From the NCBI GenBank assembly GCA_027023475.1, contig JALVVJ010000054.1, positions 1-51,861 on the forward strand: a stretch of 51,861 bases of DNA, read 5' to 3'. Source of the stretch: Flavobacteriales bacterium. Its GTDB lineage: Bacteria; Bacteroidota; Bacteroidia; Flavobacteriales; Flavobacteriaceae. The position numbers and the translations under genes are program-made. The notes under the pieces were generated by a model. It was given only the letters and a program-made list of their open reading frames with translations. It did not search any database and was not told the DNA's origin. This document shows, in pieces, positions 1 to 51,861 of the stretch. How positions within the stretch are numbered: the stretch's first letter is position 1; every line of letters starts with the position of its first letter.

Positions 1-461
1 CTGTGCGGGTCGTAGCAGGTTTGTTCGGTGAACAGGCCTTGGTCGCCCAGCGCGCCATAGACTTCGTCGGTGGAGATGTGATAGAAGCGTTTGCCTTCAT
101 AATTTCCGTTCCAAAGCAAGCGTGCGGCATTGAGCAGGTTTACGGTTCCCAGCACATTGGTGCGCACAAAGGCATCGGGGTTGTCGATGGAACGGTCCAC
201 GTGCGATTCGGCGGCCAGGTGGATAACGCCGTCGAATTTTTCTTGAAGAAACAGCGTTTTGAGGAAATCGAAATCATTGATGTCGCCGCGGACAAAGCGG
301 TAATTCGGTGCGTTTTCCACATCCCTGAGGTTGAGCAAATTGCCGGCATAGGTCAATTTGTCCAAATTAACGATATGGTATCCGGGGTATTGGCGGACGA
401 AACGCCTTACCACGTGCGAACCGATAAAACCGGCACCGCCGGTGATGAGGATTTTTTTCAT
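1..461 (-). CDS. rfbB: dTDP-glucose 4,6-dehydratase, 5' part (3' end outside window)
   Basis: This gene reads leftward off the window edge, so only about the first 153 residues are visible. The enzyme converts dTDP-glucose to dTDP-4-keto-6-deoxyglucose in the cytoplasm, the second step towards dTDP-L-rhamnose and related surface sugars. The protein begins MKKILITGGAGFIGSH, the Rossmann NAD-binding motif GxxGxxG, followed by the family signatures DKLTYAGN, HLAAESHVDRSI and STDEVYG. STDEVYG contains the Thr of the catalytic triad; the YxxxK part would lie outside the window. The ATG at 461 is the natural family start. A TATTTTTG box at 484-491 (minus strand) lies about 22 nt upstream and may be its promoter -7 element, but no clear -33 is visible. 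The remaining rml genes are not in the window. Confidence 0.93.
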   Translation of the reverse strand, partial: MKKILITGGAGFIGSHVVRRFVRQYPGYHIVNLDKLTYAGNLLNLRDVENAPNYRFVRGDINDFDFLKTLFLQEKFDGVIHLAAESHVDRSIDNPDAFVRTNVLGTVNLLNAARLLWNGNYEGKRFYHISTDEVYGALGDQGLFTEQTCYDPH

Positions 462-649
462 GGGCGGATGTTGCAAGTGATTTCAAAAATAGCATTTTTC
501 GGGCAAACGGGATGTATGGGGAATTTTTTGCGGAGCTAAATTTTTTGTTGTGCTATAATGTTTGCGGTAGGAGAGCGACGGTTAGCGATTGGCCGATTTA
601 AGGTTTCGGAATTTTTTCGGTATTTGAAGGTTCAATGTTCGTTATTCAA
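462..649. other. Intergenic spacer before repeat R1
   Basis: This stretch has no convincing gene. It holds the probable rfbB promoter -7 box near 484-491 and a degenerate copy of the repeat linker around 553-572. Short open frames crossing it continue into repeat R1 and have no family-like features. Confidence 0.5.
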
Positions 650-1080
650 GCGCGATTTATCGCGCGCAAAAAAGCGCCAGGGATGGGAGCGGTTATGCGG
701 AGGTGGCATCGCTTCAAGCATAAAATTATCACACCAAGTTTTGTTCTTTTTGCCGATAACGGCATTGACCATCCTTGCCATAGCTACGGCTATGCCTTCG
801 GATTGCCGGCTTTGTTCTCGACAAAAATAACTTCAACTTTTCCAATACTTTATGCTTGAAGCGATGCCGGCGCGCCGTAGGCCTGCCGTGGCGGCGGGGC
901 GACCAGCAGGAAGCCACGCCCGCCACGCTTGCAGGGCAAGAGCGGGCCGCTGCCGCATTTGAGCGGACAGCCCGGCCGGCGCCGGTGTTCGGCACACCAA
1001 GCGCGAGGACGCTCCGCCGGCCGAAGCGCTTGGGGTTGGCGAAGCCGCCGAACCCGAGCGGCGGGGCGCCAAAAAAAAAA
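650..1080 (+). repeat. R element copy R1 (long form)
   Basis: This is a member of the dispersed R superfamily. It begins with the palindrome GCGCGATTTATCGCGCGC, then has conserved block 1 (GCCAGGGATGGGAGCGG, near 676-692, then TTATGCGG), a 164-bp inverted-repeat arm (705-868), a GC-rich arm, and conserved block 2 (CATTTGAGCGGACAGCCCGG, near 956-975). It ends in GGGGCGCC and a run of ten A at 1071-1080. The A run directly abuts the stop codon of the convergent GT9 gene. Short open frames through it are by-products of its high GC content. Confidence 0.9.
705..868 (+). repeat. 164-bp arm with 20-bp terminal inverted repeats (copy 1)
   Basis: The arm starts GGCATCGCTTCAAGCATAAA and ends with the exact reverse complement. 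It contains smaller palindromes (TGCCGATAACGGCA; GCCATAGCTACGGCTATGCC). Near-identical 164-bp copies occur at 20067-20230 and 33671-33834, always at the same place inside an R element. It has no coding capacity. It may be a MITE-like insert or an extended hairpin arm of the R element. Confidence 0.9.
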
Positions 1081-2124
1081 TTAAAGATGTTGAATCACGG
1101 GAAAGAGTTTGTCAGCAATGGCTTCGGGCGGGAGTTCATCCCATATTTTTTCGTAGCCAGGACATATTTTGTTACCGTAAACCGAGCAAGGGATGCGGGG
1201 GAATTTCTCCAAAGGCGGATGGATTTGCATGGATGTATCCTGGCCCAAGGGCGCAAAACCGGCGTAGGGATGCGTGATGCCCCAAATGGTAAAAACAGGG
1301 ACGCCATATATGGCTGCTAAATGTCCGTTGCCCGAGTCCATGGCAATCATTAGACGAAGGCGGGAAATGATTTCCAGTTCGGCGGGAAAATCAAACATAC
1401 CCGCCAGGTTGAACACGCGATTGGGGTCGGAAATCATGGTGTCGAGCAGTTTTTTTTCGGAGGGCGCGCCGAAAAGCAGGAAAACAAGGTCGCTTTGAGC
1501 ATCCAGCAGTTGGCGAATGAGTTCACGCGAACCGCCGGGCGGATATTGCTTGCCCGGATGCTTGGCCAAAGGGGCGAAACCGATGATTTTTTGGCCCCGG
1601 AAAAGGTTGAGAAAAGTTTGGGTTTGACCGCTCAGCGGCGGCTTAACCGGACGGTAGCGTGACAGGTCGATTTGTAAACCGAGCGCCCGGAACACGTCGG
1701 CGTAGCGTTCGTGGGTGCTGCGCAGGGGCCGGGATTGGAGGGCACCACGGCGGATAAGTTCTTTTTTCTCGGCCCGGCCTTTGTCGATGACGCGGACCGG
1801 CGTTCCCGTCAGGCGAAAAAGAGTTCGTAAATACTTGGTGCGGAGAACGTCGTGAAGGTCGGCAACGGCTTGCGGATTGTGTTTGCGCATTTTGCCGAAT
1901 AGCCGGGTAAGCCCGCCAACACCCTTGTAGGTGCGGTCGATGTCGGCACCGTTGAATTCCAGCCGCGGAATGTGCCGGAATAGCGGTTCGAAAAACGGAC
2001 GCGAGAACATGTGAACTTGCACGCCGGGGTTTTGTTCGGCAAGCGAATGAAGCACCGGCACGGTCAAGGCCACATCGCCCAAGGCCGAAAAGCGCATTGC
2101 CAGAATTCGCCGGGGAAGGGTCAA
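1081..2124 (-). CDS. Glycosyltransferase family 9 protein (ADP-heptosyltransferase-like)
   Basis: This 347-residue protein is a likely heptosyltransferase of lipopolysaccharide core synthesis, acting on the cytoplasmic face of the inner membrane with an ADP-sugar donor. The N-terminus has the GT9 pattern RFSALGDVALTVPVL (residues 11-25). The C-terminal donor domain has GFAPLAKHPGKQYP (182-195) and the family signature MDSGNGHLA (262-270). The start is TTG at 2124, because the TTGA overlap couples it to the upstream DUF4254 gene and leaves the usual number of residues before RFSALGD; an internal ATG at 2094 would cut into the motif. GT9 and DUF4254 genes are often paired in Bacteroidota. The exact sugar is not determined. 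Its stop codon touches the A run of repeat R1. Confidence 0.88.
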   Translation of the reverse strand: MTLPRRILAMRFSALGDVALTVPVLHSLAEQNPGVQVHMFSRPFFEPLFRHIPRLEFNGADIDRTYKGVGGLTRLFGKMRKHNPQAVADLHDVLRTKYLRTLFRLTGTPVRVIDKGRAEKKELIRRGALQSRPLRSTHERYADVFRALGLQIDLSRYRPVKPPLSGQTQTFLNLFRGQKIIGFAPLAKHPGKQYPPGGSRELIRQLLDAQSDLVFLLFGAPSEKKLLDTMISDPNRVFNLAGMFDFPAELEIISRLRLMIAMDSGNGHLAAIYGVPVFTIWGITHPYAGFAPLGQDTSMQIHPPLEKFPRIPCSVYGNKICPGYEKIWDELPPEAIADKLFPVIQHL

Positions 2125-2735
2125 GACGATTTTTGTTTTTTGTATAAAACGGGGTTAAGGTCGGGGTCGTTATACATTTTCATTTGACGATAGACCTTCA
2201 TATATTTTTTACCTTGGGCGATTTCATCGAGTAGCTCGTCGATGGCGGTGGACAGGTCTTTTTGTTGTTCGAGCAGTATGCGGTATTTTTCTTCCACTTC
2301 GCGGCGTTTGGCTTCGGGCAGGTCGGTTCGCCGGCGTTCGATGTCCATGTGGTAGATTTTCAGGGCCAAAATCGAAAGCCGGTCGAGGGCCCAGGCGGGA
2401 CTTTCGGTGTTGATGCGAGCATCGGGGCGGGGTTTGACGTCCTTGAAATGTTCGAGGAACCAGCTGTCGATGTATTCCACCGTGTCGGTTCGGTCTTGAT
2501 TGGATTTGTCGATCCGTCGTTTGATTTTGAGCGCTTCGGTGGGGTCAATATCGGGCTCACGTATGATGTCTTCGAGGTGCCATTGGACGGTGTCGATCCA
2601 ATTTTTCATGTAGAGTAAATGTTCGAGCGAGCCGGGCGGATAGGGATTGTCGATGGGTTGGTCCACGTTGTCGGTTTCGTGGTATTTTTCGATGCTTTCG
2701 CGAAAAATGCGATTAGCGGTTTCGGCGATTTTCAT
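2121..2735 (-). CDS. DUF4254 domain protein
   Basis: This is a 204-residue soluble, charged, largely helical protein starting MKIAETANRIF. The chosen ATG at 2735 fits the family N-terminus; an upstream in-frame start at 2801 would add an unlikely hydrophobic stretch. Recognisable parts are NPYPPGSLEHLLYMKNWID, where the family's conserved helices begin, and REPDIDPTEALKIKRRID in the middle. Its biochemical function is unknown. The overlap of its stop with the TTG start of the GT9 gene shows translational coupling, which suggests a role in lipopolysaccharide core synthesis. The identification rests on recalled family features. Confidence 0.78.
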   Translation of the reverse strand: MKIAETANRIFRESIEKYHETDNVDQPIDNPYPPGSLEHLLYMKNWIDTVQWHLEDIIREPDIDPTEALKIKRRIDKSNQDRTDTVEYIDSWFLEHFKDVKPRPDARINTESPAWALDRLSILALKIYHMDIERRRTDLPEAKRREVEEKYRILLEQQKDLSTAIDELLDEIAQGKKYMKVYRQMKMYNDPDLNPVLYKKQKSS

Positions 2736-2828
2736 GCGTGGAAATTTGTAACGAAAATACGGCAAAATGCGGGGATATAAAAATGGAAAGTAAAGTAGCA
2801 TTTATGATAGCCATTTGAAAATAATTTA

Positions 2829-2982
2829 ACCACAGAGTCGCACGGAGTACGGCACAGAGTTTCACGGAGTTTTTTATACTATTTTTGATTTGCTAATGTA
2901 ATCATTGAAGGACATCCCCGCTTTGTAACCCTGTGAAATTTTACATAAAATACCCTCTGTGTTACGCTGTGTCCTCTGTGGT
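2829..2982. repeat. CACAGAG palindromic repeat, copy 1
   Basis: The element begins ACCACAGAGTCGCACGGAG and ends CTCTGTGGT, so its two ends are inverted repeats made of CACAGAG-type words. Its centre carries a linker-like sequence (2892-2911) and the words TTTGTAACCCTGTGAAATT. A second, very similar copy follows after about 17 bp. CACAGAG-rich intergenic repeats of this kind are widespread in bacterial genomes. Confidence 0.88.
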
Positions 2983-2999
2983 TTAATCCCTTTAATCTA

Positions 3000-3160
3000 A
3001 CCACAGAGTTTCACAGAGTACGGCACAGAGTCGCGCAGAGTTTTTATTCCTTTCCGCTACTGTAAACATTGGAGGACATAGACGCTTTGTAACCCTGTGA
3101 AATTTTACATAAAATACCCTCTGTGTTACTCTGTGATAATAACTCTGTGTCCTCTGTGGT
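3000..3160. repeat. CACAGAG palindromic repeat, copy 2 (tandem)
   Basis: The same arrangement as copy 1 is seen here: ACCACAGAG at the left, CTCTGTGGT at the right, and a near-identical centre (CTACTGTAAACATTGGAGG at 3057-3075, then TTTGTAACCCTGTGAAATT). An extra CTCTGTG word makes it slightly longer. Together the two copies fill most of the gap between the DUF4254 gene and the lipoprotein gene. Confidence 0.88.
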
Positions 3161-3209
3161 TTTTAATAATTTTAATCACAGCGTTCATAACGTGCGGCGT
3201 AGCGTGGTC

Positions 3210-3614
3210 TTATTGTGCACTAAAATGCAGGGTGTAGGTAAAATTGCCGTTTTGCAATTGCCACTCCATTTCGTTTTGGCTAAAACTATTGATGTGATAT
3301 TGAATGACGGCTCCTGTGCTTTTGGTTAGCGTAATATTTTCGGGTTTGTCATCGATGGTATAGTCTCCGTGTTCTATGATGTCGCCCGAACTGTTATGGG
3401 TATAGTAATGCCGTTTGGAAAAAACAAACCGGATATTTTGAGGCGTGTCCGATGACGAAGCGCCGTTGCTCACATTCAGGTTATCATAGATCCAGTCGTG
3501 TCCGGTAAGGATTTCCTGCGGAGTGGGTTCGGGGTCGGGAGATGATTTTTTCTTGCAGGATGAAACGGAAAAAGCCAGTGAAACCAATAGGAGAAGTAAA
3601 AGGATTTTTTTCAT
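3210..3614 (-). CDS. Small lipoprotein, lipocalin-like
   Basis: This is a 134-residue predicted lipoprotein. The ATG at 3614 gives a typical signal peptide (MKKILLLLLLVSLAFSVSSC) with the lipobox Cys at residue 20, followed by a KKKSSPDPEPTP linker. The remainder has LTGHDWIYDNLNVSN near its start and alternating hydrophobic strands ending FTYTLHFSAQ, which resembles small Bacteroidota lipocalin-like lipoproteins. It probably sits in an outer or periplasmic membrane leaflet; the ligand is unknown. It lies 19 nt after the stop of the upstream membrane glycosyltransferase, so the two may be co-transcribed. Confidence 0.7.
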   Translation of the reverse strand: MKKILLLLLLVSLAFSVSSCKKKSSPDPEPTPQEILTGHDWIYDNLNVSNGASSSDTPQNIRFVFSKRHYYTHNSSGDIIEHGDYTIDDKPENITLTKSTGAVIQYHINSFSQNEMEWQLQNGNFTYTLHFSAQ

Positions 3615-3633
3615 AGCTAAGTTTTTTACAAAA

Positions 3634-5046
3634 TTAATCATTGTCCGTTTGTTTTTCAATCCGGTAAATAATGATTTCATTAAAATGTAAACTGTCGGTT
3701 AGTTTAAAACCATGTTTCGTGGCGTTTTCATAAATATGTTTACGTGTTTGTTTATACATAGGTTTACCATTGAAATAAGTTATGATTTTGTCTCCGTTGC
3801 GGGCTTGGGATAGGTCGATATTATTAAAGAAGTATGTTGTTTGAAGGTTAGGATATTTTCCCAGAAGTTGATAATAACGCAACGGGAAGTAAACATTGCG
3901 GTGAAAATAATAATGGGTATCGGTTTTTTTTAGATCGAGCCGGGACATAACTTGATGAAATTCCGTTCCACGATAGGGGACAAATTTGATAGCATTAAAA
4001 ACAAACCAAGCCAAGATGGTGTAGGAGGCATATCTGAATAACCCGGGATTAAAAAGGTTGAAAAAGTATTGCAAACCCAATAGAAACCATAAAATAAATA
4101 CAGGGAAAAGATATAAACTCATTCGCACCTGAAAAGGATACATTCGCAGTGTGGAAGCAAAAATGTGCAAAACAACGGGTGTTAATGTCCAAAAGAGAAA
4201 TTCAAATTTTTTTTGTTTGAACAAAGAAAAAATGCCGATAAAAATTATCAGCGACAAATATTTTAACGGGCCTATTAGCTCCAAGGCGGATTTACCTGCC
4301 ACAAAGAAGAAGTTTTTGATAAAGGCCACTGGATGCAAAGGGTCGAAAAAGGCGTTCCACCGGGTCCAGAATTGTATCATAAAATCGCGGGTGGGGTGGT
4401 TGCGAATAAAAAACCAATAGTAAATTCCAAATGAAACCAACCAACTCAGTCCTATCAATACAAATGGTTTCAACTGAAACTTTTGCCGGAAATGCTTAAA
4501 AAGAACAACAACACCAATGGTGGCCAAAGCAAAAACCGACACATTGGAAAACCAAAGCGCCAGCATTCCGGTCAAAGACAGTGTAAGCGCATTTTTTAGG
4601 CCGGGTTGATTAAGATAGCGTATAGCCAATATCACCAAAAGATAGAAGAAAAATACATCGCCGGCGTATTGTTTGGTTTCGGTGAACAGGAAAATGACCG
4701 TTGTGTTCAGGGCGAATAATGTGCTGGTGAAAAGGGCTGTTTTTTCATCCGAATAGTGTTTGATAAATCGATAAATCAAATACAGGGAAGGAACAAAAAG
4801 CAAAAAAGCGTATAAGCGCAAAGCCCAAACCTTGTAGCCGAACACCAAGCCGAGACTTTTCCAAAGCATAAGCAACCCGATGGGTGCCACTTGGTTGTAA
4901 TCCAGCGGCAAAAGCAATCGCCCGTAGGAGCGATTCATCAAATTGAGGGCAATCCAACTTTCGTCGAGGTCGATGGGGCGCCGGGAGAAATATTGAATAA
5001 AAACCGGAATGGAAAGCAGTAGAAATATCCGATATTTTTTGGTCAT
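3634..5046 (-). CDS. Polytopic membrane protein, GT39/ArnT-like glycosyltransferase
   Basis: The protein has 470 residues and about ten hydrophobic segments. An acidic DLDESW motif lies in the first extracytoplasmic loop (about residues 24-29), as in GT-C enzymes of the GT39/ArnT/PMT type that use lipid-linked sugars. A second loop has ETKQYAGDVFFF, which also resembles this group. The ATG at 5046 is preferred over an in-frame TTG three codons upstream. The gene is noticeably more AT-rich than its neighbours, which may reflect transfer or the usual composition of membrane glycosyltransferase genes. Substrate and acceptor cannot be told from sequence. Confidence 0.7.
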   Translation of the reverse strand: MTKKYRIFLLLSIPVFIQYFSRRPIDLDESWIALNLMNRSYGRLLLPLDYNQVAPIGLLMLWKSLGLVFGYKVWALRLYAFLLFVPSLYLIYRFIKHYSDEKTALFTSTLFALNTTVIFLFTETKQYAGDVFFFYLLVILAIRYLNQPGLKNALTLSLTGMLALWFSNVSVFALATIGVVVLFKHFRQKFQLKPFVLIGLSWLVSFGIYYWFFIRNHPTRDFMIQFWTRWNAFFDPLHPVAFIKNFFFVAGKSALELIGPLKYLSLIIFIGIFSLFKQKKFEFLFWTLTPVVLHIFASTLRMYPFQVRMSLYLFPVFILWFLLGLQYFFNLFNPGLFRYASYTILAWFVFNAIKFVPYRGTEFHQVMSRLDLKKTDTHYYFHRNVYFPLRYYQLLGKYPNLQTTYFFNNIDLSQARNGDKIITYFNGKPMYKQTRKHIYENATKHGFKLTDSLHFNEIIIYRIEKQTDND

Positions 5047-5064
5047 GTTAAGCAAATGTCCGTA

Positions 5065-5649
5065 TTAAACTGCTTGTCCCGCCACCGCTTCCTTACCACG
5101 GTGAAAGGCATCAATGTTCATAGCCACGATACGTTCGCCTTTGCGGGCAAAGAGTTGTTCGATGGCCTTTTCGAAGGTGGCGTCGTCGAAGGGGAGGAAA
5201 CGGGATGCGGCGCCCAGGAGCACAATGTTGGAGGCACGGATGTTTCCGGTTTTTTTGGCCAAATCGCGGGCATCGACAATTACGTGGCGGGGGAAGGATT
5301 CGATGGCGCGGCGGAGTTCGGCTTCGTCGGGATAGTCGGGGATGTTGACAAAAGGGTTGATGTCGGTTACCACCACGGCATCGGGAGCCATGTAGGGCAG
5401 GTAGCGAAACAGTTCCATGGGTTCGATGGAAAGGAGCATATCGGCCCGGCCAAAAGGAATCAGGTCGGAATAGATGGGCCGGTCGGAGATGCGCACATGT
5501 GATTGCACAGCACCGCCGCGTTGGCTCATACCGTGGATTTCGGATTGTTTGACGTTGAGGTCGCTTAGCAAAGCGGCGGTGTCGAGCAGGGCGGCAATGG
5601 TCAGAATGCCTTGACCGCCTACGCCGGATATGATGATGTCTTTTTTCAT
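5065..5649 (-). CDS. iorB: Indolepyruvate:ferredoxin oxidoreductase, beta (gamma-domain) subunit
   Basis: This is a 194-residue subunit of the enzyme that oxidatively decarboxylates arylpyruvates to aryl-CoA while reducing ferredoxin. It begins MKKDIIISGVGGQGILTIA, the glycine-rich signature of the gamma domain of 2-oxoacid:ferredoxin oxidoreductases. EIHGMSQRGGAVQSHVR follows around residues 37-54. The length is usual for IorB. It lies downstream of iorA on the same strand, but the two are separated by about 620 bp of repeats, so it may need its own promoter; none is obvious. Its presence suggests anaerobic or facultative aromatic amino-acid metabolism. Confidence 0.92.
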   Translation of the reverse strand: MKKDIIISGVGGQGILTIAALLDTAALLSDLNVKQSEIHGMSQRGGAVQSHVRISDRPIYSDLIPFGRADMLLSIEPMELFRYLPYMAPDAVVVTDINPFVNIPDYPDEAELRRAIESFPRHVIVDARDLAKKTGNIRASNIVLLGAASRFLPFDDATFEKAIEQLFARKGERIVAMNIDAFHRGKEAVAGQAV

Positions 5650-5994
5650 AATCTTGTTATTTTTTGTTTGATGAGATTTGTTGCTTGAAGTTGCTACAAT
5701 GTTTTCAGTTGTAGCGCACTGTAACGATGCCGGAGTTCCATAGCGAAGCCGTGGTATATTGAAGCCACCTGATTAAAGCTTCGAAATTCCAACGTTATTG
5801 TGCTATACATTCTTTTTTTATTTCAACCACAGAGAACACAGAGTTTTCCACAGAGTAACACAGAGGTTTTTTCTCCGGGCCGGTGGCTGAGAACTGCTAA
5901 TGCAGTGGGTAATGCAGCGAAGCCACCGGGCATCAATGCCTGGCGTTTTGATGCCATTTTTGCTTTGCAAAAATCAGCCGGTGCCTTTACCCCC
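5650..5994. other. Intergenic region between iorB and repeat R2
   Basis: No gene is supported here. It contains a short CACAGAG repeat (5826-5867) and, before R2, two imperfect hairpins: GGTGGCT pairing with AGCCACC (about 5882-5928), and GGCATCA pairing with TGATGCC (about 5930-5955). These may form an upstream arm of R2. No standard promoter for iorB was recognised. Confidence 0.5.
5826..5867. repeat. Short CACAGAG repeat
   Basis: Four CACAGAG-type words occur in succession (ACCACAGAGAACACAGAG and so on). It matches the half-elements at 2829-3160 and 37150-37259 but lacks the opposing inverted half. Confidence 0.75.
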
Positions 5995-6240
5995 GCGCCA
6001 GGGATGGGAGCGGTTATGCGGCGATGTCGCGCCGCCGGCCTGCCGCAGCAGGGTGGCTGACAGCGGGAAGCCGCACTGCTGCGTATGCAGGCCAAGAGCG
6101 GGACGAGCCGCATTTGAGCGGACAGCACGGCGGCTGCCACGTGAGTGCCGGCAGGCGGGAGGGCGCTCCGTCGTCCCGAAGCGCCTGCCGATGCGGCGGA
6201 GCCGCCACGAACGTGAGCAGCCGGGCGCCCAAAGAAAATA
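5995..6240 (+). repeat. R element copy R2 (short form)
   Basis: It has block 1 (GCGCCAGGGATGGGAGCGG with TTATGCGG, about 5996-6021), a GC-rich variable arm without the 164-bp module, and block 2 (GCATTTGAGCGGACAGCACGG, about 6110-6130). A second arm contains CACGTGAGTG and CACGAACGTG. It ends CCGGGCGCCC then AAAGAAAA. The element lies between iorB and iorA, in opposite orientation to both, with its GGGCGCCC end about 30 nt from the iorA stop. Confidence 0.88.
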
Positions 6241-6270
6241 TATTTTCCGTCTGTCAAAGAGCGTTTATAC

Positions 6271-7902
6271 TCACTTGTCGTAGCTGGGTTCCAGCGTGTT
6301 GAATTTTTTGGCCAGTTGTTTCATTTCGTTGCTCATGGTTACGCACGGCCGTTGGTAGATAATCACCGAAGGGCCGTCGTATTCGATTTCCTTGCGCAGG
6401 ATTTCCACGTTGCGGTCGAAGTATTTTTTGAGCGGAATGACCACCTTGATGTGTTCGTCGTCCACGCCCAGCCCGCGGGCAATGTCATATAGGTGCCCCA
6501 TGGCGGCCGAAAGTTGTCCGCCGGTCATGGCCACGGCCGAATTGTCGGCAATGATGACCGTAACGGGACTTTTGTCCCAAACGGCGCCCAGGAGCCCCGT
6601 CATGCCCGAATGGGTGAAGGTGGAGTCGCCAATCACCGCAATGGCCGGACGCACGCCCGCATCGGCCGCACCTTTGGCCATAGGAATGGAGGCGCCCATG
6701 TCGATGATGGTGTCGATGGCGTCGAAGGGTTCCAATACACCCAAGGAATAGCAGCCGATGTCGGAATACACATGGTTGTCGCCGATTTCGGGCAGCAGGG
6801 ATTTGATTTCGTTATACATGTCGATATGACCGCAGCCGGGGCAAAGTTGCGGAGGACGGTCGGCCAGGATTTGCGGGCGTTCGAAATGCACCGGTTCTTC
6901 GAGCCCCAGGGCCACAGCCACGGCATTGGGGTTGAGTTCGCCCGTGCGGGGCAGGTGGCCGGTAAGTTTGCCGATAACCTTGTTGTCGAAGCCCAGATAA
7001 TCGGCCAGCAGCTCTTCGATAAAGGGATAACCTTCTTCGATAATCAGGATGCGGTCGTTGCGTTCAAAGAGCCGGCGAAGCATTTTGCGGGGCAGCGGAT
7101 ATTGGTTGATTTTGACCGTGTCGTAGGGTAGGGGATGGTCGGCAAAATTTTCCATCAGGTAGTTGAACGCTATTCCCGAGGTCACGATGCCCAGTTTTTC
7201 GTTGCCCGAACCTTCGATAAAAGTGTTCCAGCCCGAGGTTTCGCTTTCGTGTTCCAGTTCTTTTTGTTTTTCGACCAGTTTGCGGTATTGCACTTTGGCA
7301 TAGGAAGGCACCAGGTTGAAGCGCTTGGCGTTTTCGGGAAAATGCAGGTCGTTTTGCGGACGTTTTTCGTCTTTGAGGTTGATGATGGTGCGCGAGTGCG
7401 AAAGCCGTGTTACGCTACGTAGCAGCACGGGCAATTGGAAACGTTCCGAGAGGTCGAAGGCGTAGGCCATCATGTCGTAGGCCTCCTGCTGGTTGGTGGG
7501 TTCCAGCATGGGCACCATGGCAAATTTTCCGTAGTAGCGCGAGTCTTGTTCGTTTTGGGACGAATGCTGCGAAGGGTCGTCGGCCACCACGACCACCAGT
7601 CCGCCGTTGACGCCCGAAATGGCCGAGTTGATAAAGGCATCGGCGGCCACGTTGAGCCCCACATGTTTCATAGCCACCATGGCCCGTTTGCCTGCAAACG
7701 ACATGCCCAGGGCTTCTTCCACGGCCACTTTTTCGTTGACGGCCCAGGAGGATTTGATTTGGCCCGACCGGGCTTCGGGCAGTTTTTGGATATATTCGGT
7801 AATTTCGGTGGACGGCGTTCCCGGATAGGCATACATGCCCGAGAGTCCGGCGTCCACGGCGCCTTGGGCGATGGCTTCGTTGCCCAGTAATATTTTTTTC
7901 AT
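6271..7902 (-). CDS. iorA: Indolepyruvate:ferredoxin oxidoreductase, alpha subunit (no C-terminal ferredoxin domain)
   Basis: This is the 543-residue catalytic subunit, which binds thiamine diphosphate and converts indolepyruvate and other arylpyruvates to acyl-CoA. The N-terminal pyrimidine-binding part has GLSGMYAYPGTPSTEI (residues 19-34). CPGCGH lies at 354-359, and the TPP/Mg motif runs from GDSTFTHSG (425-433) to N454. Many IorA proteins end in a domain with two CxxCxxCxxxC clusters; this protein stops soon after YQRPCVTMSNEM and has no such cysteines, so electrons must leave by another route or subunit. The ATG at 7902 gives the typical MKKILLGNEAIAQGA start. iorB lies downstream beyond repeat R2. 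Confidence 0.92.
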   Translation of the reverse strand: MKKILLGNEAIAQGAVDAGLSGMYAYPGTPSTEITEYIQKLPEARSGQIKSSWAVNEKVAVEEALGMSFAGKRAMVAMKHVGLNVAADAFINSAISGVNGGLVVVVADDPSQHSSQNEQDSRYYGKFAMVPMLEPTNQQEAYDMMAYAFDLSERFQLPVLLRSVTRLSHSRTIINLKDEKRPQNDLHFPENAKRFNLVPSYAKVQYRKLVEKQKELEHESETSGWNTFIEGSGNEKLGIVTSGIAFNYLMENFADHPLPYDTVKINQYPLPRKMLRRLFERNDRILIIEEGYPFIEELLADYLGFDNKVIGKLTGHLPRTGELNPNAVAVALGLEEPVHFERPQILADRPPQLCPGCGHIDMYNEIKSLLPEIGDNHVYSDIGCYSLGVLEPFDAIDTIIDMGASIPMAKGAADAGVRPAIAVIGDSTFTHSGMTGLLGAVWDKSPVTVIIADNSAVAMTGGQLSAAMGHLYDIARGLGVDDEHIKVVIPLKKYFDRNVEILRKEIEYDGPSVIIYQRPCVTMSNEMKQLAKKFNTLEPSYDK

Positions 7903-8083
7903 ATCGGTTTCGGTTTTGCGTTCGTTAAGTTACGGAATTTTACCGGATTTGGGAATGTAATTTTGACGCAGCGGCCGAAAATTTGTCCCGTTTTTGCTTG
8001 GGAAAAATGCCAAAACGGCGGTTTCAAGGACTTGGTATTGTGTTTGTTATGGTATGGGCGGAAACCAAAAAAACAAGAAAAAA

Positions 8084-8518
8084 ATGAAACCCGTAGTTCG
8101 ACGCACAGTAAAAGATCCGATGTTGGCTTTGTTCGAAGACTTTTTCCGTCCTGTGGTGCCTACGTTGGAAAACCAAATGGGACGGTTGGTAGTGCCCGCC
8201 GTGAACATCATCGAGGATGACAAAGGCGTGGAAATCGACTTGGCTGCGCCCGGATTGAAAAAAGATGACTTCGAAATCAAAGTGGAAGATAATGTCCTGA
8301 CCATTTCGGCCCATAAGGAGGAAGAAAAATTGGAAGAAGGCGCCAATTTCATCAAGAAAGAATTCGGTTACGAAAACTTCCAACGTTCGTTCACTTTGCC
8401 CGACAACGTGTTCGACATCGACAAGGTGGAAGCCAAATACGAAGACGGTGTATTGAAGATTTACATTCCGAAGTTGGAAGAACAACAAAAGAAAGTCAAA
8501 AAGGTCAAAATCAAGTAA
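8084..8518 (+). CDS. Hsp20 / alpha-crystallin small heat shock protein
   Basis: This is a 144-residue cytoplasmic holdase that binds unfolding proteins in large oligomers. The ATG at 8084 gives MKPVVRRTVKDPMLALFEDFFRP; upstream in-frame codons add residues unlike the family. The alpha-crystallin domain runs from about VPAVNIIEDDKGVEIDLAAPG through EFGYENFQRSFTLPDNV to the strand EDGVLKIYIPK, which replaces the usual GVL motif region. The C-terminus is lysine-rich (QKKVKKVKIK). The length is normal for bacterial Hsp20. A strong terminator follows at once, so it is probably monocistronic. Confidence 0.93.
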   Translation: MKPVVRRTVKDPMLALFEDFFRPVVPTLENQMGRLVVPAVNIIEDDKGVEIDLAAPGLKKDDFEIKVEDNVLTISAHKEEEKLEEGANFIKKEFGYENFQRSFTLPDNVFDIDKVEAKYEDGVLKIYIPKLEEQQKKVKKVKIK

Positions 8519-8538
8519 TCCGGGCAACGGTCGAAGTG

Positions 8539-8569
8539 AACCGCTCTTGCTTGCAAGGGCGGTTTTTTT
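8539..8569 (+). terminator. Rho-independent terminator after hsp20
   Basis: AACCGCTCTTGC pairs with GCAAGGGCGGTT (one mismatch) around a tiny loop and is followed by seven T. It starts about 20 nt after the hsp20 stop codon. Confidence 0.9.
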
Positions 8570-8672
8570 GTTTGGGGTGCTCCGAAACCCGCCTGCGGCG
8601 GTTTTCTCCGCGGCTCCCGACATTGCTACGCAATGTGCGGGACAAGTTACGCGGGCTATACAAGCCGTCAGG

Positions 8673-8711
8673 GCGCCGGCGGCGGAATGAACATTCCGCT
8701 GCCGGCGGCGC
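8673..8711 (+). repeat. GC-rich hairpin shared with 34486-34524 (copy 1)
   Basis: GCGCCGGCGGCGGAAT and ATTCCGCTGCCGGCGGCGC form a hairpin with one bulge around a 4-nt loop. The same sequence, including the flanking ACAAGCCGTC, occurs in the opposite orientation near tyrS. In both places a G element lies next to it. Confidence 0.85.
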
Positions 8712-8779
8712 AAAAAATTAGTTGGCCGCTGCTTTGATGCGGGGTTTGCGGTTGTTTTTACGGCAGGGTCGCAAAAATC

Positions 8780-9044
8780 CGGTGTTTTTTGCGCCGCCGG
8801 CCCCGCGCCTTTGGCGCGGGGCCGGCGCCCCTTGTCTTGCTGCGCGGGCTACGAAGCCACTTGCCGCCTTCGCTACGCTCGGGCGGCTGCGGTCTTCTCC
8901 GCCGGCTCCGGGAACCTGCGGCTTCCAACGGCCAATACCAAGGCCGCGCCTTGTTTCCCTCCGCGGCTTCGGGAGCCGGCACGCTCCGCCTTCGGCTTCG
9001 CATTGGTCTCCCTTCGCTCGCCGTGGAGCCCGGCCTTTATCCTT
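8780..9044 (+). repeat. G element copy G1 (GC-rich modular repeat)
   Basis: It starts with a T run and a strong hairpin (CCCCGCGCC TTT GGCGCGGGG inside GCCGGC flanks, near 8799-8826), then CCCCTTGTCTTGCTGCGCGG. After this come modules alternating GGCTCCGGGAACC, GGCCAATACCAAGGCC and GCTTCGGGAGCC words, ending near CGCATTGGTCTCCCTTCGCT. Several of these blocks recur almost unchanged in G3 (33978-34436, minus). All six frames are nearly open, which produces spurious long proteins. Confidence 0.85.
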
Positions 9045-9109
9045 CAAATTCGGTTCAATTAACTGAAAATCAATTCATAATTCAAAATTCATAATTCAAA
9101 ATTATTCAG

Positions 9110-9288
9110 GCCGGTCTCCCCGGACGTTGCTCGGCAGCCCTACGGTCTGCCTCCGCGGCCCTCGAAGCCCTTCGGTCTCCTCGGGAAGCGGCGAGCCGTC
9201 TGCGCCGTCTCGCCTTGGCGCCGCGAAGCCCTGCCGTCTCGCTTGGACTTACGGCTCGCTCGGCGGCGGTCTCCGCGGACGGAAATTT
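9110..9288 (+). repeat. G element copy G2 (3' part)
   Basis: It contains repeated words of the form AGCCCTnCGGTCTCC and GGCGCCGCGAAGCCCTGCCG, ending CGGTCTCCGCGGAC. Its right end matches the corresponding ends of G3 (CTCCGCGGGC on the minus strand) and G4. It lies between G1 and the linker and I-type repeat at 9297. Confidence 0.75.
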
Positions 9289-9296
9289 TTAATCCA

Positions 9297-9508
9297 CTTC
9301 AATATTTACAATAGGAGAACGATGTCATTCCGACAAAGTTTTGCCGGGCGACAGCAAGTCAAAACGCCAGCTTGTCCTGCACCGAAGGTCGGGAAGGAAT
9401 CTCATTTTGGATTGGACAATAGGAACTTAATATTCCGTCCCGAATGGAGTATCCGTGCCTCACTGCGTTCGTCGAAATAACAGGACTCCTTCAATGTTTA
9501 CAGTAGGA
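9297..9508 (-). repeat. I-type repeat copy I3 flanked by linkers
   Basis: The segment is bounded by two linker copies (CTTCAATATTTACAATAGGA at 9297-9316; CCTTCAATGTTTACAGTAGG at 9488-9507). Just inside the first, GTCATTCCGACAAAGTTTTGCCGG matches the ends of I1 and I2 near 42500 and 43130 in reverse orientation. The middle is diverged. Confidence 0.75.
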
Positions 9509-9559
9509 CGTTAATCATAAACCTGGATGCTTCAACCATGGCCGGATGCACTATTGTGG

Positions 9560-9844
9560 ACGCGCGATTTATCGCGCGCACCTTAATTATCGCGCCAGGG
9601 ATGGGAGCGGTTATGCGGCGCGGGTCGGTGCCGATGGTTTTCCGCCCGGCGGAGGCGACCGAAGGAAGCCCCACGCACGGACGGGCGCGGGCAAGCGTAG
9701 CCGCAGCCCGCGCAAAACCACGGCATCCGCCAAGCCGCATTTGAGCGGACAGCCCGACGGGAGCCACGTGAGTGCGCTGTGGTGCGAACGAAGGTGAAGC
9801 AACACAGCATACACGAACGTGAGCGGCCGGGCGCCCAAAAAAAA
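9560..9844 (+). repeat. R element copy R3 (short form)
   Basis: It has the palindrome CGCGCGATTTATCGCGCGC, block 1 CGCCAGGGATGGGAGCGG with TTATGCGG (about 9592-9618), a GC-rich arm, and block 2 CATTTGAGCGGACAGCCCG (about 9738-9756). It ends CCGGGCGCCC with seven A. The promoter of the PiT transporter gene begins about 23 nt downstream of the A run. Confidence 0.9.
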
Positions 9845-9866
9845 TTATTCGACCCATTTGTCAATG

Positions 9867-9898
9867 CTTGGACACCATACATATAATTCCTAAATTTG
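9867..9898 (+). promoter_or_regulatory. Bacteroidota-type promoter of the PiT gene
   Basis: The sequence reads CTTG, 20 nt, TAAATTTG, close to the consensus TTTG / TAnnTTTG with one mismatch at -33. The ATG lies about 32 nt past the -7 box. Confidence 0.7.
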
Positions 9899-9929
9899 AG
9901 CCGGTAAACAACCTTTTCAATGCAATCCG

Positions 9930-12215
9930 ATGGAAATATATTACATCTTGGTCGGGACGCTTATCGTTCTGGCTATCATTGACCTTGTGGTAGGGGTCAG
10001 TAACGACGCTATCAACTTTTTGAGCTCGGCCTTGGGCTCCAAGGTTTTTTCGTTTCGCACCATTATGATTGTTGCCAGCTTGGGCGTGCTTTTTGGGGCC
10101 GTGTTTTCCAGCGGAATGATGGAAGTGGCCCGGAAAGGGATTTTTCATCCCGGCATGTTTACGTTCCACGAGATTATCATCATTTTTTCGGCGGTGATGC
10201 TCACCGACATTATTTTGCTCGATACGTTCAACCGCTTGGGTTTGCCCACATCGACCACAGTGTCCATCGTGTTCGAACTATTGGGCGCGGCCGTGGCCGT
10301 GAGCATCTGGAAAATCTACGAAAGTCCCGAGTATCAACTGGGCGACTTGGCACGATATATCAACAGTTCCAAGGCGCTGCTCATCATCGGCGGCATCCTG
10401 CTTTCGGTGGTGGTGGCTTTTGCCGTGGCGGCCCTGGTGCAGTTTGTTTCGCGCTTGGTGTTTTCGTTTCAATACGATGTGTATAAACGTAATGTGGCCG
10501 TGGCGCTTTTCGGGGGCATTGCCTTGGCCAGTATTGCCTACTTTATTGTGCTCAAAGGGCTGAAAGGCACGCCTTTTTACGATGACGTGAAGCATTTCAT
10601 CAAAAATTATAGCATCCAAATCATCCTTTGGAGTTTTGTGTTTGGCACGTTTTTGGCCTATGTGATCAACCGATTTTTGCGTTACAATGTTTTCAAAATT
10701 ATCATTTTGCTGGGTACCTTTTCCTTGGCCTTGGCCTTTGCGGGCAACGATTTGGTTAACTTTATCGGTGTGCCCATTGCGGCCTACAATTCTTTGGAAT
10801 TTGTTACGGCCCACGGTGGCGATCCGCATACATTTTTGATGAAAGATTTGGCGGGTAAAGTGCCTACACCAACATTATTCCTTTTGGCGGCCGGAACCAT
10901 CATGGTGCTCACGCTTTGGTTTTCCAAAAAGGCCTTGAAAGTGGCACGGACGGCTTTGGATCTTTCGGCACAGGGCGATATTGACGAACGCTTTGAATCC
11001 AACCTGGTGGCCCGCGGAATCGTTCGTTCGGCTATCGGTATCAACAATGTGATTTCGGTAGTCATTCCCGTAAAGGTTCGGAAATGGATTGATTCGCGTT
11101 TCCAAATTCCCGACAAAAGCAAGCGCTCGAAAAAACTGGGCAAAAACGTGGCGGAGTTCGACCTGGTGCGTGCCTCGGTCAATCTGGTGGTGGCGGCCAT
11201 ATTGATTAGCATTGGGACATCCTATCACCTGCCGCTTTCCACTACCTACGTTACCTTTATGGCGGCCATGGGTTCGTCCTTTGCCGACCGCGCCTGGGGG
11301 CGCGAAAGCGCCGTTTACCGTATAGCAGGCGTTATCAGCGTGATTGCCGGATGGTTTGTTACGGCCATGATTGCCTTTACGGTGTCGGCCACCTTTGCGT
11401 CGGTGCTCTACCGGTGGGGATTGTGGACGGCCTTTATTATCCTGGCACTTGCGGCCTTTTTGATGTATCGCAACCACTTGCATTTCCGCAAGGAAACCGA
11501 AGAACAAGCGGCCGAAGTGCTGAATATTTCCCTGGTGTTGTCGGACGATACGCGTCAGGTGCTGGAAAAAACCTTCGAACGGCTGCGTAAACTCCTTAAC
11601 GAACTGCGCGACGACTACCAAAATATTTTTACGGGTTTGGCCGGATACGATGTGGTTAAACTACGCCGGGCCAACGATGAAATCGGAAAATTTTTCAAGC
11701 AAGCCAACAAACTGCGCGACCAGCTGTATTATTTGCTTCAACAGTTGGACGAATCGCAAATGAAAATCGGAAATAATTATATCAAACTGATCAACCGCGT
11801 GCAGGACGCCATCCAATCGATTCATTTTATTTCCAAGGCGTCCAAGGATTATGTAAACAACAACCATCATCCGCTCTTGCCCGAACAAATCGAAGATTTG
11901 CGCATCATTAGCAATAAATTTACCGAATATATCAACCTGGTGGAAAAGGCCTTCGAAACCCGCGATTTCGACCAGTTGAAACAGTTCTACAAAACTTCGT
12001 CCGAATTGGATAAGCTGCTCGATGCGGCCATTATGAACCAAATCCAAAGGGTGCGTGCCCAACAGGTGGATGCCAAGAACTCGGCATTCTTTATGAGTTT
12101 GCTCAACGAATCGCGTGATTTGGTGGATAGTTTCCGGAAAATCATCAAGATATCCATCAAGCTCAACAAACCCTTGGCCAAGGCCACCAACCTTGCCGAA
12201 GGAAACGAAGCATAA
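9930..12215 (+). CDS. PiT-family inorganic phosphate transporter with PhoU-like C-terminal domain
   Basis: This is a 761-residue inner-membrane phosphate permease, probably driven by cations or metal-phosphate symport. The first repeat signature is GVSNDAINFLSSALGSK (about residues 23-39) and the second is FAGNDLVNFIGVPIAAYNS (about 269-287), the paired GANDxxN-type motifs of PiT proteins. Hydrophobic helices fill most of residues 1-515. From about residue 530 it becomes a long helical, charged region (LSDDTRQVLEKTFERLRKLLNELRDDYQ and beyond) that resembles PhoU-type helices, which would explain the length above the usual 400-500. It sits just downstream of repeat R3 and has its own promoter. 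No pho operon surrounds it. Confidence 0.93.
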   Translation: MEIYYILVGTLIVLAIIDLVVGVSNDAINFLSSALGSKVFSFRTIMIVASLGVLFGAVFSSGMMEVARKGIFHPGMFTFHEIIIIFSAVMLTDIILLDTFNRLGLPTSTTVSIVFELLGAAVAVSIWKIYESPEYQLGDLARYINSSKALLIIGGILLSVVVAFAVAALVQFVSRLVFSFQYDVYKRNVAVALFGGIALASIAYFIVLKGLKGTPFYDDVKHFIKNYSIQIILWSFVFGTFLAYVINRFLRYNVFKIIILLGTFSLALAFAGNDLVNFIGVPIAAYNSLEFVTAHGGDPHTFLMKDLAGKVPTPTLFLLAAGTIMVLTLWFSKKALKVARTALDLSAQGDIDERFESNLVARGIVRSAIGINNVISVVIPVKVRKWIDSRFQIPDKSKRSKKLGKNVAEFDLVRASVNLVVAAILISIGTSYHLPLSTTYVTFMAAMGSSFADRAWGRESAVYRIAGVISVIAGWFVTAMIAFTVSATFASVLYRWGLWTAFIILALAAFLMYRNHLHFRKETEEQAAEVLNISLVLSDDTRQVLEKTFERLRKLLNELRDDYQNIFTGLAGYDVVKLRRANDEIGKFFKQANKLRDQLYYLLQQLDESQMKIGNNYIKLINRVQDAIQSIHFISKASKDYVNNNHHPLLPEQIEDLRIISNKFTEYINLVEKAFETRDFDQLKQFYKTSSELDKLLDAAIMNQIQRVRAQQVDAKNSAFFMSLLNESRDLVDSFRKIIKISIKLNKPLAKATNLAEGNEA

Positions 12216-12255
12216 GAAAATGCCTATCTTTGGCGTTATGCATCAAAGCGGATTT

Positions 12256-13197
12256 ATGAAAAAAATTTTGTTGCTACTGGTTGTTCTGTGGTCGTTGAGC
12301 GGCTACGGCCAACGGCGCCGTTTTTTGGATAATTCCAAGGACTTTGATTTTACGGCCAATTACACGCATTGGGGCGTTACGCTGGGGGGAAATATTTATC
12401 CGTTCGAAAGCCATACGGATTTGGCTACGGGCCGGTTGAGCAACCGTTATTACCTGATGTGGGGATTCGATGCGGGCTTGGCCTATCACATACGTTTGAG
12501 CAATTATTTCGGTATAAAACTGCGGCTCACGGCCGAACGGGCGCCGGTGTATTCCTACTTGTTTTATGTGCCGGGCGCCGAACGTGCCGACGGCCGCGAC
12601 TACTATGCCCGCGTTCCCGGCAAATATGCGCCTTGGTCGTTTCATTTGCCCGTGGGGCTCGAAGTGCGCACTTTTGCCGTGCCACGCTATATTTTTCTGT
12701 TCCGTGTCGGGGTAGATATCGGTTACATACCGGCCTTGAATTATGCCCGGCAGTATGGCGACCATTTAACCTTGGCTTTTGCAGGAGTGCCCACCTGGCA
12801 GTTTGATCCGTATGTGGCGGCCGGATGGTATTACCGTTTTCCTTGGTTCCTTTGGGAAACCGCCTTGGTCTATCGCACCGGTTGGGGTAAACCATATCAC
12901 CAAGGCGGATATGCCGTTAGCGGGTTGCAACATACTACGGATTTCGGCGGATTGATTACCCAAAACGGCAGTTATGTGGGACTCCAATTCACATGGTATT
13001 TTTACCGGAAAAACCGCAAGGAAGGCGCCGAATGTGCGGGACAGGTTCACAGCCGCAAAGTGCTGCGCCGCCAAAAGGCCGAAGAAAAAGCCCGCCAGCG
13101 GGCCGAACGCGAAAAACGAAAAGCCCGCAAGCGCGCACTCAAACGACAACGCCGGATGCAAGGCGGAAAAAGAAAAAAACGTTTTATTTTGTTTTAG
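12256..13197 (+). CDS. Outer-membrane beta-barrel protein with basic C-terminal tail
   Basis: This is a 313-residue secreted protein. The ATG at 12256 gives a clear signal peptide (MKKILLLLVVLWSLSGYGQ); longer upstream readings lie inside the preceding gene. The mature part has alternating aromatic strands such as WGVTLGGNIYPF (39-50), GFDAGLAYHIR and GSYVGLQFTWYFY (238-250), like Bacteroidota outer-membrane barrels. The last apparent strand is followed by about 63 residues (251-313) dominated by Lys and Arg, a tail that ordinary barrels lack. The function is unknown. It follows the PiT gene by 40 nt; a TATCTTTG box at 12225-12232 might start a separate transcript. Confidence 0.7.
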   Translation: MKKILLLLVVLWSLSGYGQRRRFLDNSKDFDFTANYTHWGVTLGGNIYPFESHTDLATGRLSNRYYLMWGFDAGLAYHIRLSNYFGIKLRLTAERAPVYSYLFYVPGAERADGRDYYARVPGKYAPWSFHLPVGLEVRTFAVPRYIFLFRVGVDIGYIPALNYARQYGDHLTLAFAGVPTWQFDPYVAAGWYYRFPWFLWETALVYRTGWGKPYHQGGYAVSGLQHTTDFGGLITQNGSYVGLQFTWYFYRKNRKEGAECAGQVHSRKVLRRQKAEEKARQRAEREKRKARKRALKRQRRMQGGKRKKRFILF

Positions 13198-13225
13198 TTA
13201 TATTTGCAGTGTTTAAGTTAATGTT

Positions 13226-14044
13226 ATGAAACGCATCCTTGTTTTTCTTATCTTGACTGCCGGATTGGTTTACGCCTGTTCCACGGTGCGTGTAACGGGG
13301 CGCAAACAGTTCAATATGGTGCCCAACAGCCAAATTTTTCCGGCCTCGTTTGCCCAATACCGTCAATTTTTGCAAGAACATCCCGTATCGAAAAATAAAG
13401 CCCAGCAGGAAAGGATTCGCAACATCGGCCGTCGCTTGGTCAAAGCCACGGAAATGTATTACAAATCCAAAGGTTGGGAAAAAGATTTACAGGGCTATAA
13501 ATGGGAATTCAACCTGGTGGCCGATTCGGTAATGAATGCCTTTTGTATGCCCGGCGGCAAGGTGGTGTATTTCGAAGGATTACTCCAAGTAACCACTACC
13601 GATGGTGAAATAGCCGCCGTGATGGGACACGAAATCGCTCACGCCCTTGCCAATCACGGGGCCGAGCGTATGAGCCAGATGTATGCCCAGAACATCGGAG
13701 CCATTCTTACTTTATTGGCTACGGCCAACGCACCCAAGGAAGAACAACAAAAATGGTTGGCCATCTACGGCTACGGCAGCACGTTGGGAGTTATCCTTCC
13801 ATACAGCCGCAAGCACGAAGCCGAAGCCGACAAAATCGGCCAGATACTGATGGCCATTGCGGGCTATGACCCCTATTCCGCAGCCCGCGTTTGGGAAAAG
13901 ATGGGTAAAATGTCCGGTCCCGAACCGCCGGAATTTCTGAGCACGCACCCGGCACACGCCCGGCGATTGAACAATTTGCGTAAATGGGCTCCCGATGCCT
14001 TGCGTATTGCCAAATCCTTCGGCATTACGCCCACGATTAAGTAA
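13226..14044 (+). CDS. M48-family zinc metallopeptidase, lipoprotein
   Basis: This is a 272-residue envelope protease resembling the BepA/YcaL/LoiP group. The signal peptide ends in a lipobox with Cys18 (LVYAC). The zinc motif HEIAH is at residues 135-139, preceded by GKVVYFEGLL and GEIAAVMG. The third ligand is probably a glutamate in the RKHEAEAD segment (197-202). Such enzymes clear misfolded outer-membrane proteins or trim envelope proteins; the substrate here is not known. A TATATTTG box at 13199-13206 overlaps the end of the preceding gene and could be its -7 element. Confidence 0.9.
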   Translation: MKRILVFLILTAGLVYACSTVRVTGRKQFNMVPNSQIFPASFAQYRQFLQEHPVSKNKAQQERIRNIGRRLVKATEMYYKSKGWEKDLQGYKWEFNLVADSVMNAFCMPGGKVVYFEGLLQVTTTDGEIAAVMGHEIAHALANHGAERMSQMYAQNIGAILTLLATANAPKEEQQKWLAIYGYGSTLGVILPYSRKHEAEADKIGQILMAIAGYDPYSAARVWEKMGKMSGPEPPEFLSTHPAHARRLNNLRKWAPDALRIAKSFGITPTIK

Positions 14045-14153
14045 AATATTGCCTTTATTGTTTGAACACTGCCAGCCGCGGAGTAGGGTGTTATTGACCG
14101 GAATTGAAGTTTCGTTTGTGAATTTTTTTTTAATTTGATAAAAAATTTTACCG

Positions 14154-14669
14154 ATGAAACGCGTTTCTTATTCCGGTTGGTTACTCGTCCTGCTTACTTT
14201 GGCGGTTATGTTTGCTATGCGAACCTTAGACGCGCCCTTACGCACCGGCGCCGCACCCCAAGGTATTGTTTCCTTTGAATTGGCCGGTCGTTTGGACAAG
14301 ACCCGGGCGGTTTTGGACAGCTGGACTCCAAGGGGCCGTATTTTTGCCGGCATCAGTTTGGGCCTGGATTACCTGTTTATGATACTCTACGGGCTTACGC
14401 TATGGTGGGTTATTCGCCTGCTTGCCTTGCGCTTCCCGAAAGGATCGGTCTTTTATGCCGGCGGTTTGCTCCTGTCCGCCATTATTTGGGTGGCCGTTGG
14501 GGCCGATGCTTTGGAAAACTACGGCTTGATTCGCTTGCTTACGGGCGGTTTGCAAGCATCTTGGGCCCACATTGCACGCTTTTCGGCTCAACTGAAATTC
14601 GCTATCGTAGGCCTCGGATTGCTTTACGCCCTTGTGGCGGGATTACTGCTGTTGTTCCGGCGGAAATAA
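14154..14669 (+). CDS. Small integral membrane protein, function unknown
   Basis: The protein has 171 residues and four likely membrane helices: about 8-22, 66-92, 101-117 and 147-167. Between helices 1 and 2 a loop of about 40 residues contains APQGIVSFELAGRLDKTRAVLDSW. A lone acidic GADALEN segment follows helix 3. No family was recognised with confidence. It lies between the M48 protease (same strand, 110-nt gap) and recQ (convergent, 6-nt gap). The ATG at 14154 directly starts the first helix. Confidence 0.65.
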   Translation: MKRVSYSGWLLVLLTLAVMFAMRTLDAPLRTGAAPQGIVSFELAGRLDKTRAVLDSWTPRGRIFAGISLGLDYLFMILYGLTLWWVIRLLALRFPKGSVFYAGGLLLSAIIWVAVGADALENYGLIRLLTGGLQASWAHIARFSAQLKFAIVGLGLLYALVAGLLLLFRRK

Positions 14670-14675
14670 ACGCCG

Positions 14676-16889
14676 TCAGTTAGCCATATCGCTGATAAAC
14701 TTAATGCGGAACAATCGCAATTCTTCCTCGTCGTATTCGTCGCCAAATTCTTCCAAAGCGTCGGAAATTTTATCGCGCTCGGCTTCCATAAAGTAATCGG
14801 TGAGTTCTTCGATTTGTTCTTCGTCGAACAAATCCTCGATAATGTAATCGATGTTGAGCTTGGTGCCCATATACACCAATTGTTCCATTTCTTTGATCAA
14901 TTCCTCCAACTCCAATCCCTTGGCGTGCATAATGTCTTCGAGCGGAATTTTTTTGTCGGTGCTTTGGATAATAAAGGCCTTGATGGCCGCACGCGTAGGC
15001 GCCGATTTGATCACAATGTCGTCGGGACGGGTAATATCGTTTTCTTCCACATATTTTTTGATCAAATCCACAAAGGGCTGGCCGTATTTCCGTGCCTTGC
15101 CTTCACCTACGCCGTAGATGCGTTTCAATTCTTCCAAATTCACCGGATATTTGATGGCCATATCTTCCAACGAAGGTTCCTGGAAAATCACATAAGGCGG
15201 TACTTTGAGCCGTTTGGCCGTGTCGTGGCGTAGTTCTTTCAGCATTTTGAGCAGGGTTTCGTCGGCACCGGCGGCTTTGCGCACCGGACGTGCCACGCTG
15301 ACCGATTCGTCGTATTTGTGGTTTTCCGAAATCATAAAGCTGGTGGGCGAAGCCAAAAATTCACGCCCTTTGTCGGTTACTTGCAGCACGCCGAAGTTTT
15401 CGATCTGTTTGTTCAGCAATTTATGGATAAGCAAATGGCGGATAAGGGCATGCCAGAAGTCTTTTTCCTTGTGCTTTCCCTTACCAAAATACGGGTTCAG
15501 ATGCGAACGGTGAGTTTTGATCATCGCATTTTCCACCCCGCGCAGGATGTTGATCACGTCGTTGATTTTATAGTTTCCTTTTACCGAATTGAGCAAATCC
15601 AAAACCAGCACGGCCTCGTCCTTGGCCTCGATGCGGGGCTTGGGATTGCGCATATTGTCGTCCATATCGCCGCCCGGGTCTTTGGCCGGGTCGAATTCCT
15701 CGCCAAAGTAATTGAGCAAAAACTGACGCCGCGACATGGAAGTTTCGGCATAGGCCACCACTTCGTTGAGCAGGGCCAAGCCGATTTCGCGTTCCAAGCG
15801 CGATTTTTCCGAAAAAAGGAATTTTTCCAGTTTTTCAATGTCTTTGTAGGAATAAAAAGCCAAGCAATGGGCATATTTTCCGTCGCGGCCTGCACGCCCC
15901 GTTTCCTGATAATAGCTTTCCAAACTTTTGGGAATATCATAATGGATCACAAAGCGCACATCGGGTTTATCGATGCCCATACCGAAGGCAATGGTGGCCA
16001 CCACCACATCGGCATCTTCGTTCAGGAACATATCCTGGTGCCTGGAACGCGTTTTGGCATTGAGCCCGGCATGATAGGGAATAGCCCTGATACCGTTGAT
16101 TTGCAGCATTTGTGCCAGGTCTTCCACTTGCTTGCGGCTCAATGCATAGATAATTCCCGACTCACCGGGCCGCTGCTTGATAAAGCGGATAATATCTTTG
16201 TCAATATTTTTGGTTTTGGGCACCACTTCGTAGAACAGGTTGGGCCGGTTGAACGAATCCTTGAATACCTGCGCATCTTCGATGCCCAGGTTTTTCAGGA
16301 TGTCGTCTTGGGTTTTGGGCGTGGCCGTGGCCGTCAGGGCAATGATGGGCATGCCGGGACGCAGGCGGTCCACACTGCTACGGATGTTGCGGTATTCGGG
16401 CCGGAAATCATGACCCCATTCCGAAATACAGTGGGCTTCGTCCACAGCCACAAACGACACGGGCACTTGTTTTAAAAACTCGATGGTCTCTTCTTTGTTC
16501 AAGGATTCGGGTGCCAAATACAGCAACTTGGTCCGGCCGGCCAACACATCCTCTTTCACCTTGCGCAATTCACCTTTGGTGAGCATGGAATTCATCACGT
16601 GTGCCAGCCCTTCCTTGTCGGAGAGCCCACGCACGGCGTCCACCTGGTTCTTCATCAAGGCAATCAAGGGCGAAATGACAATAGCCATACCGTCCAGCAT
16701 CAAAGCCGGCAGTTGATAGGTGAGCGACTTACCGCCGCCGGTGGGCATAATGGCCAAACTGTTCCGGCCCGCAAGCACGTTTTTTATCACGTCCTTTTGC
16801 AAGCCGCGAAATTGGTCGAAGCCGAAGTATTTTTTTAAGGCCGCATACAATTGCTCGTCGCTGACCGGTGTGGATGCGTGTTGAATCAT
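14676..16889 (-). CDS. recQ: RecQ-family ATP-dependent DNA helicase
   Basis: This is a 737-residue 3'-5' DNA helicase involved in recombination and fork repair. The ATG at 16889 starts MIQHASTPVSD; an upstream in-frame start adds a hydrophobic stretch unlike RecQ. Visible motifs are Walker A PTGGGKS (49-55), DEAH (150-153) with CISEWGHDFRPEYR, SALTATA-type motif III (IIALTATATPKT), and motifs V-VI (ATIAFGMGIDKPDVR, QETGRAGRDG). A winged-helix region (DFWHALIRHLLIHKLL) and an HRDC-like domain (LLKMLKELRHDTAKRL) follow. At the usual zinc site the cysteines are absent: SRRQFLLNYFGEEFD leads into a PGGDMDDNM loop. A promoter lies at 16907-16939. accA is 121 bp upstream. Confidence 0.93.
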   Translation of the reverse strand: MIQHASTPVSDEQLYAALKKYFGFDQFRGLQKDVIKNVLAGRNSLAIMPTGGGKSLTYQLPALMLDGMAIVISPLIALMKNQVDAVRGLSDKEGLAHVMNSMLTKGELRKVKEDVLAGRTKLLYLAPESLNKEETIEFLKQVPVSFVAVDEAHCISEWGHDFRPEYRNIRSSVDRLRPGMPIIALTATATPKTQDDILKNLGIEDAQVFKDSFNRPNLFYEVVPKTKNIDKDIIRFIKQRPGESGIIYALSRKQVEDLAQMLQINGIRAIPYHAGLNAKTRSRHQDMFLNEDADVVVATIAFGMGIDKPDVRFVIHYDIPKSLESYYQETGRAGRDGKYAHCLAFYSYKDIEKLEKFLFSEKSRLEREIGLALLNEVVAYAETSMSRRQFLLNYFGEEFDPAKDPGGDMDDNMRNPKPRIEAKDEAVLVLDLLNSVKGNYKINDVINILRGVENAMIKTHRSHLNPYFGKGKHKEKDFWHALIRHLLIHKLLNKQIENFGVLQVTDKGREFLASPTSFMISENHKYDESVSVARPVRKAAGADETLLKMLKELRHDTAKRLKVPPYVIFQEPSLEDMAIKYPVNLEELKRIYGVGEGKARKYGQPFVDLIKKYVEENDITRPDDIVIKSAPTRAAIKAFIIQSTDKKIPLEDIMHAKGLELEELIKEMEQLVYMGTKLNIDYIIEDLFDEEQIEELTDYFMEAERDKISDALEEFGDEYDEEELRLFRIKFISDMAN

Positions 16890-16906
16890 AATTCCGCTTA
16901 GAATTG

Positions 16907-16939
16907 GAAATATAAAGATAGAAAAAATTCTATCACAAA
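16907..16939 (-). promoter_or_regulatory. Possible recQ promoter
   Basis: On the minus strand the sequence is TTTG, 21 nt, TATATTTC, one mismatch from the Bacteroidota consensus. It is 18 nt upstream of the recQ ATG. Confidence 0.45.
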
Positions 16940-17010
16940 AAAAACTTTTACTCAAAAAATCCTATGAAACGGCGACTTGCCGGAACTTGGTCGAAAAAAC
17001 AATAGGATCG

Positions 17011-17964
17011 CTATTCTTTCCACACGCCGAATTTATTGAACTTCTCGGTGCGTTTGGCAATCAATTTTTCGGCCGGAACATCTTTCAGGTCTTTATAGGC
17101 CTTCAAAACGGCCGTTTTCCAGTTGGCAAAAGCCGTATCCCAATCGCGGTGGGCGCCGCCCACGGGCTCGGGAATAATTTCGTCTATCAGACCCAATTTT
17201 TTCATGTCCTTGGCCGTTAGTTTCAGGGCCTCGGCGGCTTTTTCCTTGAATTCCCAACTGCGCCAAAGGATGCTTGAACAGGATTCTGGCGCTATGACCG
17301 AATACCAGGTGTTTTCCATCATCATCACGCGGTCGCCCACGCCTATGCCCAAAGCCCCGCCCGATGCACCTTCGCCGATAATAGTAACAATCGTGGGCGT
17401 TTCCAGTTGCGACATTTCCATAATGTTGCGCGCAATGGCTTCGCCTTGTCCGCGCTCCTCGGCTTCGATGCCCGGATAAGCCCCGGGCGTGTCGATAAGC
17501 GTAACCACCGGAATGCGGTAGCGTTCGGCCAGTTTCATCAGTCGTAAGGCCTTGCGGTATCCTTCGGGATTGGGCATGCCGAAACGGCGGTAGCGGCGTT
17601 CCTTGGTGTTGCGCCCCTTTTGCATGCCGATCAACATAAAGGTTTGGTCATCGATTTTGCCCAATCCGCCCACCATGGCCTTATCGTCGCCATATTGGCG
17701 GTCGCCGTGGAGTTCAAAAAACGTATCGCCCGCAATGGCCGCAATATAATCCAAAGTATAAGGCCGGTCGGGATGGCGCGACACCTGCACCCGTTGCCAG
17801 GGCGTCAGGTTTTTGTAAATATCTTTCAGCTTACGCTCAATTTCCTTGCGTATTTTTTCACAGGCCGATTGGATTTTAACCCCCGTTTTTTCGGCCACTT
17901 TGATACATTCTTCATAATTCCGGTCCAGTTCCTCAATGGGCTTTTCAAATTCCAGGTATTCCAT
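17011..17964 (-). CDS. accA: Acetyl-CoA carboxylase carboxyltransferase subunit alpha
   Basis: This is the 317-residue alpha subunit of the carboxyltransferase that moves CO2 from carboxybiotin to acetyl-CoA, the first step of fatty-acid synthesis. The ATG at 17964 gives [16 protein letters not shown], the normal start and length; a TTG three codons upstream is less likely. Family features are [38 protein letters not shown], the biotin/CoA site region [19 protein letters not shown], and [18 protein letters not shown]. accD is not in the window. Repeat R7 lies in its upstream region with the same orientation. Confidence 0.96.
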
Positions 17965-18051
17965 AACCGCCAAATTTACGGGCTAAATTATCAAAAATAA
18001 TTCAATCGGCAGGTTCGGGATATTCATTTTTGCCGTTTTCTTCTTTAATTT

Positions 18052-18328
18052 TTTTATTCGGGCGTGTCCCTCGCGCCCTCCGGGCGCTCGGGAAACCGGC
18101 CCTCCGCTACAATGGGAACGCCTCCGGGCCAAGGCCCTCCGGCTCTTGGGCGGGCGGCGTTTTTTTTCCGCACTCGTTCACGCATGCCGCAGCCCTTCAC
18201 TTCGTTTGTCCTGCGGCGCGTTCACGAGGCGGGCCCGCCCGTGCGTAGGGCTTCCTACTGGTCGCCTCCACCGGGCGGAAAAAACTGCCGCCCGCCCGGC
18301 GTCCCATTACCGCTCGGTCCGGCACGCG
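18052..18328 (-). repeat. R element copy R7 (GGGCGTGTCC subtype)
   Basis: On the minus strand it starts near 18328 with CGCGTGCCGGACCGAGCGG and TAATGGGAC, corresponding to block 1. It has block 2 near TTGTAGCGGAGGGCCGG and ends with hairpin CGAGCGCCCGGAGGGCGCGAGG, then GGACACGCCCGAATAAAAAAA. Inside lies a segment resembling the CACGTTCACG arm of R5/R6 and a CCGCCCGG...GGCGACC arm like R3, which ties the two subtypes together. It sits upstream of accA in the same orientation. Confidence 0.8.
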
Positions 18329-18431
18329 AATTTGGCACCACATTGAAACAGGGCATCATTGTTTTTTTGCCGGCCAAGCGGAGCTTACGATCCGTATTTT
18401 TTCGGTATTTTTGGTCAAAGTCGGCAAGTTT

Positions 18432-19910
18432 ATGGAACATTACGGTATTTGGTCGGTGGTGCCGCCGCTTTTGGCCATTGTTTTGGCCATTTGGACGCGC
18501 CGCGTTTTTGTGGCCCTTTTCGGCGGCATTTGGATGAGTTTTTTGATTATCGACCGTTGGCATCCGCTTCGGGCGTTCTATGATGCGGTGATGGCGTTGG
18601 TCGAAGTGTTCCGGTCGCCCGGCAACACCAAAACCATTATGTTCAGTGCCTTGGTGGGCGCCTTGATTTTGTTTGTCCAAAAATCGGGCGGTGTAAACGG
18701 CTTTGTTTTGCGTGCCGAACAATTTATGCAACAGGGCGGCGGCAAAAATCCGCGTAAGCGTATTCAATTGGCGGCCTTTTTCACCGGTATGGTGATTTTC
18801 GTGGAAACCAGCATTTCGTCGCTCACCGTGGGCACGGTATTTCGTCCGCTTTTCGACCGGCTGCGCATATCGCGCGAAAAATTGGCCTACATTGCCGATT
18901 CGAGCAGCGCACCCACTTCGGTGATGATTCCCTTCAATGCTTGGGGCGCGTTTATTATGGGCCTTCTGCTGACCGAAGGTCTCGACCGGCCCTTCGGGCG
19001 GATGCTGGCCGCTTTGCCCTTCAACTTTTATCCGGTGATTGCCTTGCTGTTGGTTTTGATAGTCATCCTGCTGGATTGGAACATCGGCCCGATGCGGAAA
19101 GCCGAAGCCCGCGTGCGCCAAACCGGACGTGTGCTCAATGAAGGTGCCCGGCCCTTGGTGTCGGATGCGCTCACGTCGGTGGAAGCCGTTACCGATAAAT
19201 TCCGCGCCCGCAATATGCTTGTGCCTTTGGCCGTGATGATAGGAATGATGCCGGTGTTGCTCCTGGCTACGGGATGGGATGCAGCGGCCGAAAAGCACCC
19301 CCAAGCCACGGGCTTTCAGCGCATCCTGGCCGCCTTGGGCGAAGGGTCGGGCTCCACGGCCGTGTTGTTTGCCGTCGTCACGGCATTGGCCGTGGCTATG
19401 CTTATGTATCGTGCGCAAGACATTGCCCGATGGGGCGAAATGCAGGATTGGTTGCTCAAAGGTATTTCCGAAATGATGCCCTTGGCGTTGTTGATGATGA
19501 TGGCTTTCGGTATAGGAGCTGTTACCAAACAATTGGGCACCGGTATTTATTTGGCCCAAATCAGTAAGGATATTTTGGGTGCGGCCTGGCTTCCGCTTAC
19601 GGTTTTTATTTTGGCGGCCTTTATTGCCTTTTCCACCGGCACATCCTGGGGCACCTTTGCCATTATGATTCCCATAGCCGTGCCTATGGCTTTGCATATG
19701 GGCGTTTCTTTGCCGCTGGCGCTGGCGGCGGTGCTCAGCGGGGGCGTGTTCGGCGATCACGCTTCGCCGGTTTCGGATACTACGATTATTTCGTCTATGG
19801 CCGCCGCCACCGACCATATCGATCACGTAAAAACCCAATTGCCTTACGCTTTGTTGAGCGCCGGGCTGGCAGCCGTGTTGTTTGTGGTGGCGGGCTTTGC
19901 GGCGGCATAG
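18432..19910 (+). CDS. NhaC-like Na+/H+ antiporter family membrane protein
   Basis: This is a 492-residue, 10-12 helix inner-membrane carrier. The ATG at 18432 (MEHYGIWSVVPPLLAIVLAIWTRRV) is the usual beginning of this family; a TTG seven codons earlier is possible. Conserved stretches include RRVFVALFGGIW, FVETSISSLTVGTVFRP, IADSSSAPTSVMIPFNAWGAF, the STGTSWGTFAIMIPIAVPMA segment and GGVFGDHASPVSDTTIISS, all characteristic of NhaC-type transporters. The ion or solute is not certain, because the family also includes amino-acid and malate-lactate exchangers. A TATTTTTG box at 18406-18413 may be a promoter -7 element. It is divergent from accA across repeat R7. Confidence 0.85.
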   Translation: MEHYGIWSVVPPLLAIVLAIWTRRVFVALFGGIWMSFLIIDRWHPLRAFYDAVMALVEVFRSPGNTKTIMFSALVGALILFVQKSGGVNGFVLRAEQFMQQGGGKNPRKRIQLAAFFTGMVIFVETSISSLTVGTVFRPLFDRLRISREKLAYIADSSSAPTSVMIPFNAWGAFIMGLLLTEGLDRPFGRMLAALPFNFYPVIALLLVLIVILLDWNIGPMRKAEARVRQTGRVLNEGARPLVSDALTSVEAVTDKFRARNMLVPLAVMIGMMPVLLLATGWDAAAEKHPQATGFQRILAALGEGSGSTAVLFAVVTALAVAMLMYRAQDIARWGEMQDWLLKGISEMMPLALLMMMAFGIGAVTKQLGTGIYLAQISKDILGAAWLPLTVFILAAFIAFSTGTSWGTFAIMIPIAVPMALHMGVSLPLALAAVLSGGVFGDHASPVSDTTIISSMAAATDHIDHVKTQLPYALLSAGLAAVLFVVAGFAAA

Positions 19911-20012
19911 TTTGGTATTCACCGATGATACGGACTCTACTACAATTTTTTCAGTAGCGGATAAATCGAGAATCCGGTAGCATCAAGCGAGACCACATAC
20001 AACATTGTGGCC
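19911..20012. other. Short intergenic spacer before R4
   Basis: No gene or convincing terminator was seen. An imperfect stem CTACTACAATTTTTTCAGTAG occurs near 19937-19956 but lacks a GC core. Confidence 0.4.
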
Positions 20013-20383
20013 GTGCGATTTGTTGCGCGCCAACCGCGCCAGGGATGGGAGCGGTTATGCGGAGTAGGCATCGCTTCAAGCATGAAATTATCACACCAAG
20101 TTTTGTTCTTTTTGCCGATAACGGCATTGGCAATCCATGCCATAGCTACGGCTATGCCTTCGGACGACCGGCTTTGTTCTCGACAAAAATAACTTCAACT
20201 TTTCCGATACTTTATGCTTGAAGCGATGCCGGCGGCCCGCCGTAGGCCTGCCGTGGCGGCGGGGCGACCAGTGGGAAGCCACGCCCGCCACGCTTGCAGG
20301 GCAAGAGCGGGCCGCTGCCGCATTTAAGCGGACAGCCCGGTCCCGACATCGCGCAAGCGATGTACGGGAGGCGCCCAAAAAAA
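20013..20383 (+). repeat. R element copy R4 (long form)
   Basis: It has the palindrome variant GCGATTTGTTGCGCGC, block 1 CGCGCCAGGGATGGGAGCGG with TTATGCGG (about 20036-20062), the 164-bp arm at 20067-20230, and block 2 CATTTAAGCGGACAGCCCGG (about 20321-20340). It ends GGCGCCC with seven A. A consensus promoter for the next operon begins 16 nt downstream. Confidence 0.9.
20067..20230 (+). repeat. 164-bp arm with terminal inverted repeats (copy 2)
   Basis: It is the same length and nearly the same sequence as 705-868. The left terminal repeat has one change (GCATGAAA for GCATAAAA), so pairing has one mismatch. Internal differences cluster around CATTGGCAATCCATGCC. Confidence 0.9.
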
Positions 20384-20398
20384 CGCCCTTTATCTGCA

Positions 20399-20430
20399 TT
20401 TGGCATTCGTAAGAGTATTCCCTAATTTTG
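20399..20430 (+). promoter_or_regulatory. Consensus Bacteroidota promoter of the DUF2249 operon
   Basis: The sequence TTTG (20399-20402), 20 nt, TAATTTTG (20423-20430) matches both boxes exactly with ideal spacing. The ATG is 29 nt after the -7 box. Confidence 0.85.
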
Positions 20431-20458
20431 CAACCGAATTTAGAATCAATCCAAATAG

Positions 20459-21334
20459 ATGAAAATCACCCGGGATACCAAAATCGGTAAGTTGTTGGAA
20501 ATGGACGAGCGGATGCAGGATTTGTTGGTGTCCCTGTCGCCGGCCTTCAAGAAATTGACCAATCCCTTGCTGCGCAAGCACGTAGCGCCGCGTGTCAGCA
20601 TCAAAGATGCAGCCCGGATAGGCGGGCTTACGGCCAACGAATTTTTGCGCCGCCTGGAAGAGGCGGGTTACGAGGTGGAATATGCACCCGAAAGCGACCA
20701 AAACCCATCCGCCGACGATTGCAAGCAAGCGGAACGTTTTGACATTCAAGTTTTTGACGTCCGACCTTTTTTGAACGAAGGCAAAGACCCTTTCCTGGCC
20801 ATTCAGGAAAAATTGCGCGCGCTCGGGCCCGGTGAGGCCCTGGAAGTGGTGTTGGACTTTGCGCCCTTGCCCTTGATCGACATTTTCAGCAAGGCCGGAT
20901 ATCATTATTGTATGCGCCACGAAGCCGGCGGAACGGTGCATACCGTGTTTTTCTTACCCGGACAGCAAAGGGGCTTTTGGCACCGGTTGCGAAGGCGATT
21001 CCGTGGCGGCGGCCGTGGCCACAAAGCGGGTCGATCCTTGCCGGGGGCACCCGAAGGACAAGTGCTTGGACCCGAAGTTTTTGAACAAAAACGGCAAGCC
21101 GCGGGCGACAAAATACGCCATTTGGACGTGCGCGGACTCGAAATGCCGCAACCGATGATGCAAATTTTGGAAGCCCTGCCTACGGTCGGCGACGACGAAG
21201 TCCTGTTTGTGGAACACGAACGTATCCCGCAATACCTGTTGCCCGAATTGGAAAAGCGCGGATTTTCCATAGCCGCCCGCACGGCACCTGACGGACACGT
21301 TCAACTATTGATTTTCAAAAAGAACAACGCATGA
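20459..21334 (+). CDS. DUF1858-DUF2249-DUF2249 protein
   Basis: The protein is 291 residues and soluble. Residues 1-65 (KITRDTKIGKLLEMDERMQDLL and IGGLTANEFLRRLEEAGYEV) look like DUF1858. Residues 95-165 (FDVRPFLNEGKDPFLAIQEKL, ending GTVHTVFF) and 218-288 (HLDVRGLEMPQPMMQILEAL, ending HVQLLIFKK) look like two DUF2249 domains with the SirA/TusA-like fold. A basic, glycine-rich linker (about 176-193) separates them. The gene overlaps the next by ATGA, so the two are coupled. These domains often accompany nitrogen-oxide or sulfur redox genes, but no specific reaction is known. The identification is by recalled motif shape. Confidence 0.78.
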   Translation: MKITRDTKIGKLLEMDERMQDLLVSLSPAFKKLTNPLLRKHVAPRVSIKDAARIGGLTANEFLRRLEEAGYEVEYAPESDQNPSADDCKQAERFDIQVFDVRPFLNEGKDPFLAIQEKLRALGPGEALEVVLDFAPLPLIDIFSKAGYHYCMRHEAGGTVHTVFFLPGQQRGFWHRLRRRFRGGGRGHKAGRSLPGAPEGQVLGPEVFEQKRQAAGDKIRHLDVRGLEMPQPMMQILEALPTVGDDEVLFVEHERIPQYLLPELEKRGFSIAARTAPDGHVQLLIFKKNNA

Positions 21335-22629
21335 CCAAACTCCATACCGACAATGCACCCGACATTAGCGTGGTCAAACCGCATTTTTTGTTTGGCGCCG
21401 TGGCCTTTCTGGCAGCGGTGGCACTGATGATTGCCGGGCGTCATCATATGTTCGGGCCCTACTACGACAATAAAATACTGGCCGTGGTGCATGTGAACCT
21501 GCTGGGCTGGGCCATGATGTTGATATACGGCTCGCTGTATCAACTGGTTCCGGTGGTGTTTGAGTCGCGCCTGTTTAGTGAGCCCTTGGCCAAAATTACC
21601 TTTTGGGTTACCGGAATAAGCGTGGCCTTGATGGGCTATGCCTTTTGGTCGGGCCGCTTGGAGGACTTTTTGCCCGTGGCGGCAAGTTTGATGTATGCGG
21701 GCTTGTTTATGTTTGTGTTCAACATTGCTATGTCCTACCGGAAGGCGCGGTTGAAAAACGTTAAATCATACTTTATTATTGCCGCCATTTTTTGGCTTTT
21801 TATGACCCAAACCGAAGGTTTGTTGATGGCCTTTAACTTTAAGTATGGTTACTACGAAGCGGGAAATTTGTTTCACCTGAAAATCCACGCCTTGATGGGA
21901 CTTGTGGGCTTTTTTCTGATGATGATTTTCGGGGTGGGAACCACGCTTGTGCCTATGTTTCTGGTGTCGCACAAGCACAGTGAACGCCCGCTGTGGCCGT
22001 CCTTTTTGTTGCTCAACGGCGGGGTGGCCCTGTTGGTGCTCAGTTGGTTGTTTTTCCCGGGGCAGATTTGGAACATTTCCGGTTGGCTGATGATAGCGGC
22101 CGGCGTGCTGTTCTACCTGAAATTTGTTTACGATGCCTATCGCAACCGCTTCAAGCGCATCCTGGACGAAGGTATGCAACCCACTATGCTGATGTTTGTT
22201 TTCCTGTTGATACCCGTGGTGCTGAGCGGAATGTTGCTTTGGCAAAAAAATCCCTACGGAACCATGGGAATGTTGCTGAGTTTGCTGCTGGGTTTCAGCA
22301 CGATTTTCGGCGTGATCAACCTGATTATTTTGGGCCAAACCTACAAGACCATTCCTTTTATTATTTGGCTGGAACGCTACAAGCCCTATGTGGGAAAATA
22401 CCAAATACCTTTGCCGCGCGAAGTTTATCTGGCTAAACTTGCCTTAGTGCAATACCGGCTTTACATCCTGTTCCTGGTGCTTTACGCCCTTGGCGTTATC
22501 AGCCGGAATTTTGTAATTTTGAACATCGCTTTAATCGTTTTGGCTGCTGTGGCCGTGATGTATAATTTCAATATGCTCAAAATGTTTTTCCACAAACCCG
22601 TGCTCAAACCTTTACCCGAAAAAAAATAA
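21331..22629 (+). CDS. Heme-copper-oxidase subunit I-like membrane protein
   Basis: This is a 432-residue protein with about 12 hydrophobic segments and repeated His-containing helices: HVNLLGWAMMLIYGSLYQLVP near residue 54, and HLKIHALMGLVGFFLMM near 182-186 followed by SHKH at 213-216. The overall layout resembles a stand-alone subunit I of cbb3-type oxidases or NO-reductase/NnrS-like proteins. The classical set of CuB histidines could not be assigned by eye, so catalytic activity is uncertain. It is translationally coupled to the DUF2249 gene and followed after 4 nt by a DUF59 gene, which suggests a redox or nitric-oxide-related module. Confidence 0.7.
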   Translation: MTKLHTDNAPDISVVKPHFLFGAVAFLAAVALMIAGRHHMFGPYYDNKILAVVHVNLLGWAMMLIYGSLYQLVPVVFESRLFSEPLAKITFWVTGISVALMGYAFWSGRLEDFLPVAASLMYAGLFMFVFNIAMSYRKARLKNVKSYFIIAAIFWLFMTQTEGLLMAFNFKYGYYEAGNLFHLKIHALMGLVGFFLMMIFGVGTTLVPMFLVSHKHSERPLWPSFLLLNGGVALLVLSWLFFPGQIWNISGWLMIAAGVLFYLKFVYDAYRNRFKRILDEGMQPTMLMFVFLLIPVVLSGMLLWQKNPYGTMGMLLSLLLGFSTIFGVINLIILGQTYKTIPFIIWLERYKPYVGKYQIPLPREVYLAKLALVQYRLYILFLVLYALGVISRNFVILNIALIVLAAVAVMYNFNMLKMFFHKPVLKPLPEKK

Positions 22630-22633
22630 GCTT

Positions 22634-23104
22634 ATGCCGTCCATAAAAACCTATCATTTGGTATTATTGGGATTGTTCGGAAAGAAAAAATCCGAAAAAG
22701 ACGACTCTGCAAATACCGGAAACAACAAGGAACAAAATTCCCAAGCTCCTGCCGCCCGCAAAGCGGAAAATAACAACAAAATGACCGATGAAGAAATTCG
22801 CAAGGTGGAAGACCGTATTTACGAATTGCTCAAACAGGTTATTGACCCGGAAATCGGATTGGACATTATCAACTTGGGCTTGGTCTATAACATTGTTTAT
22901 GACGGGAAAAAACATATCTACATCGAAATGACCCTTTCCACGCCTGCTTGTCCGCTTAGCGATGCCCTGGTGTCGAATGTGAAAAATATTATCGAAAAAT
23001 ATTACCCTGACTACACGGTGGATGTGGAACTGACCTTCGACCCGCCTTGGGATACTTCGATGATCAGCGAAGAAGGAAAACGTTTCCTGGGAATGATTCA
23101 ATAG
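22634..23104 (+). CDS. DUF59 (MIP18/SufT-like) metal-sulfur cluster protein
   Basis: The protein has 156 residues. Residues 50-156 form the DUF59 domain: MTDEEIRKVEDRIYELL, DPEIGLDIINLGLVY (71-85), the conserved Cys106 in STPACPL, and PPWDTSMISEEGK near the end. DUF59 proteins help assemble or deliver Fe-S clusters. The first 49 residues are low-complexity and Lys/Asn-rich, so translation may really start at the ATG at 22781. The gene ends the operon and is followed by a strong terminator. Its likely job is maturation of a redox protein related to the two upstream genes; this is inference from the neighbourhood. Confidence 0.85.
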   Translation: MPSIKTYHLVLLGLFGKKKSEKDDSANTGNNKEQNSQAPAARKAENNNKMTDEEIRKVEDRIYELLKQVIDPEIGLDIINLGLVYNIVYDGKKHIYIEMTLSTPACPLSDALVSNVKNIIEKYYPDYTVDVELTFDPPWDTSMISEEGKRFLGMIQ

Positions 23105-23126
23105 GTAAAAATATAACCAGGCACAA

Positions 23127-23157
23127 AAAAACCGGCCGCCTTCGGCCGGTTTTTTTT
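23127..23157. terminator. Bidirectional rho-independent terminator
   Basis: ACCGGCCG CCTT CGGCCGGT is a perfect 8-bp GC-rich stem, preceded by an A run and followed by a T run. It separates the DUF59 operon from the convergent gene ending at 23156 and can serve both strands. Confidence 0.92.
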
Positions 23158-23515
23158 AATGCCGTAGTCCTTGGCGAATCCAGCGGATACGCCAGCGGGC
23201 GATTTGTTCGTTTACCGGTTCGGCATGCATACACATCAGCCCGAATGCCAAGGGGCTCATCCGGTAGTCCAAGACCGTTTGGCTATGAAAACCGGCAAAA
23301 ACCGGACGGATGTGATGTTCGGGCACTTCGCCGGCTTGCTGCAACACATTTAGTGTGCGTTCCAAGGCGCGCGTAAATTGCTCCTCGGTTTCCATGCCCA
23401 GCAAATCGAACACATCCGAAGCGTAGAGATGCATGCGACTATCGATGAGCCGGTCCAAAAATTCGGCCACAAAACGGGGCATTTGCCCATAGATATCGGG
23501 TATGTTGCGTATCAT
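23156..23515 (-). CDS. 119-residue protein coupled to DnaJ-like gene, function unknown
   Basis: This short soluble protein starts [23 protein letters not shown] and is mostly helical with many Arg and His. No signal peptide or membrane segment is seen. Its ATG overlaps the stop of the cbpA-like gene by ATGA, so it is translated with it. In enterobacteria cbpA is followed by the modulator cbpM of similar size, but no CbpM signature is recognised here; the positional analogy is only a hypothesis. The last codons run into the bidirectional terminator. Confidence 0.65.
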
Positions 23516-24450
23516 CGTCGTAGGTTTTTCAGTTGTTCGTAGAGCTTACGTTCCTCATCGGTCAAGTGTTGGGGCACGCGAATTTTGACCGAAGCGTACA
23601 GGTCGCCAAACACACCGTCGCGTCCGTAAACGGGTAATCCCTTGCCCCGAATACGAAGCGTTTTTCCGCAGGATGTGCCGGCCGGTATGGTCATTTGGAT
23701 GGTTCCCGTGGGCGACTGGACGGGAACTTTTCCGCCCAACACGGCCGTAAGGTCGTCCACTTCCACGGTGGTGTAGAGGTCGCTGCCTTTGCGCACAAAA
23801 TGCGGGTCGTTTTCGGTGTGGATGGTGATATACAAATCGCCGGCCGGTCCGCCGTTGATGCCCGGACCGCCTTTACCCGGGATTTTGATTACCTGGCCTT
23901 CGTAGGCGCCCGGCTTGATGCGTACCCGTATTTTTTTACCACCCAAATCGATGATGCGGGTGGCGCCCTGCACTACTTCGTCGAAGCTCAGCGTCATTTC
24001 GGCATGCAAATCACGGCCTTTGCGCGGAGCGTTGGGCCGGTAAGTGCTTCGTCCGGACGTTCCAAAGCCGCCGAAGCCGCCGAACATATCGAAAATATCG
24101 CCCAAATCATCCAAATTGCCCTCATAGTAGTATTGACCTCCACCGCCGAAGCCACCGCTTCCGAAGCCGCCGAATCCCGAACGGCGGGCTTGTTCCTGCG
24201 CCTTTTTATATTCGTCGTATTGACGCCAATACATGCCCACTTCGTCGTATTTCTTCCGGTTTTCGGGGTTGCCCAGCACTTCGTAGGCCTCGTTGATTTC
24301 CTTGAATTTTTCCTCGGCCTCCTTGTCGCCTTTGTTGCGGTCGGGGTGGTATTTGCGGGCCAATTTGCGGTAGGCCTTTTTGATGTCGTCCTGCGAGGCG
24401 TTTTTGGCAACACCCAGAATTTTGTAATAATCCTTGAATTTTTCTTCCAT
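23512..24450 (-). CDS. CbpA-type DnaJ co-chaperone
   Basis: This is a 312-residue Hsp40 co-chaperone that stimulates DnaK. The J domain is at residues 6-72 with the HPD tripeptide in YHPDRN. A Gly/Phe-rich region follows (about 88-125, [14 protein letters not shown]). No zinc-finger cysteine repeats are present, so it is CbpA-like rather than classical DnaJ. The two C-terminal beta domains begin around [21 protein letters not shown] and include [22 protein letters not shown]. It sits in a minus-strand cluster with an HPF-like fusion gene and two YfdX genes, a stress-related context. Confidence 0.93.
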
Positions 24451-24499
24451 ACTTCACCGGTTTTTATTCCTTCTCCTCCTTCACTGGTAAGCCAAGGAT

Positions 24500-25495
24500 T
24501 TAGGCGGTTTGTTTGCGAAATTCGTCCTCGGCCCGTTGGCGGAATGCTTCGATTTTCCGTCGTATTTCCTCGGCATTGCCGCCCATGGCGCCGGCAATTT
24601 CTTCGGGGCTGAATTGTTCCAGGAAATGCAGTTGAAGGGCCGCTTGGTCGTTACGGTTTTCGTTGCGCATAAGGTTTGTGATAATTTCGTCCACCTTTCC
24701 GGCTTCCATTTGCTCGTTCACTTTGTCGATCAGTGCTTGGTTGTCCAACACATCTTCGGCAAAATACATTTCTTCGACTTCGTTGCCGGGTGCTTGGGGC
24801 GCTTCGGCATCGCCGGCAAATTCTTCGATATGTTCTTCGCCTTCGGCTTCGGCGCCGGTTTGTTCAAAGGTGGACAAAAGTTCTTCGGCAATGCCAAACA
24901 GCAAGGCGTCCAAATCCTCGGGGCCATGTTGCTTGGGGTCGAACACGGCATAAAAACGTTTTTCAACCGCTTCGACCAAGGCCGGCAACTGGGCTTTGAT
25001 TTGTTTTTTGGTCAGTCCCAAGGTTTTGAGGCGTGTTTTCAGGTATTTACGCACCGCTTGCAACGAATTTTTGACCTTTTTGGCGTAGCGGGGTTTGGCT
25101 TCCTGCTGTTTTTCGTCCTGCATTTCGCTTACAAGCAGTTCGAATTGATTTTTCCATTTTTGCTGACGGTAGCGCTTGCGTTTATACAGGTAATCCTTAC
25201 GTTCGTGCGCCAATTGGCGTTTGACGGTTTTTTTGAATTCGGCAAAGGCCCGGCGCAGGGCCGCCACCGGATCGCGATCGGTTTCCACGATGCGAATATC
25301 TTTGCTTTGCATATTGATTCCGATGCTCACGCGGTATTCCTTGTCCTTGTTGAATTTTACTTCGAGCAGCAAATCCTTGGGATACTTTTTGAACAATTGT
25401 TCGTAATAGTCCTTTTTGGATTGAATAATTTTGCGCACCTCGTCGATGTAGGGTGCTTCCAGTTCGTTGAAGTTGTAAATTTCCAGATGTATCAT
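24500..25495 (-). CDS. HPF/RaiA-like protein with sigma-region-4-like C-terminus
   Basis: This is a 331-residue protein. Residues 1-110 look like the ribosome hibernation factor fold: LEIYNFNELEAPYIDEVRKII, LLLEVKFNKDKEYRVSIGIN, then DPVAALRRAFAEFKKTVKRQL and a basic segment. The middle (110-200) is basic and helical; 210-250 is acidic. The end, about 281-325 (NRNDQAALQLHFLEQFSPEEI then AGAMGGNAEEIRRKI), resembles the helix-turn-helix of sigma factor region 4. If both parts are real, it may link ribosome binding with nucleic-acid or RNA-polymerase contact. There is a 49-nt gap to the DnaJ gene downstream. Confidence 0.65.
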   Translation of the reverse strand: MIHLEIYNFNELEAPYIDEVRKIIQSKKDYYEQLFKKYPKDLLLEVKFNKDKEYRVSIGINMQSKDIRIVETDRDPVAALRRAFAEFKKTVKRQLAHERKDYLYKRKRYRQQKWKNQFELLVSEMQDEKQQEAKPRYAKKVKNSLQAVRKYLKTRLKTLGLTKKQIKAQLPALVEAVEKRFYAVFDPKQHGPEDLDALLFGIAEELLSTFEQTGAEAEGEEHIEEFAGDAEAPQAPGNEVEEMYFAEDVLDNQALIDKVNEQMEAGKVDEIITNLMRNENRNDQAALQLHFLEQFSPEEIAGAMGGNAEEIRRKIEAFRQRAEDEFRKQTA

Positions 25496-25565
25496 AAATC
25501 TATTTTGGTTTTTTAAAGTTAAGTTTTTTTTTCGTTTACGAATCGGTTTTTTTTGATAATAAATC

Positions 25566-25601
25566 GAAAAAATCCCGGCGCAGCCGGAGCTTTGCCGGGA
25601 T
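25566..25601 (-). terminator. Terminator after the YfdX pair
   Basis: On the minus strand ATCCCGGC pairs with GCCGGGAT around a 14-nt loop and is followed by six T. It lies about 18 nt past the stop of the second YfdX gene. Confidence 0.85.
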
Positions 25602-25618
25602 GGATGAACAAAGCCGTG

Positions 25619-26587
25619 TTATTTGGCCGTTTTTTTGAAGAACAAGCGTTCCTTGAAGGCCGAAATTTTGGCTTTCAGGTCGTTGAATTTGCCCTCGGTT
25701 TCTTCTTTGTTTTCGATGGCTTTTTTCAGCACGTCGATGGCATCGGCCAGTTCTTTGTATTCTTTGTCACGCTTACCGTAGCCCAAAGCTTCGGCTAGTT
25801 TGAGTTGGTAATCGGCGTTTTCCAGATAGTTTACGGCCGTTTTTCCCTTGTTTTCGTCCTTGCTTTCCATGGCCACGGCAGCGGCTTTGATATATTCCTC
25901 GGCGCGCAGAACAGGCAAAGGAATATGGCTGTCGGTTACCAGCAAGGTGTTCAATGCATTGACCAGCACGGCCGATGCTTCGTCCTTTTTGCCTTGGCTC
26001 ATCAGGTTAACGGCCAATTTGATGGCGTCGGGATAGGTGGCCAAGGGCAGGTAAGTGGTTTTAACCACAATTTCGCTGGCCAAATCGTTCAGGATTTGAC
26101 GGGCCAGTTGGTAATAGCCGTCGTCCATGGCTTTTTGAGCCGATTCAACGGCGGCATACACAGCTGGAATGTCGGCAATCAAATCACGGGTTTCGTAGTT
26201 TACGTCCACCGGAATCAGGGCCAGTTTGGGATCTTTGGCCATCAGCACCTCCAATTGACCCACAATTTTGGCCAGCAAGTCCTCGGCTTCCTTGTTTTTG
26301 GCTTTGGCAATCAAGTCAACGGCCTTTTGGGTTTCGGCCAATATTTCCAAGGCCTGTTTGATGTTAGTCGTGTCGGCTTTTTGTTGTTGTTTGACTTCGC
26401 CTTGAAGGCTTGCCGATACGTTTTCTTGCATTTGCTTGTCGGTCATAGCCGACTTGGCGGGTTTTTTGACGTCTTTGTGAATTTGTTCGGTTTTCATTTT
26501 ATCGGTTGATTTATTGGTTGTTGAATTTTGTTGTTGGCAGCCGGCCAGCAGGGCCAGCGCCAGGATAATACTTACTATTTTCTTCAT
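25619..26587 (-). CDS. YfdX-family lipoprotein
   Basis: This is a 322-residue secreted lipoprotein. The signal peptide MKKIVSIILALALLAGC places the lipobox Cys at residue 17. The mature part is an Asn/Thr/Lys-rich linker, then the YfdX core: helices around IKQALEILAETQKAVDLIAK, KDPKLALIPVDVNYETRDL, ALAT-type strand TTYLPLATYPDAIKLAVNLM and the signature TDSHIPLPVLRAEEYIKAA. YfdX proteins are acid or stress-induced periplasmic proteins of unclear biochemistry. It is a paralogue of the gene 6 nt upstream, with nearly the same layout, and shares its promoter; a terminator follows. Confidence 0.8.
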   Translation of the reverse strand: MKKIVSIILALALLAGCQQQNSTTNKSTDKMKTEQIHKDVKKPAKSAMTDKQMQENVSASLQGEVKQQQKADTTNIKQALEILAETQKAVDLIAKAKNKEAEDLLAKIVGQLEVLMAKDPKLALIPVDVNYETRDLIADIPAVYAAVESAQKAMDDGYYQLARQILNDLASEIVVKTTYLPLATYPDAIKLAVNLMSQGKKDEASAVLVNALNTLLVTDSHIPLPVLRAEEYIKAAAVAMESKDENKGKTAVNYLENADYQLKLAEALGYGKRDKEYKELADAIDVLKKAIENKEETEGKFNDLKAKISAFKERLFFKKTAK

Positions 26588-26593
26588 AGCTAA

Positions 26594-27508
26594 TTATTTT
26601 TTATCGGTTTTGGTAAACAAGCGTTCTTTGAATGCTTTGAGTTTGTCGGACAATTTGTTCATGCTTTTGCGCGTGCTTTTTTCGTGTTCTTTTTCGATAT
26701 GGGCTTTAAGGCCGCGAATCAGGTCGTGCAAATCCTTGTATTCCTTATCTTTTTTGCCATAGCCCATTTTTTCGGCCAAGGTCAGTTGGTAATCCGCAGC
26801 ATTGACCAAGGCAAGCAATACCTCTTTGTTTTCCTTAAATTTTTTGTTGTTATCCAATACCAACAGGGCTTGCTTCACATATTCTTCGGCACGCAAAACG
26901 GGCAAAGGAATCACATCTTCGCGAACCACCAGGGTGCCCAATGCTTGTGCCAAAACGGCGGCTGCTTCGCGGTCTTTTCCCTTGCCCAGCAATCCGGCAG
27001 CCATTTTCATAGCATCGGGATAGGTGGCCATGGGCAGATAGGCCGTTTTGACCACAATTTCGCTCGACAGGTCGTTCAGGGTGCGTTTGGCCACTTGATA
27101 ATAACCTTTGTCGATGGCTTCGCGCACGGCTTTCATAATTACATCCACCGTTTTAGGGTCGGCAACCACGTCGTGCACTTCGGTGGTGGCACTCACCGGA
27201 ATCAAGGCCAAATCGGGATTTTGGGCCAGCAAAACTTCCAATTTACCGATCACTTCGGCCAGTTTCTTTTGGGCCTCGTCTTTTTTCTTTTGGGCCAGGA
27301 GCGAAATGACCTCTTGGGTTTCGTTGAGCACATCGATGGCCTTTTGCGTTTCGGCGGTTTTGGCCGCTTCGATGCCGGCGTTTACGTTCTTTTGAACACG
27401 TTCTTGCATATCACGGTTCGAAATGCCGGTTTTGTTCACCGGTTGATCTTGGGCTTGCGTGACTCCCCACGCAAAAACCATCAGCAGAATAGCGATTAAT
27501 TTTTTCAT
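26594..27508 (-). CDS. YfdX-family periplasmic protein
   Basis: This is a 304-residue secreted protein. The ATG at 27508 gives signal peptide MKKLIAILLMVFAWGVTQAQ, without a lipobox Cys, so it should be soluble in the periplasm while its paralogue downstream is lipid-anchored. Shared core features are ETQKAIDVLNETQEVISLLA, NPDLALIPVSATTEVHDVV, TAYLPMATYPDAMKMAAGLL and REDVIPLPVLRAEEYVKQA. The C-terminus is a Lys-rich helical segment (SDKLKAFKERLFTKTDKK) almost identical in style to the end of its partner. It is transcribed from the consensus promoter at 27555-27587. Confidence 0.8.
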   Translation of the reverse strand: MKKLIAILLMVFAWGVTQAQDQPVNKTGISNRDMQERVQKNVNAGIEAAKTAETQKAIDVLNETQEVISLLAQKKKDEAQKKLAEVIGKLEVLLAQNPDLALIPVSATTEVHDVVADPKTVDVIMKAVREAIDKGYYQVAKRTLNDLSSEIVVKTAYLPMATYPDAMKMAAGLLGKGKDREAAAVLAQALGTLVVREDVIPLPVLRAEEYVKQALLVLDNNKKFKENKEVLLALVNAADYQLTLAEKMGYGKKDKEYKDLHDLIRGLKAHIEKEHEKSTRKSMNKLSDKLKAFKERLFTKTDKK

Positions 27509-27554
27509 TTTCGTTAATTTTTTATTCAACATAAAAATTCATATTCTCTTCCAT

Positions 27555-27587
27555 CAAACCTATTGCCACAATTGATTTTAGGACAAA
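27555..27587 (-). promoter_or_regulatory. Consensus Bacteroidota promoter of the YfdX operon
   Basis: On the minus strand TTTG (27587-27584), 21 nt, TAGGTTTG (27562-27555). Both boxes match. The first ATG is 46 nt past the -7 box. Repeat R8 ends about 41 nt upstream. Confidence 0.82.
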
Positions 27588-27627
27588 ATGTTATTTTTTT
27601 GTCAGTTAAAAATGCCAAATTGGCTAT

Positions 27628-27819
27628 TTTTTATTCGGGCGTGTCCCTCGCGCCCTTCGGGCGCTCGGGAAACCGGCCCTCCGCTCCAATGTGGCTCGGG
27701 CGCTCCGGTTTTTGTAAAGCCGGCACCGGAGTCTTCTTGTCGGAGCGGCGAAGCCTCCGTTGCCGGCACAAAAAAGGCGTCGCACCCATCGCCCCATTAC
27801 CGCTCGGTCCGGCACGCGG
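27628..27819 (-). repeat. R element copy R8 (GGGCGTGTCC subtype)
   Basis: On the minus strand it starts CGCGTGCCGGACCGAGCGG with TAATGGGGC, has a central arm with GTGCCGGCAACGG pairing partly with CCGGCACC words, and block 2 CATTGGAGCGGAGGGCCGG. Hairpin CGAGCGCCCGAAGGGCGCGAGG comes next, and the end is GGACACGCCCGAATAAAAAA. It has nearly the same ends as R7 and lies upstream of the YfdX promoter in the same orientation. Confidence 0.83.
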
Positions 27820-27864
27820 ATTTACGCACAATCTTAGTATCTTCGCTCAAAACCAAAAACCCGG

Positions 27865-28431
27865 ATGATTCCCGTTGCCACGGTCATTCTTGCCGGCGGA
27901 AAAAGCCGCCGTATGGGCACCGACAAGGCCCTTTTGCCTTGCCGCGGAACCACTTTGCTGGATATTGCCTTGCAAACGGCCGTGCAAACCGGTTTTCCGG
28001 TGTATGTGAGCACCGCACCGGACAGATCCTACGATTTGCCTTCCGGCATCTCTCGTATTCCCGACCGCTATGCCGGCATTGGCCCTTTGGGCGGAATCGC
28101 TTCCTGCCTGGAACAAATCCCTTCCGAAACCCTGATTTTCATTCCCGTGGATATGCCTTTGCTCCAAGCGGAATTATTGAGGAAAATGGTCGAAATGATT
28201 CCGGCATCCGCTTCGGCTTTGGCCGTGCAAACCGGCCGGCGGATTTATCCGCTTCCCTTGGTGCTTCGCCAATCGGCCTTGAATGCGATTAAACGCCAAA
28301 TCGACCGGAACGACTTCCGGCTTTATTCCTTACTTGACCGGATTCCTGCCAAAATCATTGTCCGCCCCGGCTGGGAGCCCTATTTTGCCAACCTAAACAC
28401 CCCCGATGACCGACAAATCTGCAATGAATAA
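27865..28431 (+). CDS. mobA: Molybdenum cofactor guanylyltransferase
   Basis: This is a 188-residue cytoplasmic nucleotidyltransferase that attaches GMP from GTP to Mo-molybdopterin, giving the guanine dinucleotide cofactor. The N-terminal signature LAGGKSRRMGTDKALLP (about residues 9-25) is diagnostic, with DRYAGIGPLGGI (about 67-78) and VDMPLL (about 93-98), whose Asp binds metal. The length is normal. The end overlaps the start of the next gene, a membrane protein fused to an NTPase. No other moa/moe genes or molybdoenzymes are in the window. Confidence 0.92.
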   Translation: MIPVATVILAGGKSRRMGTDKALLPCRGTTLLDIALQTAVQTGFPVYVSTAPDRSYDLPSGISRIPDRYAGIGPLGGIASCLEQIPSETLIFIPVDMPLLQAELLRKMVEMIPASASALAVQTGRRIYPLPLVLRQSALNAIKRQIDRNDFRLYSLLDRIPAKIIVRPGWEPYFANLNTPDDRQICNE

Positions 28432-30073
28432 GGACACCCGCCTGTTGTGGACGCGCGCGGCGGCCATCGGAAGCATCTGGGCGGCCTTCGAAATTATTTT
28501 GGGCACTTTCCTTCACGCACTCCGCTTGCCCTTTGCCGGCACCACACTTACGTTTTTTTCGGTGGCCTTGCTTACGGCCTTTGCGCGCCGCTATCCCCAA
28601 AAAGGGCTTTTTTGGCGCGCCGCCTTGGTTACGGCCTTGTTACGTTCCTTGATGCCAAGCACCTTTATTCTGGGCCCGTTGGTGGGTATTTTGCTCGAAG
28701 GATTGATTTTCGAATGGTTTACCCGGCTTTTGGGCTACCGATTTACGGCCTTTGCCTTGGCGGGTGTTTTGGCAATGTTCAGTGCCATTTTGCACAAACT
28801 GGTCAGTATTTTGCTCATTTACGGAACCGATATTTGGCTGATACTCAAAAACCTTTATTTCGCCCTTATGCGTTCCACCGGCTGGCATTTGTCGCCCACG
28901 GCATTGTTTGCGGCCATTGGCGCGGTGTATGTGCTGGCCGGCATTTCGGCGGCCTACACAGGCCTGTATTTGGCGCGAAGCGCTTGGCAAACGAAAGTTC
29001 CGGTTGATACGATGCCCCGGATTTCGTCCCGTGGAACGGATATTTTTTCGGTCTCGGCTCGCTTTCGTTATCATCGCACATTTATCATCCTCCATTTGGC
29101 TGCTTTGATTTTCTTTTTGACGGGCTTGGAGTTATTTCCGTTTTCCTATATGTGGCCTGCCGTTGTGTTGTATGAAATATTCCTGATTTACCGCTACGGA
29201 AAAGGACTGCGAAAACTCAACAAAGCCTTTTTTTGGGTTCAATTGCTGCTGATAGCCCTGCTCGCCCTTTGGCTTTGGTCCGACAAAAAGGAAGGTTTGC
29301 AAATCGGGCTCAAAATGATGCTCCGTGCCGTTTTGTTGGTTTCCATCCTCACGGCCGTTGGCACCGAATTGCGCAATCCCATCGTCCGGCACTTGCTCGA
29401 ACGTCGCGGCTATGCGCCTTTGCTTTCCGCTCTGCAATCGGCCACAGGCACTTTACCGTCCGTTTTGGCCTATATGGGCCGGCAAAAATCCGGTTGGGTA
29501 AAACCCTTGGCCGTGCTGCGCCGAAGTTTGCAACTTATCGATGCGGTGATCCAAAACATCAACAAAGCGCATAACCAACGAGACATTTTCTACATCACCG
29601 GCCCTTCGGGTAGCGGAAAGACATCGCGTTTGAAGCAAATATATCAAGCATTGCAAGCCGAATATCACCCGCAAAAAATAACCGGCTTTTTGGCCTTGGC
29701 CCGTTATGAAAACGGCCAAATCACCGGTTACGAACTTCATTGCACCGGCGGGCAGGTGTTTCCTTTGGCTTCACGCAACCAACCTTTTGACCATAACCTC
29801 CGGGTGGGACGATTCAACCTGAATGCTACGGTTTTCGAAAATTGCACAGCGATGCTCCTGACCGCCTTGGAACAAGCCACCTGGCTTTTGATCGACGAAA
29901 TGGGCCCCTTGGAATGTGAGGGCAAGGGGTGGATGCCGCTTTTCGAAACGGCTTGTCAAATGCCGCAATTACAAATCCTTATTACCGCCCGCCCCAAAAC
30001 CCTGGATTGCTTGCGCGAACGCTTCCCGGAATACCGCTTCCGTGAATGGACGGAAAATGTGCTTGATGGATGA
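28406..30073 (+). CDS. Membrane protein fused to THEP1-like NTPase (ECF S/T-like regions)
   Basis: This is a 555-residue protein overlapping mobA; translation may begin at ATG 28406 or 28424. Residues 15-190 have about five helices with AFEIILGTFLHALRLPFAG and STFILGPLVGILLEGLIFE, which recall S components of ECF vitamin/metal transporters. Residues 225-355 have about four more helices with EGLQIGLKMMLRAVLLVS, recalling the T component. Residues 393-555 form an NTPase of THEP1 type: P-loop GPSGSGKT (399-406), GFLALARYENGQITGYEL, VGRFNLN, and IDEMGPLE (496-503). There is no ABC signature motif. Position suggests a role in molybdenum uptake or cofactor supply, but that is inference. Confidence 0.72.
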   Translation: MTDKSAMNKDTRLLWTRAAAIGSIWAAFEIILGTFLHALRLPFAGTTLTFFSVALLTAFARRYPQKGLFWRAALVTALLRSLMPSTFILGPLVGILLEGLIFEWFTRLLGYRFTAFALAGVLAMFSAILHKLVSILLIYGTDIWLILKNLYFALMRSTGWHLSPTALFAAIGAVYVLAGISAAYTGLYLARSAWQTKVPVDTMPRISSRGTDIFSVSARFRYHRTFIILHLAALIFFLTGLELFPFSYMWPAVVLYEIFLIYRYGKGLRKLNKAFFWVQLLLIALLALWLWSDKKEGLQIGLKMMLRAVLLVSILTAVGTELRNPIVRHLLERRGYAPLLSALQSATGTLPSVLAYMGRQKSGWVKPLAVLRRSLQLIDAVIQNINKAHNQRDIFYITGPSGSGKTSRLKQIYQALQAEYHPQKITGFLALARYENGQITGYELHCTGGQVFPLASRNQPFDHNLRVGRFNLNATVFENCTAMLLTALEQATWLLIDEMGPLECEGKGWMPLFETACQMPQLQILITARPKTLDCLRERFPEYRFREWTENVLDG

Positions 30074-30109
30074 ATTTTTCATTCGTAATCACCAAATTTT
30101 CAGCTTAGT

Positions 30110-30141
30110 ATTGACTTCCTCCCGCACATTGCTTATATTTG
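30110..30141 (+). promoter_or_regulatory. Promoter of the 78-residue protein gene
   Basis: ATTG, 20 nt, TATATTTG: one mismatch at -33, perfect -7 box. The ATG is 33 nt downstream. Confidence 0.7.
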
Positions 30142-30174
30142 TGAGGCCGTAAAATCCAAAAACCACTTCATTTT

Positions 30175-30411
30175 ATGATTGTTTCCAAATCCTTCAAAGT
30201 TTACATCTCCCGTGTCATTAACGCCGATTTCAAAGAAGGCGACCTGGAAAGGGGTTACACCGAGGTGGTAAGTAAATCCATCGGCAATTATGTCTATTAC
30301 AAACGTCCGCCCAAAGACTATATGGTGCTTGCCGTGGTCAAAAAACGCGATATGAAATTCCTGCGCGACGACCTAAAAGAAATACTGCCCGATTTGATTT
30401 ATTTTGTTTGA
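30175..30411 (+). CDS. 78-residue basic protein, function unknown
   Basis: This small soluble protein (MIVSKSFKVYISRVINADF) has mixed charges and many aromatic residues, including YVYYKRPP near residues 39-46. It ends ILPDLIYFV. No family is recognised, and there is no signal peptide or membrane segment. Its own promoter at 30110-30141 and codon use like that of its neighbours support a real gene. The Sel1-repeat gene begins 21 nt downstream and may be co-transcribed. Confidence 0.65.
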   Translation: MIVSKSFKVYISRVINADFKEGDLERGYTEVVSKSIGNYVYYKRPPKDYMVLAVVKKRDMKFLRDDLKEILPDLIYFV

Positions 30412-30432
30412 GAGACACATTTCATTTACTAA

Positions 30433-30867
30433 ATGAAAGGCGACAAAATATATTTACGCGCTTACAAAATCGCAAAATCCGGTGATTTTGAAAATGCATA
30501 TGAATTATTACTTAAAGCTGCTAAGCTTAACAATCCTAAGGCATTTTACGCTTTGGCCAATTGGTATTTACACGGCAGATATGTCAAGAAAAATTTAAAA
30601 AAAGCTGTTGAATATTTATCATTAGCCGCCAAACAAAACAACCCGGATGCACTTTTTGACCTAGCTGTTTGTTATGAAAAAGGTGCAGGTGTAAAAAAGA
30701 ACTTACGAAAAGCGTTTAAACTGTATGTAAAAGCAGCACTATGGGGCGACAACCAATCTTTTTATGAAGTAGGTCGATGTTACTATTATGGTATAGGAAC
30801 GCCAAAAGACAAAACATTGGCAGATGTATGGCTTGAAAAAGCCGGAAAACTCGGAATCAATGAATGA
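30433..30867 (+). CDS. Sel1-like repeat protein
   Basis: The protein has 144 residues, with about three Sel1-type repeats of roughly 36 residues. Recurring features are A-x-x-ALANWYLHGRYVKKNLKKAVEYL, ALFDLAVCYEKGAGVKKNLRKAFKL and SFYEVGRCYYYGIGTPKDK, the YxxGxGVxKD-like turns of the family. Such solenoids bind partner proteins. No signal peptide is visible, so it is probably cytoplasmic. The gene is clearly more AT-rich than the surroundings, a possible sign of transfer. The partner is unknown. Confidence 0.85.
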   Translation: MKGDKIYLRAYKIAKSGDFENAYELLLKAAKLNNPKAFYALANWYLHGRYVKKNLKKAVEYLSLAAKQNNPDALFDLAVCYEKGAGVKKNLRKAFKLYVKAALWGDNQSFYEVGRCYYYGIGTPKDKTLADVWLEKAGKLGINE

Positions 30868-30920
30868 TTTACTTTGTTTAACAGTTTCTCCACATATTAA
30901 AACTAACCGGAAAATTCGCC

Positions 30921-32051
30921 TTACTCCACCAAAAACATCTCCGCAATAATCCCGTCCGAACGGAATAACGCCCCGGGACAAATCGTCCAATAATTTCCTT
31001 GCTTGCACACATCGCCACGGGCTTTTAATTGCTCGGCTTGCCGGACAAAATCCCCGTAAAAGTCGGCAAAATGCCGTTCAATCACCGTTTCGTCCACGCC
31101 ACGGGCGGTGCGCAGGCGGGTCATCATGTATTCATTGTAGCGGTCGGCAGGCGAGAGGAACTCTGTTTCATAATAGGAGCCATCGTTTTCCAACCCCCGT
31201 ATATAGCGGTGCAAATTGGCCAGGTTCCACCGGCGTAAATCTTTGCCGTTGTAGGAATGGGCCGAAGGCCCCAAACCCACATAGGGCTTGCTCTCCCAAT
31301 AGGCCGAATTGTGCCGCGAATACCATCCGGGCCGGGCAAAATTGGAAATTTCGTAATGTTCAAATCCGGACCGGAGCATTTTATCGCGGAGCAGAAAAAA
31401 CTGCGCTTCGTAAACTTCGTCATCCGGCATAATCACTTTGCCGGCTTTCACTTGCCTGTCCAGCAAAGTGTCCGGTTCCACCGTAAGCGCATAGGCCGAA
31501 AGATGCGGAAAACCGTAATCCAAAAAAATGTCCAACTGCTCCTCCCAGTCCGTCATATTCATACCCGGAATGCCGTATATCAAATCCACCGTTACGTTCC
31601 GGTAACCCGCCCGGCGAATCCAATCCAATGCCCGCTGCGACTGTTCCGCAGTGTGCGAACGCCGCATCAAGTCCAAATCCTGCTGCCGGAAGGATTGAAT
31701 GCCCACACTCAACCGGTTGATTCCCAGTTTTTTCCACAAATCCAGGCGCCCGGGCGTTATGTCGTCGGGATTGGCTTCCAGGGTGATTTCGGCACCGGCG
31801 GCCGGGGAAAATGCCTTACGGATTTGTCCGAAAAGCGTTTCCAAATATTCCGTTCGGGCCAACGAAGGCGTTCCGCCGCCCAAATAAACCGTTTGTAGCG
31901 GACCGTGGCCGGCAATTTCGTCCTTCCGCTGACGTAATTCGGCCAGCAAAGCACCGAAAAACCGCCCTTCGTGCCGGCGGTTGACCGAAAAATAAAAATT
32001 ACAATAACTGCAATTGGCCCGGCAGAAGGGAATGTGGATATACAAGTGCAC
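30921..32051 (-). CDS. hemW: HemW-like radical SAM protein
   Basis: This is a 376-residue radical SAM protein of the coproporphyrinogen III oxidase-like group. The [4Fe-4S] motif is CRANCSYCNF (about residues 10-19) with the CxxxCxxC spacing. Other family features are YLGGGTPSL (about 56-64), NPDDITPGRL, GINRLSVGIQSF and YEISNFARPG. HemW proteins bind heme and help insert it into respiratory enzymes; they have the HNxxYW segment, seen here as RHNSAYWE, rather than true HemN activity. The start is GTG at 32051. It follows a c-type cytochrome gene by 24 nt, so they may be co-transcribed. Confidence 0.9.
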   Translation of the reverse strand: MHLYIHIPFCRANCSYCNFYFSVNRRHEGRFFGALLAELRQRKDEIAGHGPLQTVYLGGGTPSLARTEYLETLFGQIRKAFSPAAGAEITLEANPDDITPGRLDLWKKLGINRLSVGIQSFRQQDLDLMRRSHTAEQSQRALDWIRRAGYRNVTVDLIYGIPGMNMTDWEEQLDIFLDYGFPHLSAYALTVEPDTLLDRQVKAGKVIMPDDEVYEAQFFLLRDKMLRSGFEHYEISNFARPGWYSRHNSAYWESKPYVGLGPSAHSYNGKDLRRWNLANLHRYIRGLENDGSYYETEFLSPADRYNEYMMTRLRTARGVDETVIERHFADFYGDFVRQAEQLKARGDVCKQGNYWTICPGALFRSDGIIAEMFLVE

Positions 32052-32075
32052 GGCTTGTGGGGTTTCGGGCCGGAT

Positions 32076-32570
32076 TTAGTGTCCGCCACCGCACTTACCA
32101 CCGCCACAACGTCCGTTACGGCCCCGGCCGCGATGCCCTTTCGGGATGTGGATACGGTCGTAGATAACGGCCGCCATTTTTTCCAAATCGGCATCGGGAT
32201 ACGGGAAAGCGGGCATCAATCCGAATTTGTCAATGGCGCCGGGCATCAGGGATTTTTCCTTGTCGGGCTTTTTGACCCACTCGCGCACGGCCCGGACAAA
32301 ATCCTCCTTGCGCGGATACCGGCGTAAATAATGCATCTTGACCCCCGGCATGGGCGGGGCTTGCATATTATCGTGGTTCATTCCCTCTTTGACCGCCGGT
32401 GCGTGGCAAATAAAACAACGTTGCCGGAGCATGGCATAGCCGCCGGTGGTGTCAATGGCCACCCTTTCCCGGGCAGTTGTAATGTCAGCCGTATTTTGTT
32501 TGATTTTTTTTACTGCCACCAAACCCGCAAAGGCCACGAGCAGAACGGACGGAATCAATATTTTTTTCAT
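32076..32570 (-). CDS. Small membrane-anchored cytochrome c with Gly/Cys/His tail
   Basis: This is a 164-residue protein with an N-terminal hydrophobic segment (about 4-20) that anchors or exports it. The single heme-binding motif is CFICH (52-56). A likely axial Met is in GLMPAF (118-122), followed by the helix DADLEKMAAVIYDRI typical of monoheme cytochromes. The last 20 residues (GHRGRGRNGRCGGGKCGGGH) are unusual, with two Cys and two His in a glycine-rich setting that could bind metal. It probably carries electrons in the periplasm. It lies between an NlpC/P60 peptidase gene and hemW on the same strand. Confidence 0.83.
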   Translation of the reverse strand: MKKILIPSVLLVAFAGLVAVKKIKQNTADITTARERVAIDTTGGYAMLRQRCFICHAPAVKEGMNHDNMQAPPMPGVKMHYLRRYPRKEDFVRAVREWVKKPDKEKSLMPGAIDKFGLMPAFPYPDADLEKMAAVIYDRIHIPKGHRGRGRNGRCGGGKCGGGH

Positions 32571-32593
32571 TGCCGGATTGTTTTAGTCCCAAG

Positions 32594-33418
32594 TTAAGCG
32601 TTTTTTTCAAACATGCTTGTGATGCTTTTCGGCTTCAAACGTTTAATGGCCACCAGGTGATGCGACAGCCGTTGGAACTTACGGCTGAAAATGCCGTCCA
32701 CTTGCAAAGGATCCAAATGCACCTGACCGTGGGCGTGCAGGATCAGTCCGTCGGTCCACACGATGCCCACGTGCGTGATTTTTCCGCTTTTGCTGGCAAA
32801 GTAGGCCAAGTCGCCGGGCATCCGCCGGTCGAAATCCACCAATTCGCCTTCGTGGATTTGATCGCGGGCATTGCGCGGCAGGTCATAGTAGCCCGCCAGG
32901 CGGAAAGCCATTTGCGTCAGCCCCGAGCAGTCCATGCCGAAGTCGGTTTTTCCGCCCCACAAGTAAGGCGCATACATATAGGATGCCGCAATTTCCAGCA
33001 CGCGATACAGTTCGTGCCGGCCCGTAATCACGCGCCCCCCCACGCGCATGCGCATATCGCCCACTTCAATATTTCCGGTAGCGGCGTCATAGCGGGGCAG
33101 CCGGCAACCTTTCACCAGTTTTTGACTGTAACCGCCGGGCCATTCCAGTTCGCCCACGGTGTCCAGCAAATAGACGGGCGTTTCGGCTTGCAACCGCCGG
33201 TGTTGGGCATGGCTAAGCAGCACGTAGGCCTTTTCATCAATCCAGCCCTCATAGCCGTCGGCGTCGGCGCGGATATAGCGCCATTGGCGTTTTTGGTCCA
33301 GGATGCGGAAAGTGTCGCCAAACAGCAGTTCGGTCATAATTTCCGACTCGTCGGCCGGTTCGGCCCGCAGGGGAACGATGGTGTTGGTGATGAGTGCATA
33401 GCGGTCGATTTGCGACAT
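32594..33418 (-). CDS. NlpC/P60 (C40) peptidase with SH3-like N-terminus
   Basis: This is a 274-residue cysteine peptidase resembling dipeptidyl-peptidase VI-type murein peptide hydrolases. Residues 1-110 have bacterial SH3-like strands (ITNTIVPLRAEPADESEIMTE; GYEGWIDEKAYVLL). The catalytic domain has Cys in FGMDCSGLTQ (about 165), His in THVGIVW (about 215) and a third polar residue His in ILHAHGQVH (about 227). No signal peptide is seen, suggesting cytoplasmic recycling of wall peptides, as known for some family members. Repeat R5 lies upstream, and a TATTTTTG box at 33451-33458 (minus) may be the promoter -7. Confidence 0.88.
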   Translation of the reverse strand: MSQIDRYALITNTIVPLRAEPADESEIMTELLFGDTFRILDQKRQWRYIRADADGYEGWIDEKAYVLLSHAQHRRLQAETPVYLLDTVGELEWPGGYSQKLVKGCRLPRYDAATGNIEVGDMRMRVGGRVITGRHELYRVLEIAASYMYAPYLWGGKTDFGMDCSGLTQMAFRLAGYYDLPRNARDQIHEGELVDFDRRMPGDLAYFASKSGKITHVGIVWTDGLILHAHGQVHLDPLQVDGIFSRKFQRLSHHLVAIKRLKPKSITSMFEKNA

Positions 33419-33490
33419 GGTTTTCGGTTTTATCGTCCAACAAAGATGGTCAAAAATAACGGATTGGCCATTGATAATCTATGGTTTTCA

Positions 33491-33900
33491 TTTTCGGGCG
33501 CCTCCCCGCACAAGTTCACGCAAGCTGCGCTGCTGCGCATCGCAGCGCGTTCACTTGGCGGGGCCGGGCTGTCCGCTCAAATGCGGAGGCGGCCCGCTCT
33601 TGCCCTGCAAACGTGGCGGACGTGGCTCCCCACTGGTCGCCCCGCCGCCACGGCAGGCCTACGGCGCGCCGGCATCGCTTCAAGCATAAAGTATTGGAAA
33701 AGTTGAAGTTATTTTTGTCGAGAACAAAGCCGGCCATCCGAAGGCATAGCCGTAGCTATGGCAAGGATGGTCAATGCCGTTATCGGCAAAAAGAACAAAA
33801 CTTGGTGTGATAATTTTATGCTTGAAGCGATGCCACCTCCGCATAACCGCTTCCATCCCTGGCGCGATAATAAGGTGCGCGCGATAAATCGCGCGTCCAC
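33491..33900 (-). repeat. R element copy R5 (long form)
   Basis: On the minus strand it runs from GCGCGATTTATCGCGCGC near 33895 through block 1 CGCGCCAGGGATGGAAGCGG, the 164-bp arm (33671-33834), block 2 CATTTGAGCGGACAGCCCGG and an arm with AGTGAACGCG. It ends GGGGAGGCGCCCGAAAA at 33491. It is upstream of the NlpC/P60 gene in the same orientation. Confidence 0.9.
33671..33834 (-). repeat. 164-bp arm with terminal inverted repeats (copy 3)
   Basis: It is nearly identical to 705-868, with perfect 20-bp terminal inverted repeats and the same flanks within the R element (GCGGAGGT on one side, GGCGCGCCGTAGGCC on the other). Confidence 0.9.
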
Positions 33901-33977
33901 ATTGAAGCATCCCGCCTTGAATGAAACATCGGGGTTTATGATTATTCCTCTACTGAAAATATTGTAGCGGAACAAAA

Positions 33978-34436
33978 ATAACGCCCGCGGAGCCCGCGGC
34001 CGAGCGAGGCGAAAGTCCGAGCGAGGCGGCAGGGCTCCGCGGCGCCAAGGCGAGACGCCGTAGGCGGCTCGCCGGCAAAGAGCCGGGACGGCCGTGGCCG
34101 GCCCGGCGACAAGCAAGGAAACGCGTAGCGGTTCCGCAGCAAGCGAAGGGAGACCAACGCGAAGCCGCAGGCGGAGCGTGCCGGCTCCCGAAGCCGCGGA
34201 GGGAAACAAGGCGCGGCCTTGGTATTGGCCTGTTGAAGCCGCAGGTTCCCGGAGCCGCCGAGGAAACCGAAGGGTTCCGAGGCCTGCAAGGAGACCGACA
34301 GGGCTCCGCAGCACGCGGAGCGAAACGCCGTCAGGCGGTTCGCGCAGCCGCGCAGCAAGACAAGGGGCGCCGGCCCCGCGCCTTCGGCGCGGGGCCGGGC
34401 GGCGCAAAAATCGAAGGGATTTTTCCTAGTCAAGGC
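33978..34436 (-). repeat. G element copy G3
   Basis: On the minus strand it starts near 34436 with TTTTTGCGCCGCCCGGCC and the hairpin CCCCGCGCCGAAGGCGCGGGG, then CCCCTTGTCTTGCTGCGCGG. Next come modules such as GGCTCCGGGAACCTGCGGC and GCTTCGGGAGCCGGCACGC shared with G1, ending GGGCTCCGCGGGC. This is the longest copy. It occupies the region upstream of tyrS, and its T-run end points towards that gene. Confidence 0.88.
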
Positions 34437-34485
34437 GTTGAATAAACGATAAATCCCGCATCCAAACATTTGCCGCTGATATTTT

Positions 34486-34524
34486 GCGCCGCCGGCAGCG
34501 GAATTTTCATTCCGCCGCCGGCGC
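34486..34524 (-). repeat. GC-rich hairpin shared with 8673-8711 (copy 2)
   Basis: On the minus strand it reads GCGCCGGCGGCGGAAT, GAAA, ATTCCGCTGCCGGCGGCGC, one base different from copy 1 in the loop. The flank ACAAGCCGTC is shared. Confidence 0.85.
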
Positions 34525-34583
34525 CCCGACGGCTTGTGGAGCGCCAATAAAATCAACAAGCATCGTGCCTGCGGAATATTCCG

Positions 34584-34591
34584 TATCTTTG
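34584..34591 (+). promoter_or_regulatory. Possible -7 box of the tyrS operon
   Basis: TATCTTTG fits TAnnTTTG and lies 28 nt before the tyrS ATG. No good TTTG is seen at -33, so support is partial. Confidence 0.45.
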
Positions 34592-34619
34592 AGCCCGTAA
34601 GAAGGTAAAGGAAATAACG

Positions 34620-35921
34620 ATGGCCTACAAAGATTTTGTCGAAGAACTGCGTTGGCGCGGACTGATACACGACAGCATTCCGGGCACCGAAGAACTTTTG
34701 GCCCGGGAGCAGGTAACCGGCTATATCGGGTTCGACCCTACGGCCGATTCGTTACACGTGGGCAGTTTGCTACCCATCATTGTGCTGATGCACTTCCAAC
34801 GGGCCGGACATAAGCCCTTGGCCGTGTTGGGTGGCGCTACGGGTATGATAGGCGACCCTTCGGGAAAATCCGCCGAACGTAACCTGCTCGACGAAGAAAC
34901 GCTCCAACGCAACCTGCAAGGCGTGCGCAAACAATTGGAACGCTTCCTGGATTTTGACCCGTCCAAACCCAACGCCGCCGAAATGCTTAACAACTACGAC
35001 TGGACCAAAGACGTGCGCTTGATTGATTTTGTGCGCAACATTGGCAAGCACATTACGGTTAATTATATGATGAGCAAGGACTCGGTTCAAAAACGCCTGC
35101 GTCCCGAAGCCGACAACCAAAGCGGAATGAGCTTTACCGAATTTACCTACCAACTGTTTCAGGCCTACGATTTCCTGCACCTGTATCGCACCAAAAACTG
35201 CCTGCTCCAAATGGGCGGTTCCGACCAATGGGGCAATATTACCACCGGCACCGAACTGATCCGTCGCATCGAAGGGGGTAAGGCCTACGCCCTGACCGTT
35301 CCGCTGGTAACCAAAGCCGACGGCACCAAATTCGGCAAAACCGAAAGCGGAACCGTTTGGCTGGATGCAAGCAAAACATCGCCTTACAAGTTTTACCAAT
35401 ACTGGATCAACACCACCGACGTCGATGCCGAGGATTATATACGCAAGTTTACCTTCTTGCCCAAAGCCGAAATCGAGGCCTTGATTGCCGCCCACCGGGC
35501 CGAACCGCACCGGCGTATCTTGCAACGTAAGCTGGCCGAGGAAGTAACGCGTATGGTGCACGGCGAGGAGGCCCTGCAAAAAGCCATCGAAGCATCGGGC
35601 ATTTTGTTCGGTCGCAATGTAACCGAACAATTGAAAGGGCTGGACGAGCGCACTTTTCTGGAAGTTTTCGAAGGAGTCCCGTCGGGGCGCATTGCGCGTA
35701 GCCGTTTGGAAGCGGGTGTTCCGGTGGCCGAGGCGCTGAAAGAAAGCGGTTTTCTGGCTTCGATGAACGAAGCACGCCGTGCGCTCAAAGAAAATTCCAT
35801 TTCGGTCAACAAGGAAAAAGTGGGCGAAGACCGTATCCTGACCACGGCGGATTTGCTCAACGACCGCTATGTGTTGCTCCAACGGGGCAAGAAAAAATAT
35901 TTTATCCTTCAAGCCGAATAA
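34620..35921 (+). CDS. tyrS: Tyrosyl-tRNA synthetase
   Basis: This is a 433-residue class I aminoacyl-tRNA synthetase that charges tRNA-Tyr. The HIGH-type motif is LHVG (45-48), and the KMSKS-type motif is KFGKT near residue 237. The GGSDQWGNI segment (about 199-207) and [11 protein letters not shown] belong to the tyrosine-binding region. An S4 RNA-binding domain is at the C-terminus ([26 protein letters not shown]). Length and start are normal. The gene for a GT2 synthase follows after 3 nt, and a DUF4296 lipoprotein gene then overlaps it, so a three-gene operon is likely. Confidence 0.97.
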
Positions 35922-35924
35922 ACT

Positions 35925-36677
35925 ATGGCATCCGGCAAAACGGCACCGGTGAATACGTCCGAACGGCCCTTGGTGATTATTCCCACCTACAACGAGGCCG
36001 AAAACATTATGGACATTGTTGCGGCGGTCAAGGCCTTGCCGGAAGGTTTTGATGTTTTGGTGGTGGACGACAATTCGCCCGACGGCACGGCGGAACTTGT
36101 TCGCAAGGCGGCACAAACCCATAAGGGTGTCCATTTGCTATTGCGCCAAAAAAAGGAAGGTTTGGGCAAGGCCTACATAGCTGGCTTCCGCTGGGCATTG
36201 GAACACGGATATGATTATGTTTTTGAAATGGATGCCGATTTTTCGCACAATCCTGCGGATTTGCCGCGGCTTTTGGAAGTGCTACGCACCGAAGCCGATA
36301 TGGTCATCGGGTCGCGCTATATTTCGGGTGTAAATGTGGTCAACTGGCCGCTGTCGCGGGTGTTGTTGTCCTACTTTGCTTCGTGGTATGTGCGTTTGAT
36401 AACGGGTATGCACATCAAGGACACCACAGCGGGTTTTGTGGGCTACCGGCGCGCGGTTTTGGAAAGCATCGACCTGGACCGGATTCAGTTTTCGGGCTAC
36501 GGGTTCCAAATCGAAATGAAATACCGGGCCCGGAGCAAGGGATTTCGTATCCGTGAAATACCCATCATTTTTGTCAATCGCCAAAAGGGTGTGTCCAAAA
36601 TGAGCGGTGGAATTATTACCGAAGGGATTTTGGGCGTGTTGCGTTTGAAATTCAAACATTTATCGGGCCGGCTATGA
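35925..36677 (+). CDS. GT2 polyprenol-phosphate mannosyl/glucosyltransferase
   Basis: This is a 250-residue family 2 glycosyltransferase of the dolichol-phosphate mannose synthase type, which loads a sugar onto polyprenyl phosphate for later use outside the membrane. Residues 16-50 form the nucleotide-binding start (LVIIPTYNEAENI, VVDDNSPDGT). EMDADFSHNP (about 104-113) is the metal-binding DxD motif. GSRYISGVNVVNWPLSR and YGFQIEMKYRA are family signatures. No C-terminal membrane helices are present, so it is the short type. Its product could feed GT39-like transferases such as the one at 3634-5046. Confidence 0.92.
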   Translation: MASGKTAPVNTSERPLVIIPTYNEAENIMDIVAAVKALPEGFDVLVVDDNSPDGTAELVRKAAQTHKGVHLLLRQKKEGLGKAYIAGFRWALEHGYDYVFEMDADFSHNPADLPRLLEVLRTEADMVIGSRYISGVNVVNWPLSRVLLSYFASWYVRLITGMHIKDTTAGFVGYRRAVLESIDLDRIQFSGYGFQIEMKYRARSKGFRIREIPIIFVNRQKGVSKMSGGIITEGILGVLRLKFKHLSGRL

Positions 36678-37096
36678 AACGAATGCTTGCATATTTACTG
36701 CCAACTATTTTGTTTGTTGCTTGCGGCGGCAAGGAAAAGGTGCCTTCCGGAATTATTCCGCCCGGACAGATGGCGCGCATCACGGCCGATGTGTTGATGG
36801 CCCGCGAGGCCTATACCCAAAAGAAAAAGGTGTTCGACAAGCAAAATGTTCATCCCCTGCTTGCGGTGATGAAAGATTACGGTATCGATACGGTGCAATA
36901 TTACCGTTCGTTGGAATGGTATGGAAAACATCCAGAAATATTCCAACGTGTTTACACGCTCACCGACAGTATTATTCAACATCGGTTGGACAGTTTGGAT
37001 CTGAAAGTAAAGGTCAAAAGGGATACAAGCCGTAATCACGGGCAGGGTAGGGATGAAAAGGTTAAGAAGGTTCCTTTCCCCTTCGGGGAATCCTAG
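36674..37096 (+). CDS. DUF4296 lipoprotein
   Basis: This is a 140-residue lipoprotein with signal peptide MKRMLAYLLPTILFVAC (lipobox Cys17). The DUF4296 core follows: VPSGIIPPGQMARITADVLMA, MKDYGIDTVQYYRSLEWYGKH, and FQRVYTLTDSIIQHRLDSL. The tail is basic and low-complexity. The function is unknown; this family is confined mostly to Bacteroidota. Its ATG overlaps the stop of the GT2 gene (ATGA). Confidence 0.83.
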   Translation: MKRMLAYLLPTILFVACGGKEKVPSGIIPPGQMARITADVLMAREAYTQKKKVFDKQNVHPLLAVMKDYGIDTVQYYRSLEWYGKHPEIFQRVYTLTDSIIQHRLDSLDLKVKVKRDTSRNHGQGRDEKVKKVPFPFGES

Positions 37097-37149
37097 TTGA
37101 ACTATTGGGAAAACTTTTTCGCCATTTACGTAATATATATTGGTAATTT

Positions 37150-37259
37150 TACCACAGGGTTTCACGGAGTTCGGCACAGAGTTCCACGGAGTCTTTTTAT
37201 TTCAGATATATTACTCTGTGCGACTCTGTGAAATTTCCTCCGTGTTACTCTGTGGTTTA
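37150..37259. repeat. CACAGAG palindromic repeat, copy 3
   Basis: ACCACAGGGTTTCACGGAG at the left and CTCTGTGGT at the right, with inner words GGCACAGAG and CTCTGTG. The inverted halves are separated by about 20 AT-rich bp. It lies between two convergent genes (DUF4296 and DUF5916) and could form a long stem in RNA from either strand. Confidence 0.85.
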
Positions 37260-37383
37260 TTATTTTTTACACCCTATTACACGGAATTAATAACACAAAC
37301 ACTGATATTTCCTTGATTTATCCAGTAAGATCATGGTATCTAAAATTTTTTCAAAAAGAGACATCCATACTATTCAAAAAAAA

Positions 37384-39816
37384 CTAGAACCATTTTCCCT
37401 TCACCGTATTTACGTCCAAATAATAAATGGCCTTGATGATAAGCATGTTTTTTTGCGGGCGGCGGAACAGTTGGCGGAGGTTTTGTCCGTAACCGGGTTG
37501 ATAAGAAAGGTCGCTGTTGAAAATACTGTTGCGATACAGGATGTTCAAACGGCTACCCGGAGCAAATTCCCACGAATAGCCAAGGTCGAAGTTCCACACA
37601 TTAAAGGTAAAATCATGATTACCCGTGTAGGACGAAGGCGCCAAACTCCCGTCGTTTTGCAGGACATAAAAGCGGTTGTAGGCCACCGGCGACCAGTAAT
37701 GACGTAAGCTCAGGTTCAATCCGTTGCGCACATTGAAGTAATAATTGGCTTCCATGCTTTGCGTAATGTTGAAAATATCCCGCTGGCCGAAAATAATATC
37801 GGAACCGTTGATGGTTACAAAACCACGTTCGTTGAAGGTGCGCGACCACGAAAAACGGTATTTTAAATTAAAACGTTCGCTGAATTTGAAACGTGGTCCG
37901 AAACCGAGTTCAAACATCCGCCAGTCCATTCCGAAGTATTGTTCGGCACCTCCCGAAATATTCAAGGCGAATTTTTTGCGGTAATCGGTGGAAATGAAGG
38001 CAAACAAATTGCCGTGGGCCGGTTCGATAAACACCCTGCCCGGAACACGGGGTTCGTAGTAATCCTTGGTGTCGGAAACCAGGCCCAAGCCACCGCCGTA
38101 ACTGAAAAATTTTTTGTTGGTCATAAAGGTGCGCAGGTAAAAATCTTTACGGAAAAGCCCGTAGGGCTTGTAGATATGATCCAATCCGATTTCGGCACTG
38201 ATGCTGAAATTATTCAGGTGCTTGGTGGGTTTCAGAATGCGGTATTTGTAAAAAAGATTGTAGATGACCAAATTGTTCTTGCGCATAAAACCCAGGTCGT
38301 TGCTATCGAATTTATCATCCGATAAAATCAATTCCGTACCGAAAGTGTGTTTTTTCAGGGTTTTGGACACTTCGGTATAAAGGAATTTTCCGGTGGTGGA
38401 AGTGCTGTCGTGCAAGTAGCTCATTTTGGCTGCACCGGTAATGTTGAGCGTATTTTTTTGCGCATAAAGGTCATAGACCAAAGCAGTAACATTGGCATCG
38501 CGCGTGCTTCCGGCCCTTAGCGTATTGGCATTGACCAGTGCCACCGAATTGGAGCGGCCGAAACTGTATTCGGCCACCAGCATATTGTAGTTGGTATAGG
38601 GTTGTGTGAGTATCCGGCGCTCGTTGCCCGTGAGCGTGTCTTTCAGGGTGGCATAGGCCTTGTTGACAAAGGCGTTCATCACACCCAATCCCCAGCCGCC
38701 CGTAGTGCGTCCGCTGAGTTTGATGGCGTTGATAAGCCGTGTTTTTTCGGGATTTTCCAGGATGATTTCCGAAGGACGTTTTTCGTAATAAACTTTGTAG
38801 TAGTCAATGGGGCGCCCACCGATACGGCGGGTGTAGAGCAGTCGTCCTTTACTGAAAAGTTGGGTGCCTTCGGTAAAAAATTGGCGTTTTTCGTTGTAAT
38901 ATTGTTCAAAAGGGCCCAGGTTGAGACGGACATCGTCGTAGGGCACATCGCTAAAATCGGGAATAAGGGTGGCATCGAGTGTAAAGTTTTCGTTGAGCCC
39001 GTATTTGAGGTCCATCCCAAAGGCCGGCGAGGTTTGATTTTGCCTGTCTTGGCGTTGCATAATGAGCGAAGCATACGGATACAAACTCAATCGCAAAGGC
39101 GGTTTGATGTTTTGCAATCCGGTCAAGCGGCCAAGGAACTCCACCACATCGGCGTCTTTGGTTTTGTCAATACGTGTCCAGGAAAATTGTTGCCGTGTCC
39201 GGCCGATATTGCGCGTGAATCCGATGGCCCATTCCTGCACGGCTTTACGCGGGAAACGGAGGGCGGAGTAGGGGAGTGCCACTTCCACCGACCAACCGTC
39301 GGGACGGATTTTAACGGCCGATTTCCAAACGGCATTCCAGGATAAATCCGCGTTGTTTTTCCCTTGAATTCCGTCGATTTGTGCGCCGGTGGCTTGAATG
39401 ATAAACATATAATTATTGCCCGGCGCCCGGAAAGGGTTTATCACAATGGCAAAATAATCCGACAGAGTAAATTGGTCGCGCAAGCCGAACTCACGGACGA
39501 TTTTATCCGGATGCGGGTCTTTCATCTCGGCGGCAATATAAATGTAGGCATTATCATACAGCACACGCACTTGTGTGTCAAATTCCTTGGGGAGCGGTGT
39601 GCCGTCGCCGGGTTGGAATTCGTAGAAACCCGTTGCCGGCGGGGCCTGTTGCCACACTTGTTCGTCGGGAATGCCGTCGATGACGGGCGCCCGGGAGGTT
39701 CGAACCGCTTGCACGGTTTTGGTGTTTGCGTTTTGTGCGGCAAGCGGATTTGAGATAAATAATAAAACCAACAAAACAGGTGGAAACTTGCGTATTTGGA
39801 AAAATATTTGATTCAT
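37384..39816 (-). CDS. DUF5916 outer-membrane protein with CBM9-like N-terminal domain
   Basis: This is an 810-residue secreted protein. The ATG at 39816 gives a signal peptide ending ISNPLAAQ; an upstream reading is less likely. Residues about 35-230 resemble a family 9 carbohydrate-binding module (PVIDGIPDEQVWQQA, YDNAYIYIAAEMKDPHPDK, ADLSWNAVWKSAVKI). The rest has alternating aromatic strands ending IKAIYYLDVNTVKGKWF, as expected for the DUF5916 outer-membrane barrel. It is probably an outer-membrane protein for binding or uptake of an unknown ligand; no TonB-dependent partner is nearby. The region upstream has a direct repeat (39971-40014). Confidence 0.85.
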   Translation of the reverse strand: MNQIFFQIRKFPPVLLVLLFISNPLAAQNANTKTVQAVRTSRAPVIDGIPDEQVWQQAPPATGFYEFQPGDGTPLPKEFDTQVRVLYDNAYIYIAAEMKDPHPDKIVREFGLRDQFTLSDYFAIVINPFRAPGNNYMFIIQATGAQIDGIQGKNNADLSWNAVWKSAVKIRPDGWSVEVALPYSALRFPRKAVQEWAIGFTRNIGRTRQQFSWTRIDKTKDADVVEFLGRLTGLQNIKPPLRLSLYPYASLIMQRQDRQNQTSPAFGMDLKYGLNENFTLDATLIPDFSDVPYDDVRLNLGPFEQYYNEKRQFFTEGTQLFSKGRLLYTRRIGGRPIDYYKVYYEKRPSEIILENPEKTRLINAIKLSGRTTGGWGLGVMNAFVNKAYATLKDTLTGNERRILTQPYTNYNMLVAEYSFGRSNSVALVNANTLRAGSTRDANVTALVYDLYAQKNTLNITGAAKMSYLHDSTSTTGKFLYTEVSKTLKKHTFGTELILSDDKFDSNDLGFMRKNNLVIYNLFYKYRILKPTKHLNNFSISAEIGLDHIYKPYGLFRKDFYLRTFMTNKKFFSYGGGLGLVSDTKDYYEPRVPGRVFIEPAHGNLFAFISTDYRKKFALNISGGAEQYFGMDWRMFELGFGPRFKFSERFNLKYRFSWSRTFNERGFVTINGSDIIFGQRDIFNITQSMEANYYFNVRNGLNLSLRHYWSPVAYNRFYVLQNDGSLAPSSYTGNHDFTFNVWNFDLGYSWEFAPGSRLNILYRNSIFNSDLSYQPGYGQNLRQLFRRPQKNMLIIKAIYYLDVNTVKGKWF

Positions 39817-40124
39817 TGTTCTATGATTTTCGTGATAAAGATGAATAAATAAACGCTTTGTTACAAGGATAATTGAACGGAAATCCGATAAGCGGTTCAT
39901 TTGGATTTATCAATACGCCGTTTTATCGGACGAAATGGAAAATTATAATTTCCCATCCGAAAAAATTCTTGACTTTTTGCGGATATATCGACAAAAAGTA
40001 TGGACTTTTTGCGGTTAGGTTGGCGAAGTTTTCATAAATATTGCAGATAGGTTTTATTAAGCAAGCAGAAACCGTCAGTTACTTACCGGAATAAGTTATA
40101 ACTTTGTGCATATAGTCGGAACTT
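39817..40124. other. Divergent intergenic region between DUF5916 gene and rpe
   Basis: It contains two exact copies of GACTTTTTGCGG (39971-39982 and 40003-40014), 32 bp apart start to start, with a partial inverted copy (CGACAAAAAGT) between them. A TAACTTTG box (40099-40106) is the likely -7 of rpe. No RNA gene was recognised. Confidence 0.6.
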
Positions 40125-40784
40125 ATGCAAACTCCCATCATAGCCCCTTCCGTTTTGTCGGCGGATTTTTCCTGTCTGCGCCAAGCGGTGGAACTCATCG
40201 ACCGCAGCCCCGCCCAATGGATTCATTGGGACGTGATGGACGGACATTTTGTGCCCAACATCACCTTCGGGATGCCCGTGATTAAGGCCCTGCGTCCGTT
40301 TTCGGATAAAAAATTCGACGTGCATTTGATGATTAAAAACCCCGGCCGTTATGTGGAAGCATTTGCCCGCGCCGGAGCCGACCTGATTACGGTGCACTAC
40401 GAAGCGGCCACCCACTTGCACCGGCTTATGCAGCAGGTCAAAAAGGCCGGAAAACAATTCGGTGTGGCCATTAATCCCGCCACGCCCGTAGCATGTTTGG
40501 AAGATATTATCCCCTATGCCGATTTGGTGTTGATTATGTCGGTCAATCCCGGTTTTGGCGGACAGGAATTTATTCCCGTGGCGCTGGAAAAAATCCGCCG
40601 GCTCAAATCCTTGATCGATGCGCTTAATCCGTCCTGCCTGATCGAAGTGGACGGCGGCATTAACGACCGCACGGCGCCTTTGGCGGTTGAAGCCGGTGCC
40701 CGTGTGCTGGTGGCCGGAAGCTATGTGTTCGGCCATTCCGACCCCTTGCAGGCCATCCAAACGCTTTTGACCGCCGGACAATGA
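40125..40784 (+). CDS. rpe: Ribulose-phosphate 3-epimerase
   Basis: This is a 219-residue TIM-barrel enzyme that interconverts ribulose 5-phosphate and xylulose 5-phosphate in the pentose phosphate pathway. Motifs are IAPSVLSADFSCL at the start, WIHWDVMDGHFVPNITFG (about 32-49) with metal/catalytic residues, FDVHLMI, MSVNPGFGGQEFIP (about 138-151) and EVDGGIN (about 174-180), whose Asp is catalytic. The length is normal. The stop overlaps the start of rarA (ATGA). Confidence 0.96.
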   Translation: MQTPIIAPSVLSADFSCLRQAVELIDRSPAQWIHWDVMDGHFVPNITFGMPVIKALRPFSDKKFDVHLMIKNPGRYVEAFARAGADLITVHYEAATHLHRLMQQVKKAGKQFGVAINPATPVACLEDIIPYADLVLIMSVNPGFGGQEFIPVALEKIRRLKSLIDALNPSCLIEVDGGINDRTAPLAVEAGARVLVAGSYVFGHSDPLQAIQTLLTAGQ

Positions 40785-42046
40785 CCGCGCATTTGCCTTT
40801 GCCCGAACGTTTGCGTCCGCAAACGCTCGACCGCGTGGTGGGCCAGGAACATCTCACCGGCCCGGATTCGGTCTTGCGACGGATGCTCGAAGGCGGCGAA
40901 CTGTTTTCGATGCTTTTTTGGGGGCCGCCCGGCACGGGCAAAACCACCCTGGCGCAAATTATTGCCAAGCAATCCGGCCGGCCTTTTTACGCCCTTAGCG
41001 GCGCCCGTTCGGGCGTGAAGGAAATCAAGGAAATAGTGAACAAGTATGAAAAAAATCCCCTGTTTGCCCGCCAACCGCTGATTTTCCTGGACGAAATTCA
41101 TCGTTTTAATAAAACCCAACAGGACGCCCTGCTCGAAGGCATCGAAAAGGGGCAATTCGTGCTCATCGGCGCCACCACCGAAAATCCGGGCTTTGAAATC
41201 AACAACGCCTTGCTGTCGCGTATGCACACCTTTGTGCTCAAACCGGTGGACGACGAGGGCCTGCGCACACTGCTTCGCCGTGCATTGGAAGAAGACGATG
41301 TGCTTCGCAGCAAAAATATTCAAAACATCGACGAGGATTTTCTGATTGCCTACGCCGGTGGCGACGCCCGCCGTTTGCTCAATGCCCTGGAATTGGTGGT
41401 GCTTACGGCCGGAACGCCCGAACTCACAGCGGAGCAAATGGCCGGAATACTACGCAACCAACCGGCCTACGACAAAAAGGGCGATTGGCATTACGAGGTC
41501 ATTTCGGCTTTTATCAAATCCATTCGCGGCAGCGACCCCGATGCGGCGGTTTATTGGCTGGCCCGGATGATCGAGGCCGGCGAAAAGCCCGAGTTTATTG
41601 CCCGCCGCCTGGTGATTTCGGCCGCCGAAGACATCGGTTTGGCCAATCCCAACGCTCTGTTGATGGCCAATGCCGCCTTCGATGCCGTGATGCGCATCGG
41701 TTGGCCCGAGGCGCGGATAATCCTGTCGGAAGCTACGATTTACTTGGCCGCATCGCCCAAAAGCAATTCGGCCTACAAGGCCATCAACGAAGCCCAAGCG
41801 CAAGTGCGCAAAACGGGAAACCTGCCCGTGCCCCTTCATCTGCGCAATGCTTCGTCGGCTTTTGCACGCAAATTGGGCTACGGCAAGGGCTACAAATATC
41901 CGCACGATTTCCCCGGGCACTTTACCCCGCAAAATTACTTGCCCGGGGGCTTGGAAAACATCCGGTTTTACAAGCCCGCCGACAATCCCGCAGAACGCAA
42001 ACTGGACGAGTATTTGCGTCGCACTTCCCGGAAAAACGAGTCATAA
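40781..42046 (+). CDS. rarA: Replication-associated recombination protein A (AAA+ ATPase)
   Basis: This is a 421-residue AAA+ ATPase (MgsA/RarA) related to clamp loaders, acting at stalled replication forks. It has Walker A GPPGTGKT (about 48-55), Walker B FLDEIHRFN (about 102-110), sensor I IGATTENPGFEIN and arginine-finger region LLSRMHTF. The C-terminal tetramerisation part includes GSDPDAAVYWLARMIEAGE and ASPKSNSAYKAINEA. Length and start are normal. It is translated with rpe. The T run of repeat R6 begins just after its stop. Confidence 0.96.
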   Translation: MTAHLPLPERLRPQTLDRVVGQEHLTGPDSVLRRMLEGGELFSMLFWGPPGTGKTTLAQIIAKQSGRPFYALSGARSGVKEIKEIVNKYEKNPLFARQPLIFLDEIHRFNKTQQDALLEGIEKGQFVLIGATTENPGFEINNALLSRMHTFVLKPVDDEGLRTLLRRALEEDDVLRSKNIQNIDEDFLIAYAGGDARRLLNALELVVLTAGTPELTAEQMAGILRNQPAYDKKGDWHYEVISAFIKSIRGSDPDAAVYWLARMIEAGEKPEFIARRLVISAAEDIGLANPNALLMANAAFDAVMRIGWPEARIILSEATIYLAASPKSNSAYKAINEAQAQVRKTGNLPVPLHLRNASSAFARKLGYGKGYKYPHDFPGHFTPQNYLPGGLENIRFYKPADNPAERKLDEYLRRTSRKNES

Positions 42047-42047
42047 T

Positions 42048-42298
42048 TTTTTTGGGCGCCCGGCCGCACACGTTCACGTAAGCCGCCGGCCTTCGCCTTC
42101 GGCTTGTCCGGCAGCACGTTCACGTGGCGCCCGCCGGGCTGTCCGCTCAAATGCGGCTTGGGTGCGTTGGTTTTTGCTATGCCGTCGCCGTGGTCTCTTG
42201 CGCTGCGAGCCCCCCGCCGCCGGCGCAAAAACACATCCGCCCCTGCGCCGCATAACCGCTTCCATCCCTGGCGCTTGGGGCGCGCGATAAATCGCGCT
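42048..42298 (-). repeat. R element copy R6 (short form)
   Basis: On the minus strand it runs from GCGCGATTTATCGCGCGC near 42298 through block 1 GCGCCAGGGATGGAAGCGG with TTATGCGG, a GC arm, block 2 CATTTGAGCGGACAGCCCGG, an arm with CACGTGAACGTG, and ends CCGGGCGCCC with seven A. The end lies directly after the stop of convergent rarA, as with R1. Confidence 0.9.
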
Positions 42299-42346
42299 TG
42301 AATATCGAACACCGAACAGATGATTAACGATTTGTGATTTGCGTTC

Positions 42347-42540
42347 TCCTACTGCAAACATTGAAGCAAGGTGTCATTTCGATGGAGCGCCCGAAGGGCG
42401 CGACTGAGAAATCTCGACACGGGCAATTCATACAAGGTGGAATTCTACGTTCCTATTGTTCAATTCGTGAAGAGATTCCTCGTCGTTTTGCCTTGCTGAC
42501 GCCGGCAAAACTCCGTCGGAATGACACCCTTCTGCTAGTG
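42347..42540 (+). repeat. I-type repeat copy I1 with linker
   Basis: It begins with linker TCCTACTGCAAACATTGAAG, then GTGTCATTTCGATGGAGCG, hairpin GCGCCCGAAGGGCGC and GACTGAGAAATCTCGACAC. It ends GCCGGCAAAACTCCGTCGG and AATGACA. It is followed at once by H1. Confidence 0.85.
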
Positions 42541-42634
42541 TAAATATTGAAGGCGAAAACCGCATTGCGGGAATGATAAAGGAAGGCAAACCGGAGCGCC
42601 TGGATTCCCGCTTTCGCGGGAATGACAAATGGGG
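42535..42634 (+). repeat. H-type repeat copy H1 with linker
   Basis: Linker CTAGTGTAAATATTGAAGG is followed by CAAACCGGAGCGCCTGG and the hairpin ATTCCCGCTTTCGCGGGAAT with GACAAAT. The hairpin word is common in bacterial intergenic repeats. Confidence 0.85.
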
Positions 42635-42639
42635 CCAAC

Positions 42640-42960
42640 CCGGGGGAAACGCGTTCCGTTGATGTTACGCTCGCCCTTTGGGTATTGATGGAAAAAATCC
42701 AAGATTCGCGAAGCGAATAACAAAATCTTTTTCACCAAAATAGGCGGGCAAAATTTGGAAACCCAGGGCGAAGCCCGCCAAATTTTGACCGCGGTTTTCG
42801 GGGCGTCATAAATTTCACTCCTATGACGCCCCGAAAAATTTATTGAAAAAGCGTCTTTTTCTTTGGTTCTTTCTTTTGGACGAGCAAAAGAAAGAACAAG
42901 GAAAACAAAAAAGATTAAAAGCCGCCCTCGAATAATGAATACCGAGCAATTGAACATTGA
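42640..42960. other. Repeat-like spacer with two hairpins
   Basis: No gene is supported. It holds the perfect inverted repeat GGGGCGTCATA / TATGACGCCCC (42800-42832) and an imperfect inverted repeat based on TTCTTTCTTTTG / CAAAAGAAAGAA (about 42868-42903). Both look like intergenic repeat modules. Confidence 0.6.
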
Positions 42961-42976
42961 TTTTCAATTTTGTTTC

Positions 42977-43166
42977 TCCTATTGCAAACATTGAAGCATA
43001 GCGTCTTTTCGATGAGCGCCCGAAGGGCGCGACTGAGAAATCTCGACACGGATGCTTCATCCGGGACCGAATGTTACGTTCCTATTGTCCAATCCGTGAA
43101 GAGATTTCTCGTCGTTTTGCCTTGCTGACGCCGGCAAAACTTCGTCGGAATGTCATCGTTCTCCTA
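42977..43166 (+). repeat. I-type repeat copy I2 with linker
   Basis: It has the same order as I1: linker TCCTATTGCAAACATTGAAG, GCGCCCGAAGGGCGC, GACTGAGAAATCTCGACAC and GCCGGCAAAACTTCGTCGG. It is followed at once by H2, so the I-H pair is a duplicated composite. Confidence 0.86.
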
Positions 43167-43258
43167 TTGTAAACATTGAAGGCAAAACCGTATTGCGGAA
43201 ATAACAAAGGAAGACAAACCGGAGCCCCCGGATTTCCGCTTTCGCGGGAATGACAAAT
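43162..43258 (+). repeat. H-type repeat copy H2 with linker
   Basis: Linker TCCTATTGTAAACATTGAAG, then CAAACCGGAGCCCCCGG and hairpin TTTCCGCTTTCGCGGGAA with TGACAAAT. It is closely similar to H1 and runs directly into G4. Confidence 0.85.
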
Positions 43259-43600
43259 AGGATGCCCGCGGAGACCGCCGCCGAGCGAGGCGAAAGTCCG
43301 GGCGAGGCGGCAGGGCTCCGAGGGCCGCGAGGAGACGCCGAAGGCGGCTCCGAAGCAAACGGAGCAAGACCGGAGTCAAAGCGAAGCGGCGCCGGAAGGG
43401 CTTGCGGAGTTGCGAAGGGAGACCAACGCGAAGCCGCAGGCAAAGCGTGCCGGCTCCCGGAGCTGCCGAGGAAACCGAAGGGTTCCGAGGCCCGCGAAGC
43501 AAGACAAGGCGTGGCTTTGGTGTTGGGCCAAGGAAGCCGACGGCTTGCGGAGCCCGTAGGGAGACCCACGCAAAGCGTGCGGGCTCCCGGAGGAACAAAA
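43258..43600 (-). repeat. G element copy G4
   Basis: On the minus strand it starts TTTTTTTGTTCCTCCGGGAG near 43600, contains CTTCGCGGGCCTCGGAACC and GGTTTCCTCGGCAGC modules and the CGCGTTGGTCTCCCTTCGC word, and ends GGTCTCCGCGGGC. Its T-run end lies 4 nt from the stop of the DUF6588-like gene. Confidence 0.85.
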
Positions 43601-43604
43601 AAAC

Positions 43605-44678
43605 TTACCAAAGCTTGTATGACAACCTAAACGAAAGTCCCGAATAGTTTGCCAAATTGGCTTGCACCAACAAAGCCCAATGTTTCCAGTCGGCACGCAG
43701 ACCGGTTTGCACGAATATGCCGCCGTAGGAATTTTGAATGTCCAACGGGTCCTCCACGTCGGTGGCCGTGATGGACACGCCGCCCATAGGGTCGGTTAGG
43801 TAAACGGGGTATTTGCCTTTGAGTTGCAAGCTCGACGTCCCGAAAACCGCATTCAATCCGGCGAAAACCTGCCAATGCTTGCCCAAAAACCGGGCGTAAT
43901 GCGTCGATGCGGCAAAGCTATGGTAGTCGATGAGCAAACGTTGATTGTCATAGGGCCCGTTGTGATTGCCCGTAGGGTTGAACAGCGTAATCACGCCATC
44001 GGGCCGGACATCCAAATGACTGAATCCGTGAAAATAACCGTAGGCCACACCCACATCCCAAGCGGATTTTCCGGCATCGATAAAATCCAATTTGGATGCC
44101 AGGTTAAAGTCGAATGCACCGCGCAACATAAAGATTTTCAGGTCGGTTGTGGGCACGGGCAACAAAGGAATCAGACCGAAGTGTGCCGACCAAGCCGTCG
44201 TGCGGTAGCTCAGATTGAGGGCCGGCAACGGAAAACCGGCATAGCCCGAACCGCCCGGCGTTTTGAATTTGATCAGCGGCCGTCCGAATAAATCTTTCTT
44301 TTTGGAAACCAAAGTGTTTTGCAACAACGAATCGCCCAAAATAGCGGCCGCTTCCGCATTATCCGGGTCTTCGGGTTCCAGGGTTTCCAGGTTCAAATCG
44401 TTCAGGTTATAGGTGCGTTCGCTACGCGGCGCCATCAAATAAACGGTTTGTAAACCCACCGAAAACCGCCGGCCGTTATCCCGGACAAAGCCCGTATAAT
44501 CCATTTGTCCCAAACTGAAAATCAGCGCTTTGTTCAATGGCCGGGTGTAGGCATCCACCAATTTATTGCCGTCGGCCACGCCGCCCTTAATCAGGTTTCC
44601 CGTTTGTCCGGTTTCCTGTGCAAATAAACCCAAGGTCAGGATTGACCATATCAAAAGAATTCCACCGGTTTTTTTCAT
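43605..44678 (-). CDS. DUF6588-like outer-membrane protein
   Basis: This is a 357-residue secreted protein. The ATG at 44678 is preferred to a GTG three codons upstream; it gives a signal peptide ending LGLFAQ. The mature start (GNLIKGGVADGNKLVDAYTRPL) and the loop SERTYNLNDLNL recall the Bacteroidota DUF6588 family. Barrel-like strands run to the end, finishing SGLSFRLSYKLW with the terminal aromatic residue usual for outer-membrane barrels. The function is unknown. It has its own promoter, which overlaps the terminator of the ribosomal-protein operon upstream. Confidence 0.72.
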   Translation of the reverse strand: MKKTGGILLIWSILTLGLFAQETGQTGNLIKGGVADGNKLVDAYTRPLNKALIFSLGQMDYTGFVRDNGRRFSVGLQTVYLMAPRSERTYNLNDLNLETLEPEDPDNAEAAAILGDSLLQNTLVSKKKDLFGRPLIKFKTPGGSGYAGFPLPALNLSYRTTAWSAHFGLIPLLPVPTTDLKIFMLRGAFDFNLASKLDFIDAGKSAWDVGVAYGYFHGFSHLDVRPDGVITLFNPTGNHNGPYDNQRLLIDYHSFAASTHYARFLGKHWQVFAGLNAVFGTSSLQLKGKYPVYLTDPMGGVSITATDVEDPLDIQNSYGGIFVQTGLRADWKHWALLVQANLANYSGLSFRLSYKLW

Positions 44679-44702
44679 AGTGTTCACTTTTATATTTCTT
44701 TA

Positions 44703-44735
44703 CAAAAATAACAAATCCCTTTGAATTTCTTCAAA
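44703..44735 (-). promoter_or_regulatory. Promoter of DUF6588-like gene, overlapping a terminator
   Basis: On the minus strand TTTG (44735-44732), 21 nt, TATTTTTG (44710-44703). The -33 box lies inside the terminator hairpin of the rpsF-rpsR-rplI operon. The ATG is 24 nt past the -7 box. Confidence 0.7.
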
Positions 44736-44743
44736 GGGATTTG
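44712..44743 (-). terminator. Terminator of the rpsF-rpsR-rplI operon
   Basis: CAAATCCCTTTGAA and TTCAAAGGGATTTG form a perfect 14-bp stem with a 4-nt loop, followed on the minus strand by TTATTTTTG. It is 27 nt after the rplI stop. Confidence 0.85.
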
Positions 44744-44770
44744 TTTAGTTGTTACAAATATTACAAAATC

Positions 44771-45328
44771 TTATTCCGTTTGTTCGGAACTTTCATTTGC
44801 TTGCTCTTCGGCGGGCTGTGATTGGGCGGACACTTCGTCGGTTACTTCCGCTTTGGCCGCTTCGGGTTGGGTTTCTTCCAGTTTGGTTACTTCGAAAGGA
44901 AGTTCCACAATCACTTCGCGGTGCAGGCGCACCACGGCCGTGTATTTACCCAAGCGTTTCACGTTGCCACCCACCACTTTGATATACTTGCGCTCGATCT
45001 CGAAACCTGCTTCGGCCAGGGCTTTTTCCAGGTCGGCGTTGTTCACCGAACCGAAAAGTTTGCCCATTTTGCCTGCTTTGGCCGGAATTTTGATTTCCAG
45101 TGCTTGCAGTTTTTCGGCCGTTTTGCGTGCGTTTTCAATCAGGTCTTTTTCCTTGTGGGCCCTTTGGCGAAGTTTTTCGGCCAATTCTTTTTTGGCGCCC
45201 GGCGTGGCCAGGCGTGCAAAGCCCTGCGGTATAAGGTAATTGCGCGCATACCCGTTTTTAACCTTCACCACATCGTCCTTAAAGCCCAGGTTGGGCACGT
45301 CTTTCAGTAAAATGATTTCCATTGCCAT
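44771..45328 (-). CDS. rplI: 50S ribosomal protein L9 with acidic C-terminal extension
   Basis: This is a 185-residue ribosomal protein. The N-terminal rRNA-binding domain is diagnostic: MEIILLKDVPNLGFKDDVV, KNGYARNYLIPQGFA. The C-terminal domain follows with GKLFGSVNNADLEKALAEAG. L9 is usually about 148 residues; here about 37 extra residues rich in Glu, Gln, Ala and Ser follow LPFEVTKLEE. Translation may start at ATG 45328 (MAMEII) or 45322. It is last of the classical S6-S18-L9 operon. Confidence 0.96.
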   Translation of the reverse strand: MAMEIILLKDVPNLGFKDDVVKVKNGYARNYLIPQGFARLATPGAKKELAEKLRQRAHKEKDLIENARKTAEKLQALEIKIPAKAGKMGKLFGSVNNADLEKALAEAGFEIERKYIKVVGGNVKRLGKYTAVVRLHREVIVELPFEVTKLEETQPEAAKAEVTDEVSAQSQPAEEQANESSEQTE

Positions 45329-45335
45329 AGCGCAC

Positions 45336-45629
45336 TTATTTTAAAAGGTCCGTAGTAAAAGGCAGCAAAGCCAAATGACGGGCCCGTTTGATGGCCTTGG
45401 CTACGCGGCGTTGATTTTTCAAGCTCAATCCGGTGATACGGCGCGGCAAAATCTTGCCTTGCTCGTTGAGGAATTGCATCAGGAAGTCGGGATCTTTGTA
45501 GTCCACGTATTTGATGCCCCATTTTTTCAGCCGGTCGGTTTTTTTGACCTGCTTTTTGGTCTCGATATCCAGCGGAGTTAGGTAGCGGATTTCGGACTCT
45601 TTTTTGTTGCTATTTCCCAGAATCGACAT
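45336..45629 (-). CDS. rpsR: 30S ribosomal protein S18
   Basis: This is a 97-residue small-subunit protein that pairs with S6. The family core is [17 protein letters not shown]..., IDYKD-like [23 protein letters not shown] and [28 protein letters not shown] (read as overlapping pieces). A short N-terminal extension is usual for Bacteroidota. It is 5 nt from rpsF and 7 nt from rplI. Confidence 0.97.
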
Positions 45630-45634
45630 ACGGC

Positions 45635-45988
45635 TTAGCTTTTTTGGGTTTGTTTTTGACCGATTTTCTTACGTCGTTTTTCCGCCCACTCGGCTGCATA
45701 TTTGTCCAATTTGACCACCAAATGGCGCATAACGCGTTCGTCCCGGCGGTATTCCAGGTCCAAGCGTTCGATGATTTCCGGATCGGCCTTGAACTCAATC
45801 AAGTGGTAAAATCCGGTTTTTTTGTGTTGAATCGGATAGGCCAATTTTTTCAGCCCCCAGTCTTCTTCCCAAATGATTTCCGCACCTTTGCCGGTGAGAA
45901 AATCTTTGAACTTTTGCACGGTTTCCTTTACCTGAGATTCAGATAAAACGGGAGTTAAAATGAAAACCGTTTCGTAATGGTTCTTCAT
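45635..45988 (-). CDS. rpsF: 30S ribosomal protein S6
   Basis: This is a 117-residue small-subunit protein. The start [20 protein letters not shown] is typical, with [20 protein letters not shown] in the middle and [17 protein letters not shown] near the end, followed by a basic tail. It is first in the rpsF-rpsR-rplI operon. A TATATTTG box at 46013-46020 (minus) lies 24 nt upstream. Confidence 0.97.
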
Positions 45989-46012
45989 ACAAACATTAAG
46001 TTAAATTGCCCG

Positions 46013-46020
46013 CAAATATA
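46013..46020 (-). promoter_or_regulatory. Possible -7 box of the rpsF operon
   Basis: TATATTTG on the minus strand matches TAnnTTTG and is 24 nt upstream of the rpsF ATG. The -33 box is not clear. Confidence 0.55.
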
Positions 46021-46067
46021 GGAATATTTTTTTGAACCGGTCAGGTGTTGAACCGATGGAGGATGCG

Positions 46068-46296
46068 TTGTTTTTTTTGGCGCTCCGGCGCCCTGCGGTC
46101 GCCTCCACGGCTCCGGGAGCCACCTGGCGGCGTCTCCCTTCGCGCGCTCGGAGCCCTGTCGGTCTCCTCGCGGGCCTCGGAACCCTTCGGTTTCCTCGGC
46201 GGCTTCGGAAACCTGCACTTCCCTGAGCCAACGCACGGGCCACGCTTGTTTTCCTCCGCGGCTCCGGCAGCCCTGCGTTCTGCCTCCGCGGATTGG
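46068..46296 (+). repeat. G element copy G5
   Basis: It starts with a run of T and GGCGCTCCGGCGCC, followed by alternating GGCTCCGGGAGCC, GGTCTCCTCGCGGGC, CTCGGAACCCTTCGG and GGTTTCCTCGGCGGC modules. It ends CTGCCTCCGCGGATTGG. The T-run end faces the rpsF promoter. Confidence 0.85.
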
Positions 46297-46459
46297 TGAA
46301 TTCTATAATGTAGGATTCAAAACTCTTTGTACAACCCTTCATCGTAGAAATTTTCGATACACATCACTAACTGAGTATGTAATTTTTCAAATAAGTACTT
46401 ACATATTAAATTTTTTAATTACTTTTGTGTGAAAATTTTAATTCCTAAAAAGATAGCCA

Positions 46460-47068
46460 ATGATTAAAATTTCACTAACAGATTTTATTGATTTTGTTTC
46501 AAAAGCAGGTTCGACAAAGTATAGTAAGGTTAAACAAATAGCCAAAAGAAAAGACTATCAGCCTGCATTTGATTTTTGGAAACCTCTAAGAGAAGCAATT
46601 ATTAAGCTTCATAAAGAGGGAAATAATAAAAAAGAGTTAGATAATGTAATGGAAGATTTAACTGATAAAAAGAAAGAAAAAAGGTATCTTATTTTAATTA
46701 AAGCCTATAAGTCTTTCCTTGGGAGAAAAAAAATTAACTGGTTCGATCCCCCTAAAAAAAAATACTGGAAGTATAAAGAGTTAAATGTAATTTTAAATCC
46801 AGAATTAGGTTTAGAAATTAATAACAAATTTTTCGTGGTAAAATTATATTTCAAATCAGAAAAATTATCACAAAAAAAAGCAGATTTGATTTTATTATTA
46901 ATGAATAAGCATTTAAAAAAAGGTAAATATAAGGATGTAAATTTTGCAATACTAGATATCGAACGAAAAAAATTATTTGATAAAACTAATTTAAAAAATG
47001 AGCAATTTTCTTTATTGGAAGGGGAAGCATTAAGCTTTCTTACTATTTGGAGGTCTATAAAAAAATAA
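46460..47068 (+). CDS. AT-rich orphan gene, function unknown
   Basis: This is a 202-residue soluble protein, very rich in Lys, Asn and Ile. It starts MIKISLTDFIDFVSKAGSTK, with blocks KDYQPAFDFWKPLREAIIKL (about 30-50), KSFLGRKKINWFDPPKKKYW, LNPELGLEINNKFFVVKLYF (about 110-130) and SFLTIWRSIKK at the end. No signal peptide or membrane helix is present. The gene is far more AT-rich than everything around it and has no operon partner, which suggests recent acquisition. A TACTTTTG box at 46420-46427 may be its -7. I recall no family function. Confidence 0.75.
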   Translation: MIKISLTDFIDFVSKAGSTKYSKVKQIAKRKDYQPAFDFWKPLREAIIKLHKEGNNKKELDNVMEDLTDKKKEKRYLILIKAYKSFLGRKKINWFDPPKKKYWKYKELNVILNPELGLEINNKFFVVKLYFKSEKLSQKKADLILLLMNKHLKKGKYKDVNFAILDIERKKLFDKTNLKNEQFSLLEGEALSFLTIWRSIKK

Positions 47069-47092
47069 TAATATAACCTTATTCAGTATTAA

Positions 47093-48052
47093 TTAAGATT
47101 TACTTTTGTTAAAGTAAAACAAAATCTTTTCCAAGGCCGTCCGGGCCAGTTTCCGGTAGCTTTCACGGGTTAGGCCCGCTATATGCGGCGTAATGATTAC
47201 GTCGGGCCGGGCGGCAAGCCGGTGGAACACTTCCGGCCAACGATTGAGCGAGGTTTCATTCCCGAAAGCTTTTTGTTCGTATTCCACCACGTCCAGGGCC
47301 GCGCCGCGCAGGCGGCCTTGTTCCAATGCTTTGAGTAGGTGCGCCGTATTCACCACTTCGCCGCGGGACGTGTTGATGAGCCAAAAGGCCTTGCCGAACC
47401 GGTTTATCCATCCGGCATTCACCAAGCCGCGCGTCAAAGGCGTAAGCGGAACGTGCAAGCTGACCACATCGGCCTTTTGGAAAATTTCGTCCATTTCCAC
47501 CTGGCGGGCATATTTATCACCCACCCCGGGCACAATATCGTAGGCCAACACTTCCACATCGAATCCGGCCAATTTACGGGCAAAACTTCGTCCGGTGTTA
47601 CCATAGCCGATAATACCCACGGTTTTTCCTTCCAGTTCAACACCCGTATTTTCGTGGCGGTTCCACACGCCTTGCCGGATTTGGTTATTGGCCGTGCAAA
47701 CCTTACGCATCAGGTTGAGCAATAACCCGAGGGCGTGTTCGCCTACGGCATTGCGGTTGCCTTCGGGTGTGTTGTAAACGGCTATGCCGTTTTGCCGGGC
47801 GGCCTCCAAATCGATGCCTTCGGTGCCCGAGCCCACCCGCACAATACATTCCAGCTGCGGCATCGACTGCATCAGCATAGCATCCACAGGAATACGGCTC
47901 CGCACGATCAGGCAGCGGGTTTCGGGATAACGGATGCCCAATTCGAAGGCCGTGGAATACAAATCCACTTCCACCCGGAAACCGTGGTTGTGCAGGCCTT
48001 CGTCCAGCAGTTCGTGCACACGGTCGATGCGAAGGGCCAGGGGTTTAGCCAT
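47093..48052 (-). CDS. D-isomer 2-hydroxyacid dehydrogenase (SerA-like)
   Basis: This is a 319-residue NAD-dependent dehydrogenase. The nucleotide-binding motif is VGIIGYGNTGRSFA, and the catalytic residues are Arg in NTSRGEVV, Glu in VVEYEQKA, and His in TPHIAG. It lacks the C-terminal ACT domain of long SerA proteins. The ATG at 48052 overlaps the stop of the upstream epimerase gene by 8 bp. Possible roles are phosphoglycerate oxidation for serine synthesis or a hydroxyacid step linked to the polysaccharide operon; the sequence does not decide. Confidence 0.86.
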   Translation of the reverse strand: MAKPLALRIDRVHELLDEGLHNHGFRVEVDLYSTAFELGIRYPETRCLIVRSRIPVDAMLMQSMPQLECIVRVGSGTEGIDLEAARQNGIAVYNTPEGNRNAVGEHALGLLLNLMRKVCTANNQIRQGVWNRHENTGVELEGKTVGIIGYGNTGRSFARKLAGFDVEVLAYDIVPGVGDKYARQVEMDEIFQKADVVSLHVPLTPLTRGLVNAGWINRFGKAFWLINTSRGEVVNTAHLLKALEQGRLRGAALDVVEYEQKAFGNETSLNRWPEVFHRLAARPDVIITPHIAGLTRESYRKLARTALEKILFYFNKSKS

Positions 48053-49034
48053 AATATTGAGCAAAATAATCGTAGGTGATTTTCAGGCCTTCTTCCAAAG
48101 GAATCAAATCCTTGTAACCCAACAGTTTTTCGGCCTTGCTAATGTCGGCAAGCGAATCGCGCACATCGCCCGGGCGCGTGGGCCCGAAGCGGGGAACAGG
48201 CATTGTTCCGCTTATTTCGCCCAGCAAATCCAGCAGTTTGAGCAACGACACACGCCGGCCCACCGCTACGTTAAACACTTGGTTAGACGCTTCGGGGCCC
48301 GCAAAAAAAGCCAGAATGTTGGCTTTAACGGCATTTTCCACAAAGGTAAAATCGCGGGTTTGCTCTCCGTCGCCGTTGATGCGCGGCGCTTGACGGGTAA
48401 TCAGGGCTTTCATAAAAAGCGGAATCACCGCGGCATAAGGGCCGTTGGGGTCTTGGCGCGGCCCGAACACATTGAAGTAGCGCAACCCGATGGTGTCGGT
48501 GCCGTAGAGCCGGCCATACACACCGGCATAGAGTTCGTTAACCAACTTGGTTACCGCATAGGGCGAAAGGGGATTGCCCGTGCGGTCTTCGCGTTTGGGC
48601 AGTTCGGTATTGTCGCCGTAGGTGGAACTGGATGCGGCATACACCATCCGGCGGGGCCGCTTGGCCCGGCGAAACGCATCCAACACGGTTAGGAATCCGG
48701 TAATATTAACGTCGTTGGTGGTCAAAGGGTCTTCGATGGAACGGGGCACCGAACCCAAAGCGGCTTGGTGAGAAACATAATCCGCCTCTTGCATCAAGCT
48801 ATTGACCAAATCCGCATCGCGAATATCGCCTAAAACGGTAACCAGACGCGAATCACCGGAAAAAGCGCGCAGATTTTCCCATTTGCCCGTAACCAAATTG
48901 TCCAAAACAATCACTTTGCCCGCGCCGTGCCGTAGCAAATATTCCACAATATGCGAACCGATAAATCCGGCACCGCCGGTTACCAGAAAGGTGTAGCGCG
49001 AAAGGTCTTGGGTGTGGAAGGGTTTTTCGTACAT
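48045..49034 (-). CDS. UDP-sugar 4-epimerase, WbpP/VipB-like
   Basis: This is a 329-residue extended short-chain dehydrogenase/epimerase. It has the NAD motif GGAGFIGSHIVEYLL (about 20-34), HQAALGSVPRSIEDP typical of the WbpP group acting on UDP-N-acetylhexosamines, the catalytic Ser/Tyr-Lys in ASSSTYGDN and SPYAVTK, and RYFNVFGPRQDPNGPYAAVIP. Next to a UDP-GalNAc dehydrogenase-type gene it probably makes UDP-GalNAc(A). It sits 6 nt after that gene. Confidence 0.88.
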   Translation of the reverse strand: MYEKPFHTQDLSRYTFLVTGGAGFIGSHIVEYLLRHGAGKVIVLDNLVTGKWENLRAFSGDSRLVTVLGDIRDADLVNSLMQEADYVSHQAALGSVPRSIEDPLTTNDVNITGFLTVLDAFRRAKRPRRMVYAASSSTYGDNTELPKREDRTGNPLSPYAVTKLVNELYAGVYGRLYGTDTIGLRYFNVFGPRQDPNGPYAAVIPLFMKALITRQAPRINGDGEQTRDFTFVENAVKANILAFFAGPEASNQVFNVAVGRRVSLLKLLDLLGEISGTMPVPRFGPTRPGDVRDSLADISKAEKLLGYKDLIPLEEGLKITYDYFAQYYG

Positions 49035-49040
49035 ACCGTT

Positions 49041-50333
49041 CTATAATCTTCGGGTTACAAGTTCACGAGGTAAAAAGGACTTGACATCGTAGATAACCGA
49101 TTTGTCGTGAGTGAGTTTCCCGTAATCCAAACCGGCAAATTCGCTATGGGCCACGGCCAAAATCACGGCGTCGTAGGGCGCATGGGCATAAGGGTCGCCG
49201 ATGAGTTCCAGGCCGTATTCCCGTTTGACCTCGTCGGGATAGGCCTGCGGGTCGTAAACATCCACCCGGATTTTAAAACTTTTCAGTTCGTCAATCACGT
49301 CAATCACCCGCGAGTTACGAATGTCGGGCGTGTTTTCCTTGAACGTGATACCCAACACCAGCACGTGGGCATCTTTGATGGGTAAATCGTTATGAATCAT
49401 GGTCTTGACCGTTTCGGCGGCCACATATTTGCCCATGCTATCGTTCATACGCCGGCCGGCCAAAATGATTTCGGGATGATAACCCGCTTCCTGGGCCTTT
49501 TGGGCCAGGTAAAAAGGATCCACACCAATACAATGTCCACCCACAAGTCCGGGCGTGAATTTCAGAAAATTCCATTTGGTGGCCGCCGCATCCAACACGT
49601 CCATGGTGTCGATGTGGAGCAAATTAAATATCTTGGCCAATTCATTGACAAATGCAATGTTGATGTCGCGCTGGGCATTTTCGATCACCTTGGCCGCTTC
49701 GGCCACTTTGATGCTTGGTGCTTTGTGCGTTCCCACGGTGATAATGCTCCGGTATAAACGGTCGATTTTTTCGGCGATTCCGGGCGTGGAACCCGAGGTG
49801 ATTTTGACAATATTGTGCACCCGGCGCTCTTTGTCGCCCGGATTGATGCGTTCGGGCGAATAGCCGGCAAAAAAATCCCGGTTAAACTTCAAACCCGAAG
49901 TTTTTTCCAGGATGGGCACACAAATTTCTTCGGTTACGCCCGGATATACCGTGCTTTCGTAAATCACAATATCGCCGGGTTGTAGATATTTACCTACGGT
50001 TTCGCTGGCTTTTTCCAATGGGGTAAGCACCGGGCGGTTGTGCTTGTCGGTGGGTGTGGGCACCGTAACGATATAGATATTGGCACCGGCCAAATCCGTG
50101 GAATCGGCGGTTACGAATAAACCATTATTATTGTCGTTGGTATTTTTCAACACCGATTGCAAATCCGCATCTTCCACTTCGAGGGTGCTATCGGTGCCGC
50201 GGCGCAATTCGTCCACACGTTGGTGGTTGATGTCAAATCCCGTAACAGGGAATTTGCGGGCAAATTCCACGGCCAGCGGAAGTCCCACATATCCCAGTCC
50301 TATTATGGCAATTTTGTCGGTCGATGGATTCAT
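49041..50333 (-). CDS. UDP-N-acetylhexosamine 6-dehydrogenase, WbpO/VipA-like
   Basis: This is a 430-residue NAD-dependent nucleotide-sugar dehydrogenase that oxidises C6 of a UDP-amino sugar to the uronic acid. N-terminal motif: IAIIGLGYVGLPLAVEFA. Middle: TVPTPTDKHNRP, YESTVYPGVTEE and GYSPERINPGD. The active-site Cys is in GGHCIGVDPFYL (about 261). The VipA/WbpO subgroup is suggested by length and motifs. Its ATG overlaps the stop of the upstream kinase gene (ATGA). Together with the epimerase it should supply an acidic sugar such as UDP-GalNAcA for a surface polysaccharide. Confidence 0.92.
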   Translation of the reverse strand: MNPSTDKIAIIGLGYVGLPLAVEFARKFPVTGFDINHQRVDELRRGTDSTLEVEDADLQSVLKNTNDNNNGLFVTADSTDLAGANIYIVTVPTPTDKHNRPVLTPLEKASETVGKYLQPGDIVIYESTVYPGVTEEICVPILEKTSGLKFNRDFFAGYSPERINPGDKERRVHNIVKITSGSTPGIAEKIDRLYRSIITVGTHKAPSIKVAEAAKVIENAQRDINIAFVNELAKIFNLLHIDTMDVLDAAATKWNFLKFTPGLVGGHCIGVDPFYLAQKAQEAGYHPEIILAGRRMNDSMGKYVAAETVKTMIHNDLPIKDAHVLVLGITFKENTPDIRNSRVIDVIDELKSFKIRVDVYDPQAYPDEVKREYGLELIGDPYAHAPYDAVILAVAHSEFAGLDYGKLTHDKSVIYDVKSFLPRELVTRRL

Positions 50334-51861
50334 TTTCGTAGAAATCGATTGAATATGTTCAAAAGGTTAAAGCCCTTGGATTTACGTTGGCGATATCCGT
50401 ATTTTTTGTAGGAATAGGCATATTTACTGTCGTATCCGTAGCGTTTGATCAAATTGATTTTGTAGTCGTTATAAACAATGCCCGCTTTTTTGATTTCGCC
50501 GTTTTGATAATAGTCGTTGATAATCGACAACATATTCTTCTTGGTATAGTTCTCCCTGACAATATACAGCATATAATCGGCGTACTGATTCAAAATCAAA
50601 GCGTCGGGCACCAAGCCCAGGGGCGGACTGTCCACAATGATGACATCGTAATTTTCGCGCAGTTGACGGAACAAATCGTTCATACGTTTACTTTCGAGCA
50701 GGCCGGAAATATCAATGGCGTTTTCATTGATATTTTTATGTCCCGAAACAATAACATCCAAATTGGTCAATTGGGATTTTTGGGTAATATCGTTTAGCGT
50801 GAGCGCTTCGTCGGTAATAAAATCCGTGATACCTGCGTGGTTTTCGGAGATTTGTTCGAAATAACCCACCGATTTGGGTCGCCGGATATCGAATTCCAGT
50901 AGCACGGCCTTTTGGTTGCTCAGTGCATTCATGGCTGCCAGGTTGCCCGACACAAAGGTTTTTCCTTCGCCCGAGGTGGACGAGGTAATGATGAGCACAC
51001 GTCCGCCCTGCATATTTTGCGGCAATTGGAACCTTACGTTGGTGCGCAGGGTGCTAAACGATTCGCGGATTTGCGCGCCGGCATCTTCTTGCAAAACAGG
51101 TAATTTGGAACGGGTAGAGCTGTGAAAAATGGTTCCCACAATGCGCAAAGGTGTCAGTGCTTTGAGTTCTTCCGCATCGTTGATGCGCGTGTCGAGCATG
51201 GCCGCAATCAGAATAACCAAGGTGGGAATAAGCAGCGCTGCCAGCAAAGCCAACAAATAGTTGATACGCCGGTTGGGCGCCACGGGCGCTTGGCCGATGT
51301 CCTTGGCCGGGTCCAGAATTTTGATGGCCGATTTATTGGATGCCTTCACAATGTCCACTTCATTGCGCTTTTGCAGCAAGTAACTGTAAATTTGGTCTTT
51401 GACTTCGAAATCCCGTTTGAGGTCGATAAATTGTTTGAGTTCCGAAGGCAGCACGTTGAGTTTTTGTTCCAAACGGGCGATTTGACGTTGAACAAAATTT
51501 TGCTGTTGCTGCAAATTATAAAGCGCCGATTCCACCGCCGTGAGCAGGGCCTTTTTGGTGTTGGCGATTTTGTTGTTCAATTCCTGCAAAGGAATGGACG
51601 ACGGGCTGAGTATTTTTTCCATCTCCTTGCGCTGAATGGCCAAGGCGGTAAGTTGGCGGGTATTATCCACAATCAACGGGTCGTCGATGCCCACGATCGA
51701 TGGCGAAGGAATATCTTCCAAACGATTGTTTTCAAGGTAACTACGCAAAGTTTGATAATAAACCTTTTGCGAAGCAAGGGCCGATTTTTTTTGATCCAGT
51801 TCCAGCAATTGGTTGTAGAGCGCTTCCGAGGGGTTGTCCAATGCAAATTCCTTTTTGTTGC
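50330..51861 (-). CDS. Wzc-like polysaccharide co-polymerase / tyrosine autokinase, 5' end outside window
   Basis: The reading frame stays open to the window edge, so only the last 509 or so residues are seen. It shows a long coiled coil (about the first 170 visible residues), a membrane helix after APNRRINYLLALLAALL, then a cytoplasmic BY-kinase domain with Walker A SSTSGEGKT, Walker A' LLEFDIRRPKS and Walker B IIVDSPPLG. The C-terminus carries a tyrosine cluster (YGYDSKYAYSYKKYGY), the autophosphorylation sites. These proteins control chain length and export of capsule or exopolysaccharide. It is coupled by ATGA to the dehydrogenase gene downstream. Confidence 0.93.
   Translation of the reverse strand, partial: NKKEFALDNPSEALYNQLLELDQKKSALASQKVYYQTLRSYLENNRLEDIPSPSIVGIDDPLIVDNTRQLTALAIQRKEMEKILSPSSIPLQELNNKIANTKKALLTAVESALYNLQQQQNFVQRQIARLEQKLNVLPSELKQFIDLKRDFEVKDQIYSYLLQKRNEVDIVKASNKSAIKILDPAKDIGQAPVAPNRRINYLLALLAALLIPTLVILIAAMLDTRINDAEELKALTPLRIVGTIFHSSTRSKLPVLQEDAGAQIRESFSTLRTNVRFQLPQNMQGGRVLIITSSTSGEGKTFVSGNLAAMNALSNQKAVLLEFDIRRPKSVGYFEQISENHAGITDFITDEALTLNDITQKSQLTNLDVIVSGHKNINENAIDISGLLESKRMNDLFRQLRENYDVIIVDSPPLGLVPDALILNQYADYMLYIVRENYTKKNMLSIINDYYQNGEIKKAGIVYNDYKINLIKRYGYDSKYAYSYKKYGYRQRKSKGFNLLNIFNRFLRK

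What the first reader, a model, noticed from the sequence alone, without database searches (positions are those of the whole stretch)
28406..30073. Possible ECF-like transporter using a THEP1-type NTPase, overlapping mobA
One polypeptide appears to join an S-component-like membrane region, a T-component-like membrane region and a THEP1-like NTPase (GPSGSGKT, IDEMGPLE). Known ECF transporters use ABC ATPases; here no ABC signature is present. The overlap with mobA suggests a link to molybdenum or molybdopterin. This could be an undescribed membrane NTPase system.
Basis: inference. Interest (0 to 1): 0.72.

Follow-up and report, generated by a model that had tools for sequence, protein, structure and literature searches.

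The report
Predicted bacterial importer of molybdenum cofactor
This gene encodes a three-part membrane protein, with an unusual energy-using domain, that probably lets bacteria unable to make molybdenum cofactor take it up ready-made from their surroundings, something for which I found no bacterial transporter described.

Summary
ORF 28406-30073 (+) is a real gene: a six-TM S-like region, a T-like region and a THEP1-type NTPase, overlapping mobA by 26 nt. Related genomes carry the same modules fused or as separate genes, often with a TonB-dependent receptor or mobA. The Rfam Moco riboswitch lies upstream of 9 of 9 separate-gene S-T-TonB operons and of several fused ones, but was not found in the window genus. 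Of 46 system loci in molybdoenzyme-bearing genomes, 20 lie within 10 kb of a molybdoenzyme (about 0.5 expected). Genomes with a strong molybdoenzyme lack MoaC in 29 of 37 with the system and 2 of 53 without. In the window's genus, six carriers have a molybdoenzyme but no MoaC, MoaE, MoeA or ModB match; three non-carriers have no strong one. I infer a salvage importer of molybdopterin/Moco: a TonB receptor feeds S, T and the THEP1 NTPase drive uptake, MobA makes MGD. Molybdate import is less likely. Homology of S and T to ECF components is weak by sequence and the structure prediction failed, so ECF membership is unproven; the ABC ATPase that defines ECF transporters is absent. Nine literature searches found no such system. 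No substrate was tested.

The parts
27865..28431 (+). mobA: molybdenum cofactor guanylyltransferase, first gene of the two-gene unit
   Evidence: Pfam NTP_transf_3 E 1.9e-32; NCBIfam molyb_mobA E 1.1e-26, below its cut-off. A mobA-like ORF lies directly upstream in L002, L004, L005, L006
28406..30073 (+). 555-aa S-T-THEP1 fusion (proposed Moco/molybdopterin importer, inner-membrane part)
   Evidence: ORF; homologues; dN/dS 0.10-0.18
28439..29005 (+). S-like membrane region, residues 12-200, six TM-like segments; E29, G33, P42, G45, G140 invariant in 38 sequences
   Evidence: sub-threshold Pfam ABC_cobalt and Trep_Strep in some homologues, none for the window's own S region
29045..29575 (+). 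T-like membrane region plus helical C-terminal part, residues 214-390; R307 invariant in 25 sequences
   Evidence: sub-threshold CbiQ matches in 5 of 16 and 4 of 25 sequences; hhalign to CbiQ P 0.003
29576..30070 (+). THEP1-type NTPase domain, residues 391-555
   Evidence: Pfam PF03266 E 8e-13 for residues 395-518
29600..29623 (+). Walker A GPSGSGKT
   Evidence: 27 of 27 NTPase domains have a Walker A
29891..29914 (+). Walker B IDEMGPLE
   Evidence: 25 of 27 NTPase domains matched the pattern used

Best explanation
The protein is the inner-membrane part of a salvage system that imports ready-made molybdopterin or Mo-molybdopterin (Moco). In relatives a TonB-dependent receptor brings the compound across the outer membrane (shown: the gene is in the operon; inferred: its substrate). 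The S-like region binds it, and the T-like region couples S to the THEP1 domain, which hydrolyses NTP to drive release into the cytoplasm, in the manner of an ECF transporter but without an ABC ATPase (inferred). MobA, encoded next to it, converts the imported cofactor to MGD/bis-MGD for a DMSO-reductase-family enzyme (inferred from the MobA family). In many relatives a Moco riboswitch, mostly followed by a terminator-like hairpin, would shut the operon down when Moco is plentiful (shown: RNA motif and hairpin; inferred: the switching).
For: Moco riboswitch RF01055 above gathering score upstream of 9 of 9 separate-gene S-T-TonB operons (G253, G162, G089, G261, G186, G390, G394, G426, G515; T of G515), of fused systems in G517, G519, G438, G433, of a contig-cut S gene in G442, and of G502; hairpin plus T run, by eye, in 10 of 12 aligned leaders. 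20 of 46 system loci lie within 10 kb of a PF01568 molybdoenzyme, 0.48 expected. mobA within 4 kb in 12 of 37 regions (window's own added by hand), TonB receptors in 13 of 37. Among genomes with a molybdoenzyme of 45 bits or more, MoaC is missing in 29 of 37 with the system and 2 of 53 without, Fisher 4e-14 uncorrected for relatedness; the 29 lie in 13 families (data). In the first 80-genome set MoaE is missing in 26 of 26 versus 0 of 14 and MoeA in 17 of 26 versus 0 of 14. Window genus: 6 of 6 carriers have a molybdoenzyme of 53.7-62.3 bits and no MoaC, MoaE, MoeA or ModB match; 3 of 3 non-carriers have nothing above 28.3 bits. G162, one contig and 99% complete, has three molybdoenzymes of 61 bits or more, a Moco riboswitch and no MoaC, MoaE or MoeA match.
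Against: 8 of 37 carriers with a strong molybdoenzyme have MoaC and 5 of 37 have MoaE, so the system is not confined to cells lacking the pathway. For the short-T and NTPase-S forms the link is weaker: 8 of 13 lack MoaC, against 21 of 24 for the long forms. In the class replicate MoaE is also missing in 15 of 40 non-carriers with a molybdoenzyme, so it is a weak marker there. 2 of 53 non-carriers lack MoaC and have no such system. No riboswitch was found at the window-genus loci and no TonB receptor gene beside those read. The fused forms mostly lack a riboswitch in what was searched (14 genomes without, 4 with). MoaA, MogA, MoaD and MobB were not searched. Most genomes are in many contigs. 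Free Moco is unstable in air (recalled), so supply is uncertain. S and T homology to ECF parts is weak and the AF2 model failed. No transport was measured.
Confidence: 0.6

Rival explanations
1. It imports molybdate or tungstate (or a chelate of them): an ECF-like replacement for ModABC, driven by THEP1.
For: ModB is over its cut-off in 0 of the 40 genomes taken as carriers. The Moco riboswitch also controls molybdate transporters in known cases (PMC2408646, abstract and passages). mobA and molybdoenzyme linkage.
Against: Most carriers with a strong molybdoenzyme lack MoaC, and in the first set all 26 lack MoaE, so molybdate alone would not yield cofactor. Molybdate crosses porins (recalled) and would hardly need the TonB receptor found in 13 of 37 regions. 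Some genomes of the carrier set have ModB-like hits of 143-155 bits below the cut-off (G057, G073, G085, G370, G430).
Confidence: 0.2
2. It is not a transporter but a membrane-bound maturation device that delivers or inserts cofactor (a MobB-like role for the NTPase) into exported molybdoenzymes.
For: Position beside mobA and molybdoenzymes, some with an apparent TAT signal (by eye). MobB is also a P-loop NTPase (recalled), and one NTPase homologue shows a sub-threshold MobB match, E 0.11.
Against: Does not explain the TonB receptors in the same operons or the missing MoaC, MoaE and MoeA.
Confidence: 0.1
3. Mo-linked uptake of a pterin precursor (cyclic pyranopterin phosphate, or metal-free molybdopterin) that the cell finishes itself.
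For: G045, G089 and G390 have MoeA but no MoaC, which fits import of metal-free molybdopterin there.
Against: The window genus shows no MoaE and no MoeA, so a precursor would be useless there unless unknown enzymes act.
Confidence: 0.1

Closest known systems
ECF transporters (S component + EcfT/CbiQ + ABC ATPases EcfA/A'; features recalled)
   Same: Small six-TM S-like protein, a second membrane protein placed like a T component, a cytoplasmic P-loop NTPase; probable cofactor substrate; riboswitch control in relatives
   Different: NTPase is THEP1-type, no ABC signature; all parts may be one chain; partnered with a TonB receptor in relatives; S and T only weakly related by sequence
THEP1/NTPase_1 proteins (COG1618; Aquifex aq_1292 structure, human HCR-NTPase)
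   Same: Pfam NTPase_1 over threshold with conserved Walker A and B
   Different: aaTHEP1 is described as a single-domain ATPase/GTPase of unknown role in vivo (PMC1079890, passages read); here the domain is joined to, or encoded beside, membrane parts
BtuB-BtuCDF vitamin B12 uptake (recalled)
   Same: TonB receptor plus energised inner-membrane importer for a large scarce cofactor, riboswitch control
   Different: Inner-membrane part shows no ABC-transporter homology; no periplasmic binding protein was looked for
ModABC molybdate transporter
   Same: Serves molybdoenzymes; can be under a Moco riboswitch (PMC2408646, passages)
   Different: This protein has no significant match to ModABC families; carriers often lack the pathway that would use molybdate
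C. elegans dietary Moco acquisition
   Same: Use of ready-made Moco from outside
   Different: Animal; mechanism unknown (PMC9793310, passages read)

Membership tests
THEP1 / NTPase_1 (PF03266) | Pfam match over gathering score | tested here: met
   49 bits versus 23.9
THEP1 / NTPase_1 (PF03266) | Walker A and Walker B followed by Glu | tested here: met
   Window protein has both; 27 of 27 and 25 of 27 domains, the window's included
ECF transporter | ABC-type ATPase with signature motif | tested here: not met
   No ABC signature; Pfam ABC_tran only 15.6 bits at the P-loop, cut-off 25
ECF transporter | S component family match | tested here: inconclusive
   No hit for the window itself; in 38 S sequences the two most frequent Pfam hits are ABC_cobalt (5, best 1.1e-4) and Trep_Strep (5, best 1.9e-4); those scored one by one are below gathering. 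That both are ECF S families is recalled
ECF transporter | T component (CbiQ/EcfT) family match | tested here: inconclusive
   No hit for the window itself; CbiQ is the commonest weak hit, 4 of 25 (best 0.034); hhalign P 0.003, S-region control 0.11
ECF transporter | S/T three-dimensional fold | tested here: inconclusive
   AF2 on two near-identical sequences: pLDDT 38, unusable; no fold search was run
ModABC | ModB over cut-off in the carrier genome | tested here: not met
   0 of 40
Moco riboswitch regulon | RF01055 upstream | tested here: inconclusive
   Met for 15 carrier genomes; not found for the window or its genus
Moco/molybdopterin importer | Transport of the substrate | not testable with these tools
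   Needs an experiment

The most novel reading that the evidence does not exclude
A new class of primary importer: ECF-like membrane parts energised by a THEP1 NTPase instead of ABC ATPases, working with a TonB receptor and a Moco riboswitch to take up intact molybdenum cofactor, so that bacteria of many families run molybdoenzymes without making the cofactor.
Probability: 0.5. Interest if true: 0.95.

Novelty: new variant of a known kind. Interest (0 to 1): 0.85.

Why it matters
Moco is usually treated as a cofactor that each bacterium makes for itself (recalled); a dedicated importer would make it a shared, vitamin-like good and add a kind of auxotrophy that genome annotation would miss. It would give a role to some THEP1-type NTPases, whose in vivo function was stated as unknown in 2005 (PMC1079890, passages), and would show that ECF-like transport can run on a non-ABC NTPase. 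It bears on the open question of how Moco crosses membranes, raised for C. elegans (PMC9793310, passages).

Tried and rejected
Viral contigs gave no further homologues (one search errored because the alignment was too diverse). Plasmid searches found none. PDB sequences: best match of the whole protein was the human THEP1 at E 0.021, weak hits after it; nothing for S; only irrelevant hits for T. Rfam scan of the window at E up to 5 gave two implausible matches. Considered and rejected as the main reading: a simple molybdate transporter (does not explain missing MoaC, MoaE and MoeA); MoaE as a clean marker (fails in the class replicate). The short-T and NTPase-S forms may not be the same system in full.

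Treated by hand: the molybdoenzyme threshold of 45 bits leaves out weaker hits; other thresholds are and keep the direction. Five of the 40 genomes taken as carriers in the first set (G214, G347, G359, G370, G422) matched only by the NTPase part; none has a molybdoenzyme of 45 bits, so the 26 and 37 do not contain them. Presence lists were copied by hand. One search covers 59 system loci that I listed, not every match, with a 38-bit limit. Operon forms and the count of 13 families were assigned by hand. The 37 regions were chosen by me from matches. There the ORF caller missed the window's mobA (added, 11 to 12) and the T gene of G515 (found); its molybdoenzyme column (7 of 37) used too strict a profile, and I used coordinates instead. 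Gene names in operons other than Pfam-tested ones were given by eye.

Full report
The thing itself. ORF 28406-30073 (+) is 555 aa and starts 26 nt before the end of mobA. Residues 395-518 match Pfam NTPase_1 (THEP1) over its gathering score; at E up to 1 no Pfam match lies before residue 366. Walker A and B are present and no ABC signature was found. Hydropathy gives six TM-like segments, a gap, then three more before the NTPase. Codon comparison with two homologues shows purifying selection, dN/dS 0.10 and 0.18.

Relatives. In 40 related genomes 8 had a match, 6 of the 9 genomes of the window's genus among them (the G021 match is weak and has stops). In G002 the membrane part and the NTPase are separate overlapping ORFs behind mobA. 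In 395 genomes of the phylum, 34 matched at E 1e-10 or better, some by the NTPase alone; in 159 genomes of the class of G162, 37 matched the S profile at E 1e-5 or better. Reading 20 and then 18 regions showed several forms: S-T-NTPase fused (as in the window); separate S (about 200 aa), T (about 182 aa), TonB-dependent receptor (about 640 aa; the one tested, L042, is over Pfam thresholds) and THEP1 NTPase; a two-gene form with a short T plus an NTPase; and an NTPase-S fusion. S profiles of the long and short forms match strongly (hhalign E 1.6e-23); the short T matches the long T moderately (2.2e-6).

Are S and T the ECF parts? The evidence is weak. Among 38 S sequences the two commonest Pfam hits are ABC_cobalt and Trep_Strep (5 each, best E 1.1e-4 and 1.9e-4); that these are ECF S families is recalled. 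CbiQ is the commonest weak hit of the T set (4 of 25, best 0.034). hhalign of T against 19 CbiQ sequences gives P 0.003, and the S profile, as a control, 0.11. The window's own S and T give none of these hits. The window's genome has no CbiQ match. In my reading it works like an ECF transporter, but an ABC ATPase, a defining part, is absent, so I do not file it as a member.

Link to molybdenum. mobA lies within 4 kb of the system in 12 of 37 regions and TonB receptors in 13 of 37 (window's mobA added by hand). In genomes with a PF01568 molybdoenzyme of 38 bits or more, 20 of 46 listed system loci lie within 10 kb of one, with 0.48 expected from genome size. The window's own molybdoenzyme is on another contig (C51), in a cluster that by eye holds a 4Fe-4S protein, a NrfD-like protein, two YeeE/YedE-like proteins and a rhodanese, so its distance cannot be told. 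A 2.55-kb stretch holding mobA and the fusion is shared at 96% identity with G008, whose flanks in L002 do not match the window.

Moco riboswitch. RF01055 lies above its gathering score upstream of all nine separate-gene S-T-TonB operons, of the fused systems of G517, G519, G438 and G433, of a contig-cut S gene in G442, and of G502, a two-gene form with a TonB receptor. By eye, 10 of 12 aligned leaders then carry a hairpin with a T run before the gene, as in an attenuator. Searched and negative: the fused or split systems of G000, G002, G003, G004, G006, G008, G025, G131, G052, G514, G434, G447, G454 and G460 (some with little upstream DNA), ten further two-gene forms and one NTPase-S fusion (these read over about 1.5 kb of flank only).

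Who lacks the Moco pathway. In 80 genomes (40 taken as carriers, 40 without a match) I searched ModB, MoaC, MoeA, MoaE and PF01568. ModB is over cut-off in 0 of 40 carriers. Among genomes with a molybdoenzyme of 45 bits or more, carriers lack MoaC in 20 of 26, MoaE in 26 of 26 and MoeA in 17 of 26; non-carriers lack each in 0 of 14. A replicate in 159 genomes of one class gave MoaC missing in 17 of 24 carriers and 2 of 40 non-carriers, but MoaE missing in 19 of 24 and 15 of 40. The two sets share genomes; the union is 29 of 37 against 2 of 53 for MoaC and 32 of 37 against 15 of 53 for MoaE. Split by form, MoaC is missing in 21 of 24 long-form carriers and 8 of 13 short-T or NTPase-S carriers. 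The p-values ignore relatedness, but the 29 belong to 13 families. In the window's genus all nine genomes have no MoaC, MoaE, MoeA or ModB match; the six with the system have a molybdoenzyme of 53.7-62.3 bits and the three without have nothing above 28.3 bits. G162, a one-contig genome, has three strong molybdoenzymes, the riboswitch and no match to MoaC, MoaE or MoeA.

Reading. Cells that run molybdoenzymes, sense Moco by riboswitch and lack the known route to it must obtain it elsewhere. The system is often riboswitch-controlled, sits with TonB receptors, mobA or molybdoenzymes, and has the build of an energised cofactor importer. I therefore take it to import Moco or molybdopterin, with MobA finishing the cofactor. 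Against: 8 of 37 carriers have MoaC and 5 of 37 MoaE; the window genus shows neither riboswitch nor a neighbouring TonB receptor; MoaA, MogA, MoaD and MobB were not searched; nothing was measured.

Literature. Nine searches of the held library listed no paper whose title or abstract start names a THEP1-driven ECF-like transporter or a bacterial Moco importer. [quoted passage not shown] elegans (2022); PMC12282271 (one passage) suggests that some T11SS outer-membrane proteins may act in cobalamin or molybdopterin uptake; PMC2408646 (abstract, passages) describes the riboswitch; PMC3766115, PMC5317091, PMC13390414, PMC7759655 and PMC1079890 were seen in passages only. Most subscription papers and bioRxiv preprints are not held.

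Noticed in passing
window 25619-27532 (-): Two tandem genes of the YfdX family (Pfam E 3e-32 and 8e-33), one with a lipoprotein signal match, divergent from mobA; 69% DNA identity over 385 bases.
   Followed up: no
window about 630-1080, 2822-3135, 6028-6238, 8600-9850, 19940-20348, 33550-34540, 42040-43565, 46108-46290; also L150 2800-3420 and 11100-11660: A dispersed, mosaic family of repeats (copies about 65-95% alike), also on another contig of the same genome; a 65-base piece recurs at 18050 and at 27627, shortly before mobA.
   Followed up: partly
L049 12162-12491, L050 10727-11050, L158 8858-9172 and others: A small CMD-family gene (PF02627, E 1.4e-17 for L158) lies within 4 kb of the system in 9 of 37 regions; role unknown.
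   Followed up: partly
L047 4762-5352; also G162:C1:129848, G089:C22:122905, G186:C15:20671: Additional separate S-like genes about 10 kb from the S-T-TonB operon in several genomes, perhaps with another substrate.
   Followed up: no
L050, L053, L162 (two-gene form): Short-T plus NTPase genes lie near molybdoenzyme clusters with an FeS protein, and in L050 a rhodanese by eye, resembling the window organism's own cluster on C51.
   Followed up: partly
G073, G085, G100, G112, G186, G225, G370, G430: Genomes with MoaC but no MoaE match; non-carriers in the class also show this, so an unrecognised molybdopterin synthase or a partial pathway may exist.
   Followed up: no
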